DNA of 50,014 nt from the NCBI GenBank assembly GCA_017459665.1, contig JAFUCN010000017.1, positions 1 through 50,014 of the forward strand. The letters run 5' to 3'. The first letter of the stretch is position 1. Each line of letters starts with the position of its first letter. The notes under the pieces were generated by a model. The model did no database searches and had not been told where the DNA came from. It saw only the letters and a program-made list of their open reading frames with translations. The translations under genes were made by a program, and so were the position numbers. Of this stretch, positions 1 through 50,014 are shown piece by piece. This DNA comes from Methanobrevibacter sp. Lineage in GTDB: Archaea; Methanobacteriota; Methanobacteria; Methanobacteriales; Methanobacteriaceae.

Positions 1-3000
1 ACTGCAAACAATGACAATACAATAACAGTTTCATCTGGAAGTACAACAATTACTCTTCCGGTAAAAATCTATGTTGCTCCTGAAATAATGTATGTGGCAA
101 CCAATGGTAACGATGAAAATGATGGTGATGAGGCACATCCTTTAAAAACCATTGGACAAGCTATTGCACTTGCTCAACATGGTAAAATTGTTGTTAAAGC
201 AGGAACTTATGCTATTGATGCAACTTTGGTTGTAGATAAAGACTTGGAAATTACCGGACAAGGCAATGTTATTGTAGATGGTGGTTCACAATACAGAATA
301 ATGACTGTCAACTCAGGTGTAACTGCATCAGTTAACAATATAAAATTTGCCAACGGTCATGATCCTTATAATTCTGGAAATGCAATCAGTAACTCAGGTA
401 TTTTAACATTAAATAATGTTGAAGTTTACAATAATGTTCACATTGCTGGTTTTACAGCAACTACAATCAGAAACAACAATCAGTTAACAATAACTAACTC
501 CAAATTCCACAACAATATAGCTAGACATGGTACTATCTACAATAATGGTGGAACTTTAATTGTTAGTGGTTCTGAATTCTATAACAATGACATGAGCGAA
601 GCTGAAACTGTAAACACAGGTCTTGCAATTTATTCTGTTGCAGGTAATGTAAATGTTGAAAATTCACAATTCCATGATAACATTGGTAATTTCTCAACAA
701 TTTACTTCAAATCATCTGAATATGCAAGTTATTCAACCGTTTACAATTTAAATGTAAATAACTGTACTTTTAATAAAAATCAATATTATGGATTCGGAGC
801 AATCTACTCTCAAGATGCAAATACTCATATTAAAGACTGTATATTTACAAACAACAATGTACAGGATTCATCAAGTGCAACTGGTGGTCAAGGTGCAGCA
901 ATTTATGTAACTGGTGAAAAAACAACCATTGAAACATCAGTATTCATGAACAACAAAGCTAAAAATGAAGGAAAAGATATCTATGTCTATAAAGGTGAAT
1001 TGGCTATTTCCGATTCTGTAATTGTAAACAATGACTATTCACTTGCAGTAAACAGTGAAAATTCACCTGTAATCACAGCTGACAACAACTGGTGGGGTAA
1101 AAACACTCCAAACACTCAGGTTCCAGTTACAAAATGGATTAGAATGGATGTTGTATGCAATGACAGTGAAATCTACAGGGGAGACACTATCAAATTCAAC
1201 ATAACTTTCAACCAGGTAACTTCTGCAGGTGCTGTTTCAGATTATGCTGGCGGTTTGAAATTCGAATACGTTCCACTTTCAATCCTGTCTGATGGCGGTT
1301 TGAATGTTGACTTGCCAATTGTAGATAAAAAAGCAGGTTTCACCTACACTGTCGATTCAAGCGACAAGAAAATCTATGTGATGTCTTCAAATGCAATTTC
1401 CCAGTTCAACGTTAAAGGTGCAGTGGATACCATTTACGTTTCACCTAAAGGTAGCGACAACAACACCGGTGATGTAAGCGATCCTGTTGCAACACTCACA
1501 AAAGCTATTGAAATTGCAGAAAAAGGCAAAATCATTGTATTGGAAGGTACTTACAAGACTCCGTATTTAGGAATCATCTCTAAAAACCTTACAATTACAG
1601 GTAAAGGAAAAGTCATAATTGACGCTGATAACAACAACAGAATCCTTTATGTTGGAAACGAAAGCACTGTCGTATTGGAAAACCTCATCTTAACCAACGG
1701 TTATTCATCTGAAGCAAGCGATGAAAGCGGTGCACTTCTTGGAAACTCAGGTAACCTGACTGTAAGCAACTGTATATTGTCCAACTCAAAATCCGAGAAA
1801 AACGCAGGTGCAATCTACAATGCAGCTAACTTGACTGTTATCGACTCCCAATTTATCAACAACACTGCTGATAAGGTCGGTGGTGCAATATTTACACAAT
1901 ATGCTGGAATCAATGTAACACCTGTCCTAACAATTACAGGTTCCACATTTACAAACAACACCGCTAAAGGTAACAAGAACTATGCAGGTGGAGCAGTTTA
2001 CGCTCAAGGTGCAGAATTCGTTACAATTTCAAACACTGTTTTCGATTCAAACAAGGCTATTGACTTTGGTGGTGGAGCAGTTGAAATCACTGTAACTGCA
2101 AAAGCAACAATTGACAACTGTAAGTTTGTAAACAACACCGCTAACGGTGAAGCTTATGATCAGAAATCAGATTATGGTGGTGGAGCAATCAGTTTCATCG
2201 GTTCATATGCTGATTTGGCAGAAACATTAACTGTGACTAACTCTGTATTTGAAGATAACAGTGTAGCAAACAACGGTGGAGGAGCAATCTATACAAGATA
2301 TGCTAAAGTAAATGTTTCCGGAAGCGTTTTAATCAACAACAATGATGCAGGTAATGTTGAAATCTACAGAAGAACAACCGACATCAACACAGCTCAAATT
2401 ACTGCTGAAGACAACTGGTGGGGTTCAAACGATGATCCTAAAGCCAAAATCAACGGAGGCACAATCTCAAGCTGGGCTACATTGACAGTAACAAATTCAA
2501 CTCCAATCACACAAGGGGCTAACGTAAAAATAAATGCAAGTCTGAAATCAGGAAATAATACAGTTTCAGTTGAAAGACCTATCTTGATACACACCAACTT
2601 AGGCGATATTGAAGGCACTTTAACTGACGGTGAATACAGCACCTCTTATGCTGTTCCTAGCGGATTGAAAATAATTTCTGCAACCGTTGACAGCGAAACC
2701 CAAGTATTATATGTTCTCACAACCAATGTTACAGTAATCGCTGATGACATTACAGGCGCTATGGGTGACAGACTGCAATACACAGTAAAATTAAACAGCT
2801 CAGACGCTTCTGTTGTAAATGTCGGCACTGTTGAAGTATACTTCGGTGACGATTTGGTTGCAACCATGGCAGTTTCAAACAATACTGCATCAGGAACTGT
2901 TGTAATCAACAAAAACACTGGAGTTTATGACATCACTGTCAAATACACTGACAAAACCAGAGAATTTGCAAACAACCAGACTGTAAAAGTCCTGAATGTA

Positions 3001-4875
3001 ACCGGCATCAACAATGTTATTACACCTGAAAACATGAAGAACTTCTTCGATGAAAACGGCGTATTATACAGTGACGTTCCATTCGATGAACTTGTTGTTG
3101 ACGGTACCTATTCAAATCTCGGTGTTTTAACAATCAATAAAACCATTAAGATTTCCGGAAACGCCAAATTTGAAAACACTGCATTCAAAATCATTGCAGA
3201 CAATGTTGAATTAAGCAACCTGCAGATTACATTAAACAAAACCTATGCAGACAATGACGGTGCAGCTATTTACATTGGCGCAGACAATGTTGTATTAAAC
3301 AACAACACTATTGTCTATGATGCCGATGACAATGTCCAAAGCTATGCTATCAGTGTGGATGTTGCCAAAAACGCAAAAATAACAAACAACAACATCAAAT
3401 ACACTGCAAAATCCGAAGGTGATGTTGAAACAATTGCCGTTAAAGTCGTAGACGGTGACGGCTTGGTATTTGAGGATAATGTGCTTACTGCAAACATTCC
3501 TTCTGTTCCAATCGGATATGCAAACTGGCCTAAAGTGGACTATCTATCACAGGCATTGCATGTAGAAGCAAGCGATGATACTTCAATCAAAAACAATGTC
3601 ATTGACGTTAAATACACAAACGCTCAAGGTTCATATGACACAATCTATGCTGTACATGTAACTGACAGTAACAATGTCAATGTAACCGGCAATAAGCTCA
3701 CTTTAGACGCACATGACAGCGGATACGGATTGGTAATGGACGGTCAAAACCTCTTAGTATCCAACAACGACATTAACGTAACATCTGAAGACTACTATGC
3801 AGCCGGCGTAAACATTAACTCCGGTTCAACTGCAGTAGTTGATGGAAACAACATTTCCGCTTCTTCAAAACAGGTCGCATACCCAGTATATCTTGACGAT
3901 TGGGGCATGGGAGGTGAAGTAAATGTCACCAACAACAACATTGAAGGAGACTCAAACACCGTATATGGTGTTGCAGTTCAGGAAGCAAAATCCGTGGTTT
4001 CAGGCAATGACATCAAAGTGTCAGGTAACTACACAATGGGTGTTCAAGCATATCAGACCAATTTAACCGCAACAGGAAACACAATCCTTTCAAACGGTTC
4101 AAATGTAGGAACTGCATTAAGCCCACAAAGCAGTGTGCCTGTTGAAACAACAGGTATCTGTGCTAAAGGCGGAAACCTTAACATTGCAGGCAACAACATT
4201 GTATCAACCGGTAAAACAGCTATTGATGTAAACCAGACAACCGGTACAATAAACAACAACAAATTGCTATCTGCTGCTGGTAAAGGTGATGCGGCTGTAA
4301 ATAAAGAAAACTCAACCGTAACCGGTGAGAACAACAAAGCATCATATGATATCAAATTAACAGCAAAAGATGTCAAGATGGATTATAAAGACGGTTCAGC
4401 ATATAAGGTTCTTGTAACTGACGGCGGCAAGCCATTGGCTGGTGTAACTGTTTCAATAAAAATCGGTTCATCCACCTACAAAGCCACTACTGATAAAAAC
4501 GGTTATGCTAAATTAAACATTGGTCTTGTTCCAAAAACATACACTGTTACTACCCAATACTTGGGCAAATCCGTCAAATCCAAACTTGTTGTAAAACAGA
4601 TTTTAAAATCCAAAAATACCAGTGTTAAAAAATCCGCTAAAAAACTTGTATTGCAGGCAACATTGAAAAAATCAAATGGAAAAGCTATTAAAAAGGCAAA
4701 AGTTACATTCAAATTCAAAGGTAAAACATACACTGCTAAAACCAACTCCAAAGGTGTAGCAAAAGTTACCATTAAGAAAAATGTAATCAATAAGCTTAAG
4801 AAAGGTAAAACCTACAAGGTTAAAATTACCTACATCAGCGATTCCATTACTAAAACTGTAAAAGTTAAAAAATAG
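1..4875 (+). CDS. Adhesin-like surface protein with three beta-helix blocks (5' end outside window)
   Basis: The frame is open from base 1, so the true start and the signal peptide lie upstream; the ATG at 88 is internal. About 1,624 residues are visible. Two blocks open with the same pattern (YVATNGNDENDGD near nt 110 and YVSPKGSDNNTGD near nt 1440, each followed by a Gly-rich GTY turn). They run through Asn/Gly-rich right-handed parallel beta-helix repeats and close with a DNNWWG or DNWWG motif (nt 1081 and 2410). A third helix block spans about nt 3020-4340. Ig-like linkers lie between blocks, and two Ig-like (Big_1-type) modules with a very Lys-rich end finish the protein. No C-terminal membrane anchor is visible, so the basic tail may bind the wall (inference). 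Such proteins are typical of the Methanobrevibacter cell surface; the ligand is unknown. Confidence 0.88.
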   Translation, partial: TANNDNTITVSSGSTTITLPVKIYVAPEIMYVATNGNDENDGDEAHPLKTIGQAIALAQHGKIVVKAGTYAIDATLVVDKDLEITGQGNVIVDGGSQYRIMTVNSGVTASVNNIKFANGHDPYNSGNAISNSGILTLNNVEVYNNVHIAGFTATTIRNNNQLTITNSKFHNNIARHGTIYNNGGTLIVSGSEFYNNDMSEAETVNTGLAIYSVAGNVNVENSQFHDNIGNFSTIYFKSSEYASYSTVYNLNVNNCTFNKNQYYGFGAIYSQDANTHIKDCIFTNNNVQDSSSATGGQGAAIYVTGEKTTIETSVFMNNKAKNEGKDIYVYKGELAISDSVIVNNDYSLAVNSENSPVITADNNWWGKNTPNTQVPVTKWIRMDVVCNDSEIYRGDTIKFNITFNQVTSAGAVSDYAGGLKFEYVPLSILSDGGLNVDLPIVDKKAGFTYTVDSSDKKIYVMSSNAISQFNVKGAVDTIYVSPKGSDNNTGDVSDPVATLTKAIEIAEKGKIIVLEGTYKTPYLGIISKNLTITGKGKVIIDADNNNRILYVGNESTVVLENLILTNGYSSEASDESGALLGNSGNLTVSNCILSNSKSEKNAGAIYNAANLTVIDSQFINNTADKVGGAIFTQYAGINVTPVLTITGSTFTNNTAKGNKNYAGGAVYAQGAEFVTISNTVFDSNKAIDFGGGAVEITVTAKATIDNCKFVNNTANGEAYDQKSDYGGGAISFIGSYADLAETLTVTNSVFEDNSVANNGGGAIYTRYAKVNVSGSVLINNNDAGNVEIYRRTTDINTAQITAEDNWWGSNDDPKAKINGGTISSWATLTVTNSTPITQGANVKINASLKSGNNTVSVERPILIHTNLGDIEGTLTDGEYSTSYAVPSGLKIISATVDSETQVLYVLTTNVTVIADDITGAMGDRLQYTVKLNSSDASVVNVGTVEVYFGDDLVATMAVSNNTASGTVVINKNTGVYDITVKYTDKTREFANNQTVKVLNVTGINNVITPENMKNFFDENGVLYSDVPFDELVVDGTYSNLGVLTINKTIKISGNAKFENTAFKIIADNVELSNLQITLNKTYADNDGAAIYIGADNVVLNNNTIVYDADDNVQSYAISVDVAKNAKITNNNIKYTAKSEGDVETIAVKVVDGDGLVFEDNVLTANIPSVPIGYANWPKVDYLSQALHVEASDDTSIKNNVIDVKYTNAQGSYDTIYAVHVTDSNNVNVTGNKLTLDAHDSGYGLVMDGQNLLVSNNDINVTSEDYYAAGVNINSGSTAVVDGNNISASSKQVAYPVYLDDWGMGGEVNVTNNNIEGDSNTVYGVAVQEAKSVVSGNDIKVSGNYTMGVQAYQTNLTATGNTILSNGSNVGTALSPQSSVPVETTGICAKGGNLNIAGNNIVSTGKTAIDVNQTTGTINNNKLLSAAGKGDAAVNKENSTVTGENNKASYDIKLTAKDVKMDYKDGSAYKVLVTDGGKPLAGVTVSIKIGSSTYKATTDKNGYAKLNIGLVPKTYTVTTQYLGKSVKSKLVVKQILKSKNTSVKKSAKKLVLQATLKKSNGKAIKKAKVTFKFKGKTYTAKTNSKGVAKVTIKKNVINKLKKGKTYKVKITYISDSITKTVKVKK

Positions 4876-4907
4876 GGATAATATCCCTACTATTTTTTAT
4901 TTTTTTG
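4873..4907 (+). terminator. Hairpin plus T-tract after the first adhesin gene
   Basis: Seven-base arms (TAGGGAT at 4873-4879 and ATCCCTA at 4883-4889) enclose a 3-nt loop and are followed by a T-rich tract. The hairpin includes the stop codon. Archaeal termination depends mainly on the T-tract, so the hairpin role is inferred. Confidence 0.55.
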
Positions 4908-4920
4908 GATGTGATTTGGC

Positions 4921-7900
4921 TTGTTTAAAAAAATATTCATTCTAATTTTATTATTATTTTTACTGATTCCAGTAAGCTTTGCAGTATCAAACGATACGGA
5001 TAGCTTACAAGATGACTCAAATTCAGACATATTAACTTCTAACGATTATTATTTCAACGTTTCAACAACCGCCGATGGAGACGGTTCTGTTGATTTGCCA
5101 TATAAGGATTTGAAAAACAACGTAAAGGCAAACAGTGTAAATCATATTGCAAACGGAAACTATTCAATCGATGACGATTTATTGATCAGTGATGTGACAT
5201 TCATTGGTGAGGACACAGAAAAGACAATTATCAACTGTAACTATAACGTTTTGAACGTTTCCAAATATTTCACATTAATAAACGTGACTCTGGTTGACTT
5301 TACAATCCTGAACAATGGTGTTTTAAACGCCCAAAACACAGTATTCAGCTACGGTTACGGTCATCACTTGGACAAATACCAGAATTCCTTTGGAGGGGCA
5401 ATATACACCAAATACAACATAGACAAACATTACAAGGTAAATATCGACAACTGTACCTTTGAAAACAATTATGCAGAATACGGTGGAGCCATATTCATGG
5501 ATTACGGTGAGCTTAATGTTGTAAACTCAAGATTCATAAACAATTCTGCCTATAACTATGGTGGAGCTATAGCAGGCGAATACGGCGCCAAGATAAGCAT
5601 CAACAACACAGTATTCATCAATGACAACTCAATCAGTGACGCAGGTGGTGCAATATACCTTAAGGAATCATCACTTGATGCAAACAAGATTAGCTTTGAA
5701 AACTGTTCTGCAACATTCGGAGCAGGAATAACTGCACTGAACTCAGATTTGACATTATATAAGATAACCGGAGAAAACAACACTGCAAGCTTTGAAGGTG
5801 GCGTAATCTATCAGATGTATGGAAACATTTCAATCCTCCAGTCTACTTTTATAAAAAACAATGCAAAAAACGGAGGGGCGCTGTTTTTGGATAATCTTAC
5901 AGAAAGCCTTGTTGCAAGCAATTTATTTAGACAAAACACTGCAGCAAGCGGCGGTGCAATCTATTCAATAATGTGTCCTAAACTGACATTTAAAAACGAA
6001 CAGAAAAGCGACACAGATACAATATATGAAAGCGACGTATATGACTTTACCTCAATCGGGCGAGGAAACTATACAATATACATAAACAATGACACTTTTA
6101 ATGGCGAATTGCCGTCATATTACAATTTAAAAGATCACGGTTACGTATCATCTGTCAAAAACCAGATGTATGGAGGTAACTGCTGGGCATTTTCAGCACT
6201 TGCTTCACTTGAATCATGTATCCTTAAGGCATCAGGCAAGGAATTGGACTTGTCAGAAGAAAACATGAAAAATCTCATTGAATTGTACTCAGATTACGGC
6301 TGGTCAATGGATACCAACGACGGAGGATACACCGGAATGGGTATCGGATATCTTACAGGATGGCTCGGACCAATAAATGACATAAACGATACATATGATG
6401 ACTATTCAGTATTGTCACCATTATATGACAGTCTGATGCATGTTCAAAACATTCTATTCTTAAAAAGAAACAATGTAACTGATAATGATGCAATCAAAAA
6501 GGCAATCATGAAGTATGGTGCCGTTGCAACAGGTATATGCTATTCTGATTCTTACCTGAACGGCAACAGCTATTATTACTATTCAATCTTCGGCTATACA
6601 AACCATGCAGTTACAATCGTCGGATGGGATGACAACTATTCAAAATCCAATTTCTACGGAAACCCTGAATATGATGGTGCATGGATTGTCAAAAACAGCT
6701 GGGGAGAATCTTGGGGTGACAATGGCTATTTCTATGTCTCATACTGTGACAGGAAACTCGCACAGGTTGGCATTGAAGAGTCCTCATTTACATTTATTTT
6801 AAATGATTCAAAGAAATATGACAAAAACTACCAATATGACGTTATAGGAAAGACCAGCTATTACGGAAGCAACCAAAACGAAATATGGTATCAGAATACT
6901 TTCACTGCAACGGATAATGAGTTTTTATCAGCGGTTTCAACATTTTTTGAAAAGGAATGCATTTGGAATCTGTCCGTTTATGTCAATGACAAACTAGCTT
7001 TAACACAATCAGGAAATACTGATGCAGGATATTATACCATTCAGCTGGATAAACCTTTGGCTTTATATTCCGGAGATTCATTCAAGATTGTATTTAAGGT
7101 TTCAGGTGACGCATATTTCAGCGTTCCGATAAGTGAAAAGGCATTCACAAATAAGTTCCTATCTCATGAGGGAGTTTCATACTTCAGTTATGACGGTAAA
7201 AACTGGTTTGACTTATACACCACATTATCTCCTGGAGTTGCATCAATCAAGGCATTTACACAATTGAAAAAACTCGATTCAGCAATTGAATTCAATATTA
7301 AAAACAATCAGAAAAATCCTGTTGAAATCATCGTAAATGTCTTTGATGAATATAAAAATCCTGTAAGACAAGGCAATCTGACAGTAACTGTTGAAAATAC
7401 CAACTATAATGTTGAAGTAGCTAATGGTGTTGCTAAAATCTATCATAAGTTTAATAATGGTGGATTAAACAATGTTTCGGCTGAATTTAACGGACTTTTG
7501 TATAATGAAGCCACAAATTCAGTATTGACTAATGTCAATGTTAAAAAAACACGTTTGATTGCAAGTGATTTAAGCACATATTACAAAAGCAGCAAATATT
7601 TCAAGGTTAAACTTGTAGATGAAAACAATAAGGTTTTGGCCAATAAAAAGATCCAATTTACTGTTAACTCAAAGGTCTATACTAAATATACCAATGCCAA
7701 CGGTATTGCAACACTTAACAATAAGCTTAAAATAGGCAAATATAAAGTTTCAGTAAGCTTTTCAGGTGACAGTTCCTATATTTCATCTGTTAAAGTAAAT
7801 AAGGTTACAATTAAATCTACATTGATAACATCTGACAAAACGGTCAAAAAATCTAAAACAGTTAAATTCAATGCAAAACTTGTCAACAGCAACGGCAAGG

Positions 7901-8073
7901 TTTTAAAATCTAAAAAGATTACCTTTAAAATTAAAAACAAGGAATATACTGCTTTGACAAATAAAAAGGGTATTGCTACAGTTGCCATTAAAAACTTGAA
8001 AGTGGGCAAATACACTATCACCACCAGTTATTCAGGTATTAAAGTATCTAATAATATAATTGTAAAAAATTAA
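4921..8073 (+). CDS. Secreted adhesin-like protein with papain-type (C1A) cysteine peptidase domain
   Basis: 1,050 residues starting at TTG; the only nearby in-frame ATG (4909) is followed at once by TGA, and a GTGAT element sits just upstream. A signal peptide (MFKKIFILILLLFLLIPVSFA) is followed by beta-helix repeats with GGAIY-type turns (about residues 120-380). A C1A peptidase domain follows, with Gln415, Cys421 (GGNCWAF), His562 (NHAVTIVGWDD) and Asn592 (KNSWGESWGDNGYF), the complete papain set in order. A beta-sandwich stretch and two Lys-rich Ig-like modules finish the protein, resembling those of the preceding gene. It sits 45 bp after that gene and probably shares its surface role. 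The peptidase may act on host, competitor or own surface protein; the substrate cannot be told from sequence. Confidence 0.9.
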   Translation: MFKKIFILILLLFLLIPVSFAVSNDTDSLQDDSNSDILTSNDYYFNVSTTADGDGSVDLPYKDLKNNVKANSVNHIANGNYSIDDDLLISDVTFIGEDTEKTIINCNYNVLNVSKYFTLINVTLVDFTILNNGVLNAQNTVFSYGYGHHLDKYQNSFGGAIYTKYNIDKHYKVNIDNCTFENNYAEYGGAIFMDYGELNVVNSRFINNSAYNYGGAIAGEYGAKISINNTVFINDNSISDAGGAIYLKESSLDANKISFENCSATFGAGITALNSDLTLYKITGENNTASFEGGVIYQMYGNISILQSTFIKNNAKNGGALFLDNLTESLVASNLFRQNTAASGGAIYSIMCPKLTFKNEQKSDTDTIYESDVYDFTSIGRGNYTIYINNDTFNGELPSYYNLKDHGYVSSVKNQMYGGNCWAFSALASLESCILKASGKELDLSEENMKNLIELYSDYGWSMDTNDGGYTGMGIGYLTGWLGPINDINDTYDDYSVLSPLYDSLMHVQNILFLKRNNVTDNDAIKKAIMKYGAVATGICYSDSYLNGNSYYYYSIFGYTNHAVTIVGWDDNYSKSNFYGNPEYDGAWIVKNSWGESWGDNGYFYVSYCDRKLAQVGIEESSFTFILNDSKKYDKNYQYDVIGKTSYYGSNQNEIWYQNTFTATDNEFLSAVSTFFEKECIWNLSVYVNDKLALTQSGNTDAGYYTIQLDKPLALYSGDSFKIVFKVSGDAYFSVPISEKAFTNKFLSHEGVSYFSYDGKNWFDLYTTLSPGVASIKAFTQLKKLDSAIEFNIKNNQKNPVEIIVNVFDEYKNPVRQGNLTVTVENTNYNVEVANGVAKIYHKFNNGGLNNVSAEFNGLLYNEATNSVLTNVNVKKTRLIASDLSTYYKSSKYFKVKLVDENNKVLANKKIQFTVNSKVYTKYTNANGIATLNNKLKIGKYKVSVSFSGDSSYISSVKVNKVTIKSTLITSDKTVKKSKTVKFNAKLVNSNGKVLKSKKITFKIKNKEYTALTNKKGIATVAIKNLKVGKYTITTSYSGIKVSNNIIVKN

Positions 8074-8118
8074 ACATCAATATATAAATATTGATGTTTT
8101 TATTTATTTTTTTTTAAT
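8072..8118 (+). terminator. Strong hairpin plus T-tract
   Basis: Perfect 12-bp arms (AAACATCAATAT at 8072-8083 and ATATTGATGTTT at 8088-8099) with a 4-nt loop, followed by a long T-rich tract. It overlaps the stop codon of the peptidase-adhesin gene. Confidence 0.7.
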
Positions 8119-8124
8119 TTTTAA

Positions 8125-8150
8125 AACTTAAATGGATAAGTATTTAAGTT
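8125..8150. promoter_or_regulatory. Inverted repeat upstream of the radical SAM promoter
   Basis: AACTTAAAT (8125-8133) and ATTTAAGTT (8142-8150) are perfect 9-bp arms around 8 bp, about 20 bp upstream of the TATA-like stretch at 8166-8180. This may be an activator site or chance in AT-rich DNA. Confidence 0.3.
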
Positions 8151-8165
8151 AAAAAAGCTTATTAT

Positions 8166-8180
8166 TTTATAGTATATAAA
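8166..8180 (+). promoter_or_regulatory. TATA-type promoter of the radical SAM gene
   Basis: The stretch TTTATAGTATATAAA lies about 40-50 bases before the ATG at 8218. Transcription starting roughly 25 bp downstream would place the palindrome at 8189-8204 on the start site. Confidence 0.5.
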
Positions 8181-8188
8181 CAATTATT

Positions 8189-8204
8189 TTTAGGCATAAC
8201 TAAA
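8189..8204. promoter_or_regulatory. TTTAGGCATAACTAAA operator-like palindrome
   Basis: This is a degenerate copy of the perfect palindrome at 13332-13353, differing at two central positions. It lies between the TATA-like stretch and the ATG at 8218, where a bound repressor would block initiation. The TTAGGC...CTAA core resembles DtxR/SirR-family metalloregulator sites; the assignment is inferred. Confidence 0.5.
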
Positions 8205-8217
8205 AGCTGATGATATT

Positions 8218-9648
8218 ATGAAAATTACTTTTCTAAACCCTCCACAGACAAACTCAAAATACAAGTTCTTAGGTGTGGTAGCACCATCTTTGGGAATAGG
8301 TTATATGGCTGCAGTTTTAGAGCAAAACGGCTACGATGTGGATGTGCTTGACGCATCAGCTTTAGAATTAACTTATGATGAAATTGGTGAGGAAATTCTT
8401 AAAAGAAATCCTGATATCGTATCAATCAGTGCCCTAACACCGACAATAGGTGTTGCTTTAGACTCTGCTGATAAAATCAAGCAGGTAAAACCTGATACCG
8501 TCGTTGTATTGGGAGGTTATCATCCGACTTTTGAATATAAAAGTGTGCTTGAAGAGCCTAGCGTTGACGTTGTCGTAAGAGGGGAAGGAGAATATACTCT
8601 TTTGGAACTTGTACAGACAATCGAATCCGGAGGGGATTTAAGTACTGTCAAAGGTTTGGCATTCATCGATGAAAATGATTATGAGATTATATTGACTCCT
8701 GACAGGCCAATAATCAAGGACTTGGACGAACTGCCGTTTCCGGCATTTCACTTGTTCCCGATGGAAAAGTATAAGATTTTAAACATTACAACAAATGTGG
8801 CAACAATAATCACAACCAGAGGATGTCCTATGCAGTGTTCATTCTGCTCATCAGCGGCTTTACATGGCAATCACATAAGGCGAAGATCATATGAAAACGT
8901 CTGTGATGAAATAGAATTGAGACTGAAAGAGCAGAACATCGATACAATAGCATTTATGGATGACACATTCACATTAAATAAGAAGTTTGTCCGAAATTTC
9001 TGTGAGGAAATCAAAAGAAGAGACCTTAAGTTCTGGTGGGGATGTACATCACGTGTAGATACTTTGGATGAAGAGCTGCTTCAATTGATGAAAGATGCAG
9101 GCTGCATTACCATATTCATTGGTGTTGAAAGTGCTGACCAGCAGATGCTTGAGAAAATGAACAAGAACATCACTGTTTCAAAAACAGAAAAAGCTTTCAA
9201 GCTTGCCCGCAAAGTTGGCATCAGAACAATAGCTTCCTGTGTCATAGGCATGCCTGAAGATACCAAAAAGACAATGAAACAGACTATTGACTTTGTCAAA
9301 AAGTTAAATCCGAATTATGCATTATACAGTCTTGCCACTCCATATCCTGGAACAAGGTTTTACAACGAGACATTCAAGAAAAACCTGATTAAGATTAATG
9401 ACTGGTCAAAGTTCACTCTTATAGATCCTGTTTTGAAAACCATTGATTGTTCCAGCAAGGAACTTAGAAGCATTCAAAAGAAGGCATTTCTCAAGTTCTA
9501 CTTAAGACCGAATTATTTGATTAGGCAGATTTCACAGGATGGACTTATACTTCTTAAAACGATTTTTGGTGTTTCAAGACAAATCATAAGCAAACAGACA
9601 AATGGAAACACCAACTACAATAAGAGCAATATCAATAAGGGAAAATAA
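8218..9648 (+). CDS. B12-binding-domain radical SAM protein
   Basis: 476 residues. The N-terminal third is a Rossmann-like cobalamin-binding domain (MKITFLNPPQ..., SLGIGYMAAVLEQNGYDVDVLDA, VVLGGYHPTF, VRGEGEYTLLEL) without an obvious DxHxxG motif. The central radical SAM core carries the cluster motif CPMQCSFC (Cys203, Cys207, Cys210), which binds [4Fe-4S] and reductively cleaves S-adenosylmethionine. The layout is that of the BchE/cobalamin-dependent methylase class, so C-methylation or an anaerobic cyclase-type reaction on an unknown substrate is possible. It is monocistronic by spacing. Its promoter carries the same palindrome as the methyltransferase gene at 13404, which hints at co-regulation. 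Specific reaction unknown. Confidence 0.85.
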   Translation: MKITFLNPPQTNSKYKFLGVVAPSLGIGYMAAVLEQNGYDVDVLDASALELTYDEIGEEILKRNPDIVSISALTPTIGVALDSADKIKQVKPDTVVVLGGYHPTFEYKSVLEEPSVDVVVRGEGEYTLLELVQTIESGGDLSTVKGLAFIDENDYEIILTPDRPIIKDLDELPFPAFHLFPMEKYKILNITTNVATIITTRGCPMQCSFCSSAALHGNHIRRRSYENVCDEIELRLKEQNIDTIAFMDDTFTLNKKFVRNFCEEIKRRDLKFWWGCTSRVDTLDEELLQLMKDAGCITIFIGVESADQQMLEKMNKNITVSKTEKAFKLARKVGIRTIASCVIGMPEDTKKTMKQTIDFVKKLNPNYALYSLATPYPGTRFYNETFKKNLIKINDWSKFTLIDPVLKTIDCSSKELRSIQKKAFLKFYLRPNYLIRQISQDGLILLKTIFGVSRQIISKQTNGNTNYNKSNINKGK

Positions 9649-9783
9649 TTTTAGGCTTTTCTAAATATTCTTTTTTGGCAATACTAAATTTTAATTATTA
9701 GTTAATCCTAAAAAACTCTTTAAAATCGATTAATTTAAATATAATCAGTTTAAAATATAATTTCAATCAGTACTGGTGATTAA

Positions 9784-11235
9784 ATGCAAACAACAGATTA
9801 CTTGAAAAGGGAGGATAATTCACAGAAGGTATTTTTAAGTGAAGGCACTCTTGACGTATTGGATATATTGGGGACTCATTATTCCTATATTTATGATTCA
9901 ATAATCTCTGAAGACTTTATTTTGAAATATGATCATTGCAACTTATTTAAGGAGTTAACATATGACAATATGGTCGTTGGTTTCTGCTCATATGACTTTT
10001 CACGTGAATTCATCACCGCAGCACTGAACAACATTTATGTCCTTCCCGAGTTTAGGGGAAACGGCATTTTTGCAGAAGAGCTTAAAAGGACAATGGTTGA
10101 GCACAATAAGGTAAGTATTATGGAGCCGACTCGTTTAGTTGTTGAGCTTTTAATCAAGCATGGTTTTGCCCAGAAAATCAATGAAAACATTGTTGCAAGT
10201 TCTATAGAGTTTGTAATTCCTGGAAGCCATGTCCTTTCAAATACTGATTATGAAAATGAGGAGTTATCTACCCATTTTTATGACCTGAGCATCTGCTCAA
10301 GCATACACATACTGGATTTGGATAAGGGTTATATTGCTTATAGCGCACCATTGAACTATGATATAATCAACTATGGCTGTCTTGACAATCGAAATAGGAT
10401 TGATGATGATTATTTTACAGAAATTAAGGAATTATTTGAAAACAATGAATTGGAATTCATGAAAACAGTCCTTGATTTGGAGGAAAAGCTTTCAATTAAA
10501 AACTACACTCTTGAGGAAATCATTGGTGATGATGAATCATTTTCACCATATATAGAATCCCTGATAGACGATGCTCATGTTACTTACCAGAAGGCTTTGG
10601 AAATCAAAAACCAGATTCGTGAAGAATACGAAGCTGGAATGGTTTTAAATGAATCCCTGCTCATTAGGCTTGCTTATCTATTTGATGAAAATCCCGAACC
10701 TACAATCAAGTCCCATGAGGATGTATGTCCCTACTGCAGCATGCCTATTGACAGCCACGACAGGTACTGTCACTTCTGTGGTATTAATCTAAATTATAAT
10801 CTTGATGAAATCGAAAGCAATTTCATAGAATACATAAACACTTCCAAAAGAGATTTTGATGAAGATATACGTTTCATTGCATATAAATTTTTAAAACTGC
10901 TTGATGGGGAAATAGAATTTGAATATGCCGTTTTTACAATTGAAAATACATATAACATTTCATGGAGTAAACTTAAACAGTTTTTAACTGCTAATGACTA
11001 TCTAGATGGTAAGAATATTACTGATAAAGGATATGATTTCATGTTAAACCATCCTCTCCATTACTGGCAGAAATACCATATGGAACTGGTGGATTATACA
11101 GATTTTGAAAACTATTTTTGGCAAAATGATCATTTGGGTGCAGAAGAAATCTGCCTTAACTATTTAGGCCAGTTCAGCGATGAGGAATATATATCTGACA
11201 TCATTTCAGAGATTAGAAAAGACATCACAAATTAA
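9784..11235 (+). CDS. GNAT-like acetyltransferase fused to a zinc-ribbon domain
   Basis: 483 residues; the ATG is preceded by GGTGAT at normal spacing. Residues about 60-130 look like a GNAT core, including LNNIYVLPEFRGNGIFAEEL, the acetyl-CoA pyrophosphate-binding pattern. A predominantly helical, acidic middle follows. A zinc ribbon CPYC...CHFC appears near residues 315-335, and the C-terminal 150 residues look like a small helical or winged-helix domain. The combination is unusual and I do not recognise a named family. Zinc-ribbon proteins recur in this window (27050 and 33326). Substrate unknown; it could modify a protein or simply sense acetyl-CoA. Confidence 0.65.
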   Translation: MQTTDYLKREDNSQKVFLSEGTLDVLDILGTHYSYIYDSIISEDFILKYDHCNLFKELTYDNMVVGFCSYDFSREFITAALNNIYVLPEFRGNGIFAEELKRTMVEHNKVSIMEPTRLVVELLIKHGFAQKINENIVASSIEFVIPGSHVLSNTDYENEELSTHFYDLSICSSIHILDLDKGYIAYSAPLNYDIINYGCLDNRNRIDDDYFTEIKELFENNELEFMKTVLDLEEKLSIKNYTLEEIIGDDESFSPYIESLIDDAHVTYQKALEIKNQIREEYEAGMVLNESLLIRLAYLFDENPEPTIKSHEDVCPYCSMPIDSHDRYCHFCGINLNYNLDEIESNFIEYINTSKRDFDEDIRFIAYKFLKLLDGEIEFEYAVFTIENTYNISWSKLKQFLTANDYLDGKNITDKGYDFMLNHPLHYWQKYHMELVDYTDFENYFWQNDHLGAEEICLNYLGQFSDEEYISDIISEIRKDITN

Positions 11236-11568
11236 TCGTTAACAATTTTTAAAATAATTACTTATTGTTAATCAAATATTGAAATATGTCTGAAAAATAG
11301 CTTATTTTTTCAATTAATTATTATTTACATTTTTTTAAATTATTTTATTAATTCAAATTATTTTTTATAGATTTTTTAATTAAATATAATCATTTATCGA
11401 TATGAATTTAAAAAATGTTCATTAATTGAAGTCAATTTTAAATTATAATATATTTATACCATTAAAAACAATATAAAAGTGTACATTATATGTTAAATTC
11501 TAAATAAACATCTAACTTATGAATTTAAAATAATTATTTTAATGTATAGGAAAATGGTGTGATAATAA
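11236..11568. promoter_or_regulatory. 333-bp AT-rich intergenic region with the antiporter promoter
   Basis: No ORF or RNA gene is evident. It holds a possible terminator-like inverted repeat (TTAACAAT at 11239-11246 and ATTGTTAA at 11264-11271) just after the preceding gene. TATA-like stretches lie near 11447-11458 and 11470-11477, and the GTGATAATAA element stands directly before the antiporter ATG. The long leader, about 85-100 nt if the first TATA is used, contrasts with the leaderless look of other promoters here. Confidence 0.4.
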
Positions 11569-13305
11569 ATGAATGATAAAATCAAATTAGGTTTAATTGC
11601 AGCTGTTTCTATTATAGCTCTTTTCCTTTTATCCCTATGGATTACTTCCACACCAGCTGATGCAGATAACGCCGTAAGATTCGGTATCTTAACATTACTG
11701 CCACCTCTTATTGCTATTGCATTGGCATTCATAACAAAAGAAACAATTCTTTCTTTGTTTGTAGGTGTATTTGTTGGAGAATTCATGCTATGCGTAAACG
11801 ATTTAAACATTGTTTCCACTATCGTCAACGCATTCTTACAATTAGGTTCACAAGTCATCTCCTGTATGGCTGACCCTTGGAATGCAGGTATTATTCTTCA
11901 ATGTTTGCTTATTGGAGGTATCATCCAATTGGTAACCAAAATGGGAGGGGCAAAAGCTCTTGCTGACGCATTCGCTAAAAGAGCAAACACTCCAAGAAAA
12001 GCTCAATTATTCACCTGGCTTTTAGGATTATGTGTATTCTTTGACGATTACGCAAACTCATTAATTGTTGGTCCTATCATGAGACCAGTAATGGACAAAC
12101 TTCATGTATCAAGAGAAAAATTAGCATTTGTAGTAGACGCAACTGCAGCTCCTGTAGCTGGTATCGCAATTATCTCCACCTGGATTGGATTGGAAATAAG
12201 TTTAATTGCTGCTGGTTTTGAGTCTGTAGGTGTCACAAACGTTACAGGATTCGGAATATTCTTACAAACCATTCCATACAGATTCTATAACATCTTCATC
12301 TTAATTTTCATTGTAATTTCCGCATTGACATTATACGAATTCGGTCCAATGAAAAAAGCAGAACAAACTGCACGTGCTAGAAAAGAAGACGAAGAAGTTA
12401 AAGTACTCGAAGCTCCTGGATTTGACGAAGTCAAACCGGTTGAAGGAATCAAATTATCAGTATGGAACGCTATCATTCCAATCGGAACACTGATTGTAGG
12501 TGCTCTTATTGCATTCTACTGGAGCGGATACACCACCATCTTAGGTGGAGAAGACCAAGCTTTAATTGCTATCATGCAAAGCACTCCATTGTCATTTAAT
12601 GGAATCTATACTGCACTGTCACAATCCGATGCATCCGTAGCTCTTTTCCAAGCAGCTTTATTAGCTTCAATTGTTGCTATTGTTATGGCTGTCGGTGAAA
12701 AAATCCTTACAATCGAAGATGCAATCTCCGAATGGGTCGGCGGTATGAAAACCATCGTTATCACTGGTGTAATCCTGCTTCTTGCATGGTCACTCGGTGG
12801 AGTAATCGGTGAAATCGGTACTGCTGATTATCTGGTTGGAGTTTTAAGCAGTACAATTCCAATATGGATTGTTCCTACATTGATATTTATCTTAGGTGCT
12901 TTGATTTCATTTGCTACCGGTACATCCTATGGTACCATGAGTATTTTAATGCCTTTAGCAATTCCACTCGCTTGGGCAATCAGTTCCGGAGACATGAGCT
13001 TTACAATCGTTTGTACAAGTGGTGTGCTCACAGGAGCTATTTTCGGAGACCACTGTTCCCCTATTTCAGATACAACAATTCTATCATCCATGGGAACAAG
13101 CTGTAACCACATTGACCACGTAAGTACACAGATGTACTATGCAATCTTTGTTGCTATAGTCACTATCGTCATCGGTTACATCCCAGCTGGTTTCGGAGTT
13201 CCTTTCTACTTCTCATTACCAGTAGGTATTGTAGTATTGTACATAGGACTTAAATTACTCGGTGAAAAAGTCGACTTTGATGAAGTTGAGGATACATCCT
13301 CATAA
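11569..13305 (+). CDS. NhaC-type Na+/H+ antiporter family membrane protein
   Basis: 578 residues with roughly a dozen hydrophobic segments throughout. Features fitting the NhaC/ion-transporter superfamily include the long hydrophobic LLPPLIAIALAFITKE opening, LCVFFDDYANSLIVGPIMRP, and a late SFATGTSYGTMSILMPLAIPLAW followed by GAIFGDHCSPISDTTILSS. The last pattern (GDHCSPISDTT) is highly characteristic of NhaC-like carriers. It likely exchanges Na+ for H+, or moves an organic substrate with Na+, across the cytoplasmic membrane. It is monocistronic, with a promoter in a 333-bp gap, and the C-terminal tail is acidic. Substrate specificity within the family cannot be decided from sequence. Confidence 0.8.
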   Translation: MNDKIKLGLIAAVSIIALFLLSLWITSTPADADNAVRFGILTLLPPLIAIALAFITKETILSLFVGVFVGEFMLCVNDLNIVSTIVNAFLQLGSQVISCMADPWNAGIILQCLLIGGIIQLVTKMGGAKALADAFAKRANTPRKAQLFTWLLGLCVFFDDYANSLIVGPIMRPVMDKLHVSREKLAFVVDATAAPVAGIAIISTWIGLEISLIAAGFESVGVTNVTGFGIFLQTIPYRFYNIFILIFIVISALTLYEFGPMKKAEQTARARKEDEEVKVLEAPGFDEVKPVEGIKLSVWNAIIPIGTLIVGALIAFYWSGYTTILGGEDQALIAIMQSTPLSFNGIYTALSQSDASVALFQAALLASIVAIVMAVGEKILTIEDAISEWVGGMKTIVITGVILLLAWSLGGVIGEIGTADYLVGVLSSTIPIWIVPTLIFILGALISFATGTSYGTMSILMPLAIPLAWAISSGDMSFTIVCTSGVLTGAIFGDHCSPISDTTILSSMGTSCNHIDHVSTQMYYAIFVAIVTIVIGYIPAGFGVPFYFSLPVGIVVLYIGLKLLGEKVDFDEVEDTSS

Positions 13306-13331
13306 ACTTCATTATTTTTTTAATTTTCTAA

Positions 13332-13353
13332 ATTTTTAGGCATGCCTAAAAAT
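13332..13353. promoter_or_regulatory. Perfect 22-bp palindrome abutting the TATA box of the methyltransferase gene
   Basis: The core TTTAGGCATGCCTAAA extends outward to a perfect 22-bp palindrome (13332-13353) and runs into the TATA-like AATATTTATA at 13351-13360, so binding would exclude TBP/TFB. Related copies lie at 8189 and 44038. The core TTAGGCATGCCTAA fits the general shape of DtxR/SirR/IdeR-family sites (inference). Confidence 0.65.
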
Positions 13354-13403
13354 ATTTATATCATTATTTTTAAAGATAATATCATCAATTAAAGGATGAT
13401 ACT

Positions 13404-14096
13404 ATGGGATTTTTTGACAATATGCGAAAACCACAAGGAAAATTGGGAAACATACAGCTCAAATCAATGAACAAGGAACACACACCAGTTTCACTATGGG
13501 GTCTCAAACATTTGGACATCAAAGAGGATGATATAATATTGGATGTAGGCTGCGGCGGCGGAATCAACCTGAAGAGAATGGCACAAAAGGCCAAAAAGGT
13601 ATATGGTGTTGACTACAGCTTAGAAAGCGTTAAACTCTCACGTGAAGTTAATGAAGATAACATTAAAAAAGGAAAAGTTGAAGTCTTAGAAGGCAATGTC
13701 CAAAGCCTGCCATTTGACGATAACACATTTGATATTGTAACAGCCTTTGAAACAGTCTACTTCTGGCCGGACATTAAAAATTCATTTGGGGAAGTGAAAA
13801 GAGTATTGAAACCTGGCGGCATATTTCTGATTGGAATGGAATCCAACGGATCAGACAACTTCATAATGAGATTCTGGAGCCGTTTCATAGATATGAAAGT
13901 ATACAGCGACAGTGAAATTAAGGAATTTTTAGACTTCAATGACTTCAGCAAAATAACAATCTATCTAAGGGACGGCAAAAACAAACAGGAGATAATTAAA
14001 ACTGATGGAAATGAAAAAAGAATCGATGATGATTATGACAATGTTTCATTTTCGGATAAATTCCTGCAATGGATGACAGTAGTTGCTCAAAAATAG
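13404..14096 (+). CDS. Class I SAM-dependent methyltransferase
   Basis: 230 residues; an AAAGGATGATA element stands before the ATG. Motif I ILDVGCGGGINLKRMA (about residues 47-62) binds S-adenosylmethionine. The acidic post-I residue is in VYGVDYS, motif II is PFDDNTFDIVTAFETVYFWPD, and motif III is EVKRVLKPGGIFLIGME. This is the UbiE/COQ5-like methyltransf_11 fold, with the acceptor undetermined. It is preceded by the perfect palindrome at 13332-13353 and is therefore probably tightly regulated. The stop lies 2 bp from the stop of the convergent nuclease gene. Shared operator sequence with the radical SAM gene at 8218 suggests the two could work on one pathway, but this is inference only. 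Confidence 0.85.
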   Translation: MGFFDNMRKPQGKLGNIQLKSMNKEHTPVSLWGLKHLDIKEDDIILDVGCGGGINLKRMAQKAKKVYGVDYSLESVKLSREVNEDNIKKGKVEVLEGNVQSLPFDDNTFDIVTAFETVYFWPDIKNSFGEVKRVLKPGGIFLIGMESNGSDNFIMRFWSRFIDMKVYSDSEIKEFLDFNDFSKITIYLRDGKNKQEIIKTDGNEKRIDDDYDNVSFSDKFLQWMTVVAQK

Positions 14097-14098
14097 TG

Positions 14099-14806
14099 CT
14101 ACCAATATTCATCACATATTTCCTTATAAGTGCAGAACCTGCATACGTACTGTCTTTTGGCCGGAAACTCCTCATTGTTTACTTTCCGGCGGACCTCATA
14201 CATGGTATCGATGGCTTCATTAATTTCATCAGAATGCAGAAATTTACGTTTGTTGTCCTCATCACTGACATTCAAAAGTCTCAAACGTCCGTTTTTGGTA
14301 AAAAACACGCCAACATTGGTCACTTCCTTTCCATAAACGTTTTCAACAAGCAACTTGTAATAGCATAATTCTCTGCGATACTTGGAAAAGGAACTGGATT
14401 TTGATGTTTTATAATCTACAACCGTTAAGCTGCCGTCTTCATTTTCCAAAATTATATCGCAAATCCCTGAAAACCTGTGGGCCTCGTCAAGCAGGTATTC
14501 CTCCTGGCTGAATAGCTTATAGTCATTTTCAACGAAAACTTCCCTAAAAAAGACTCCCAGATTTTCAACATGTTCATCTGCATGTCCAATACCTAAATCA
14601 TAGGCAATCTTGAAAAGTTCATTTTCAATATCAACATCATCCAAATCATCCCCGAATTGTTCTGAAAACTTCTCGGCAATTAAGTGAACGTCACTTCCAA
14701 GCGCCATATATTTGTTCGGTTCAGCTTCAATTTCATCAATGTATTGAAACTTGAACTCAAGAGGACATTTGAGATAGGTATTAACTTTTGATTTGGACAA
14801 TTTCAT
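14099..14806 (-). CDS. PD-(D/E)XK nuclease-superfamily protein, Cas4/AddB-like, probable Fe-S
   Basis: 235 residues from the ATG at 14806 (MKLSKSKVNTYLKCP). A longer frame starting at 14905 would run through the AT-rich divergent promoter and is rejected. The nuclease core is FSGICDIILENEDGSLTVVDYKT, giving the D...DYK metal-binding pattern; a QxxxY-like helix follows (RRELCYYKLLVENVYG). Cys14 (CPLEF) and a C-terminal CRFCTYKEIC give the one-plus-three cysteine layout that holds a [4Fe-4S] cluster in Cas4 and AddB nucleases. No cas genes or CRISPR repeats are present in the window, so a stand-alone DNA repair or recombination role is more likely than CRISPR adaptation. Confidence 0.8.
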   Translation of the reverse strand: MKLSKSKVNTYLKCPLEFKFQYIDEIEAEPNKYMALGSDVHLIAEKFSEQFGDDLDDVDIENELFKIAYDLGIGHADEHVENLGVFFREVFVENDYKLFSQEEYLLDEAHRFSGICDIILENEDGSLTVVDYKTSKSSSFSKYRRELCYYKLLVENVYGKEVTNVGVFFTKNGRLRLLNVSDEDNKRKFLHSDEINEAIDTMYEVRRKVNNEEFPAKRQYVCRFCTYKEICDEYW

Positions 14807-14884
14807 AACATTATATTTGTAAATTAAATTTAAATAATTAATTGAAAATAATATAATATATTGAACAATCGGAGAGTAGTTAAG

Positions 14885-15427
14885 ATGAAAATTATAGCAC
14901 TTCAAGCAAGTCCCCGCAAAGGCGGAAACTGTGACATATTGATGGATGAAATGATTAAAGGAATTGAAGAAAACGGTGGAGAAGTAGTGAAATACTACCT
15001 CGAAGGCTGTGAAATCGCACCTTGTAAAGCATGCATGTACTGCGCTGAAAACCCTGAATGCGTAAGGGCAGATGACGGAAACAAAATTTTGGATGATCTG
15101 GTTGCAGCTGACGGTGTAATCTTTGCAACACCAATCTATTACGGTCAGATGTCAGCACAGGGTAAACTAATCATCGACAGGTTCTACAGCATCGGTCAAA
15201 ACCCAGATAAAAGCCTGTCCGGTAAAGCTGCACTGATATTTACCGAAAACCAGCCTGAAGGAACTTATGCAGACTACATTGAACTTACCAAATTCTCACC
15301 GTTCACATTCATGGGATATGACGTGATAGGTCACGTTGATGCGGGTTCAGCAGGTCCTGCCGGTATAGTTGCTGAAGAGCAGGAAGACAAATTAAAAGAA
15401 GCTTACGAATTAGGTTTGAAATTCTAA
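14885..15427 (+). CDS. Iron-sulfur flavoprotein (Isf-like NADPH-dependent FMN reductase family)
   Basis: 180 residues from the ATG at 14885, preceded by GGAGAG; a TTG at 14861 in frame would lie in the promoter. The flavodoxin-like start IIALQASPRKGGNCDILMDEM binds FMN phosphate. The compact cysteine motif CKACMYCAENPEC (C-x2-C-x2-C-x5-C) is the signature that binds [4Fe-4S] in Methanosarcina iron-sulfur flavoproteins. ATPIYYGQMSAQGKLIIDRF completes the FMN site. The family shuttles electrons, for example from ferredoxin to O2, H2O2 or other acceptors. It is divergent from the nuclease gene. A second member lies at 30932. Confidence 0.85.
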   Translation: MKIIALQASPRKGGNCDILMDEMIKGIEENGGEVVKYYLEGCEIAPCKACMYCAENPECVRADDGNKILDDLVAADGVIFATPIYYGQMSAQGKLIIDRFYSIGQNPDKSLSGKAALIFTENQPEGTYADYIELTKFSPFTFMGYDVIGHVDAGSAGPAGIVAEEQEDKLKEAYELGLKF

Positions 15428-15442
15428 ACCTAATTTTTTTTA
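15408..15442 (+). terminator. Hairpin plus T-tract after the flavoprotein gene
   Basis: Ten-base arms AATTAGGTTT (15408-15417) and AAACCTAATT (15426-15435) with an 8-nt loop, followed by Ts. The hairpin covers the last codons and the stop. Confidence 0.65.
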
Positions 15443-15486
15443 GAAATTTAATTGTTGTTTAATACAACATTTTTGGAGATTATAAG

Positions 15487-16455
15487 ATGAATCAGTTTCA
15501 AATTACAACAGAATGGGATAAGGTATTTGAAAAAAGCGATAAAGTAGACCACAAAAAGGTAACATTCAAAAACAGATATGGAATATTATTGGTGGCTGAC
15601 TTGTACAAGCCGAAAGGAGCTAGTGAAAAGTTACCTGCAATTGCATGTGCGGGGCCATTTGGAGCAGTTAAAGAGCAGGTTTCAGGGCTCTATGCACAGA
15701 CATTGGCTGAAATGGGATTTTTAACAATAGCTTTTGACCCATCATTTACAGGCGAAAGTGCAGGCCAGCCTCGTGACATGGCATCACCCGACATCAACAC
15801 AGAAGATTTCCAGGCTGCAGTAGACTATCTTGTAACATCACATCAAGTTGACGGCGAGAGAGTTGGAATCTGTGGAATCTGCGGATGGGGAGGAATGGCA
15901 CTAAATGCAGCAAGTCTAGATACACGTATCAAGGCAACAGTAACATCTACAATGTATAACATGACACGTGTGACCGCAAAAGGATATTTTGATGAATCAG
16001 ACAATGCTGAAGCAAGATATGAAATGAAAGTTGCTCTAAACAACCAGAGAACCGAGGACTTTAAAGCAGGCGAATATGCAAAAGCCGGAGGTGTTGTAAA
16101 AGAGGTAACCGATGACATGCCGCAATTCGTAAAGGACTATCATGACTTTTATATTGAAGATCTAGGGTATCATCCAAGATCACCGGGCTCAAACGACGGC
16201 TGGAATGTAATTGGATGCATGTCATTTATTTCACAACCAATTATAGCATACTCTGATGAGATTAAAACACCTGTATTGATGATTCACGGTGAAAACGCAC
16301 ATTCAAGATACTTTTCAGAAGATGAATTTGCTAAATTAACCGGTGACAATAAGGAACTTATGATTATTCCTGATGCAAATCACACAGATTTATATTATAA
16401 AACTGATGTTATTCCGTTTGAAAAAATTGCTGAGTTTTTCAGCGAAAATTTGTAG
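15487..16455 (+). CDS. Alpha/beta-hydrolase-fold protein with Trp at the nucleophile position
   Basis: 322 residues; TTGGAGATT precedes the ATG. The fold is recognisable from ADLYKPKGASEKLPAIACAGPFGAVKEQ, TIAFDPSFTGESAGQPRDMASPDINTEDFQAAVDYL (the YcjY/dienelactone-hydrolase-like layout), TPVLMIHGENAHSRYFSEDEF and the C-terminal IIPDANHTDLYY, which supplies the usual catalytic His. At the nucleophile elbow, however, the chain reads GICGWGG (residues 130-136). By alignment with the CASGG form of the family, Trp134 stands where Ser is expected; Cys132 is the only nearby alternative. It is either an inactive homologue or uses another residue. Monocistronic; substrate unknown. Confidence 0.75.
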   Translation: MNQFQITTEWDKVFEKSDKVDHKKVTFKNRYGILLVADLYKPKGASEKLPAIACAGPFGAVKEQVSGLYAQTLAEMGFLTIAFDPSFTGESAGQPRDMASPDINTEDFQAAVDYLVTSHQVDGERVGICGICGWGGMALNAASLDTRIKATVTSTMYNMTRVTAKGYFDESDNAEARYEMKVALNNQRTEDFKAGEYAKAGGVVKEVTDDMPQFVKDYHDFYIEDLGYHPRSPGSNDGWNVIGCMSFISQPIIAYSDEIKTPVLMIHGENAHSRYFSEDEFAKLTGDNKELMIIPDANHTDLYYKTDVIPFEKIAEFFSENL

Positions 16456-16505
16456 TTGCTAATTTTTAGTAACTATTTTATATTTTATTAAATAGATTAT
16501 TCAAT

Positions 16506-16739
16506 ATGGGTTTAGGTTCACTTTTTAAAAGAAACAATGAAAAGAAAGAGGAAGTTATCGAATCACACATTGACATTAACACAGATGACTGTGATGGATG
16601 TGAGAAATGTACAATTGCATGTCCAAACAATGTTTTGATTATTGTCGAGAGTGTATCATCTGTTCGTGACCCTCAGGTCTGTAAAAGTTGTAAGGTCTGC
16701 ATGGCGATTTGTCCTAATGACTGCATAACAGTTAACTGA
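16506..16739 (+). CDS. 2[4Fe-4S] ferredoxin
   Basis: 77 residues. Two cluster motifs, CDGCEKCTIACP and CKSCKVCMAICP (each C-x2-C-x2-C-x3-CP), form the bacterial-type two-cluster ferredoxin fold; a 25-residue charged N-terminal extension precedes them. It is a cytoplasmic electron carrier. No ribosome binding site is visible, and a TATA-like ATTTTATTAAATAG lies about 25 bp before the ATG, so the message is probably leaderless. The last 8 bases overlap the convergent NAD kinase gene. Confidence 0.9.
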   Translation: MGLGSLFKRNNEKKEEVIESHIDINTDDCDGCEKCTIACPNNVLIIVESVSSVRDPQVCKSCKVCMAICPNDCITVN

Positions 16740-17514
16740 TGTTTTCACGGATATTGTCAATAAAACTTCGCTTTTCCAGTTTTATTATTTTTGTAATTTT
16801 TTTAGATTTTCTGATGCGGATAATGTCTCCGCTAAACACTTCAATTGGCTTCCCGTCATATAATGCATAGGAAGTAGTATTTTCTCTAAGTTCTGTTATT
16901 TTGATTTCAACAACAGAATCATCAGCAAGAATTATGCTTCTGTTGATGACAGTATGAGGTGCAATCGGTGTCAATGTGATGATGTGTGCTGTTGGATCAA
17001 CAATCGGCCCGCCGCAGGAGAGATTGTATGCTGTTGAGCCTGTTGGTGTGCAGACCAGAATCCCATCAGCAGTATATGAATTGATTAGTTTACCATTGAT
17101 TATTGCATCAAACCTTACTACACCAAATGTATTTTTGGAAATGGCTATTTCATTCAATGCTTCTGGAATTTCGATGAGTTCTCCATCTGTTTTGATGATT
17201 TCACCTTCAAGCATCATCCTGTTTTCAACATAATAATCACCATTAACCAAATCTTTCAATGCTTCTTTAATGTTTTCGGGTTTGATTTCAGTGAGATATC
17301 CTAATGTGCCTGTGTTGATGCCTATTATTGGCTTTCCGTCAGCTATTCTTGAAGTCTTAAGAAATGTTCCGTCACCGCCAATTGAAATGATGATATCTGA
17401 GCTGCCAATATCTTCTATAACTGTAATATCCAATTTCAGGCATTCGGCGATTAGTTTTTCTTTTGTTGAAATGGCTACTTGATTTTTGTCATCAAAATTG
17501 ATGTATATTTTCAT
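16732..17514 (-). CDS. nadK: NAD kinase
   Basis: 260 residues. The diacylglycerol-kinase-like signature IISIGGDGTFLKTSR carries the catalytic GGDGT at residues 46-50, followed by GINTGTLGYLTEI and the conserved STAYNLSCGGPIVDPTAHIITLTPIAPHTV. It phosphorylates NAD+ to NADP+, the only de novo route to NADP. Length is near the archaeal norm (about 250-280). Many archaea fuse this domain to an inositol phosphatase domain; here it stands alone. The stop overlaps the convergent ferredoxin gene by 8 bp. Confidence 0.92.
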   Translation of the reverse strand: MKIYINFDDKNQVAISTKEKLIAECLKLDITVIEDIGSSDIIISIGGDGTFLKTSRIADGKPIIGINTGTLGYLTEIKPENIKEALKDLVNGDYYVENRMMLEGEIIKTDGELIEIPEALNEIAISKNTFGVVRFDAIINGKLINSYTADGILVCTPTGSTAYNLSCGGPIVDPTAHIITLTPIAPHTVINRSIILADDSVVEIKITELRENTTSYALYDGKPIEVFSGDIIRIRKSKKITKIIKLEKRSFIDNIRENIS

Positions 17515-17702
17515 GAGTATCTTTTTGTCTGATTAACTACAAATAATTTGCCTTCAATATAATTCAATTGGCAGTCAATAATTTCAATACTTAAACAAAA
17601 ACAAGTAATTAAATTCATTGGAATTTACAGATTATTATTTCATGTGAAAATTTCAATAATTAATGATGGCGTAATCTACATTAAAAAATTAAAAAAGAGA
17701 AG

Positions 17703-17999
17703 TTATAATGAAATTTCATCAGCACCTATAACCTGAATTGTCATTTCTTTAACAAATTCATCACTTTCTTCACTGAAGTTTAAAAAGTGAGGTGAACGCA
17801 TATGCTTTTTTAGTGCTTCTTCGGATTGCCATTTTTCAACAAAGGTTATAGTATCGTCATTCAATGATTTCAATAGCTGATAATCAATATTACCTTCTTC
17901 AAGCAAGGTTTCACTGATTAGCTCTTGGCTAAGTTCAATAATGCTGTCCTGACAACCCATTTTAGGTTCCACTTTTGCTAAAACTAAAAGAAAATCCAT
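17703..17999 (-). CDS. Antibiotic biosynthesis monooxygenase (ABM) domain protein
   Basis: 98 residues, the normal length of a single ABM dimeric alpha-beta barrel domain. The pattern LLVLAKVEPKMG...ELSQELISETLLEEGNIDYQL...TFVEKWQSEEALKKHMRSPHFLNF matches the YgiN/quinol monooxygenase-like group, whose members act on quinones or other small aromatics, or have unknown substrates. GGTGACT lies just upstream of the ATG. It appears to be a single-gene unit; function beyond the fold is uncertain. Confidence 0.8.
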   Translation of the reverse strand: MDFLLVLAKVEPKMGCQDSIIELSQELISETLLEEGNIDYQLLKSLNDDTITFVEKWQSEEALKKHMRSPHFLNFSEESDEFVKEMTIQVIGADEISL

Positions 18000-18132
18000 A
18001 ACTAGTCACCTTAAAAATAGATATGTCTTCATATTATTAAAGATATTCTATTTAAATTTGCGACAATATTTCAAAAAATACATTAATAAAAAAACAAATA
18101 TATTAAATCAAGTAAAGTTTTGGAGAAAAAAG

Positions 18133-18825
18133 ATGATATATTCAACAGAAATTGAAAATATGTGTCCTGTTCGCAAAGGTGCAAATCATGACCCTGCTCC
18201 AATCCCTGAAGAGGGAAAATGGGTTAAAGCAAAACAGATTTCAGACATTTCCGGTTTTACCCACGGAATCGGCTGGTGCGCACCGCAACAGGGATGCTGC
18301 AAACTGACATTAAACGTTAAGGACGGAATCATAGAAGAGGCATTAATTGAAACTCTAGGATGTTCAGGTATGACACACTCAGCTGCAATGGCCGGAGAGA
18401 TACTTGTCGGTAAAACAATCCTTGAAGCATTGAATACAGATTTGGTATGTGATGCTATAAACACCGCAATGCGTGAATTATTCTTACAGATTGTTTACGG
18501 AAGAACCCAATCAGCATTTTCTGAAGGAGGTCTTCAAATCGGTGCAGGCCTTGAAGATTTAGGAAAAGGCCACAGAAGCCAAGTCGGAACAATCCACTCA
18601 ACAAAAGCAAAAGGTCCAAGATACCTTGAACTTACAGAAGGCTACATTACCGAAATTGGTCTTGACGAAGACGATGAGATTATCGGATATAAATACATTA
18701 ACCTTGGCGTAATGCTTGATGCAATAAAGGATGGTGTTGACCCGACCGAAGCAATCGAAAAGGCAACAGGCCAGTATGGAAGATTCGATGATGCGGCCAA
18801 AAAAATAGACCCAAGGAGGGAATGA
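18133..18825 (+). CDS. Iron-sulfur cluster assembly scaffold-like protein, partner of GGGtGRT protein
   Basis: 230 residues from the ATG at 18133, which follows TTGGAGAAAAAAG; a frame extending to 18058 has no ribosome site. The NifU/IscU-like core shows GWCAPQQGCCKLTLNVKDGIIEEALIETLGCSGMTHSAAMAGEILVGKTILEAL, with cysteines placed as in scaffold proteins. The C-terminal part is specific to this subfamily. It overlaps the next gene at the ATGA junction, forming the conserved scaffold/GGGtGRT pair known from anaerobic bacteria and archaea. The target of the delivered cluster is unknown. Confidence 0.82.
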   Translation: MIYSTEIENMCPVRKGANHDPAPIPEEGKWVKAKQISDISGFTHGIGWCAPQQGCCKLTLNVKDGIIEEALIETLGCSGMTHSAAMAGEILVGKTILEALNTDLVCDAINTAMRELFLQIVYGRTQSAFSEGGLQIGAGLEDLGKGHRSQVGTIHSTKAKGPRYLELTEGYITEIGLDEDDEIIGYKYINLGVMLDAIKDGVDPTEAIEKATGQYGRFDDAAKKIDPRRE

Positions 18826-18827
18826 TT

Positions 18828-19829
18828 ATGGCATTGTTTGAAAGTTATGAAAGAAGAATAGATCAAATCATTCCGGTTCTTGAAAAATATGACATTAAGG
18901 ATTTGGATGAAGCAAGACAGATATGCCTTGACAAAGGATTTGACCCTGCTGAAATCGTAAAAGGAGTTCAACCGATCTGTTTTGAAAACGCATGCTGGGC
19001 ATACACTGTAGGTGCTGCAATAGCTATTAAACAGGGGTGCACCAAAGCATCCGATGCTGCAAAGGCAATAGGTGAAGGACTTCAGTCATTCTGCATTCCG
19101 GGAAGTGTAGCTGATGACAGAAAAGTAGGATTAGGTCACGGTAACCTTGCATCAATGCTTTTAAGTGATGAAAGCGAATGCTTTGCATTCCTTGCAGGTC
19201 ACGAAAGTTTTGCAGCAGCAGAAGGTGCAATTGGAATTGCAAACTCAGCAAATGAAGTAAGGGAAAAACCTTTAAGGGTTATATTGAACGGTCTTGGAAA
19301 AGACGCAGCATTGATTATTTCAAGAATCAACGGATTTACCCATGTTGAAACAGAATTCGACTACTTCACAGGTGAAGTTAAAGTAATTAAGGAAAAGGCA
19401 TACTCTGAGGGTGAAAGGGCAAAGGTCAGATGCTATGGTGCTGACGATGTACGTGAAGGTGTAGCAATCATGCATCTTGAAGGTGTTGACGTATCAATTA
19501 CAGGTAACTCAACAAACCCAACCCGTTTCCAGCATCCTGTAGCCGGAACATACAAAAAGGAATGTATCGCACAAGGCAAAAAATACTTCTCAGTTGCATC
19601 CGGTGGAGGAACAGGAAGAACCCTGCACCCTGATAACATGGCAGCAGGACCTGCATCATACGGTATGACAGATACCTTGGGAAGAATGCACTCTGACGCT
19701 CAATTTGCAGGTTCATCATCCGTACCTGCGCACGTGGAAATGATGGGACTCATCGGTATGGGTAACAACCCGATGGTAGGAGCTTCAGTGGCAGTCGCTG
19801 TAGCTGTCGAAAAAGCAATGAAAAAATAG
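18828..19829 (+). CDS. GGGtGRT family protein
   Basis: 333 residues (MALFESYERRIDQI). AAGGAGGG at 18813-18820 is 7 bp from the ATG at 18828 but only 1 bp from the ATG at 18822, so the later start is chosen. The name-giving signature SGGGTGRTLHPDNMAAGPASYG is present, together with the conserved GLGHGNLASMLL and FAFLAGHESFAAAEGAIGIANSA. The family is of unknown biochemical function and nearly always adjoins the Fe-S scaffold-like gene seen upstream, so a role in Fe-S or related metallocofactor handling is inferred. A hairpin terminator follows. Confidence 0.85.
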   Translation: MALFESYERRIDQIIPVLEKYDIKDLDEARQICLDKGFDPAEIVKGVQPICFENACWAYTVGAAIAIKQGCTKASDAAKAIGEGLQSFCIPGSVADDRKVGLGHGNLASMLLSDESECFAFLAGHESFAAAEGAIGIANSANEVREKPLRVILNGLGKDAALIISRINGFTHVETEFDYFTGEVKVIKEKAYSEGERAKVRCYGADDVREGVAIMHLEGVDVSITGNSTNPTRFQHPVAGTYKKECIAQGKKYFSVASGGGTGRTLHPDNMAAGPASYGMTDTLGRMHSDAQFAGSSSVPAHVEMMGLIGMGNNPMVGASVAVAVAVEKAMKK

Positions 19830-19857
19830 GGATTTACTTCCCTTTTTACTCTTTTTT
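19828..19857 (+). terminator. Hairpin plus T-rich tract
   Basis: AGGGA (19828-19832) and TCCCT (19839-19843) flank a 6-nt loop and are followed by T-rich sequence. The element lies between the GGGtGRT gene and the Nudix gene. Confidence 0.5.
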
Positions 19858-19871
19858 TAGGATGTTTTAAC

Positions 19872-20291
19872 ATGTCTGATATGTGGGGACTTGCTGCTAA
19901 AGGAATCTGTGAATATAACGGAAAGATACTGCTTTTAAAAATAAGATCCAAATCATCTCATGATGCAGGAAAATGGGAAATTCCTGGTGGAAAAGTCAAA
20001 AAAGGAGAATTTTTTGATGTTGCCCTAAAAAGGGAATACATGGAAGAGACAGGTTTGGAGATAAATGTTGATTCGTTGTATAATGTCATTCAAAGGGATT
20101 ATGTAGCATGCAAAACCAATGAAAAGATAAAATCAATCCAACTGATTATGAATGTAAGCTCAAATAGTGATGAAGTTACAATAAGTGAAGAGCATGATGA
20201 TTACGGTTGGTTTACAAAAGAAGAAGTAAATCAGATGATTGATGATGGTTTACTTGCAACAGCAGCGGTTAATGCATTTTTAAAATCATAA
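19872..20291 (+). CDS. Nudix hydrolase
   Basis: 139 residues. The Nudix box is complete and canonical from Gly40 to Leu62 (GKVKKGE...REYMEETGL, pattern Gx5Ex7REUxEExGU), which binds Mg2+ and hydrolyses nucleoside diphosphates linked to another group. KWEIPGG before the box resembles MutT-like oxidised-dNTP pyrophosphatases and other small Nudix enzymes, but the substrate cannot be assigned. The stop codon's final A is the first base of the left 31-bp cassette repeat. Confidence 0.88.
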   Translation: MSDMWGLAAKGICEYNGKILLLKIRSKSSHDAGKWEIPGGKVKKGEFFDVALKREYMEETGLEINVDSLYNVIQRDYVACKTNEKIKSIQLIMNVSSNSDEVTISEEHDDYGWFTKEEVNQMIDDGLLATAAVNAFLKS

Positions 20292-20321
20292 TTTCAAAGC
20301 GTGACAATTTGTCACGGTTTG
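20291..20321. repeat. Left copy of exact 31-bp direct repeat (palindromic core)
   Basis: Identical over 31 bases to 21667-21697. Its core CGTGACAATTTGTCACG is a perfect palindrome around one central base (8-bp arms). It begins at the last base of the Nudix stop codon. It may be a bidirectional terminator, a binding site, or an attachment/target-duplication site bordering the cassette. Confidence 0.75.
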
Positions 20322-20603
20322 GTATACTATTTTTGATATTTAGTTTGGATTGTAATTTTGAAGCGTTACAATGTAACCAACTGGAATTACAATCAAATAA
20401 ACAACAAGAAAGTAATATTATAGGATATTTTCTGTTCATAGCATTATTTGGTTAATATGTACATTTTCAATAAATATGCACAAATCTTCCTTTTTTCACA
20501 AAAAGAAAAAATTAACTTCAGGAATTTCATAGTTAAAAATTGATCAAATTAAATATTTAATTGGATAGTTTATATGCAATAGTAAATTATATAAATTATT
20601 AAA
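20322..20603. other. Gene-free left part of the cassette with nested inverted repeats
   Basis: No ORF is apparent. GATTGTAATT (20348-20357) and AATTACAATC (20385-20394) form perfect 10-bp arms. Between them, GTTACAATGTAAC (20365-20377) is itself a palindrome and aligns with the core of the 31-bp repeat (AAGCGTxACAAT), so it looks like a decayed third copy. AATTAAATATTTAATT (20547-20562) is a further 16-bp palindrome, perhaps only AT-rich chance. Confidence 0.5.
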
Positions 20604-20620
20604 TGTATATTAAATATACA
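20604..20620. promoter_or_regulatory. TGTATATTAAATATACA operator-like palindrome
   Basis: Perfect 8-bp arms around one base. It sits between a TATA-like AAATTATATAAATTATT (20584-20600) and the GAGGTG ribosome site, i.e. over the expected transcription start of the winged-helix gene. Autoregulation is a reasonable inference. Confidence 0.45.
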
Positions 20621-20631
20621 GAGGTGTTATT

Positions 20632-21075
20632 ATGTTAGATGAAATCTTAGGTGATTATCCTCAAATAAAAGTAATTGATTATTTATTGATGAATCCTTTT
20701 GCAGAATTATCCAAATTGCAAATTGCAGTTGGAGCTGAAATTTCCAGGATTACTTTAAACAAATTCATTGATGATTTAACAGATAAGCAATTTGTTATTA
20801 TAAGCACTAATTCAAAATATCATTTGAATTTGCAATCTCCAATTGTGGTAAAATTAAACATGCTTTTGGATGAATTAAATAAAATGGCAATTGAAGAAGC
20901 GATGAAACATGCAGATGAACCCTATGATGAATTAACTGATGAAGAATTAAGTAAAATTTTCGATGAAAACAGTCCTGATGTAGATTTAATTCAATTAGAA
21001 AATGAAATTCAAATAAAGGAAAATTATGACATTTACATTGAAGAGATAAATGAAAATTATGTGCTTATTGTATAA
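20632..21075 (+). CDS. Winged-helix transcriptional regulator, first gene of the flanked cassette
   Basis: 147 residues, GAGGTG before the ATG. Residues 1-70 read as a winged helix: KVIDYLLMNPFAELSKLQIAVGAEISRITLNKFIDDLTDKQFVIIST, with the recognition helix around SRITLNKFIDDL and a short wing, then YHLNLQSPIVVKLNMLLDELNKMAIEEAM. The C-terminal half is very acidic and helical, with no recognised domain. The small gene at 21094 follows by 18 bp, so the two are one operon. It most likely binds the palindromes in its own upstream region. Family not named with confidence. Confidence 0.7.
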   Translation: MLDEILGDYPQIKVIDYLLMNPFAELSKLQIAVGAEISRITLNKFIDDLTDKQFVIISTNSKYHLNLQSPIVVKLNMLLDELNKMAIEEAMKHADEPYDELTDEELSKIFDENSPDVDLIQLENEIQIKENYDIYIEEINENYVLIV

Positions 21076-21093
21076 ATTTGGAGGCCTTTTACG

Positions 21094-21336
21094 ATGAAAA
21101 ATGAAAATATTCAAGTTAACAAAAACATGATAATAGATTCTGATTCAGAACTAATGTATGCATCATCAGTAGGTGTTGGCGCTGATGATGAAGAAATAAG
21201 ACTAATTTTATTTAATAAACGTCTAACATCAGATGGCGCCAATATTGAAATCATCAATGAATCAAACAAACAAATAATATTAAACAAATCTGCCGCATTC
21301 AAATTAAAAGAATTACTGGACGAACACTTGAAATAA
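21094..21336 (+). CDS. Small DUF3467-like protein
   Basis: 80 residues, TTGGAGGCC before the ATG. The string MYASSVGVGADDEEIRLILFNKR followed by IILNKSAAFKLKELLDEHL resembles the short DUF3467 family (YANxVxVxxxxxEFxLxF ... ALKALLxxL). Function is unknown in that family. It is translated with the upstream regulator and, in the intact ancestral state, with the downstream broken regulator, so it may act as an effector or antitoxin-like partner. The resemblance is by eye only. Confidence 0.6.
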   Translation: MKNENIQVNKNMIIDSDSELMYASSVGVGADDEEIRLILFNKRLTSDGANIEIINESNKQIILNKSAAFKLKELLDEHLK

Positions 21337-21349
21337 TTTAGGTGGTTTC

Positions 21350-21639
21350 ATGGGTGTGAATCAACAAAAAAGAACAGAAATCCGAGTGGACATATTGTAT
21401 TTTTTGTATAGGAATAATTACTGGCAAAACAGACACACTCCAAAATCCAATATCTGCAACAAATTATCACAACACCTCTGCAAAGAAATTAATAAGGCAT
21501 TAACACGATTATACAAGACAAATTAATCAGATATAAGAAAACCAATCATGGGGACGATATTTTTCTTAATATTCATAAAAAATCACAAATAGAAACTGAA
21601 ATAAAAGATAAACTTAATCAATTGTATAACTGGATGTAA
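21350..21639 (+). pseudogene. Frameshifted winged-helix (MarR-like) regulator, third cassette gene
   Basis: A good ribosome site (AGGTGGT) leads into MGVNQQKRTEIRVDILYFLY... for 58 codons to a TAA at 21524-21526. From 21523 the neighbouring frame continues seamlessly as LIRYKKTNHGDDIFLNIHKK... to the TAA at 21637-21639. Joined, this gives about 95 residues with the look of a winged helix: helices, then KALTRLYKTKLIRYKKTNHGDD wing. A single A missing from the A-run near 21520 explains the break. It may be real decay of the cassette or a base-calling error in a homopolymer. Confidence 0.7.
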
Positions 21640-21666
21640 AGTGAGATGTTAATCTTTTGGAGGATT

Positions 21667-21697
21667 ATTTCAAAGCGTGACAATTTGTCACGGTTTG
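21667..21697. repeat. Right copy of exact 31-bp direct repeat
   Basis: Identical to 20291-20321 in the same orientation, with start-to-start spacing of 1,376 bp. It ends 1 bp before the amidohydrolase stop codon (minus strand, 21699-21701). With the left copy it brackets the three-gene cassette between two convergent host genes. Confidence 0.75.
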
Positions 21698-21698
21698 A

Positions 21699-22496
21699 TT
21701 ATTCTAGTTTTAGTAATTTGGCAGCATTGTCATAAAGTATCATGGAACGTTCCTTATCTGTCAAATCAATCTTGTTGAAGTATTCCATTTCACTTTTAGC
21801 TTCCCACATCGGGTAATCTGTACCCCATAAAACCCTATCAGCACCATATGCATGAATCAGCTCCAGAGCGGTTTCAGAAGTCAGATCATATAAGCTGGAA
21901 CTTAAGTCTATATATAAGTTTGGTGTTCCGGCCAGCTTTTCGGTTGCTTCCTCCCACATGCTCCAGCCTGCAAAGTGAGCACCGATGAAGGTAATGTCTG
22001 GAAACTTTTCTAAAAATGGTTTGATTTGTTCCGGATTAGAATAATTGTATCTGAAGTCTCCGCAGTGAACAAGCATGGGAACATTTCCTTTGCTTACAAC
22101 TTCACCAATCCTGAATGCACGTTCATCATTCATTGCAAACCTTTGAAAATCTGGATGCAGTTTAACTCCCTTAAGGCCAAGTTCAATCATGTAATCGAAA
22201 TCCCCTTGGATATCATCGCTGTCAGGATGCAGGGTTCCAAAACCTGTAAACAAATCAGGATGTGATTTTACTGCCTGTGAAATAAACTCATTAATTGATT
22301 TTACCTGTTTTGGGGTTGTTGCAACAGAGTGAACCAGGTAATGGGTTACTCCAACCTCACTGCCGTCTCTTATCAAATCATCAAGCTTACCGTTTAAGGA
22401 CATGTCCAAATCGTAAAAATCTCTAATTCCCATGACTGCTTTTTCAGCAATTTTTTCTGGATAAATATGACAATGTGCATTTATTACCTTTTGCAT
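21699..22496 (-). CDS. Amidohydrolase family 2 (ACMSD-like TIM-barrel) protein
   Basis: 265 residues, GGTGGTTTA before the ATG. The metal-binding start NAHCHIYP holds His8 and His10; later ligands fit VKLHPDFQRF, MLVHCGDFRY and FIGAHFAGW, and the barrel ends with the typical VLWGTDYPMW Asp motif. The family hydrolyses or decarboxylates small carboxylic acids using Zn2+ (for example ACMSD or 2-pyrone-4,6-dicarboxylate hydrolase). The substrate here is unknown. It lies 31 bp after the unknown gene at 22528-23181 on the same strand, so the two probably form an operon. Confidence 0.82.
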   Translation of the reverse strand: MQKVINAHCHIYPEKIAEKAVMGIRDFYDLDMSLNGKLDDLIRDGSEVGVTHYLVHSVATTPKQVKSINEFISQAVKSHPDLFTGFGTLHPDSDDIQGDFDYMIELGLKGVKLHPDFQRFAMNDERAFRIGEVVSKGNVPMLVHCGDFRYNYSNPEQIKPFLEKFPDITFIGAHFAGWSMWEEATEKLAGTPNLYIDLSSSLYDLTSETALELIHAYGADRVLWGTDYPMWEAKSEMEYFNKIDLTDKERSMILYDNAAKLLKLE

Positions 22497-22527
22497 TTAG
22501 CTAAACCACCATTTTTAGTTCTAATAT

Positions 22528-23181
22528 TTAATATAACTGTTCACCAGTATAAAGATTTTCTTCAGTATATATTCTAATCAGCCTGTCAATCAAATCATCA
22601 TACATCAGTCTGTGACCTACAGCTCCGCCCTGTGGAGTCTGTACATTGTTTAAGGATTTGTCTGCAAATTCCCCACAGTTATTGATAATATACCACATTC
22701 CGTGAGGAGTGTAGATAAAGAGTTCCCCTTCACCGTCTTTTGCTCCATTTTTAAAGCTGTCCTGAGGGTCATATATTTTTGTTGAGTGAACTGCAAGCCT
22801 TGATAAGTCCTGTTCAGGTCTGGTTCCACTCTTTTCAAACAGCATTTTCAGCCATTCATATGACTGGCTTATCAGATTTTCCTTTTTAATGGGATCTGCA
22901 AAAGCATCCTTAATTTTCTGCTGGCGTTTTTCTAAAGTGTTGGTAATTCCAAGTATTTCCTCAACTTTTGCAACGTCCTTTTCAAGACATCTCCAGCCTT
23001 CAGGCCTTCCTGTAACCTGAACGTTACCTTCTACAAAATCCATCCTTTTGAATTTTCTGAAATATGGTTTGACCTTTTCAAATTCCTCATCCGGGATTTT
23101 CTGATTCAATCCGTAAAGATAGCCATATTCGTTAGCATCATAACATTTTGTTTCTAGTTTTAATTCATTATTGTCCGCCAT
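22528..23181 (-). CDS. Uncharacterised 217-residue cytoplasmic protein
   Basis: I do not recognise this family. The protein is soluble, charged and has no signal peptide or membrane segment. Visible patterns include EYGYLYGLNQKIPDEEFEKVKPYFRKF, a GRPEGWRCLEKDV turn, a coiled helical middle (LEKRQQKIKDAFADPIKKENLISQSYEW), and a C-terminal part with GELFIYTPHGMWYIINNCGEFAD. It is upstream of and probably co-transcribed with the amidohydrolase. A TTTTAGGCGATTAT stretch directly before the ATG is most simply a ribosome site variant. Confidence 0.65.
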   Translation of the reverse strand: MADNNELKLETKCYDANEYGYLYGLNQKIPDEEFEKVKPYFRKFKRMDFVEGNVQVTGRPEGWRCLEKDVAKVEEILGITNTLEKRQQKIKDAFADPIKKENLISQSYEWLKMLFEKSGTRPEQDLSRLAVHSTKIYDPQDSFKNGAKDGEGELFIYTPHGMWYIINNCGEFADKSLNNVQTPQGGAVGHRLMYDDLIDRLIRIYTEENLYTGEQLY

Positions 23182-23376
23182 ATAATCGCCTAAAATTTGT
23201 TCTATATTATATTAACAAAATTTTTCATTATATACTTTATTATCATTGTACGATTTCAATGAAAAGAATAAAAATTAATGCAACTGTTTAACAATATTTT
23301 AAATTTAATGGATTTTGATTATGAAAATCAGATTTTTAGAAAGTTATTTTTATAATGAAAAATTAAAATATATTGT

Positions 23377-24327
23377 ATGGTAAAAGTAAGCATTTTAGGT
23401 TCAACAGGTGTTATAGGTAAAAATGTAGCATTTACCCTTGCAAGGGCAGATACAGTTGATGAGATTGTGTTTTTCTCAAGGCCTCAGAGTGTAGATAAGG
23501 CTAAAGGAGAAACCTTCGACATGTATGATGCTCTGGCGGCCGAGGATATTGACTGCAGACTGACTCCTTCATGTGATTATGCAGACATTGAAGGCTCAGC
23601 AATTGTTCTTATCACTGCCGGAACTCCAAGAAAGGAAGGAATGAAAAGAATAGACCTTGCAATTCCCAATGCTGAAATCGTTAAAAACTATGCTGAAAAA
23701 ATAGCCGAACATGCACCTGATTCAATTATTCTAATAGCAACAAATCCTGTTGACGTGATGACTACAGTCGCCCTTAAGGCATCAGGATTTAAAAAGAGCA
23801 AAGTCATTGGTATTGGAAACCACCTGGATTCATTAAGACTTAAAGCTTACTTTTCAAGACAGATTGATGTCAACAGTTCCGAGGTTCACACAAGGGTTAT
23901 AGGTGAACATGGAGATCACATGGTTCCTCTTTTAAGTTCCACAACCATCGGTGGTATTCCCCTCAAGTATTTCGTTGAATATGTTGACTTGGATATTACC
24001 CGTCTTGTCAAAAGGCTTAAGAATGCGGGAAATACAATCATTTCCAAAAAGGGCGCTACCGAATATGGTCCGTCATATGCTATTGCAAATCTTATTTCAA
24101 CAATCATTACTGATTCCCATAAGGTCCTAACCGTAAGCATCTATCTTGACGGTGAAATATATGGTGTTGAAGATGTATCATTGGGTGTGCCTGCAGTTTT
24201 AACCAAAAAGGGCGTTGCAATGATTGTTCCGATTCACATGAATGACATTGAAAGAAAGGAATTCTTTGAAGCTGCAAAATCAGTTAAAGAAGTAACCGAT
24301 AATGTCCTTGATTATATTAACTTATAA
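23377..24327 (+). CDS. mdh: Malate dehydrogenase (LDH/MDH superfamily)
   Basis: 316 residues. The dinucleotide fold opens with VSILGSTGVIG. The catalytic pair Asp151 (GNHLDSLR) and His178 (IGEHGDH), and the substrate arginines Arg85, Arg91 (GTPRKEGMKRIDLA) and Arg154, are all visible. The basic residue after the loop favours dicarboxylate, hence malate/oxaloacetate, over lactate. In methanogens this enzyme interconverts oxaloacetate and malate in the incomplete reductive TCA branch. TATA-like TTTTTATAAT lies about 25 bp before the ATG and no ribosome site is seen, so the message looks leaderless. The transporter gene follows by 47 bp. Confidence 0.88.
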   Translation: MVKVSILGSTGVIGKNVAFTLARADTVDEIVFFSRPQSVDKAKGETFDMYDALAAEDIDCRLTPSCDYADIEGSAIVLITAGTPRKEGMKRIDLAIPNAEIVKNYAEKIAEHAPDSIILIATNPVDVMTTVALKASGFKKSKVIGIGNHLDSLRLKAYFSRQIDVNSSEVHTRVIGEHGDHMVPLLSSTTIGGIPLKYFVEYVDLDITRLVKRLKNAGNTIISKKGATEYGPSYAIANLISTIITDSHKVLTVSIYLDGEIYGVEDVSLGVPAVLTKKGVAMIVPIHMNDIERKEFFEAAKSVKEVTDNVLDYINL

Positions 24328-24374
24328 ATTCTTTGAGATTAATATTATAATTATATATTGATTGGGGAATTTTC

Positions 24375-25616
24375 ATGAAAAACATAGTTAAAAAATGGAC
24401 TGAATCAAGTCTAATTTTAAAAATAGTCATTGGTTTGGTGATAGGTGCTGTTTTGGGTGTATTGGTTCCATCTTGGACAATAATTGGTTTTCCTGGAGAA
24501 CTGTTTGTAAGTGCTCTTAAAGCTATTGCTCCTATATTGGTTTTTGTTTTGGTTGCTTCTGCTATTTCAAAGGCAAGAAGCGGAATCGGTTCAAGATTTA
24601 AAACAGTTATTATATTATATTTATTCAGTACTTTTCTATCTGCTATGGTTGCAATCATTGCTAGTACAATATTTCCGGTTACAATTCATCTCACTGATGC
24701 AAGTACCGCAACTGCACCAGGAGGTCTTGGGGAAGTAATGTCAAGCATGATTTTATCAGTCTTTTCAAATCCTATAGAACTTTTATCACAAGGCCAATAC
24801 CTTGGAATACTGTTTTGGTCAATCGTATTTGGAATTGCCCTTAAGATGGTTGCAAGTAACACAACTAAAGATGTTTTAACAGACTGTGCTGATGCTGTAA
24901 CCATGATTGTTAGGGGAATAATTCAGTTTGCACCGATTGGTATTATGGGGCTTGTTTTTACATCAGTCAGTGAAAGCGGAATTGGAATATTTACACAGTA
25001 TGGACAGCTGATTTTGCTGTTGGTTGGTTGTATTGCATTTGTTGCCTTTGTAACAGATCCAATCATTTCTGCTGTTGCACTTAGACGCAACCCTTATCCT
25101 CTGGTTTTGACATGTCTGAGAGAAAGTGGAATCACAGCATTCTTTTCCAGAAGTTCAGCTGCAAATATTCCTGTAAACATGCAGTTATGTGAACGCTTAG
25201 GCCTTGACAGGGATTTCTTTTCAATCAGTATTCCATTAGGCTCAACAATCAATATGGAAGGTGCAGCCATTACAATTACTGTAATGACACTTGCAGTATG
25301 TCATACAATGGGAATAACTGTACCTCTGCCAGTTACAATAGTATTGTGCATAATTTCTACAATCGGTGCATGTGGAGCGTCAGGTGTTGCTGGAGGTTCA
25401 CTTCTGTTGATTCCGATGGCATGTTCTCTTTTCGGAATTAGTGCAGACGTATCCATGCAGGCTGTTGCAGTAGGATTCATCATTGGAGTAATTCAGGATT
25501 CATGTGAAACTGCTCTTAACTCAGCAGGAGATGCTCTTTTTTCAGCTACTGCGGAGTATCATGACAGGGCCAAAAACGGTGAACCGGTTAATTTCCTTGG
25601 AGAATTTGCAAAATAG
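24375..25616 (+). CDS. sstT: Serine/threonine:Na+ symporter, SstT type (DAACS family)
   Basis: 413 residues with GGGGAATT before the ATG. The sequence follows bacterial SstT along its length: LFVSALKAIAPILVFVLVASAI, SNPIELLSQGQYLGILFWSIVFGIAL, LTCLRESGITAFFSRSSAANIPVNMQLCERLGLDRDFFSISIPLGSTINMEGAAITITVMTLAV, and CGASGVAGGSLLLIPMACSLFGIS...IGVIQDSCETALNS. The SRSSAANIPVNM hairpin and NMEGAAI unwound helix carry the substrate and Na+ sites of the family. It probably imports L-serine and L-threonine with Na+. Resemblance to bacterial proteins suggests transfer from gut bacteria (inference). Confidence 0.9.
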   Translation: MKNIVKKWTESSLILKIVIGLVIGAVLGVLVPSWTIIGFPGELFVSALKAIAPILVFVLVASAISKARSGIGSRFKTVIILYLFSTFLSAMVAIIASTIFPVTIHLTDASTATAPGGLGEVMSSMILSVFSNPIELLSQGQYLGILFWSIVFGIALKMVASNTTKDVLTDCADAVTMIVRGIIQFAPIGIMGLVFTSVSESGIGIFTQYGQLILLLVGCIAFVAFVTDPIISAVALRRNPYPLVLTCLRESGITAFFSRSSAANIPVNMQLCERLGLDRDFFSISIPLGSTINMEGAAITITVMTLAVCHTMGITVPLPVTIVLCIISTIGACGASGVAGGSLLLIPMACSLFGISADVSMQAVAVGFIIGVIQDSCETALNSAGDALFSATAEYHDRAKNGEPVNFLGEFAK

Positions 25617-25625
25617 GTGATTTAA

Positions 25626-26069
25626 ATGAAATTGGTTGTTCAAAGGGTTACAAACGCCAGTGTGGAAGTAGAAGGAAATATCGTTGGTGAAATCGGTGAA
25701 GGTTTGATGGTTTTAGTTGGCTTTGGCCTTAACGATACTCAAAGGGAAGCAGATTACCTTGCAGGAAAACTTGCAAAGCTCAGAATTTTCCCGGATGAAA
25801 ACGGCAAAATGAACAAATCGGTCATGGATATAGGTGGCAAATTGCTTCTGGTTCCTCAATTTACATTATATGGAAAAACCAAAAAGAACAGGCCTTCATT
25901 TCACAAGGCCTTGGCACCTGATAAGGCAACAGAATTATTTGATTATTTTACTGAAAAATGCAGTGAACTGGTTGAAACGCAAACTGGTGAGTTCGGAGCG
26001 TTCATGAAAGTCAGTCTGCTAAACAACGGGCCTGTAACAATCCTTCTGGAAAAGGAATTTGAAAGTTAA
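25626..26069 (+). CDS. dtd: D-aminoacyl-tRNA deacylase, bacterial DTD1 type
   Basis: 147 residues, the family length, with AGGTGATTTAA before the ATG, 9 bp after sstT. The sequence opens [32 protein letters not shown] and carries the second signature NNGPVT (residues 133-138) with the Gly-Pro that screens out L-amino acids. The first signature, normally SQFTL, reads PQFTL here (Pro77-Gln78). It cleaves D-amino acids from mischarged tRNA. Most archaea use the unrelated DTD2, so a bacterial origin is likely. Coupling to an amino acid importer is plausible but may be chance. Confidence 0.88.
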
Positions 26070-26129
26070 TAACAACTTAAATACAAAAATTTAAAAAGTC
26101 TGAAGTATTAATATAATTTTAGTAAACAC

Positions 26130-27041
26130 ATGGGTGTATTCAAAATGCTTGATGAAAATAATAAAGCTCATGAGATAAAGAGATTAACCACTCCACTGAC
26201 CATTAAGGATTCAAAAGCGTATGGTGATGGAGGCAAATTGCTAAATTGCAGTGAAACATTGTCTGATGTAAGATTTGTCGTAGAGCCTACTCCGGGCATA
26301 TTGTCTGACAATGAGATATTGCAGTATGCTCCAGAATCAAAGGCAGCCTGTGAAGTAAGGCTTAAAAGAGGTGCGGGCAAGATTTCAGATGTATTGTTTT
26401 TACATGAGTCAATACCATGGATTTTTGCATTTTATTATGTTGTATTGCTAAGTCTGTCAATCATTGTTGTTTTTGGCGGCAATAAGCTGCTGATGTTTGT
26501 ATTGCTTCTTTTATTTGTGATTCCATTAGTATATCTCTACTTGATATTCAATGTTAACAGATATCCTAAAAAGGCTATAAAGCAATCTAAAAAGGCCCAA
26601 AGGAATATCAAAGATGAATCAAGAACAGAGGTCATTCATGATGCAGGTCTTGATTCACTTAAAGGATATGAAAAGGAAATCAACAACCTGAAAACATTGT
26701 TTGACATTAAGGAAGGTGTTGTTCGTGATTTAATTAAAAAACGATTTGAACCTCCTCAAATTACATATGACAAATTTATCGCAATCATTGATAAATCACA
26801 TAAGATGTTCTATAATCAGGCTGAAAGTGCATTGAATATTATCCATCTTGCAGTTGAAGACACTCCAAGAGTTCAAAATGAAATAGAAAATAAGATTGAA
26901 GCTATGAAAAAAATCATCAACCAGATTGAGGAGCTCACCAACGAGCTTGTCATTAACATCAATGATGATCATACAACCGAAGAGGTTAATAATTTAATAG
27001 ATGATATGGAGAACCTGATTGGTTCTGTAAAAGAATATTAG
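26130..27041 (+). CDS. XpaC-like membrane protein, first gene of TelA cluster
   Basis: 303 residues. A soluble N-terminal part (about 1-90) is followed by two adjacent hydrophobic segments (IPWIFAFYYVVLLSLSIIVVFGG and LLMFVLLLLFVIPLVYLYLIF). A long helical C-terminal half follows, including GYEKEINNLKTLFDIKEGVVRDLI and YNQAESALNIIHLAVEDTPRVQNEIENKIEAMKKIINQIEEL. The membrane hairpin plus helical tail and the position upstream of a TelA-family gene suggest an XpaC (5-bromo-4-chloroindolyl phosphate hydrolysis protein)-like member; that rests partly on context. The promoter looks leaderless (TATA-like ATTAATATAATT about 24 bp before the ATG). Confidence 0.55.
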   Translation: MGVFKMLDENNKAHEIKRLTTPLTIKDSKAYGDGGKLLNCSETLSDVRFVVEPTPGILSDNEILQYAPESKAACEVRLKRGAGKISDVLFLHESIPWIFAFYYVVLLSLSIIVVFGGNKLLMFVLLLLFVIPLVYLYLIFNVNRYPKKAIKQSKKAQRNIKDESRTEVIHDAGLDSLKGYEKEINNLKTLFDIKEGVVRDLIKKRFEPPQITYDKFIAIIDKSHKMFYNQAESALNIIHLAVEDTPRVQNEIENKIEAMKKIINQIEELTNELVININDDHTTEEVNNLIDDMENLIGSVKEY

Positions 27042-27049
27042 GTGATTAG

Positions 27050-27631
27050 ATGACAAAAATCTGTCCGAATTGCGGTAGTGAATTGCCTGACGAAGCAAAG
27101 TTTTGTGTGGAATGCGGATTTGCTTTTCAAAATACTCCTGCAGTCCAGCAAAACAGTATTTTAAAGACAAGTAATTTATTTTTAGTTTTAATAGCGGCTG
27201 TAATTATTGTTGGAGCAGCGTTTATCCTAACTTACAATGGAGACAACACAAGCACTCAAAGTGAGCCTGCAGATAATGTGGAACATGTTGCTTTGACAAT
27301 TACTGATGTTGGAGGATATGACGGTGACAGCTCATCTAAAAGAAGCTACACATTATACACTTCAGCACTCTTTACAAGTGTTCCCGATGACAAAAAGGGT
27401 TATGTGTTGAAAACCATATATTATGACAAGAACGGTTCACAAATCGGTCAGGAAACCGAAAGTTTGGAATATGTTTATTATGATACTGATTATGCCATAT
27501 CCTTTGGATTCTACACAGCATACACAATACCAGACCCTGATCATGTTGAAGTTCAAGTAATAAAGGACGGTAAAGTTATAGATAATTATACAGAAACTAT
27601 AGATACAAATAAAATAGATTATTTAAATTAA
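27050..27631 (+). CDS. Zinc-ribbon membrane-anchored protein
   Basis: 193 residues, AGGTGATTAG before the ATG. An N-terminal zinc ribbon, CPNCGSELPDEAKFCVECG, is followed by one membrane span (LFLVLIAAVIIVGAAFILTY) and an extracytoplasmic beta-rich domain of about 130 residues. The zinc ribbon would face the cytoplasm and the rest outside. It sits 8 bp after the XpaC-like gene and 9 bp before the telA-like coding region, so it is part of the same operon. Exact function unknown; such ribbon-anchored proteins are often part of envelope stress systems (inference). Confidence 0.7.
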   Translation: MTKICPNCGSELPDEAKFCVECGFAFQNTPAVQQNSILKTSNLFLVLIAAVIIVGAAFILTYNGDNTSTQSEPADNVEHVALTITDVGGYDGDSSSKRSYTLYTSALFTSVPDDKKGYVLKTIYYDKNGSQIGQETESLEYVYYDTDYAISFGFYTAYTIPDPDHVEVQVIKDGKVIDNYTETIDTNKIDYLN

Positions 27632-27640
27632 GGTGATATG

Positions 27641-28783
27641 ATGGCAGAATTCTCACTAGATGTGGATGAAATTAAAAACGATGTCGAAACAAGTTTAAAA
27701 GAGGAAGAAGAAAAACTGGAAAATTCAAATCTTAAAAATCAGGCACAGAGTAATGCCACTGCAATATTTGATGCTGATTTAAACAATCCTAATGAAAGGG
27801 AACAAATCCTAAAGCCATTGGACAATTTCGGATTAAATGAAATGAGCAAATCCGCTTCACACAACGAAATGCTTTCAACAAGATTCGTTGACTTGACAAA
27901 AGGCGGAAAGGAAGCAGACAATATCGGTGAAAATCTTTTGGAGCTGAACAGACAAATGAAGGATTTGGATCCAAGTAAAGTTGACTTTGCCAAAAAGGGT
28001 GTTTTGGGAAATCTGATGAATCCAGTAAGGAAATACTTTGCCAAATACGAAAAGGCGGAAGTTGCAATTTCAGACATTGTACAGTCCCTTGAAAAAAGCA
28101 GCAAAGTACTTCAAAACGACAACACAACTCTGTTAAACGAAGAAAACTATTTAAGGGAAGTTACAAACAAGCTCCTTGCAGACATTGAACTCGGTAAGAA
28201 AATGGATGAGTCAATCGAAGCGCAAATCCAGACAGCTGAAATCCAAGGCGTTGATGAAGAAAAAATTGCTTTTGTCCGTGAAGAAATATTATTCCCTTTA
28301 AGGCAAAGAATCATGGACATGCAGCAGATGATAGTCGTAAACCAGCAGGGTATAGTTTCCCTAAATGTTATAAGACGTAACAATAAGGAGTTAATCAGAG
28401 GTGTTAAAAGGGCACAGAATGTTACAGTTTCAGCTCTAAGAACCGGTGTTATGGTTGCAAGTGCACTTTACGACCAGAAAATTGTCATGGAAAAGATTAA
28501 TATCCTAAATCAGACAACTGAAAACATCATAGAATCAACATCCCACATGCTAAAAGAGCAGGGAAGTGAAATTCAAAAACACAGTGCTGAGACCATGATT
28601 TCACCTGAAGTTCTAAAAGCTTCATTTTCAGAAGCTCTCCAGGCAATTAAAGATGTAAGCACATATAAAGAACAGGCTCTTCCAAAAATGAAAGAGACAA
28701 TAGAAATGTTTTCAGATATGGCCAATGATGGGCAAAAAGTAGTTGAAAAAATAGAAACCGGAAATAATTCATTGCTTGATTAA
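27641..28783 (+). CDS. TelA / toxic-anion-resistance family protein
   Basis: 380 residues from the second of two adjacent ATGs; AGGTGAT abuts the first, so the second has more usual spacing. The protein is long, helical and soluble, with the family landmarks LLELNRQMKDLDPSKVDFAKKGVLGNLMNPVRKYFAKYEKAEVAISDIVQSLEKSSKVLQNDN, an acid patch before LFPLRQRIMDMQQMIVVNQQGIVSLNVIRRNNKELIRGVKRAQNVTVSALRTGVMVASAL, and the C-terminal KASFSEALQAIKDVSTYKEQALPKMKETIE. TelA proteins were linked to tellurite resistance but probably serve a broader envelope or stress role. In Bacillus subtilis a telA homologue also adjoins xpaC. Confidence 0.85.
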   Translation: MAEFSLDVDEIKNDVETSLKEEEEKLENSNLKNQAQSNATAIFDADLNNPNEREQILKPLDNFGLNEMSKSASHNEMLSTRFVDLTKGGKEADNIGENLLELNRQMKDLDPSKVDFAKKGVLGNLMNPVRKYFAKYEKAEVAISDIVQSLEKSSKVLQNDNTTLLNEENYLREVTNKLLADIELGKKMDESIEAQIQTAEIQGVDEEKIAFVREEILFPLRQRIMDMQQMIVVNQQGIVSLNVIRRNNKELIRGVKRAQNVTVSALRTGVMVASALYDQKIVMEKINILNQTTENIIESTSHMLKEQGSEIQKHSAETMISPEVLKASFSEALQAIKDVSTYKEQALPKMKETIEMFSDMANDGQKVVEKIETGNNSLLD

Positions 28784-28785
28784 AA

Positions 28786-29217
28786 ATGAACACTATAGAA
28801 AAAATCAAAAGATCATGGTGGGTAATCTTTTCGATTATCCTCTTTTTAAACGGGTTTGGATTCATATACATTGGATTAAAGCACAACAATAAAAACTGGA
28901 TATTGGAAGGGCTTACCTATGAATTTCCATGGTTTTTCTACTTTGTAGTATATGCAATATATGGTGCAGGAACACCATCCACATTGATGATAGCTTTGGC
29001 TTTGATTATACAATTGATAGGCATTATACGCTCAATCTGGGTGGCTGTCAAGCTTGCAGATGTATATGACAATACGGATAAATATACGATTCAATCAACA
29101 GTGATGGCTGCACCAGTGAACAGTACTGCAGATAAAAATAATTCCTCAACAACAGCTGCCTGCTGTTTTTGTATTATAGTCATTTTTATAGTATTTGCTT
29201 TATTTGCAATACTGTAA
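28786..29217 (+). CDS. Small multi-span membrane protein of the TelA cluster
   Basis: 143 residues, starting 2 bp after the TelA-like stop. Hydrophobic segments: WWVIFSIILFLNGFGFIYIGL, FPWFFYFVVYAIYG, TLMIALALIIQLIGIIRSIWVAV, and the C-terminal AACCFCIIVIFIVFALFAIL. A Ser/Thr/Asn-rich linker (about residues 105-120) separates the last span. The ACCFC cluster is unusual for a membrane span border. No family recognised; tight linkage suggests it works with the TelA and XpaC-like proteins. Confidence 0.65.
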   Translation: MNTIEKIKRSWWVIFSIILFLNGFGFIYIGLKHNNKNWILEGLTYEFPWFFYFVVYAIYGAGTPSTLMIALALIIQLIGIIRSIWVAVKLADVYDNTDKYTIQSTVMAAPVNSTADKNNSSTTAACCFCIIVIFIVFALFAIL

Positions 29218-29250
29218 CTTTTTTATATTTTTTGATACATATTTTTAAAT

Positions 29251-29646
29251 ATGGGATTATTTGACAAAAAAAGCGAACGTAAAGTTGGTTCTAATTTTGA
29301 AAAAAGCGATGCAGACAAAATATTTGATGCATTAGACAAACATGCCTTCGATGAGCCTAAAAAAGTAAACAAAACTCTTAAAAAAGAGATGGATTTAACT
29401 AAAGAGGTCTCTGATTTGCTTAAACTCACCGAAAACTGCGGTGACAATGAGGCAATCGATTTGTTTAAAAAGGTCTTGGCAATGGATCCTTCAAATGCAC
29501 AGGCTTATGAAGGACTGTCACAAATCTATCAAAAGAATGGTGATGTGGATAGTGAAATAGCTATTTTAAAGTCTGCAGTTAAAAATCTGGATACCAGTAA
29601 GGTAAAATCTTCCCTGATGGCAAGACTTAATGAAATCAACAGTTAA
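29251..29646 (+). CDS. TPR-containing protein
   Basis: 131 residues. A charged N-terminal region (about 50 residues) precedes LTENCGDNEAIDLFKKVLAMDPSNAQAYEGLSQIYQKNGDVDSEIAILKSAVKN, two tetratricopeptide-type helical hairpins. TPR units mediate protein-protein contacts. No ribosome site is visible and the ATG comes 10 bases after a TTTTTGATACATAT stretch, so the gene may have its own leaderless transcript. It lies 33 bp after the membrane protein gene and may be functionally tied to the TelA cluster. Confidence 0.7.
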   Translation: MGLFDKKSERKVGSNFEKSDADKIFDALDKHAFDEPKKVNKTLKKEMDLTKEVSDLLKLTENCGDNEAIDLFKKVLAMDPSNAQAYEGLSQIYQKNGDVDSEIAILKSAVKNLDTSKVKSSLMARLNEINS

Positions 29647-29662
29647 CTAACAATCGTTAGTT
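29645..29662. promoter_or_regulatory. TetR operator O1, distal
   Basis: AACTAACAATCGTTAGTT has 7-bp arms and is the same register and length as the second site at 29688-29705. The centres are 43 bp apart, about four helical turns. It lies upstream of the TATA-like element between the two. Confidence 0.7.
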
Positions 29663-29673
29663 TTATTAACTAT

Positions 29674-29687
29674 TTTTTTATATATTA
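29674..29687 (+). promoter_or_regulatory. TATA-like element of the TetR gene
   Basis: TTTTTTATATATTA lies about 25 bp upstream of the ATG at 29706, so transcription would start on or next to the start codon. Confidence 0.55.
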
Positions 29688-29705
29688 AACTAACAAGTGT
29701 TAGTT
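29688..29705. promoter_or_regulatory. TetR operator O2, proximal
   Basis: AACTAACAAGTGTTAGTT has perfect 8-bp arms and ends directly at the ATG of the TetR-type gene (29706). With O1 it brackets the TATA element, an arrangement suited to autorepression. Confidence 0.75.
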
Positions 29706-30323
29706 ATGATAAATAATAAAGACAGAATATTTGAAGTTTCAGTTGATTTGTTCTCAAAACATGGCTATGATGGCGTTTCAATCCGTCAGATTGCAAGTGA
29801 AGTTGGAATAAAGGAAAGCTCAATATACAATCACTACAAAAGCAAGGAAGCAATATTGGATGCAATTCTTGATTATTATATCTATGAGATGACAAAAGAA
29901 GAGATTCCAGTATCACAAGCAGGAAAAAACCTTGATGTAAGCTTTGATTATTTCTACAAAACCGGTTTGGAATTGTACAAAACCAAGCTCAGCGAAGACA
30001 AAATGATGAAGATAACAAGGATAATCCTGATAGAATCCTATCATAATGAAAAAATAAGAAACTTTGTAAAAACAGCAATTGTTGGATATGCTGTTGAAGG
30101 TTGGGTGGAACTGTTTGACCTGATGAAAAAGAAAGGATTAATCAGAAAGGATTGCGATTCAAAACAGCTTGCAGAATCTTTTTATTATTACGGACTGTTT
30201 TTGCTGATACAGCATTTCATCATTAATTATCCTGAAGATGATGAGAAATTCCTGAATGAACTGGGACCAAAAAGCGTAAAACATATGAATTTATTGTTTA
30301 ATTCCGTTAAAGTAAGTGAATAA
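29706..30323 (+). CDS. TetR/AcrR-family transcriptional regulator
   Basis: 205 residues from the ATG at 29706; the GTG at 29697 lies inside the operator and is rejected. The DNA-binding N-terminus KDRIFEVSVDLFSKHGYDGVSIRQIASEVGIKESSIYNHYKSKEAILDAILDYY is a textbook TetR helix-turn-helix. The C-terminal ligand domain is divergent (TKEEIPVSQAGKNLDVSF...). It is followed directly by a GNAT gene and an Isf-like flavoprotein gene, the probable targets along with itself. No leader or ribosome site fits, consistent with a leaderless mRNA. Effector unknown. Confidence 0.88.
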   Translation: MINNKDRIFEVSVDLFSKHGYDGVSIRQIASEVGIKESSIYNHYKSKEAILDAILDYYIYEMTKEEIPVSQAGKNLDVSFDYFYKTGLELYKTKLSEDKMMKITRIILIESYHNEKIRNFVKTAIVGYAVEGWVELFDLMKKKGLIRKDCDSKQLAESFYYYGLFLLIQHFIINYPEDDEKFLNELGPKSVKHMNLLFNSVKVSE

Positions 30324-30324
30324 T

Positions 30325-30932
30325 ATGATTATAAGATTAGAAAATGAGAATGACTACTTAAATGTTGAAGATATGGTCAGAAATTCCTTCTGGAATATAT
30401 ATCGGCCTGGCGCATTTGAGCATTATATTGTGCATAATCTAAGGAAAGATGAAAGTTTCATCCCTGATTTGGCCTATGTAATCGAAAAGGATGATAAAAT
30501 TATAGCACACATCAATTATTCTACAGGTAAAATAATTTCTGAAGATAGTCAAAGTGATGCAGTAGTTTTGGGTCCCGTTTCAGTTGAAAAGGACTATCAA
30601 AATCAGGGATACGGATCTAAACTCATAGAATACACATTAAATTTAATCAAAGATAAAGAAATTCCATTCGTATTTGTCATAGGAGATGAAAATTACTATC
30701 AAAGATTCGGATTTGAATTTGCTTCAAATTATAATATATTCCTGGATGGAACAGATAGAAGCGATGAATGTCCGTTTTTCATGATTAAAGTATTTGATAA
30801 TGATAATTTACTGAAGGAACATTTTACAATCCTGATGTGTTTAATGTAAACGAAAATGACGTTGATGACTTTGACAAGCAATTTGAATATAAGGAAAAAT
30901 TAGTATTGGAAGGTCAGTTGGAGGAGATATGA
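30325..30932 (+). pseudogene. GNAT N-acetyltransferase gene with 3' frameshift
   Basis: The intact frame from the ATG at 30325 (MIIRLENENDYLNVEDMVRNSFW) to the TAA at 30849 gives 174 residues with a GNAT core (VVLGPVSVEKDYQNQGYGSKLIEYTLNL) and the YYQRFGFEFA end typical of the YhbS-like group. The last residues EHFTILMCLM are out of character. From about 30826 the next frame reads YNPDVFNVNENDVDDFDKQFEYKEK... to a TGA at 30930-30932, the normal C-terminus of this group. One T missing from the run at 30822-30825 explains this. The acetyl-CoA domain is intact, so the protein may still fold. Error or true mutation is undecided. Confidence 0.75.
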
Positions 30933-31663
30933 TGAAATATTTGGTAATTAACGGTTCGCCGAGAGAGAAAAATACATGGAAAATAGTAAAGCAGGCAGAA
31001 AAAAACATTGAAGGTGATTTTGAAGAGATTCATCTGATGGGTGTGAATATCCCATTATGTACAGGTTGTACTAGATGCGTAATGGAAGGGGAAGAAAACT
31101 GCCCACATTTCGATAAGGTCAATCCTCTCGTTGAAAAGATTAAGCAGTGTGACGGACTTATAATAACATCTCCGGTATATGCAATGAATGTCAGTGGCCT
31201 TTTAAAGAATTTCTTTGACCATACTGCATATATATTCCACAGGCAGGATTACTTCACAAAAAAGGCGCTTGTGATTGTTTCGACTGCTGGTGCTGGTCAG
31301 AAAAAAGTAGCTAATTATATTGATGAGTCATTAAGGCACTGGGGATTCAACAAGGTCTATAAGATTGCATATGCATGCGGCGGAAAGGAAACACTTGAAA
31401 ATGAAGAAATTGACAAGACTGCAAAGAAATTCTCTGATGATGTGAAATCTAAAAAACTGCATCCTCCCAAATTTGGTGATGTGCTCTTTTTTAATGTCTG
31501 GAAGGCAATGGCTCTTACAAAAAATCCTATTCCTGCAGACAAGAAATTCTGGTTGGATACTGGTTTGATTAATCATGATTTTGGGCCAGAAGTCAAACTG
31601 AATCCAATAAAAAAGGCATTTTCAAAATTAATGTTTTTTATTTTAAAAAGAGTAATAAAATAA
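30932..31663 (+). CDS. Iron-sulfur flavoprotein-like NADPH-dependent FMN reductase
   Basis: 243 residues from the second of two adjacent ATGs (30929 and 30932); GGAGG at 30920-30924 favours the later. It opens KYLVINGSPREKNTWKIVKQAE for FMN binding, then CTGCTRCVMEGEENC, a C-x2-C-x2-C-x7-C cysteine cluster of the Isf type, and TSPVYAMNVSGLLKNFFDHTAYIFHR. The C-terminal extension (about residues 180-243) is basic and helical with a hydrophobic end (SKLMFFILKRVIK) that might touch the membrane. It is last in the TetR operon and is a likely redox effector. Compare with the shorter Isf-like protein at 14885. Confidence 0.82.
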   Translation: MKYLVINGSPREKNTWKIVKQAEKNIEGDFEEIHLMGVNIPLCTGCTRCVMEGEENCPHFDKVNPLVEKIKQCDGLIITSPVYAMNVSGLLKNFFDHTAYIFHRQDYFTKKALVIVSTAGAGQKKVANYIDESLRHWGFNKVYKIAYACGGKETLENEEIDKTAKKFSDDVKSKKLHPPKFGDVLFFNVWKAMALTKNPIPADKKFWLDTGLINHDFGPEVKLNPIKKAFSKLMFFILKRVIK

Positions 31664-31682
31664 GGGGTTTAAACCTCTTATT
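31662..31682. terminator. Palindrome between convergent genes
   Basis: AAGGGGTTTAAACCTCTT lies between the flavoprotein stop and the stop of the minus-strand acetyltransferase. The near-perfect symmetry (one G-T pair) would form a hairpin in either transcript. Confidence 0.45.
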
Positions 31683-32154
31683 CGTTTGCTAATTTTTTTA
31701 ATTCATCACCTGTCAGATGGAAAACGTTCCAGTCCATTTGCTTTGCACCTAAAGACAGGTAAAAGTCAATACTAGGCTGATTCCATGAAAGGCATGTCCA
31801 TTCAAATCTGCCATAACCTCTCTCAACTACAATTTTTGCAAGTTTTTTAAGCAAAGCCTTACCGTATCCTTTTCCACGGTATTCAGGGTCAACAAATAAG
31901 TCTTCAAGGTGAAGGTTAACATTTGAAATGTATGTTGAAAAGCTTAAGAAAAACAGTGCAAAACCAACTTCCTTGCCGTCTTCAAGGGCAAAAATCACTT
32001 CAGCCTGATGTTTGTCAAAAATCCATTTTTCAAGTTCGCTTTCAGTTGCGATTACTTCATCAAGTCTTTTTTCGTAATCTGCTAGTTTTCTTATAAATTC
32101 CAAAATCAGACTTACATCTTCTCTTGTTGCATCTCTAAATGTTAGTTCACTCAT
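31678..32154 (-). CDS. GNAT acetyltransferase, spermidine/spermine N-acetyltransferase (SSAT)-like
   Basis: 158 residues. The GNAT core is clear: FRDATREDVSLILEFIRKLADYEKR (N-terminal), FALFFLSFSTYISNVNLHLEDLFVDPEYRGKGYGKALLKKLAKI (acetyl-CoA site, R/QxxGxG), RFEWTCLSWNQPSIDFYLSLGAKQMDWNVFHLTGDEL. The order and the FSTY...LEDLFV and WNxPSIDFY patterns follow the eukaryote-like SSAT/diamine acetyltransferase group. It likely acetylates polyamines or other small primary amines with acetyl-CoA; the exact amine is undetermined. Divergent from the acyltransferase gene at 32212. Confidence 0.85.
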   Translation of the reverse strand: MSELTFRDATREDVSLILEFIRKLADYEKRLDEVIATESELEKWIFDKHQAEVIFALEDGKEVGFALFFLSFSTYISNVNLHLEDLFVDPEYRGKGYGKALLKKLAKIVVERGYGRFEWTCLSWNQPSIDFYLSLGAKQMDWNVFHLTGDELKKLANE

Positions 32155-32211
32155 AATATCAACTTATCTTTTTGATACATATATTTATTTTATAATATCC
32201 ATAATAATCAT

Positions 32212-33267
32212 ATGGAAACGTCTAAAAGAATATTCTACTTTGATGAGCTGAGGGCACTGGCAATTATTGGAATCGTTTTCTGCCATGCATCAGTCGCATT
32301 TGTTCTTTCAGGCGTTAGTAAAAGTGACTTTTACATTTCCTCTTTTTTTGATTGTTTTAGGGATTTTTCAATACCTATATTTGTAATGCTTAGTGGTGCA
32401 CTTCTAATAGGTAAAAATGATTCATTTAAAGTTTTCTTTAAAAAGAGACTGTCAAGAATTTTCATTCCTTTCCTCTTTTGGGTTATAATCTACATCATCT
32501 ATTCATCAGCCTACATTACACACGGTTTTAACCTAAGCAGTGCAATCGACATATTCTTTGGAACATCTTCAACACTTGGAGTTGCATTCTGGTTTATCTG
32601 GATGATTATAATAGCTTATTTTGGAATTTTTGTTATCAATAAACTAATGCAATTTAATGCCAATGTCATAAATATATTAACTGTATTTGCATTTATTTAC
32701 ATATTGATTTGTCAGTTTTCCCTGTTTGACCCATATTCATCAAAGATAATCTATTTTGTTTCATTCATTGCATATGTATTGATCGGATACTTCATATCAT
32801 CAAATGATTATCTGGAAAGGAAAATAAGCGCAAATAAATTAGTAATAATAACATTGATGCTGTCAATCGGATCTTATTTTGCCTACATTTTCTCTTTTGT
32901 CGTGCCGATGTCAGTGTCACATGACCAATTCATTACCTTAAGCTACTTCAACATCCCGATTCTGTTTATTTCAGTCAATGTGTTTCTGTTTTTCAAATTC
33001 TTGTCAAAAAGCAAATATTCACTTAAAAACAATAAGATTAAAAAGGCAATTTCAACAATCAGCATGTATAGCTTTGGAATATATCTTGCCCATTATGTCA
33101 TTCTACATTCACTAAGAATGAATATCGCAAAAATTATTGATTTTACATCCCAAAGCCCTTTGATATGGATTCCATTATTTGTTATTTTAACCACATTTAT
33201 CTCATTGATTATTTTAGTCATTTTGGATAAAATCCCGATTTTAAATAAATTCACTGGAAATTCTTAA
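32212..33267 (+). CDS. Acyltransferase 3 (OafA/NodX-type) membrane protein
   Basis: 351 residues, about ten membrane spans. The opening FYFDELRALAIIGIVFCHASVAF carries the conserved RxxA...H pattern of the family, whose His is thought catalytic; FFKKRLSRIFIPFLFWVIIYIIY and the C-terminal SFGIYLAHYVILHSLRMNI complete the fit. These integral membrane enzymes transfer acetyl or other acyl groups to surface carbohydrates or lipids. TATA-like TTTATTTTATAATAT ends about 15-20 bp before the ATG, with no ribosome site, so the message looks leaderless. Monocistronic by spacing. Confidence 0.85.
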   Translation: METSKRIFYFDELRALAIIGIVFCHASVAFVLSGVSKSDFYISSFFDCFRDFSIPIFVMLSGALLIGKNDSFKVFFKKRLSRIFIPFLFWVIIYIIYSSAYITHGFNLSSAIDIFFGTSSTLGVAFWFIWMIIIAYFGIFVINKLMQFNANVINILTVFAFIYILICQFSLFDPYSSKIIYFVSFIAYVLIGYFISSNDYLERKISANKLVIITLMLSIGSYFAYIFSFVVPMSVSHDQFITLSYFNIPILFISVNVFLFFKFLSKSKYSLKNNKIKKAISTISMYSFGIYLAHYVILHSLRMNIAKIIDFTSQSPLIWIPLFVILTTFISLIILVILDKIPILNKFTGNS

Positions 33268-33325
33268 ATATTTTCATGTTAAAAATATTATTTAAGAAAA
33301 ATTTATTGATAATGGTGTGTTTTTT

Positions 33326-34228
33326 ATGGTTAAATATTGCCCCAATTGTAATAACAAGTTAGATGATGATTCTGTTTTCTGTTCAGAGTGTGGAACTAAT
33401 TTAAACGCTGCGAAAAAAACATCAGGCGTTAAAATCAGAAATTTCATTGGAGAAAATGAAAATATTAAAGTAGTGGATGAGAAGGGTCCTTTTCAGGTAA
33501 TCGAATATGAAAGAGATTTGAGTGTCACTCCTAGTGAGGCTATGGTAAGCTATTTTTCAAGCAAAATGAATGTAAGGCCTAGGCAGTTGGTAGTTGACCT
33601 GAAAAAAACCGAGGGGATTTACCTTCAGGCAGGAGCTATGCAATGGATGAGTGGATCTAACAAACTTTCATCAGGTATTAAGGGAATAGGTGATTTTGGA
33701 AAGAAATTTTTAAAATCCTCAGTAACAGGGGAAACAACCGTTAAACCTGAATATAGCGGTGACGGATATCTTGTTACTGAACAGACCTACAAGCATCTTA
33801 TACTTTTGGATTTACAAGAATGGGGCAATAATATAATGCTTGATGACGGTTTATTTTTGGCTGCTGAAAAGTCTGTTGAATTGTCTGTTAAAAGAAGAAC
33901 AAATCTATCCAGTGCAATTGCAGCATCAGAAGGACTGTTCAATACAGTATTGCATGGAAACGGATACATTTGTCTTGAATCAAGAATTCCATATAAGGAA
34001 CTTATAATTATTGAATTGGAAAATGACACTGTTTCAATCGATGGGCCAATGGCTATTGCATGGACAGGTACTCTGGAACTGACTGTTGAAAAATCAGGAA
34101 AATCATTTATGGGTTCTGCCGTATCAGGTGAAGGTTTGGTTAATGTTTACAGAGGAACAGGTAAAATATTGATGGCACCTCTTACTGGAAAACTTAAATT
34201 GAGGGATTTGCCAAAATCAGATAAATAA
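33326..34228 (+). CDS. Zinc-ribbon AIM24-family protein
   Basis: 300 residues from the ATG at 33326, with GGTG before it; an in-frame GTG at 33317 is rejected. An N-terminal zinc ribbon CPNCNNKLDDDSVFCSECG (about residues 5-25) precedes an AIM24/TIGR00266-type beta-prism domain: VIEYERDLSVTPSEAMVSY, IYLQAGAMQWMSGS, GEGLVNVYRGTGKILMAPL. AIM24 domains are of unknown function, often in stress or membrane-associated contexts. The fusion of ribbon plus AIM24 recalls the ribbon proteins in this window at 27050 and 9784. It starts a run of four close same-strand genes ending with ung. Confidence 0.78.
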   Translation: MVKYCPNCNNKLDDDSVFCSECGTNLNAAKKTSGVKIRNFIGENENIKVVDEKGPFQVIEYERDLSVTPSEAMVSYFSSKMNVRPRQLVVDLKKTEGIYLQAGAMQWMSGSNKLSSGIKGIGDFGKKFLKSSVTGETTVKPEYSGDGYLVTEQTYKHLILLDLQEWGNNIMLDDGLFLAAEKSVELSVKRRTNLSSAIAASEGLFNTVLHGNGYICLESRIPYKELIIIELENDTVSIDGPMAIAWTGTLELTVEKSGKSFMGSAVSGEGLVNVYRGTGKILMAPLTGKLKLRDLPKSDK

Positions 34229-34240
34229 TGGGAGCATAAC

Positions 34241-34711
34241 ATGTTCAGGGATATGAGGAGAAAAAACAGACAGCTTTCCACTGATGAATGTATTGAGATA
34301 TTGGAAAATGAGCCTCGTGGCGTCCTTGCAGTATTAGGGGATTATGACTATCCTTATACAGTTCCGATGAGTCACGTTTATGTTGACGGTAAAATATACT
34401 TTCACGGAGCAAAAACAGGCCATAAAAATGATGCAATCAAAAAATATGATAAAGTTTCATATTGCGTTATTGACAAAGGAGTTAAGGCATCTGATTCATG
34501 GTGGTACACATTTAAAAGTGTGGTTGCATTTGGAAGAATCAAAACATTGACTGACAGGGACGAAAAGATTGATAAGCTGACTCATTTGGGAGATAAGTTC
34601 TTTCCAACTCATGAGGAAACAGTTGATGAGATTGAGAGGCTTTTGGATAAAACAGAAGTCTTTGAAATAACAATCGATCATTTGTCAGGAAAACTGGTTG
34701 AGGAAAAATAG
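34241..34711 (+). CDS. Pyridoxamine 5'-phosphate oxidase-like FMN-binding split-barrel protein
   Basis: 156 residues, TGGGAG before the ATG. It shows MRRKNRQLSTDECIEILENEPRGVLAVLGDYDYPYTVPMSHVYVDGKIYFHGAKTGHKNDAIKKYDKVSYCVID, the NimA-like (nitroimidazole resistance) type of split-barrel flavoprotein, with GAKTGHK near the FMN phosphate. Such proteins reduce small redox-active compounds or bind FMN/F420. In a methanogen an F420-linked role is possible but not visible. It starts 12 bp after the AIM24 gene stop, so the two are likely co-transcribed. Confidence 0.82.
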   Translation: MFRDMRRKNRQLSTDECIEILENEPRGVLAVLGDYDYPYTVPMSHVYVDGKIYFHGAKTGHKNDAIKKYDKVSYCVIDKGVKASDSWWYTFKSVVAFGRIKTLTDRDEKIDKLTHLGDKFFPTHEETVDEIERLLDKTEVFEITIDHLSGKLVEEK

Positions 34712-34719
34712 GTGATTTA

Positions 34720-35136
34720 ATGGATTATGTTGGTGAAGCAGTTGAATTATTCAACGGAAAATATTTGTGCTCACAGGCAGTATTTGCAGCCTTTGCTGAG
34801 GAATTGGGTCTTGAAAAGAAGCAGGCATTGAAAATCGGAGCATGCTTTGGAAGTGGAATGCGCAAAGGTGAAGTCTGCGGTGCATGCAGCGGAGCGCTGA
34901 TGGCTTTGGGATTAAAATTTGGTGACTATAAACCAAAGGCTGATGAAGTCTGTGACAGGTTTTTGGATGAATTTAAAACCGAAAACGGTTCATATATCTG
35001 TAATGATTTGCTTGGATGTGACATTTCAACCAAAGAGGGAATAGAATATGCGGTTGAAAACAACCTGTTTAAGGAATTCTGTCCTAAAATGGTTGAATCA
35101 GCAGCAAAAATTACAGAAAAGATAATTTTTGAATAG
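34720..35136 (+). CDS. C_GCAxxG_C_C family (putative redox) protein
   Basis: 138 residues; AGGTGATTTA precedes the ATG, 8 bp after the previous stop. The name-giving layout is present: Cys in KYLCSQAVFAAFAEELGL, then IGACFGSGMRKGEVCGACSGALMALGL, then VCDRFL, YICNDLLGCD and FCPKM. Multiple conserved Cys suggest metal or redox chemistry. The family is widespread in anaerobes with no established activity. Together with the split-barrel gene upstream and AIM24 it may form a small redox operon. Confidence 0.82.
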   Translation: MDYVGEAVELFNGKYLCSQAVFAAFAEELGLEKKQALKIGACFGSGMRKGEVCGACSGALMALGLKFGDYKPKADEVCDRFLDEFKTENGSYICNDLLGCDISTKEGIEYAVENNLFKEFCPKMVESAAKITEKIIFE

Positions 35137-35141
35137 ATAAC

Positions 35142-35801
35142 ATGATTGGAAACAATTGGGATAAAGCACTAAAAGAGGAATTTGAAAAGCAATTTTTCAG
35201 GGATATCCTGGAATTTGTTAATGAAGAATATGCTCAAAAGACAGTATATCCTCCATATGATGACATTTTCAATGCATTTAAATTCACTGACATCGATGAT
35301 GTTAAGGTTGTAATTTTAGGCCAAGACCCCTATCACGAGGAAGGCCAGGCACATGGGCTTGCCTTTTCAACACCTGAAGGAAGACCAATACCAAGATCTC
35401 TTAAAAACATCTTTAAGGAAATAAATGCAGAATATGGTTATCCTATTCCGGATTCTGGTTGTCTTGAAGGATGGGCAAAACAGGGTGTGTTTCTCTTAAA
35501 TACTGTTTTGACTGTTGAAGCGGGAAATGCCAACTCCCACAGCAAATGCGGATGGCAGACATTTACTGATAATGTAATTAAAATATTAAATGAACTTGAA
35601 CAGCCAATAGTATTTCTTCTTTGGGGAAAGCAGGCTGAAAAGAAAAAGGAGTTTTTAGACAATCCAAATCATCTGGTTCTGGTTACATCTCACCCGTCAC
35701 CCTTTTCTGCAAGAAGGGGATTTTTGGGTTCTAATCACTTTAAACTGGCCAATGAATTTTTAAAAGAAAACAATAAAAAAGAGATTGATTGGAGAGTATA
35801 G
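35142..35801 (+). CDS. ung: Uracil-DNA glycosylase, family 1
   Basis: 219 residues. The catalytic GQDPYH lies at residues 60-65 (general base Asp62), and HPSPFSARRGFLGSNHF carries the catalytic His184 (motif HPSP). GWAKQGVFLLNTVLTVE is also family-typical. It removes uracil from DNA arising by cytosine deamination. This is the bacterial/eukaryotic-type Ung rather than the archaeal family 4 enzymes, so horizontal transfer is likely (inference). No ribosome site precedes the ATG, 5 bp after the upstream stop, so translation may depend on coupling. The stop abuts the convergent minus-strand gene. Confidence 0.92.
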   Translation: MIGNNWDKALKEEFEKQFFRDILEFVNEEYAQKTVYPPYDDIFNAFKFTDIDDVKVVILGQDPYHEEGQAHGLAFSTPEGRPIPRSLKNIFKEINAEYGYPIPDSGCLEGWAKQGVFLLNTVLTVEAGNANSHSKCGWQTFTDNVIKILNELEQPIVFLLWGKQAEKKKEFLDNPNHLVLVTSHPSPFSARRGFLGSNHFKLANEFLKENNKKEIDWRV

Positions 35802-36398
35802 TTAATATATACCTCCAAAACTGTATCCATATGGTCCGAATGAATAGAATCTATATGAATCTTTGCTAGTTGGATAATCAAATCTTTGAGATTCGATTGC
35901 ATCAACAATCTTGTAGTTTTGATATTCATCATTTAATATTGAATAAAATTCCTCATGAGAATATTTTGATTTTGAACAGCTTTTCACGACTGCTTTAATT
36001 GTTGGAGTTATGTTATGTCCTATCCAGTTGATATAGTAGAATTCCTCATCTGATGAAAACCACAATATTGAATTGTTGGTCTTATCGTGTCTGTCATAAT
36101 ATGTGAAGTGAACTGCATCATGGCCTGCAACCTTTACCTTCTTTTCAGGATATTTTTCAATGAAATAACCATATAGGCTCATTATATTTGGGTTAACATA
36201 TCTGATTGTAAAAACATCTATATCTTCGTCAAACTCATACATGTCAAAGTCGCTGCTGTATGGATTTTCATATTGGGGCGGAATAACAAATTCATCATAT
36301 CCGACAGTTGCCTTTGACCAGTCAGATGTGTCAATTGCACTTACACAATTAATTAAAACGAATAAGACTAAAAGAAATATCATTATCTTTTTAATCAT
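35802..36398 (-). CDS. Secreted or anchored protein of unknown function
   Basis: 198 residues, GGTGAAAAC before the ATG. It begins with a signal peptide (MIKKIMIFLLVLFVLINCVSA) and continues with a Tyr/Asp-rich extracytoplasmic region: PPQYENPYSSDFDMYEFDEDIDVFTIRYVNP, VKVAGHDAVHFTYYDRHDKTNNSILWF, and a C-terminal GPYGYSFGGIY. The pattern resembles small secreted methanogen proteins of PsbP-like shape, but no family is asserted. Downstream of the YkgJ gene by 10 bp on the same strand, so a shared message is likely. Confidence 0.6.
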   Translation of the reverse strand: MIKKIMIFLLVLFVLINCVSAIDTSDWSKATVGYDEFVIPPQYENPYSSDFDMYEFDEDIDVFTIRYVNPNIMSLYGYFIEKYPEKKVKVAGHDAVHFTYYDRHDKTNNSILWFSSDEEFYYINWIGHNITPTIKAVVKSCSKSKYSHEEFYSILNDEYQNYKIVDAIESQRFDYPTSKDSYRFYSFGPYGYSFGGIY

Positions 36399-36408
36399 GT
36401 TTTCACCG

Positions 36409-36975
36409 TCATTTTACGATTTCATAATCTGTTTTTCTGTTGTCTCTCATTCTTGAATCCATATCCACCAAGTCATAAACAAGAGGATTTCTAATGAGCA
36501 TTGCCCATATTTCATATGTCACTTTAACGAATTCATCGTTGAGTTTAATGTGGTCATGGACAATGGGACATTTGTATGGAAATTCACTTTCATCAAATAT
36601 CAGATGAAATTCACCTTTTTTATCAAGGTGCGGTATCAATGGAAATGTTCTGCACTGAATCGGTCTAATTGACCTGTCACACTTTGGCGGATTAATGCAT
36701 TTAACCAGATATATCTGACCTTTCCAGGAATGAGGATATTTGATTTCGGATGAATCCATATAATACAGTTCGAATTCATCACTGTCCTCATACATCAGTT
36801 CCTCGCCGGGAAGCAAATATAGTGCCAGTTCCTCATTTCTGTAGTCTTCAGCATCATATACGCAGCATACTTCACCGCAAAGCTTCCCGCAGTCAAAGTC
36901 AACCGGTGTGACCTTATCAAGGCGTTTGTATATTTTTTCAATTGATTTTTTCATTTCACTTGCAGAAATTTCCAT
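36409..36975 (-). CDS. YkgJ-family cysteine cluster protein
   Basis: 188 residues. Cysteines at CGKLCGEVCC (about residues 29-38), CINPPKCDRSIRPIQCRTFPLIP and YKCPIVHDH follow the YkgJ/CxxCxxxCC cluster pattern that is thought to bind Fe-S or Zn. The RxxQCRTFPLIP region is the family hallmark. Function unestablished. Co-oriented with the secreted protein gene 10 bp downstream. Confidence 0.75.
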   Translation of the reverse strand: MEISASEMKKSIEKIYKRLDKVTPVDFDCGKLCGEVCCVYDAEDYRNEELALYLLPGEELMYEDSDEFELYYMDSSEIKYPHSWKGQIYLVKCINPPKCDRSIRPIQCRTFPLIPHLDKKGEFHLIFDESEFPYKCPIVHDHIKLNDEFVKVTYEIWAMLIRNPLVYDLVDMDSRMRDNRKTDYEIVK

Positions 36976-37178
36976 AATTATACTTTAATTCAAGAGTATT
37001 AAAAATTAATGTTAATCAAAATTAGTCAATATGTTCTCGGCAATCTACATTACTCACAATTAAAAATAAATTCTTTATGTAATATTCTTCTAAATAACAA
37101 TGATAAAAAATAAAAATTATGGTTGATGGTTAAAGTTTAAATTTAATTTAGTCTACTTTTAATATGCTTGCATCCAAA

Positions 37179-38570
37179 TCAGTTGGGTCTGTCAGTATTG
37201 AACTTGTCGCTTGAACGGACACCAACAAGTGATGCAAACACTGCCAGGATACATGCCGCTGTACATATTCCGCATATTATCTGAGATGCACTAACAATCA
37301 TGCCTGCATATTGGGTTGCAAGAGGCAATGTGCCCATTATCCAAGCAAATACCAATGTGGAAAGGCCTAAACTCATGGTCTGGCCGATTGTTCTCATGGT
37401 TGCCTGAGATGCAGATGCAGTTGGAGCGTCTTTCGGCGGAACTGAACTCATGATTGCGTTCATGTTCGGACTTGAGAAAAGTCCCATTCCAATACCCTGC
37501 AGAATCATAGCTATTACTACAATATACAATGGAGTATCGCCAGTCAGGAATGTTAAAATGGCAAGTGCAACAGCTGCAATACCAATACCTAGGGCTGCAA
37601 GCTTTTGCGGATGTATTCTATCTGAAAGCTTACCTGAATTTGGAGCCATTACTGCCATAATGATTGGTGTAATAATCAATATCATACCGGACATCTGTGC
37701 ATCCCAGCCTCTGACGTATTGGAAATGATAATTGAGGATTGTTGTTACAACCATAACGGCAATATAACTGCACAATGCGGCAATATTTGAAGATGTGAAC
37801 TTCTTGTTTTTAAATAGGTTCATGTTGAATACTGGTGAAGTCTGTCTTAGCTCATAGGCGCCGAATATTACAAGCATCACTAATCCGAAAATGGTCAATA
37901 TCAAACCTGTTGTATTTGTTAATGTTGTAAATCCGTAAACAAATGCAAGTATTCCAATTGCATAGATGATTGAACCTACCTTGTCGATTTTGTCATTTTC
38001 ATATGTTTTCCACTCGTGAGGTATCTTTACAATCATCAGTATGATACATAAAACCAGGAATGGAATTACAAAGTAAAACATTGATCTCCAACCGAGATTG
38101 TGAACTAAAAATCCGCAGATTACTGGTGAAAGAGATGTTGCAAGATAAACTCCTGTTACTGTAAAGCCTAATGCTTTTCCTCTGTTTTGTGGTTTTACTG
38201 CCTGAACAACCATTGCCATTGCAGATACGTTTAAAAATGCCATTCCGGCACCCTGCAATACTCTAAAAACTAAAAATGTTTCTGTTGAAAATGCAAGACA
38301 TGCGCCGATTGAGCCTATTAAAAATACTAAAACACCTGCAAGCAGTGACTTTTTAACTCCGAATTTTCCTGAAATCTGTCCTGCCGGAACTGTACAGACA
38401 GCTACAACAAGAAAGAGTATTGTCGGAACCCAATTTTGTATGACGTTGTTCATTGCAAAGTCCTGTGCAATTGCAGGAACTCCAATGATTATACCATTTG
38501 ATAAGAACACCGCAAAAAAGGATGTTATAAATGATACTAATATTACGCTTGTTTCTAAATCTAATTTCAT
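37179..38570 (-). CDS. MFS drug:H+ antiporter-like transporter, copy 2
   Basis: 463 residues with about 14 hydrophobic segments (DHA2/EmrB-like). N-terminal VILVSFITSFFAVFLSNGIIIGVPAIAQDF, NWVPTILFLVVAVCTVPAGQISGKFGVKKSLLAGV (motif A-like) and GRALGFTV-type KALGFTVTGVYLATSLSPVICGFLVHNLGWRSMF (motif C-like) are all visible. It is a close paralogue of the gene just upstream at 38587-39972; the two are identical over long stretches. It is last in the MarR operon (GAGGGATAAT before the ATG). Probably exports hydrophobic or toxic compounds; the substrate is unknown. Confidence 0.86.
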   Translation of the reverse strand: MKLDLETSVILVSFITSFFAVFLSNGIIIGVPAIAQDFAMNNVIQNWVPTILFLVVAVCTVPAGQISGKFGVKKSLLAGVLVFLIGSIGACLAFSTETFLVFRVLQGAGMAFLNVSAMAMVVQAVKPQNRGKALGFTVTGVYLATSLSPVICGFLVHNLGWRSMFYFVIPFLVLCIILMIVKIPHEWKTYENDKIDKVGSIIYAIGILAFVYGFTTLTNTTGLILTIFGLVMLVIFGAYELRQTSPVFNMNLFKNKKFTSSNIAALCSYIAVMVVTTILNYHFQYVRGWDAQMSGMILIITPIIMAVMAPNSGKLSDRIHPQKLAALGIGIAAVALAILTFLTGDTPLYIVVIAMILQGIGMGLFSSPNMNAIMSSVPPKDAPTASASQATMRTIGQTMSLGLSTLVFAWIMGTLPLATQYAGMIVSASQIICGICTAACILAVFASLVGVRSSDKFNTDRPN

Positions 38571-38586
38571 ATTATCCCTCTTTTAA

Positions 38587-39972
38587 TTATCTTTGTGTAT
38601 TGAATGAATCTTTAGAGCGTATTCCCACTAATGAAGCGAAAATCGCAACGATACATATAATTGTACAGATTATACAAATTAATTGTGAAGACTGAACTAT
38701 CATATCACCATATGCTGATGAAAGCTTTAAACTGCCCATTATCCATGCAAATATGAGTGTCAGAAGACCCAAACTCATTGTCTGACCGATTGTCCTCATT
38801 GCTGATTGGGCTGCAGATGCGTTTGGGGTTTCGTTTGTAGGAACTGAACTCATTATAGCATTCGTATTTGGAGTTGTAAACAGTCCCATTCCAATTCCCT
38901 GAAGAATCATCGCTATGACAATAAGATATAACGGAGTATTTGCATCCAGGAATATCATTATAATGAGAGTTACTGTTGCAATGGCCATTCCAATCGCAGC
39001 CAATTTTTGAGGATGTATCCTGTCTGATAGTTTTCCGGAGTTGGGAGATATGATGGCCATTAATATTGGTGTTATGATTAGCATAAGACCTGACATCTGT
39101 GCATTCCATCCTCTGACATACTGGAAATGGTAGTTTAGGATTGTTGTTATAGATGCAATTGCAAGATAGCTGCATAAAGCGGCAATGTTTGATGATGTGA
39201 ATTTCATGTTCTTAAACAGATTCATGTTGAATGCAGGACTTTTTGCGTTTAGTTCGTAATATCCGAATACAATTAGCAAAATCAGTCCTATTATAGTGCA
39301 GATGATTCCTATGGTATTCATCAGGTTTGTAAAGCCATAAATGAATAACAGAATGCCTATACCATATAGGAGATATCCCATAGCATCAATCTTGTTTTCC
39401 TCATAGGTTTTCCACTCTCCAGGTATTTTTAATATCATCAATGCCAGACACAAGACTAAAAATGGAAGTACAAAGTAAAACATTGACCTCCAGCCAAGAT
39501 TATAAACCAGAAATCCGCATAGTACTGGAGACAGTGATCCTGCAAGATAAATTCCTGTTACTGTAAAGCCTAATGCTTTTCCTCTGTTTTGTGGTTTTAC
39601 TGCCTGAACCACCATTGCCATTGCAGACACGTTTAAAAATGCAATTCCTATTCCCTGCATCAATCTGAAAAGTAGGAATGTTTCTGTTGAAAAGGAAAGG
39701 CATGCTCCAACAGATGCAAATATAAAAATTACAACACCTGCTATAAGTGACTTCTTAACGCCGTATTTGCCGGATAGCTGTCCTGCCGGAAGCGTAAACA
39801 CTGCCACGACTAGCATTGCAATTGTTGGAATCCAGTTTTGGATTACATTGTTCATTTGAAATTCACTGGCTATTGAAGGGACTCCCAATATGATGCCTGC
39901 TGATAAAAACACAGCAAAAAATGAGGTTATAAACGATACGAACACGACATATGTTTCGGTATTTAATTTCAT
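38587..39972 (-). CDS. MFS drug:H+ antiporter-like transporter, copy 1
   Basis: 461 residues from the ATG at 39972 (MKLNTETYVVF), preceded by GTGATAAT; an upstream in-frame start at 40008 overlaps the MarR coding region and is rejected. Topology and motifs match copy 2 (VSFITSFFAVFLSAGIILGVPSIASEF, MLVVAVFTLPAGQLSGKYGVKKSLI, KALGFTVTGIYLAGSLSPVLCGFLVYNLGWRSMF). It follows the MarR gene directly, its start lying 4 bp after the MarR stop, hence translational coupling. Copies have likely diverged for different substrates or raise dosage. Confidence 0.86.
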   Translation of the reverse strand: MKLNTETYVVFVSFITSFFAVFLSAGIILGVPSIASEFQMNNVIQNWIPTIAMLVVAVFTLPAGQLSGKYGVKKSLIAGVVIFIFASVGACLSFSTETFLLFRLMQGIGIAFLNVSAMAMVVQAVKPQNRGKALGFTVTGIYLAGSLSPVLCGFLVYNLGWRSMFYFVLPFLVLCLALMILKIPGEWKTYEENKIDAMGYLLYGIGILLFIYGFTNLMNTIGIICTIIGLILLIVFGYYELNAKSPAFNMNLFKNMKFTSSNIAALCSYLAIASITTILNYHFQYVRGWNAQMSGLMLIITPILMAIISPNSGKLSDRIHPQKLAAIGMAIATVTLIIMIFLDANTPLYLIVIAMILQGIGMGLFTTPNTNAIMSSVPTNETPNASAAQSAMRTIGQTMSLGLLTLIFAWIMGSLKLSSAYGDMIVQSSQLICIICTIICIVAIFASLVGIRSKDSFNTQR

Positions 39973-39976
39973 ATTA

Positions 39977-40393
39977 TCACTCAATAAGTTCCATTCCCTT
40001 AATTGCAATTTCTTTAAGTCTTTGTCTTAATTCTTCATCACTTTCATCTATTCCGACTTCCGTTTCCCAGTCAAGTGAAATCTGTCTGATTTTGGGAACA
40101 ATTTCACTTCCCTTTTCGGTTGTATTCAACATGTATTTTCGTCTGTTTTCGGGATTGGTCTGCCTTTTAATCAATTTATCGTCTTCAAGCTTTTTTAGGA
40201 CTTTGGCAACGTTTCCCTTGCTTTGACCGAACATGTTTACCAGATCTTCCTGTGAACAGTTTGGATTGTCATAAATGAACATGATATAACGTACATCATG
40301 GCCCAGATTCATCGCATTAATCCTTGATTTCATGTATTTCTGCTGGTTTAATGATATGTTGTGAATCCATGCTATGAAGGGGGAATTTTCCAT
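39977..40393 (-). CDS. MarR-family transcriptional regulator
   Basis: 138 residues, AAGGA before the ATG. The winged helix is clear: FIYDNPNCSQEDLVNMFGQSKGNVAKVLKKLEDDKLIKRQTNPENRRKYMLNTTEKGSEI, a MarR DNA-binding core with the wing in NPENRRKYML. It heads the operon with two MFS transporters, the classic drug-efflux arrangement in which ligand binding relieves repression. The likely operator is the TGTTTC-TTTT-GAAACA element at 40462-40477 in the divergent promoter region, and a half-site GAAAC lies 11 bp further on. Confidence 0.88.
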   Translation of the reverse strand: MENSPFIAWIHNISLNQQKYMKSRINAMNLGHDVRYIMFIYDNPNCSQEDLVNMFGQSKGNVAKVLKKLEDDKLIKRQTNPENRRKYMLNTTEKGSEIVPKIRQISLDWETEVGIDESDEELRQRLKEIAIKGMELIE

Positions 40394-40461
40394 TATTCCT
40401 TGATGACTTTCATTTGTAATAATATCACCTGATTTTTAATATGTCTTTAAGATAATATAAA

Positions 40462-40477
40462 TGTTTCTTTTGAAACA
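40462..40477. promoter_or_regulatory. MarR operator candidate TGTTTCTTTTGAAACA
   Basis: Perfect 6-bp arms around four Ts, in the 145-bp space between the MarR gene and the divergent MFS gene. A further half-site TGAAAC follows near 40486-40491. Position and symmetry fit a MarR dimer controlling both directions. Confidence 0.6.
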
Positions 40478-40538
40478 GTTAAAAATGAAACTATTTTGAT
40501 AGAAATATTTTACAATAACGATAGTTAAAAATATTGTC

Positions 40539-41702
40539 ATGAAAACAAACCCGAAAATACTTCTCTATATTTTGGCTTTTTCAACACTTGCAATTAACAC
40601 ACCATTAAGCATTGTTGGAATCATATCACAGATATCAGAGTATTTCAACACAAGCATTGCTATTACAGGACTATATGTAAGTTCATTTACCTTTGCAATT
40701 GCTGTTTGCGGGTTATTCATTCCAGTTCTGTTTTCCAGATTCGAGAGAAAAAAGACATTCATATTCATTTTAAGTATCTTTGCAGTGTCAAATTTTGTTA
40801 TAATTTTTACAAAATCATTTGTTGTGGCCTTTATATTCAGGGTATTGTCAGCAGTTTTCTATCCAGCATTCATTTCAATTGCTCTAACTGTTTGTGAGCA
40901 GATTGCACCTGAAGGCGAAAAGCAGGACTACATTACAAAGATTCTTTTGGGAATTTCAATAGGAAGCATTGTTGGCCTTCCGATTACAACATGGCTTGGA
41001 ACAACATTTTCTTACCAAATGGCAATGGCCTGGATTTTTGTCATAAACGTAATATCATTGATATTGATAGTTCTGTTTGTTCCGCACATCGAAGGTGAAT
41101 CTAAAGGTTATGAAAAGCCAATAGGCGAAATCTTAAACAAGAACTTTATTCTCGCATCAGTTGCAATAATCATGATGCCTATAGGCGCAAGCATTGTATA
41201 CAATTACATGCCATACTTCCTGCAGACAGTAGCACACGTCTACACATATAATTTGAGCATTTTATTATTCATTTATGGGTTAATTTCAATAAGTGGAACA
41301 TGGTTAGGTGGAAAGCTAATAGAAAAAAGGGACAAATTGACATTGCTTGTATTCCAGCTAGTCTGCATGTCAGTTTTTGTAATGCAGTATCTTTCAGCTG
41401 ACTATCTGATTCCAACAGTAATCTTCTTTTTGATTTTTGGAGTATTGGATGGTATGGGATATAATCTGATACAGTATATTGAATCATCTGTAATTCCGGA
41501 TACTCCTGAACTTGCAAATGGAGTATTTTTAAGTATACTAAACGGTGGAATAGCATTGGGAATAGCTATCGGCGGATTCATGGTTGACGGTTTAGGCGTA
41601 ATGTCAATATTTATAGGTGGAATATTGTTCTTAATTCTAGCATTTGTAATGCTTTACTATGTAATTCGCATTCGAAAAATTAATCTCAAATATTCAAGTT
41701 AA
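40539..41702 (+). CDS. MFS transporter (DHA1-like, 12 spans)
   Basis: 387 residues, twelve hydrophobic segments. ILAFSTLAINTPLSIVGIISQISEYFNTSIAITGLYVSSFTFAIAVCGLFIPVLFSRFERKKTFI gives the DHA1 N-terminal bundle with motif A (PVLFSRFERKKTF). It is a different subfamily from the tandem pair across the divergent promoter. The shared operator suggests co-control by the MarR protein. Probable efflux pump for a small toxic or signalling compound. Confidence 0.82.
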   Translation: MKTNPKILLYILAFSTLAINTPLSIVGIISQISEYFNTSIAITGLYVSSFTFAIAVCGLFIPVLFSRFERKKTFIFILSIFAVSNFVIIFTKSFVVAFIFRVLSAVFYPAFISIALTVCEQIAPEGEKQDYITKILLGISIGSIVGLPITTWLGTTFSYQMAMAWIFVINVISLILIVLFVPHIEGESKGYEKPIGEILNKNFILASVAIIMMPIGASIVYNYMPYFLQTVAHVYTYNLSILLFIYGLISISGTWLGGKLIEKRDKLTLLVFQLVCMSVFVMQYLSADYLIPTVIFFLIFGVLDGMGYNLIQYIESSVIPDTPELANGVFLSILNGGIALGIAIGGFMVDGLGVMSIFIGGILFLILAFVMLYYVIRIRKINLKYSS

Positions 41703-41720
41703 AAAAAGAAAAAAGTGATG

Positions 41721-41903
41721 TTATCTGTCTGCTAAAGTCCAATAACATCTTTTAGGTGAAACAATTGTTTCATCTTTTTTAAGTTCCTTCATGATTTTGT
41801 CTACTTCCTTTTTTTCAACGCCTGAAAGTTCACTGACTTTTTTGGCGTTTAAAGGTTCTTCTGAGTTTTTGAATGTGTCTATTACTTTTTGTTTGTCATC
41901 CAT
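41721..41903 (-). CDS. Small winged-helix DNA-binding protein
   Basis: 60 residues from the ATG at 41903, with GTGAT before it. MDDKQKVIDTFKNSEEPLNAKKVSELSGVEKKEVDKIMKELKKDETIVSPKRCYWTLAD is a single compact winged helix: helix, turn, recognition helix around EKKEVDKIMKEL, wing in SPKRCYW. Such mini regulators are common in methanogens. Ends 18 bp before the MFS stop on the opposite strand. Confidence 0.75.
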   Translation of the reverse strand: MDDKQKVIDTFKNSEEPLNAKKVSELSGVEKKEVDKIMKELKKDETIVSPKRCYWTLADR

Positions 41904-42005
41904 AGTAATCACTGTTAAAATATTGTCTTTAATACAATAAGAATTTTTTCAACAGTAAATTATATAAGAATTTAATGTGTAAACAATAGTAGAGGTGATT
42001 TTTTA

Positions 42006-42575
42006 ATGAATAGGAAATTAATAATTGCAATCATAATTGTTTTGATTATTGCAGTTGTTGGTGTTTTCGCATTAACACAGGGTGCTGTTAAGGCAGATAC
42101 ACAAATCAATTTCTTAAGCGAAACTACCTTAAAAAACGGCGATCAGGTTCAGTTTGTCTTAACCGACAGCCAGGGTAATGCAATTGCAAACGCAGAAGTA
42201 ACTATTGCCTATGAAAGCAATGGTGAAATTCAAAATTATACTATTATTACTGATAGCGAAGGTAAAGGAGGTTTATTATTATCCGATGAACCTTCAGGTG
42301 AACATAAGATATCAGTGAACTTTAACGGTAACGACCAATACAACGGATGTTCAGCTGAAATGACATTTGCCATTGAAGACGGCACTTCAGATGCAGCTTC
42401 TGATTCTTCAAGTGATTCTACAGCAGGAACTTCCACATCCAGTGATTCATCTTCAAGTTCTGATTCAAGTTCAGATAGTAGTGATGATAATGTCATTCAC
42501 GGCGGACAGAACGATGGACTGTCTAAAGATGATTTGGTAACTGATCCGGATAAAATAGCACAGGACTTTGATTAG
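42006..42575 (+). CDS. Membrane-anchored Ig-like domain protein with Ser/Asp linker
   Basis: 189 residues, with AGGTGATTTTTTA before the ATG. An N-terminal membrane segment (LIIAIIIVLIIAVVGVFAL) anchors one Ig-like domain (about residues 33-125, Big_1-type: LKNGDQVQFVLTDSQGNAIANAEVTIAYES...). A low-complexity Ser/Asp stretch (about 130-160, DSSSDSTAGTSTSSDSSSSS) follows, then a short acidic end. The same Ig-like fold recurs in the other surface proteins of this window. Likely a small envelope protein; the linker may span the pseudomurein. Separate transcription unit, 35 bp from the next gene. Confidence 0.75.
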   Translation: MNRKLIIAIIIVLIIAVVGVFALTQGAVKADTQINFLSETTLKNGDQVQFVLTDSQGNAIANAEVTIAYESNGEIQNYTIITDSEGKGGLLLSDEPSGEHKISVNFNGNDQYNGCSAEMTFAIEDGTSDAASDSSSDSTAGTSTSSDSSSSSDSSSDSSDDNVIHGGQNDGLSKDDLVTDPDKIAQDFD

Positions 42576-42610
42576 GGATTTATTTTCTTTTCTTTATTTT
42601 TTTGATTCAT

Positions 42611-43921
42611 ATGTATAAAAGATTAATTGTTTTTATTTTAATAGGTTTTCTAGCTGTTTCAGCTGTCAGTGCTGCAGATGAAGCTGTCGGAAGTTTCAGC
42701 GAACTTCAGGATATTATTGACAATGCTTCAGAAGGTTCTGTCATTAACCTTACAAAGGATTATGTCAATGATATGGGCCGTGAAATTAACATAGAAAAAG
42801 TATTAACAATTAATGGTAATAATCATGTTTTGGATGGAAAATCCAAATCTGGAATTTTTAATATATACTCACCAGTCATATTAAACGGCATTACATTTGT
42901 AAATGGTAAATCATCAATGGGTGGGGCTGTTTTTCAAAACAATGGTGGTGAGATTAACAATTGTATATTTAAAAACAACAAAGCCGAATATGGTGGAGCT
43001 GTCTATCAGGTGGACGGTAAGATTTCAAACTGTGAGTTTAGAAAGAACACTGCCCAAAGTGATGGTGGTGCGGTCTATCAGATGAACGGTAAGATTACTG
43101 ATTCAAAATTCACATCAAATGGTGCCAAAATTGATGGTGGTGCTGTCTATCAAGAAAACGGTGATATATCCTCATCTGAATTTAAGAATAATCATGTAGA
43201 TATTCAAGGAGGTGCTGTCAGCCAGAAAAACAGTAAGATATCAGATTCTGTTTTTAGAGGTAATGTGGCTAAAACGTCAGGCGGAGCGGTCTATCAGGAA
43301 AACAGTGTTGTTTCAGACAGTGTTTTTACCAATAACAAGGTCGATTATAAAAACGATGGACTGACATATTGGGGCGGTGCCGTTGACCAAAAGGACAGTG
43401 TAATACGTGATTCAACATTCATATCCAATTCAGCCATGTATGGTGGTGCTGTAAGCTCATACTTGGGAAACAAGATTTACAATTCAACCTTCATAGCCAA
43501 TAAGGGTATTGACGGCGGAGCGGTATTTCAACTTGAAAGCAGCATTTATGATTCCACTTTTTTAAATAATCATGCTAATCGTGGTGGAGCAGTCTATCAG
43601 GTTGAAAGTGGCGTTTATTCATCAACATTTACTGAAAATTCCGCTAATGAAGGCGGTGCTATCGAGCAGTATTCAAGTACCACTGAAGACTCATCATTTA
43701 CAAACAACACTGCCAAATACGGTGGTGCAATTTATACTGAGGATAGTGAGATTATCAACTGCACTTTCACAGGCAATCATGCTAATCACGGTGATGATAT
43801 ATATCCTGGTGGTGAAAATGGTTCTGAATATGAAATAAACACACAAAATCAGAGCGGTAATCCGATTTTGCTGTTGTTATTGTCATTGGTTGTTCCTGTT
43901 TTTTATAGGAAATTAAATTAA
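42611..43921 (+). CDS. Beta-solenoid adhesin-like protein with C-terminal anchor
   Basis: 436 residues from the ATG at 42611 (the TTG at 42602 is out of favour). A signal peptide ends around SAVSAADEA. Residues about 95-395 are twelve coils of 23-24 residues, each starting GGAV/I followed by a four-residue turn and an FxxNxA strand (one coil is 31 long), a Chlamydia POMP-like parallel beta-helix. The C-terminus is a membrane span NPILLLLLSLVVPVF plus RKLN, so it is anchored at both ends of a rod-like domain. Unlike the first two adhesins it has no Ig-like or Lys-rich tail. The stop overlaps the micro-ORF on the other strand by 4 bp. Confidence 0.85.
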   Translation: MYKRLIVFILIGFLAVSAVSAADEAVGSFSELQDIIDNASEGSVINLTKDYVNDMGREINIEKVLTINGNNHVLDGKSKSGIFNIYSPVILNGITFVNGKSSMGGAVFQNNGGEINNCIFKNNKAEYGGAVYQVDGKISNCEFRKNTAQSDGGAVYQMNGKITDSKFTSNGAKIDGGAVYQENGDISSSEFKNNHVDIQGGAVSQKNSKISDSVFRGNVAKTSGGAVYQENSVVSDSVFTNNKVDYKNDGLTYWGGAVDQKDSVIRDSTFISNSAMYGGAVSSYLGNKIYNSTFIANKGIDGGAVFQLESSIYDSTFLNNHANRGGAVYQVESGVYSSTFTENSANEGGAIEQYSSTTEDSSFTNNTAKYGGAIYTEDSEIINCTFTGNHANHGDDIYPGGENGSEYEINTQNQSGNPILLLLLSLVVPVFYRKLN

Positions 43922-43980
43922 TTATCTTTTTCTTCTATTTCTTTTAATTTTTCTTTTATGTTGTCAATTCCTATAATCAT
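43918..43980 (-). CDS. 20-codon micro-ORF under the palindrome promoter
   Basis: Too short for routine gene calling. On the minus strand, CTGGAGGATTAAT immediately precedes ATG at 43980 and a peptide of the form MIIGIDNIKEKLKEIEE... ends at TAA (43918-43920). A TATA-like TAAATATTTAAATATC and the palindrome at 44038-44053 lie upstream in the right order and spacing. The peptide would be a charged amphipathic helix. The excellent ribosome site plus a shared operator argue for expression; function unknown. Confidence 0.55.
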   Translation of the reverse strand: MIIGIDNIKEKLKEIEEKDN

Positions 43981-44037
43981 ATTAATCCTCCAGTTTTTTT
44001 TAATTAATATTATGTTTATTTTAATGATATTTAAATA

Positions 44038-44053
44038 TTTAGGCATACCTAAA
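44038..44053. promoter_or_regulatory. TTTAGGCATACCTAAA palindrome over a minus-strand promoter
   Basis: One central mismatch pair from a perfect TTTAGGCATGCCTAAA palindrome. On the minus strand it is followed at once by a TATA-like ATTTAAATATCATT, exactly the order seen at 13332. It would control the micro-ORF at 43918-43980. Confidence 0.6.
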
Positions 44054-44081
44054 TTTTTTAAAAATCTAAAAAATAATAAAA

Positions 44082-44765
44082 TTAGAGATGAGAAACAATC
44101 AAATCAAAGAGTTCCTTGGTTTTGTCGGTTGCAGTCCTCTCTGAAATATCTTCTGGTATTTCATAAACAAATGTAGGATAGCCTGCCTGAGCTATAGGTT
44201 TTGATACCAAAACGGCAGAAGTGGATTTATAAGTTTCATTGCCTGTAACCGGATAATAGTTGAAATCGGTTGTATTATTGATTTGACCGGCAATATTGAC
44301 TGACACATCATCCATTTCAGGTGTTGCCAGATAGAATCCCTGTCCGTAGGATGCAATATGTGAATGGCTAATGATTACTGCATCGGCATCTGAAGATGTA
44401 ACATGAGGATTTATAAAGTCATGAACAAGACTTTCACCGTTTGCACGGCCAATGCTGTAGTCATCAGGATGATCTGTTACAGTAACCTTATAATTGATAA
44501 TCTTCACGTTATCGTTGCCGTATTCCTTTGCAGCTTCTATTTCAGGCTCGATTGACAATGTTTCCCTTGGATGGATGCCTGTTATGAGTGCAATGGCAAC
44601 TGGTGCACTTTCATTTCCAGAAATGCCAACTTCAACACTTCCTATGTCTGTATCTGCAAGGGTAGTGTATGAAATTTCATTGTAATTGTAATTTTGCATA
44701 AAGGCAATGCCTCCAACGACTAAAAGAAGAGCAATAATAAGAATAATTTTAGTGGCTTTTTTCAC
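44082..44765 (-). CDS. Membrane-anchored protein resembling M14-type metallocarboxypeptidase-like hydrolases
   Basis: 227 residues, starting at GTG with AGGTGAT upstream. An N-terminal span (ILIIALLLVVGGIAFM) precedes an extracytoplasmic domain with APVAIALITGIHPRETLSIEPEIEAAKEYG, reminiscent of the HxxE zinc motif of M14/AstE-like enzymes, then ISHSHIASYGQGFYLATPEM and the end FVYEIPED where a catalytic Glu could lie. The evidence is motif-level only. If true it may trim peptide or amide bonds in the envelope. Divergent from the FAD protein at 44852. Confidence 0.5.
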   Translation of the reverse strand: MKKATKIILIIALLLVVGGIAFMQNYNYNEISYTTLADTDIGSVEVGISGNESAPVAIALITGIHPRETLSIEPEIEAAKEYGNDNVKIINYKVTVTDHPDDYSIGRANGESLVHDFINPHVTSSDADAVIISHSHIASYGQGFYLATPEMDDVSVNIAGQINNTTDFNYYPVTGNETYKSTSAVLVSKPIAQAGYPTFVYEIPEDISERTATDKTKELFDLIVSHL

Positions 44766-44851
44766 TTTATCACCTTATTAATTAATATTGGGTTAAAAAT
44801 ATATATTCTTTTTAACAAAATTTTAACTAATTATTCAAATGAGGATTATTC

Positions 44852-46300
44852 ATGGATTACGATGTTATTTATATTGGAAGCGGAAACGCATCATGGCAAG
44901 GTGGCCGATTTTTAAGAAAGGCAGGACTGAAAGTATTGATTATCGAAGAAGGCTTGTATGGTGGAGCATGTGCTAACAGAGGATGCAACACAAAAGCTAT
45001 TCTTGACGGACCATATGAAGTAAAGGCACTTACACAAAACTATGAAGGAATTGGAAAGGTAGGCGAGTTTGACGTTGACTGGAAAGAGCTAGTCCAACAT
45101 AAAAGAAAAAGAATTGCAGGAATGTCTCTGTTTTTAGATGGCAAGTTCGATGAATATGACCTTGACGTGGCACACGGAAAAGGAGTAATCGTTGATGAAC
45201 ATACAGTACAGGTAGGGGATAAAAAGTTCACAACAGATAAAATCGTAATCACTACAGGTCTAAAGCCAGTAATACCAGACATTCCAGGTAAGGAATACCT
45301 TCATGACAGCAATGACTTTTTGGATATTGACGAGCTTCCAAAACATGCAATCATTATTGGAGCAGGTTTTGTCGGAATGGAAGTCGCATCAATCCTTGCT
45401 GAAGCTGGCCTTGAAGCAGATGTGATGATAAGAGGCAATATGGCATTGAAATACTTCCACCAGCCTTACGTTCAAAGGGTAATCAGGATTCTTGAAGACA
45501 AAAACATTCGATTCCACTTCAACGAGGAGGTCAGTGAAGTCATAAGCAATGTTGAAATTGATGATCCGGAAGCTAAAGTAAACAATGCCGTTCAGGGTAT
45601 CAATGCAAATGAGGATTTAAGGGATCCTGATGCAAAACGTGAAAATAAAGCCTATGAAGACGGATTTACAGTTAACTTCAAAAGCGGATTGAGCCTAACC
45701 GGAGACTATGTTGTTGCTGCAATGGGAAGAACTGCAAACGTTGAAGATATAGGGCTTGAAAACGTTGGCTTGACTTACACAAGAAACGGAATTAAGGTAA
45801 ACGGACACCTGCAGACCGATGTGCCAAACATTTATGCTGCAGGAGATGTTGCAGATACAGGAATTGCAAAGCTTGTAACCGTAGCGATACATCAGTCAAA
45901 ATACCTTGCAAAGGAACTTTTGGGCGAAGCCGATGAGATAACATATCCTGCCGTTCCAGCCGTTGCTTACACAATTCCAAGAATAGCTACAGTTGGTGTG
46001 CCTGCTTATGTGGCTTTGAAAAGTGACGATTATGAAGTTCACACAATAACATACGGCAATGCATACTCAGCAGTGCTTAAAAACGACAGAACTGCAGAGG
46101 CAAAAGTGATTGTTGATAAAGATCTGCAGATTGTAGGTGCCGAGATTTATGCGCCTGACGCTGAAAATGTAGCAAACATGTTTGCATTCATCATAAACAA
46201 AAAGATAACTCTTGAAGAGCTGGATTACATGATTTACACATTCCCTTCAAGCAGTGCAGTATGCCTCTACAAGCTACACAACATACATTACAAATTCTAG
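44852..46300 (+). CDS. FAD-dependent disulfide oxidoreductase-like protein (mercuric/lipoamide reductase fold)
   Basis: 482 residues, GAGGATTATTC before the ATG. VIYIGSGNASWQGG binds FAD; the redox disulfide CANRGC (Cys40, Cys45) has the CX4C spacing of class I enzymes; the second dinucleotide fold is AIIIGAGFVGMEVASILAEAG and the FAD end is NIYAAGDVADT. But the C-terminal HPTLSE equivalent reads FPSSSA, with Phe464 and Ala469 replacing the catalytic His and Glu. An acidic insertion (about residues 235-275, DDPEAKVNNAVQGINANEDLRDPDAKREN) interrupts the NAD domain. It therefore probably acts in an altered way, perhaps not as a classic reductase. The small gene at 46309 follows by 8 bp. Confidence 0.8.
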   Translation: MDYDVIYIGSGNASWQGGRFLRKAGLKVLIIEEGLYGGACANRGCNTKAILDGPYEVKALTQNYEGIGKVGEFDVDWKELVQHKRKRIAGMSLFLDGKFDEYDLDVAHGKGVIVDEHTVQVGDKKFTTDKIVITTGLKPVIPDIPGKEYLHDSNDFLDIDELPKHAIIIGAGFVGMEVASILAEAGLEADVMIRGNMALKYFHQPYVQRVIRILEDKNIRFHFNEEVSEVISNVEIDDPEAKVNNAVQGINANEDLRDPDAKRENKAYEDGFTVNFKSGLSLTGDYVVAAMGRTANVEDIGLENVGLTYTRNGIKVNGHLQTDVPNIYAAGDVADTGIAKLVTVAIHQSKYLAKELLGEADEITYPAVPAVAYTIPRIATVGVPAYVALKSDDYEVHTITYGNAYSAVLKNDRTAEAKVIVDKDLQIVGAEIYAPDAENVANMFAFIINKKITLEELDYMIYTFPSSSAVCLYKLHNIHYKF

Positions 46301-46308
46301 GTGATTAG

Positions 46309-46638
46309 ATGGGTGAAAACGAGATTACTTACGACGACATTCTTGAATATGAATCATTGTTTTCACTTGCACCATCTTTTCTTTTAGAAAGCTTTGCAAA
46401 AAGGGAATCGAACCTTGTCTTAAAGTTCAAATCAACAATCCAGTCATATATGAATAATCTGGATAATGAGCAAAAAGGAAAACTGGACATTATTCTAGAC
46501 AGCGACATTAGCCAACTGCAGAGTCTGATGCAGGAGGCCTACCAAAAGACAAATAAAAAACAGTTCAGGATTCTGGCCAATCCAAGATATAAGCACTTCA
46601 TTGATGTGAACCTTGATGAAATAAGAAAGATGCTTTAA
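46309..46638 (+). CDS. Small hypothetical protein co-transcribed with the FAD protein
   Basis: 109 residues, AGGTGATTAG before the ATG. Predominantly helical, charged, no signal peptide or Cys (YDDILEYESLFSLAPSFLLESFAKRES, KSTIQSYMNNLDNEQKGKLDIIL). No family recognised. Tight spacing with the FAD oxidoreductase-like gene suggests a partner or regulatory subunit. Confidence 0.65.
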   Translation: MGENEITYDDILEYESLFSLAPSFLLESFAKRESNLVLKFKSTIQSYMNNLDNEQKGKLDIILDSDISQLQSLMQEAYQKTNKKQFRILANPRYKHFIDVNLDEIRKML

Positions 46639-46673
46639 ATTATTTTTTATGCATACTAAATTTTACAAAAATC

Positions 46674-46680
46674 TTTATAA
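46674..46680 (+). promoter_or_regulatory. TATA-like element upstream of the transglutaminase surface gene
   Basis: AAAATCTTTATAAGC lies about 65-70 bases before the TTG at 46745, giving a leader of roughly 45 nt that includes the GAGGTAATTTA ribosome site. Just upstream, TTTATGCATACTAAA only loosely recalls the palindrome family. Confidence 0.45.
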
Positions 46681-46744
46681 GCATTCCTTTAGATAAATAT
46701 TAAAGTAGTTTTTGATTATAATTTATAGATTGAGGTAATTTATT

Positions 46745-49018
46745 TTGAACAAAAAAATAATATTGTCAGTATTTTTTGTATTGCTATTGTTTTTATCAGC
46801 AAGTGCGATTCATGCAAGTGATGACAACACAACCGAGTTAAATGATGCTGATAATATTCTAATCGATGAAAACCAGATTCCTGCAGATACAGGTAATGTT
46901 AAAAACCAAACGGAACTAACACCCCAGTCTACCAATTCATACGGATATTATAATCTGATTTTAAAGGATTCAAACTCAAACGCCACACTAAAAAACAAGA
47001 CCATAAAATTCACATTAAACAACGTCAACTACACTGCCACAACAAATAGTAACGGTGTTGCAAGTGTCAATTTAAACGTAAAACCTGGAAATTATCTCGT
47101 ATCAGCATATTTTAATGGTGACAGTGAATATGGAAGCGTCAACCAGACATCTTCAGTTAAAGTGCTTGCAACAATTAAAGCCAGTGACATTTCAAAATAC
47201 TACAAAGGAAGTGAAAAGTACACTGCAACATTTTATGACTATAGGGGAAATGTTCTGGCAAATAGACAGGTTAGCATAACAGTCAACGGAAAAACATATT
47301 CCAAAAAGACAAATTCCAAAGGTTCTGTGTCTTTAGCTGTTGATTTGAAACCCGGAACATATAAGGTTACAACAACTAATCCTTCAACCGGCTATAAGCT
47401 GACAACCACATTTAAAATCCTCTCAACAATCCAGGCATCAAACCTCAAGAAGGTTGCCGGAGACAGCAAGAAATTCAGCGCCAAATTCTTTAAAAGCAAT
47501 GGAAAGCCTTTGGCAAAACAGTATGTCAAGCTTAAAATCAACAGTAAAGTCTATAAAGTCAAGACAAATTCAAAAGGTGAAATTAATTTCTCACTTAAAA
47601 GCTTTAAAAAAGGAACTTATAAGGTAATATGCTACAATAAGGACTCTTTGACAAAAACCAATAAGATTTACATTTATTCTATTGCAACCACTAAATTATC
47701 AACCAGTTTTTACAATTTCCTAAAAGACGATGAAAAGGTAATCAAAGTAGGACTTACAACCAATCTGGATGATGACTCAAACGTTGGCAAAATTATCAAA
47801 ATAAAAATCAACGGCAAAACATATTCCAAAAAAACAGACTCTGATGGTTTTGCTTACCTTAACGTATCCAATTTCAATAAGGGACTTTACTCTGTTGAAT
47901 ACAGCTATGCAGGAAACAAGTATTTCAAGGCAGCAAAAGCAACAAATCTTGTAACAATACTTAATGGTACAATTCCAAAGCTCACAGTTAAAAGCACAAC
48001 CAGTTTTGGTTACGGTGCCGGAACATTATTCAAGGTAAAGCTAACTGCAGATAATGTCCCATTAGCCAAAAGGACAATGACATTTTCAGTTGACGGAAAG
48101 ACATATACTGCAAAAACAGACAACAATGGAATTGCATCAATACCAATTGACCTTAAAATCGGAAGCTATACAATATCATACAAGACAAACACCCAATACA
48201 AGGTAAATGGAACTTCAGGGTCATGTGAGATATCTGTATTTAAGAGAAACTCAACTAAACTGATCTGGAAATGCGGAACTTCCTATAAAGATTCACTTCA
48301 GACATTTAAGATTCTCCTGACAGATACAAATGGAAATCCAATAGAAAATCAGGAAATAGAATTAACAATTGACGGTGAAACCTATAGCGAAGAAACCGAT
48401 TCTGATGGATATGCAACAATTGAGACTAGCGTTGCACTTGGAAAATACAAGGTATCAGTGAAATTTAAAGGAAACAACAATTTCATTGCAAGTTCCACAT
48501 CCAAATCAATTAATGTGGCACTTTCTCTGTTTAAAAATGGAATCAACGAAAAGACAAGCAGTTCATATTCAAGTTACTACCTCAAATCATCAAATAACTG
48601 TTATGTAAATAATGCAAAGGTTAAAGCATTGGTTAAGAAACTAACTAAAGGATTAAAAAATAATGTTGATAAGGCAAAAGCCATCTACAATTATGTACGG
48701 GACAATGTAGGTTATCAGTTCTATTATAACTCCAAAAAAGGCTCAACATCTACATTAACTGCCAAAAAGGGGAATTGTGCTGACCAGGCGCATCTGCTTG
48801 TTGCAATGTATAGGGCAGCAGGCTTTAAAGCAAGATATGTTCATGGAACAGCCACATTTGGTAGCGGAAGATACGGACATGTATGGACTCAGGTTAAGGT
48901 TGGAAACACCTGGATTTGCGCAGATCCGACAAGCTACAGAAATTCACTTGGAAAAGTAGCAAACTGGAATACCAATACATATAAGGTACACAGTAAATAT
49001 ATTAGCCTTCCGTTTTAG
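46745..49018 (+). CDS. Secreted surface protein: Ig-like repeats plus C-terminal transglutaminase-like domain
   Basis: 757 residues starting at TTG with GAGGTA upstream. A signal peptide (MNKKIILSVFFVLLLFLSASAIHA) is followed by about six Ig-like modules of roughly 85-95 residues (recurring FTLNNVNYTATTNSNGVA, TVNGKTYSKKTNSKGSV, FSVDGKTYTAKTDNNGIA patterns with GxxYxxxTxxxG). A C-terminal transglutaminase-type cysteine protease-fold domain carries Cys678 (GNCADQAHLLVAMYRAAG), His712 (YGHVWTQV) and Asp727 (ICADPTS), a complete triad. Repeats resemble those of the first two adhesins. In pseudomurein methanogens such domains occur in surface proteins; cleaving or cross-linking peptide bonds of the wall is a possibility (inference). 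Confidence 0.88.
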   Translation: MNKKIILSVFFVLLLFLSASAIHASDDNTTELNDADNILIDENQIPADTGNVKNQTELTPQSTNSYGYYNLILKDSNSNATLKNKTIKFTLNNVNYTATTNSNGVASVNLNVKPGNYLVSAYFNGDSEYGSVNQTSSVKVLATIKASDISKYYKGSEKYTATFYDYRGNVLANRQVSITVNGKTYSKKTNSKGSVSLAVDLKPGTYKVTTTNPSTGYKLTTTFKILSTIQASNLKKVAGDSKKFSAKFFKSNGKPLAKQYVKLKINSKVYKVKTNSKGEINFSLKSFKKGTYKVICYNKDSLTKTNKIYIYSIATTKLSTSFYNFLKDDEKVIKVGLTTNLDDDSNVGKIIKIKINGKTYSKKTDSDGFAYLNVSNFNKGLYSVEYSYAGNKYFKAAKATNLVTILNGTIPKLTVKSTTSFGYGAGTLFKVKLTADNVPLAKRTMTFSVDGKTYTAKTDNNGIASIPIDLKIGSYTISYKTNTQYKVNGTSGSCEISVFKRNSTKLIWKCGTSYKDSLQTFKILLTDTNGNPIENQEIELTIDGETYSEETDSDGYATIETSVALGKYKVSVKFKGNNNFIASSTSKSINVALSLFKNGINEKTSSSYSSYYLKSSNNCYVNNAKVKALVKKLTKGLKNNVDKAKAIYNYVRDNVGYQFYYNSKKGSTSTLTAKKGNCADQAHLLVAMYRAAGFKARYVHGTATFGSGRYGHVWTQVKVGNTWICADPTSYRNSLGKVANWNTNTYKVHSKYISLPF

Positions 49019-49978
49019 CTAAATCACTTCAAAACCTAGTAATTTAATATTGTTTGATATCAGTTCAGGATTATCATCTATATCATCGGATAATCTTGTA
49101 GTAATATACTTTTTATTGTCATCGGCAAAAACAGTAGCCATTGTAAGCTCATCACTATCCATCAGGACACCTGCAAGGAAGTTTGCACCACTAGAAATAC
49201 CAATACCCAATCCAAACTCTTTAGCAATTCTTTTTGACATGTTGATTGCATCACAGTCATGAATCAGAACAATATCGTCAATTAAACTTTCATCAACGAT
49301 TCCAGGAATAAAATCATCACCTATTCCTTCAATGAGATGTGAACCTTCCTCCATTCCCATCTTAAGGATTGATAATGTTGACGGTTCAAGTGCAAATATC
49401 TTTGATGATGCATCATTGTCCTTTAATCTTTTTCCTATTCCCATCAGTGTTCCGCCGGTTCCGATACCGGATATGAAAGCGTTAACGTCAGGAACGGCAT
49501 CAAGGATTTCCTTGCCTGTTGTGTTGTACTGAGCTTCAATGTTTAATGGATTATCAAATTGGAGTGGTCTGAATGCATCGTTTTTTATGGCAAACTCTTC
49601 TGCAAGTTCAAGTGCCTTTTTAAATCCACCTTCCTCTTTTGATACAAGGTGAACGTGAGCGCCATACATCTCAATCAGGTTTCTTCTCTCCAAAGACACC
49701 CAATCAGGCATGAATATATGAACGTCATGGCCGAAAAGTGCTCCGATTGCTGAAAATGAAATGCCAGTATTGCCGCTTGTAACCTCTACAATGGCCTGCC
49801 CGTCTTTTAAATCACCATTTTCTTTTGCTTTTTGAATGATATACAGTGCAATTCTGTCTTTAATGCTGCCAGAATAGTTGTAATATTCAAGCTTGGCGTA
49901 GATACTGCCTATTTTATCTTCATATTCATAGTCAATCTTTATCATTGGTGTATTACCAACTAACTTTTCGATATTCAT
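49019..49978 (-). CDS. Cysteine synthase (O-acetyl- or O-phosphoserine sulfhydrylase type)
   Basis: 319 residues, GGAATG before the ATG. The fold-type II PLP enzyme motifs are all visible: KLVGNTPMIKI, YSGSIKDRIALY with the PLP Lys40, VEVTSGNTGISFSAIGALFG, GIGTGGTLMGIGKRL and the SSGANF loop. It forms cysteine from an activated serine and sulfide (CysK/CysM group). The variant YNYSGSIKDR in place of NPGGSVKDR is a deviation at the acceptor site. Its stop is adjacent to the stop of the transglutaminase surface gene. Substrate specificity is not resolved, so no symbol is given. Confidence 0.88.
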   Translation of the reverse strand: MNIEKLVGNTPMIKIDYEYEDKIGSIYAKLEYYNYSGSIKDRIALYIIQKAKENGDLKDGQAIVEVTSGNTGISFSAIGALFGHDVHIFMPDWVSLERRNLIEMYGAHVHLVSKEEGGFKKALELAEEFAIKNDAFRPLQFDNPLNIEAQYNTTGKEILDAVPDVNAFISGIGTGGTLMGIGKRLKDNDASSKIFALEPSTLSILKMGMEEGSHLIEGIGDDFIPGIVDESLIDDIVLIHDCDAINMSKRIAKEFGLGIGISSGANFLAGVLMDSDELTMATVFADDNKKYITTRLSDDIDDNPELISNNIKLLGFEVI

Positions 49979-50014
49979 AGCATTCCATCCAATTCAATGA
50001 TATAACATTATTAT

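Follow-up and report, generated by a model that had tools for sequence, protein, structure and literature searches.

Introduction

DtxR/IdeR-type iron regulons are organised around a palindromic TTAGG...CCTAA operator, include feoB among their targets and probably control the gene of their own repressor. Escherichia coli MntS, a protein of 42 amino acids, is produced under metal shortage, while its DtxR-family regulator MntR is inactive; it appears to restrain the manganese exporter MntP, by an inhibition thought to be direct or indirect (PMC4361602). The iron-sparing response of Bacillus subtilis comprises FbpA, FbpB (48 aa) and FbpC together with the small RNA FsrA, which are co-repressed by the iron regulator (PMC7430163). 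Among methanogens, sP26 of Methanosarcina mazei (23 aa) was reported to interact with glutamine synthetase, and the sRNA154 sORF of Methanosarcina (20 aa) is leaderless and highly conserved in its genus (PMC11957540, PMC11456600).

The locus described here lies in a window of 50,014 nucleotides from Methanobrevibacter sp. (contig JAFUCN010000017.1), the window being the whole stretch of DNA that was analysed. Comparison among genomes establishes a unit of operator, TATA box, GGAGG site and ORF that is under purifying selection, independent of its neighbours, and preceded by an operator common to feoB and, as a variant, dtxR. With a probability of about 0.78, we read this unit as a stand-alone gene for a peptide of 18–22 residues, which a DtxR-type iron repressor would hold off and iron scarcity would switch on; the micropeptide is very probably made when iron is short.

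Layout of the locus

The micro-ORF occupies positions 43918–43980 of the window, as the original prediction had it; the strand, which had not been named, is the minus strand, with the start ATG at 43980–43978 and the stop at 43920–43918. Its 20 codons plus stop encode the peptide MIIGIDNIKEKLKEIEEKDN. Read 5' to 3' on the minus strand, the unit consists of a palindrome, the TATA-like sequence AATATTTAAATA (44029–44037), an A/T-rich leader of about 40 nt, the ribosome-binding site CTGGAGGATT (43984–43993) and the micro-ORF. The palindrome, TTTAGGCATACCTAAA at 44038–44053, is a predicted DtxR-type repressor site that abuts the TATA box; in the minus-strand reading it is TTTAGGTATGCCTAAA (44053–44038) and has the form TTTAGG-N4-CCTAAA. 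On the opposite strand, the gene for a convergent adhesin-like protein with PMP/beta-helix repeats (42602–43921, plus strand) ends at a stop codon (43919–43921) that shares two bases with that of the micro-ORF, an overlap already noticed in the original prediction.

A second exact copy of the operator (13335–13350) precedes a gene for a UbiE-like class I SAM methyltransferase (13404–14096, plus strand; Methyltransf_11, E 1.5e-26). Both exact operators were found with a TATA box adjoining, in agreement with the proposal that the palindrome and TATA box stand before the methyltransferase gene in the same arrangement as before the micro-ORF. These are the two exact TTTAGGNNNNCCTAAA sites of the window, where a first-order Markov model predicts about 0.004. 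A gene at 44082–44765 (minus strand), with the micro-ORF operator on one side and a mercuric/dihydrolipoamide-reductase-like gene on the other, encodes a 227-aa protein with an N-terminal membrane segment and without a Pfam match, relatives of which occur near two other micro-ORF loci.

Distribution and history of the peptide

An ORF of 20 codons is by itself no evidence of a gene; the micro-ORF is credible because it is conserved across the genomes of 39 species. With 211 bp of the micro-ORF region as query, blastn gave strong matches in about 30 Methanobrevibacter genomes, and all of the long matches that reach the ORF and were examined encode the same peptide. The search was widened by a degenerate codon pattern and then by a profile of 27 peptides, and divergent homologues were inspected individually. 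The profile matches 39 of the 67 Methanobrevibacter genomes, with one strong match in each, and the peptide is 18–22 aa long throughout, with the consensus MIIGIENLKEKQKEKEESE. A GGAGG- or GAGG-type site precedes nearly all homologues, and the operator stands ahead of 38 of the 39 genes; the TATA box of these 38 units has the consensus TTTAGGcATaCCTAAAtATTTATATA. The overlooked micro-ORF under a shared, metal-type operator that had been proposed is thus borne out, and the gene for 20 amino acids, which normal annotation would miss, is real as judged from this conservation. The one copy without a recognisable operator or TATA box (L168:515-583, genome G017) has a strong hairpin (ATGGATTGATCCCCCCATCAATCCAT) immediately before its ribosome site.

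The named carriers all belong to Methanobrevibacter, including M. millerae and M. thaueri, and are mostly of ruminant origin. Searched against 72 genomes from the family's other genera, the profile gave nothing passing E 0.01, and the best borderline matches outside Methanobrevibacter, read one by one, were judged to be chance. A pattern match in Oceanobacillus showed no short ORF on scanning and was likewise taken as chance. Two other resemblances were set aside: SerA and a FecE-like ABC ATPase both contain IGIENLK-like stretches, which the peptide might have mimicked, but with E near 1 per genome, and a likeness to a ubiquitin helix (IENVKAKIQDKE) in a PDB search had E ~7, a chance value. 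The peptide sequence was not found in any paper of the open-access literature.

On a tree of the DtxR protein, the deepest branches of the genus lack the peptide and most of its core has it, with scattered genomes lacking it and 12 changes in all. The simplest account would be that the peptide arose once, near the base of the core, and was later lost in places. Incomplete MAGs explain some of the absences; others fall in genomes estimated to be 99% complete, and the peptide is therefore dispensable in some species. Its loss several times within Methanobrevibacter likewise indicates that it is not essential.

The operator, its repressor and the regulon

The same operator with its TATA box was found, in this and related genomes, before feoB, a MacB/LolD-like ABC ATPase, LCM-type methyltransferases, an ABC exporter and a P-type ATPase operon. 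Nearly all genomes have a single close DtxR-type repressor (strong matches in 60 of 67), made up of a DNA-binding Fe_dep_repress domain, a metal-binding Fe_dep_repr_C domain and an FeoA-like tail. The window's own MAG (81% complete) yielded no dtxR gene, and three other peptide-positive genomes (G006, G007 and G024), one of them estimated to be 99% complete, gave no strong match. Upstream of dtxR (L190-L248), the TATA box of 53 of 59 genomes is adjoined by an operator variant that is asymmetric and reads mostly TTTAGGNNNNCCAAAA, which suggests that dtxR regulates itself through a weaker site. The iron uptake gene and, through the variant, the repressor gene share one operator, as in a DtxR/IdeR regulon. 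Because the operator stands before feoB and, as a variant, before the gene of an FeoA-tailed repressor of DtxR type, the regulon is most likely iron-responsive. In M. voltae, the FeoAB and DtxR proteins shift together when the cells sense Fe(II) limitation (PMC8516115).

Members of the DtxR family sense either iron or manganese, and the peptide could be real while its operator answers to manganese or some other metal. We consider this improbable: feoB belongs to the regulon, the repressor has an FeoA-like tail, as is typical of the IdeR class, and the cysteine in its CEMEH stretch appears to align with the metal-site cysteine of DtxR. Relaxed to one mismatch, the operator pattern is not enriched genome-wide (52 sites vs 112 for the reversed control), so trust is limited to exact 16-mers and to TATA-linked sites, for which the control was 0.

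No co-inherited partner of the peptide was found among the operator genes tested. Co-occurrence with the P-type ATPase is uninformative about a partner, the ATPase being nearly universal, and the association with the LCM-type methyltransferase is weak (p 0.09).

Other arrangements of the operator were also observed. Paired operators about 70 bp apart flank a TATA box (L112, L114, L115, L129, L130, L006 and L004) ahead of both feoB and an LCP/DUF4012-like gene; they are followed by a conserved leader, CTCCAAAA...AATTAG...CACAATTTTCTAATT, for which Rfam gave no match. Tandem operators precede the genes for an 88-aa DUF6110 protein and a P-type ATPase (L005:1552-4001, genome G000, contig C78), an arrangement resembling metal-efflux ATPases with a small helper protein.

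Peptide or RNA?

Conservation of the peptide rather than of the DNA had been named in the original prediction as a check, and conservation at the amino acid level is what was found. A lack of codon conservation, which would have counted against that prediction, was looked for and not seen. In a set of 34 loci, partly located by codon pattern, pN/pS is 0.02 for codons 2–9, with pS at 0.54 and synonymous sites near saturation; from codon 10 onward the constraint is looser (0.50), and the overall value is 0.28. Among the 27 loci first found by plain blastn, diversity at the first, second and third codon positions is 0.05, 0.00 and 0.27 (permutation p ~0.001). Codons 1–9 are 88% identical between pairs of loci, whereas the ATG-anchored leader is only 36–39% identical; the operator reaches 94% (38 loci) and the TATA block 79%. 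Start codons vary (ATG, TTG, GTG), as do stop codons (TAA, TAG, TGA). Amino acids that stay constant while synonymous sites change are the mark of a protein-coding gene, and these comparisons place the peptide under purifying selection.

A dual-function RNA, in which the transcript would act mainly as an iron-starvation sRNA and the ORF would be secondary, is quite improbable on this evidence. The predicted transcript is short, many loci have a hairpin in or beside the stop codon (mean z -2.4), the same genomes have two other operator-driven units without an ORF, and sRNA154 of Methanosarcina with its conserved 20-aa sORF is a precedent. However, third codon positions near saturation with first and second positions fixed are the opposite of what a conserved base-pairing region would give, and the region around the start and the 5' half of the transcript are unstructured (mean z +0.1), behind a leader that is not conserved. 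The hairpin itself is weak in the window copy, weak or absent in several others, and is read as the probable 3' end of a short mRNA. Rfam gave no match above the gathering score, only sub-threshold snoRNA matches attributable to chance.

The first unit without an ORF (L003:2645-2830, plus strand, genome G000, contig C7; homologues L250-L279) is a conserved stretch of about 180 nt driven by operator and TATA box, with homologues in about 33 of the 67 genomes, a stem with compensatory changes and no Rfam match; it is a candidate iron-regulated small RNA. The second (L008:1310-1496, minus strand, genome G000, contig C99; homologues L280-L309) lies upstream of argG, occurs in about 50 of the 67 genomes and has a stem of about 12–14 bp (AACTCTTAATTGGG...CCCAATTAAGAGTT) with the conserved loop AAAGCCCATATAACTTTTCAACCTCAATTAT; it is a candidate small RNA or argG leader. 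The peptide and candidate RNA-1 co-occur (Fisher p 2e-4), an association confounded by phylogeny.

Independence from neighbouring genes

The surroundings of the unit change from genome to genome. The 30 loci with both flanks readable have 25 different pairs of neighbour families. Of 31 downstream genes, 25 are convergent; the 31 fall into 19 families, and none recurs as a constant co-directional neighbour. Because the neighbours vary from species to species and most downstream genes converge on the unit, the micro-ORF is a stand-alone gene and not a leader. That operator, TATA box, ribosome site and ORF remain constant while their surroundings change argues against both a leader peptide and an accident of a single locus. 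A leader peptide or attenuator of a downstream gene, for which the shortness of the ORF, its strong ribosome site and the hairpin after it would speak, is therefore very improbable: gene order refutes it for most loci, the peptide lacks a series of regulatory codons, and what is conserved is its amino acids and not its codons. The suggestion in the original prediction that the peptide might be a leader for a regulatory RNA finds no support, given the same gene order and a 5' leader that shows neither conservation nor structure. That the ORF is what remains of a formerly longer gene, its 5' end with the promoter kept, might be suspected from the 20 codons and the losses in some genomes, but is hardly credible given a length fixed at 18–22 aa in 39 genomes, independently different stop codons, strong purifying selection, the lack of any credible longer protein among the profile matches in the family and the PDB, and nothing significant in Pfam for members of at least 20 aa.

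Proposed mechanism

As a stand-alone, iron-regulated gene, the micro-ORF could work as follows. Metal-loaded DtxR on the palindrome would block the access of TBP and TFB to the abutting TATA box; upon loss of Fe(II), DtxR would be released, and a short mRNA of about 120–140 nt would be made and translated. The peptide, which is acidic (net -2) and whose consensus is not strongly amphipathic, would act post-translationally, its invariant N-terminal MIIGIENLK docking on a protein partner and its variable, charged C-terminal tail serving mainly solubility. The likeliest partners are a metal transporter or an abundant iron enzyme, through which the peptide would adjust the flux or the use of iron in the way that MntS acts on manganese; the choice of one of these over any other target is a guess, with the odds against it.

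Comparison with known systems

Methanobrevibacter is the dominant methane producer of ruminants and the human gut, methanogens have a large iron requirement, and annotation routinely passes over genes of this size. A strongly selected peptide of about 19 residues, tied to no fixed neighbourhood and probably wired to an iron repressor, is clean and inexpensive to work on: it lends itself to synthesis, tagging, deletion and a pull-down of its partner, and would thereby open the largely unknown iron-starvation response of these methanogens to direct testing. It is possible, though we hold it rather unlikely, that this is one of the shortest stand-alone metal-regulated protein genes, within the first archaeal iron-sparing network to be recognised, in which one DtxR-type repressor would govern a micropeptide along with a pair of structured small RNAs, and in which an iron transporter or an enzyme of methanogenesis would be retuned by the peptide directly when iron runs short.

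How does the locus compare with the systems described at the outset? With DtxR/IdeR-type regulons, Methanobrevibacter shares the palindromic operator, feoB and the probable self-regulation of the repressor, whereas its promoter is archaeal, its operator abuts the TATA box and a stand-alone micropeptide is included. The likeness to the B. subtilis response is that the operator here also drives a peptide and two candidate RNAs; a matching iron-sparing arrangement, formed by the peptide and the two units without an ORF, is speculative. The differences are that the B. subtilis regulator is Fur and the Fbp proteins are larger and basic, whereas the Methanobrevibacter peptide is acidic and probably under a DtxR-type regulator, and the role of the RNAs is only putative. 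MntS is a small protein under a DtxR-family regulator, and the regulator and operator found here agree with such control, while an effect of the micropeptide on a transporter would be hypothetical; MntS is twice as long, bacterial and concerned with manganese instead of iron, and no sequence similarity is visible. The sP26 protein and the sRNA154 sORF are methanogen peptides of the same size, yet they belong to a nitrogen context and to another archaeal class, and the sRNA154 sORF is leaderless whereas the micro-ORF has a ribosome site and a leader. MntS and sP26 are the closest working analogues, alike in how they act and not by common descent. To speak of a new kind of element, as the original prediction did for a metal-responsive small peptide, is too strong because DtxR-family-controlled MntS and archaeal small proteins of 20–23 aa are already known. 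The peptide is a new family, so far found only in Methanobrevibacter, of a known kind, the small proteins of metal regulons.
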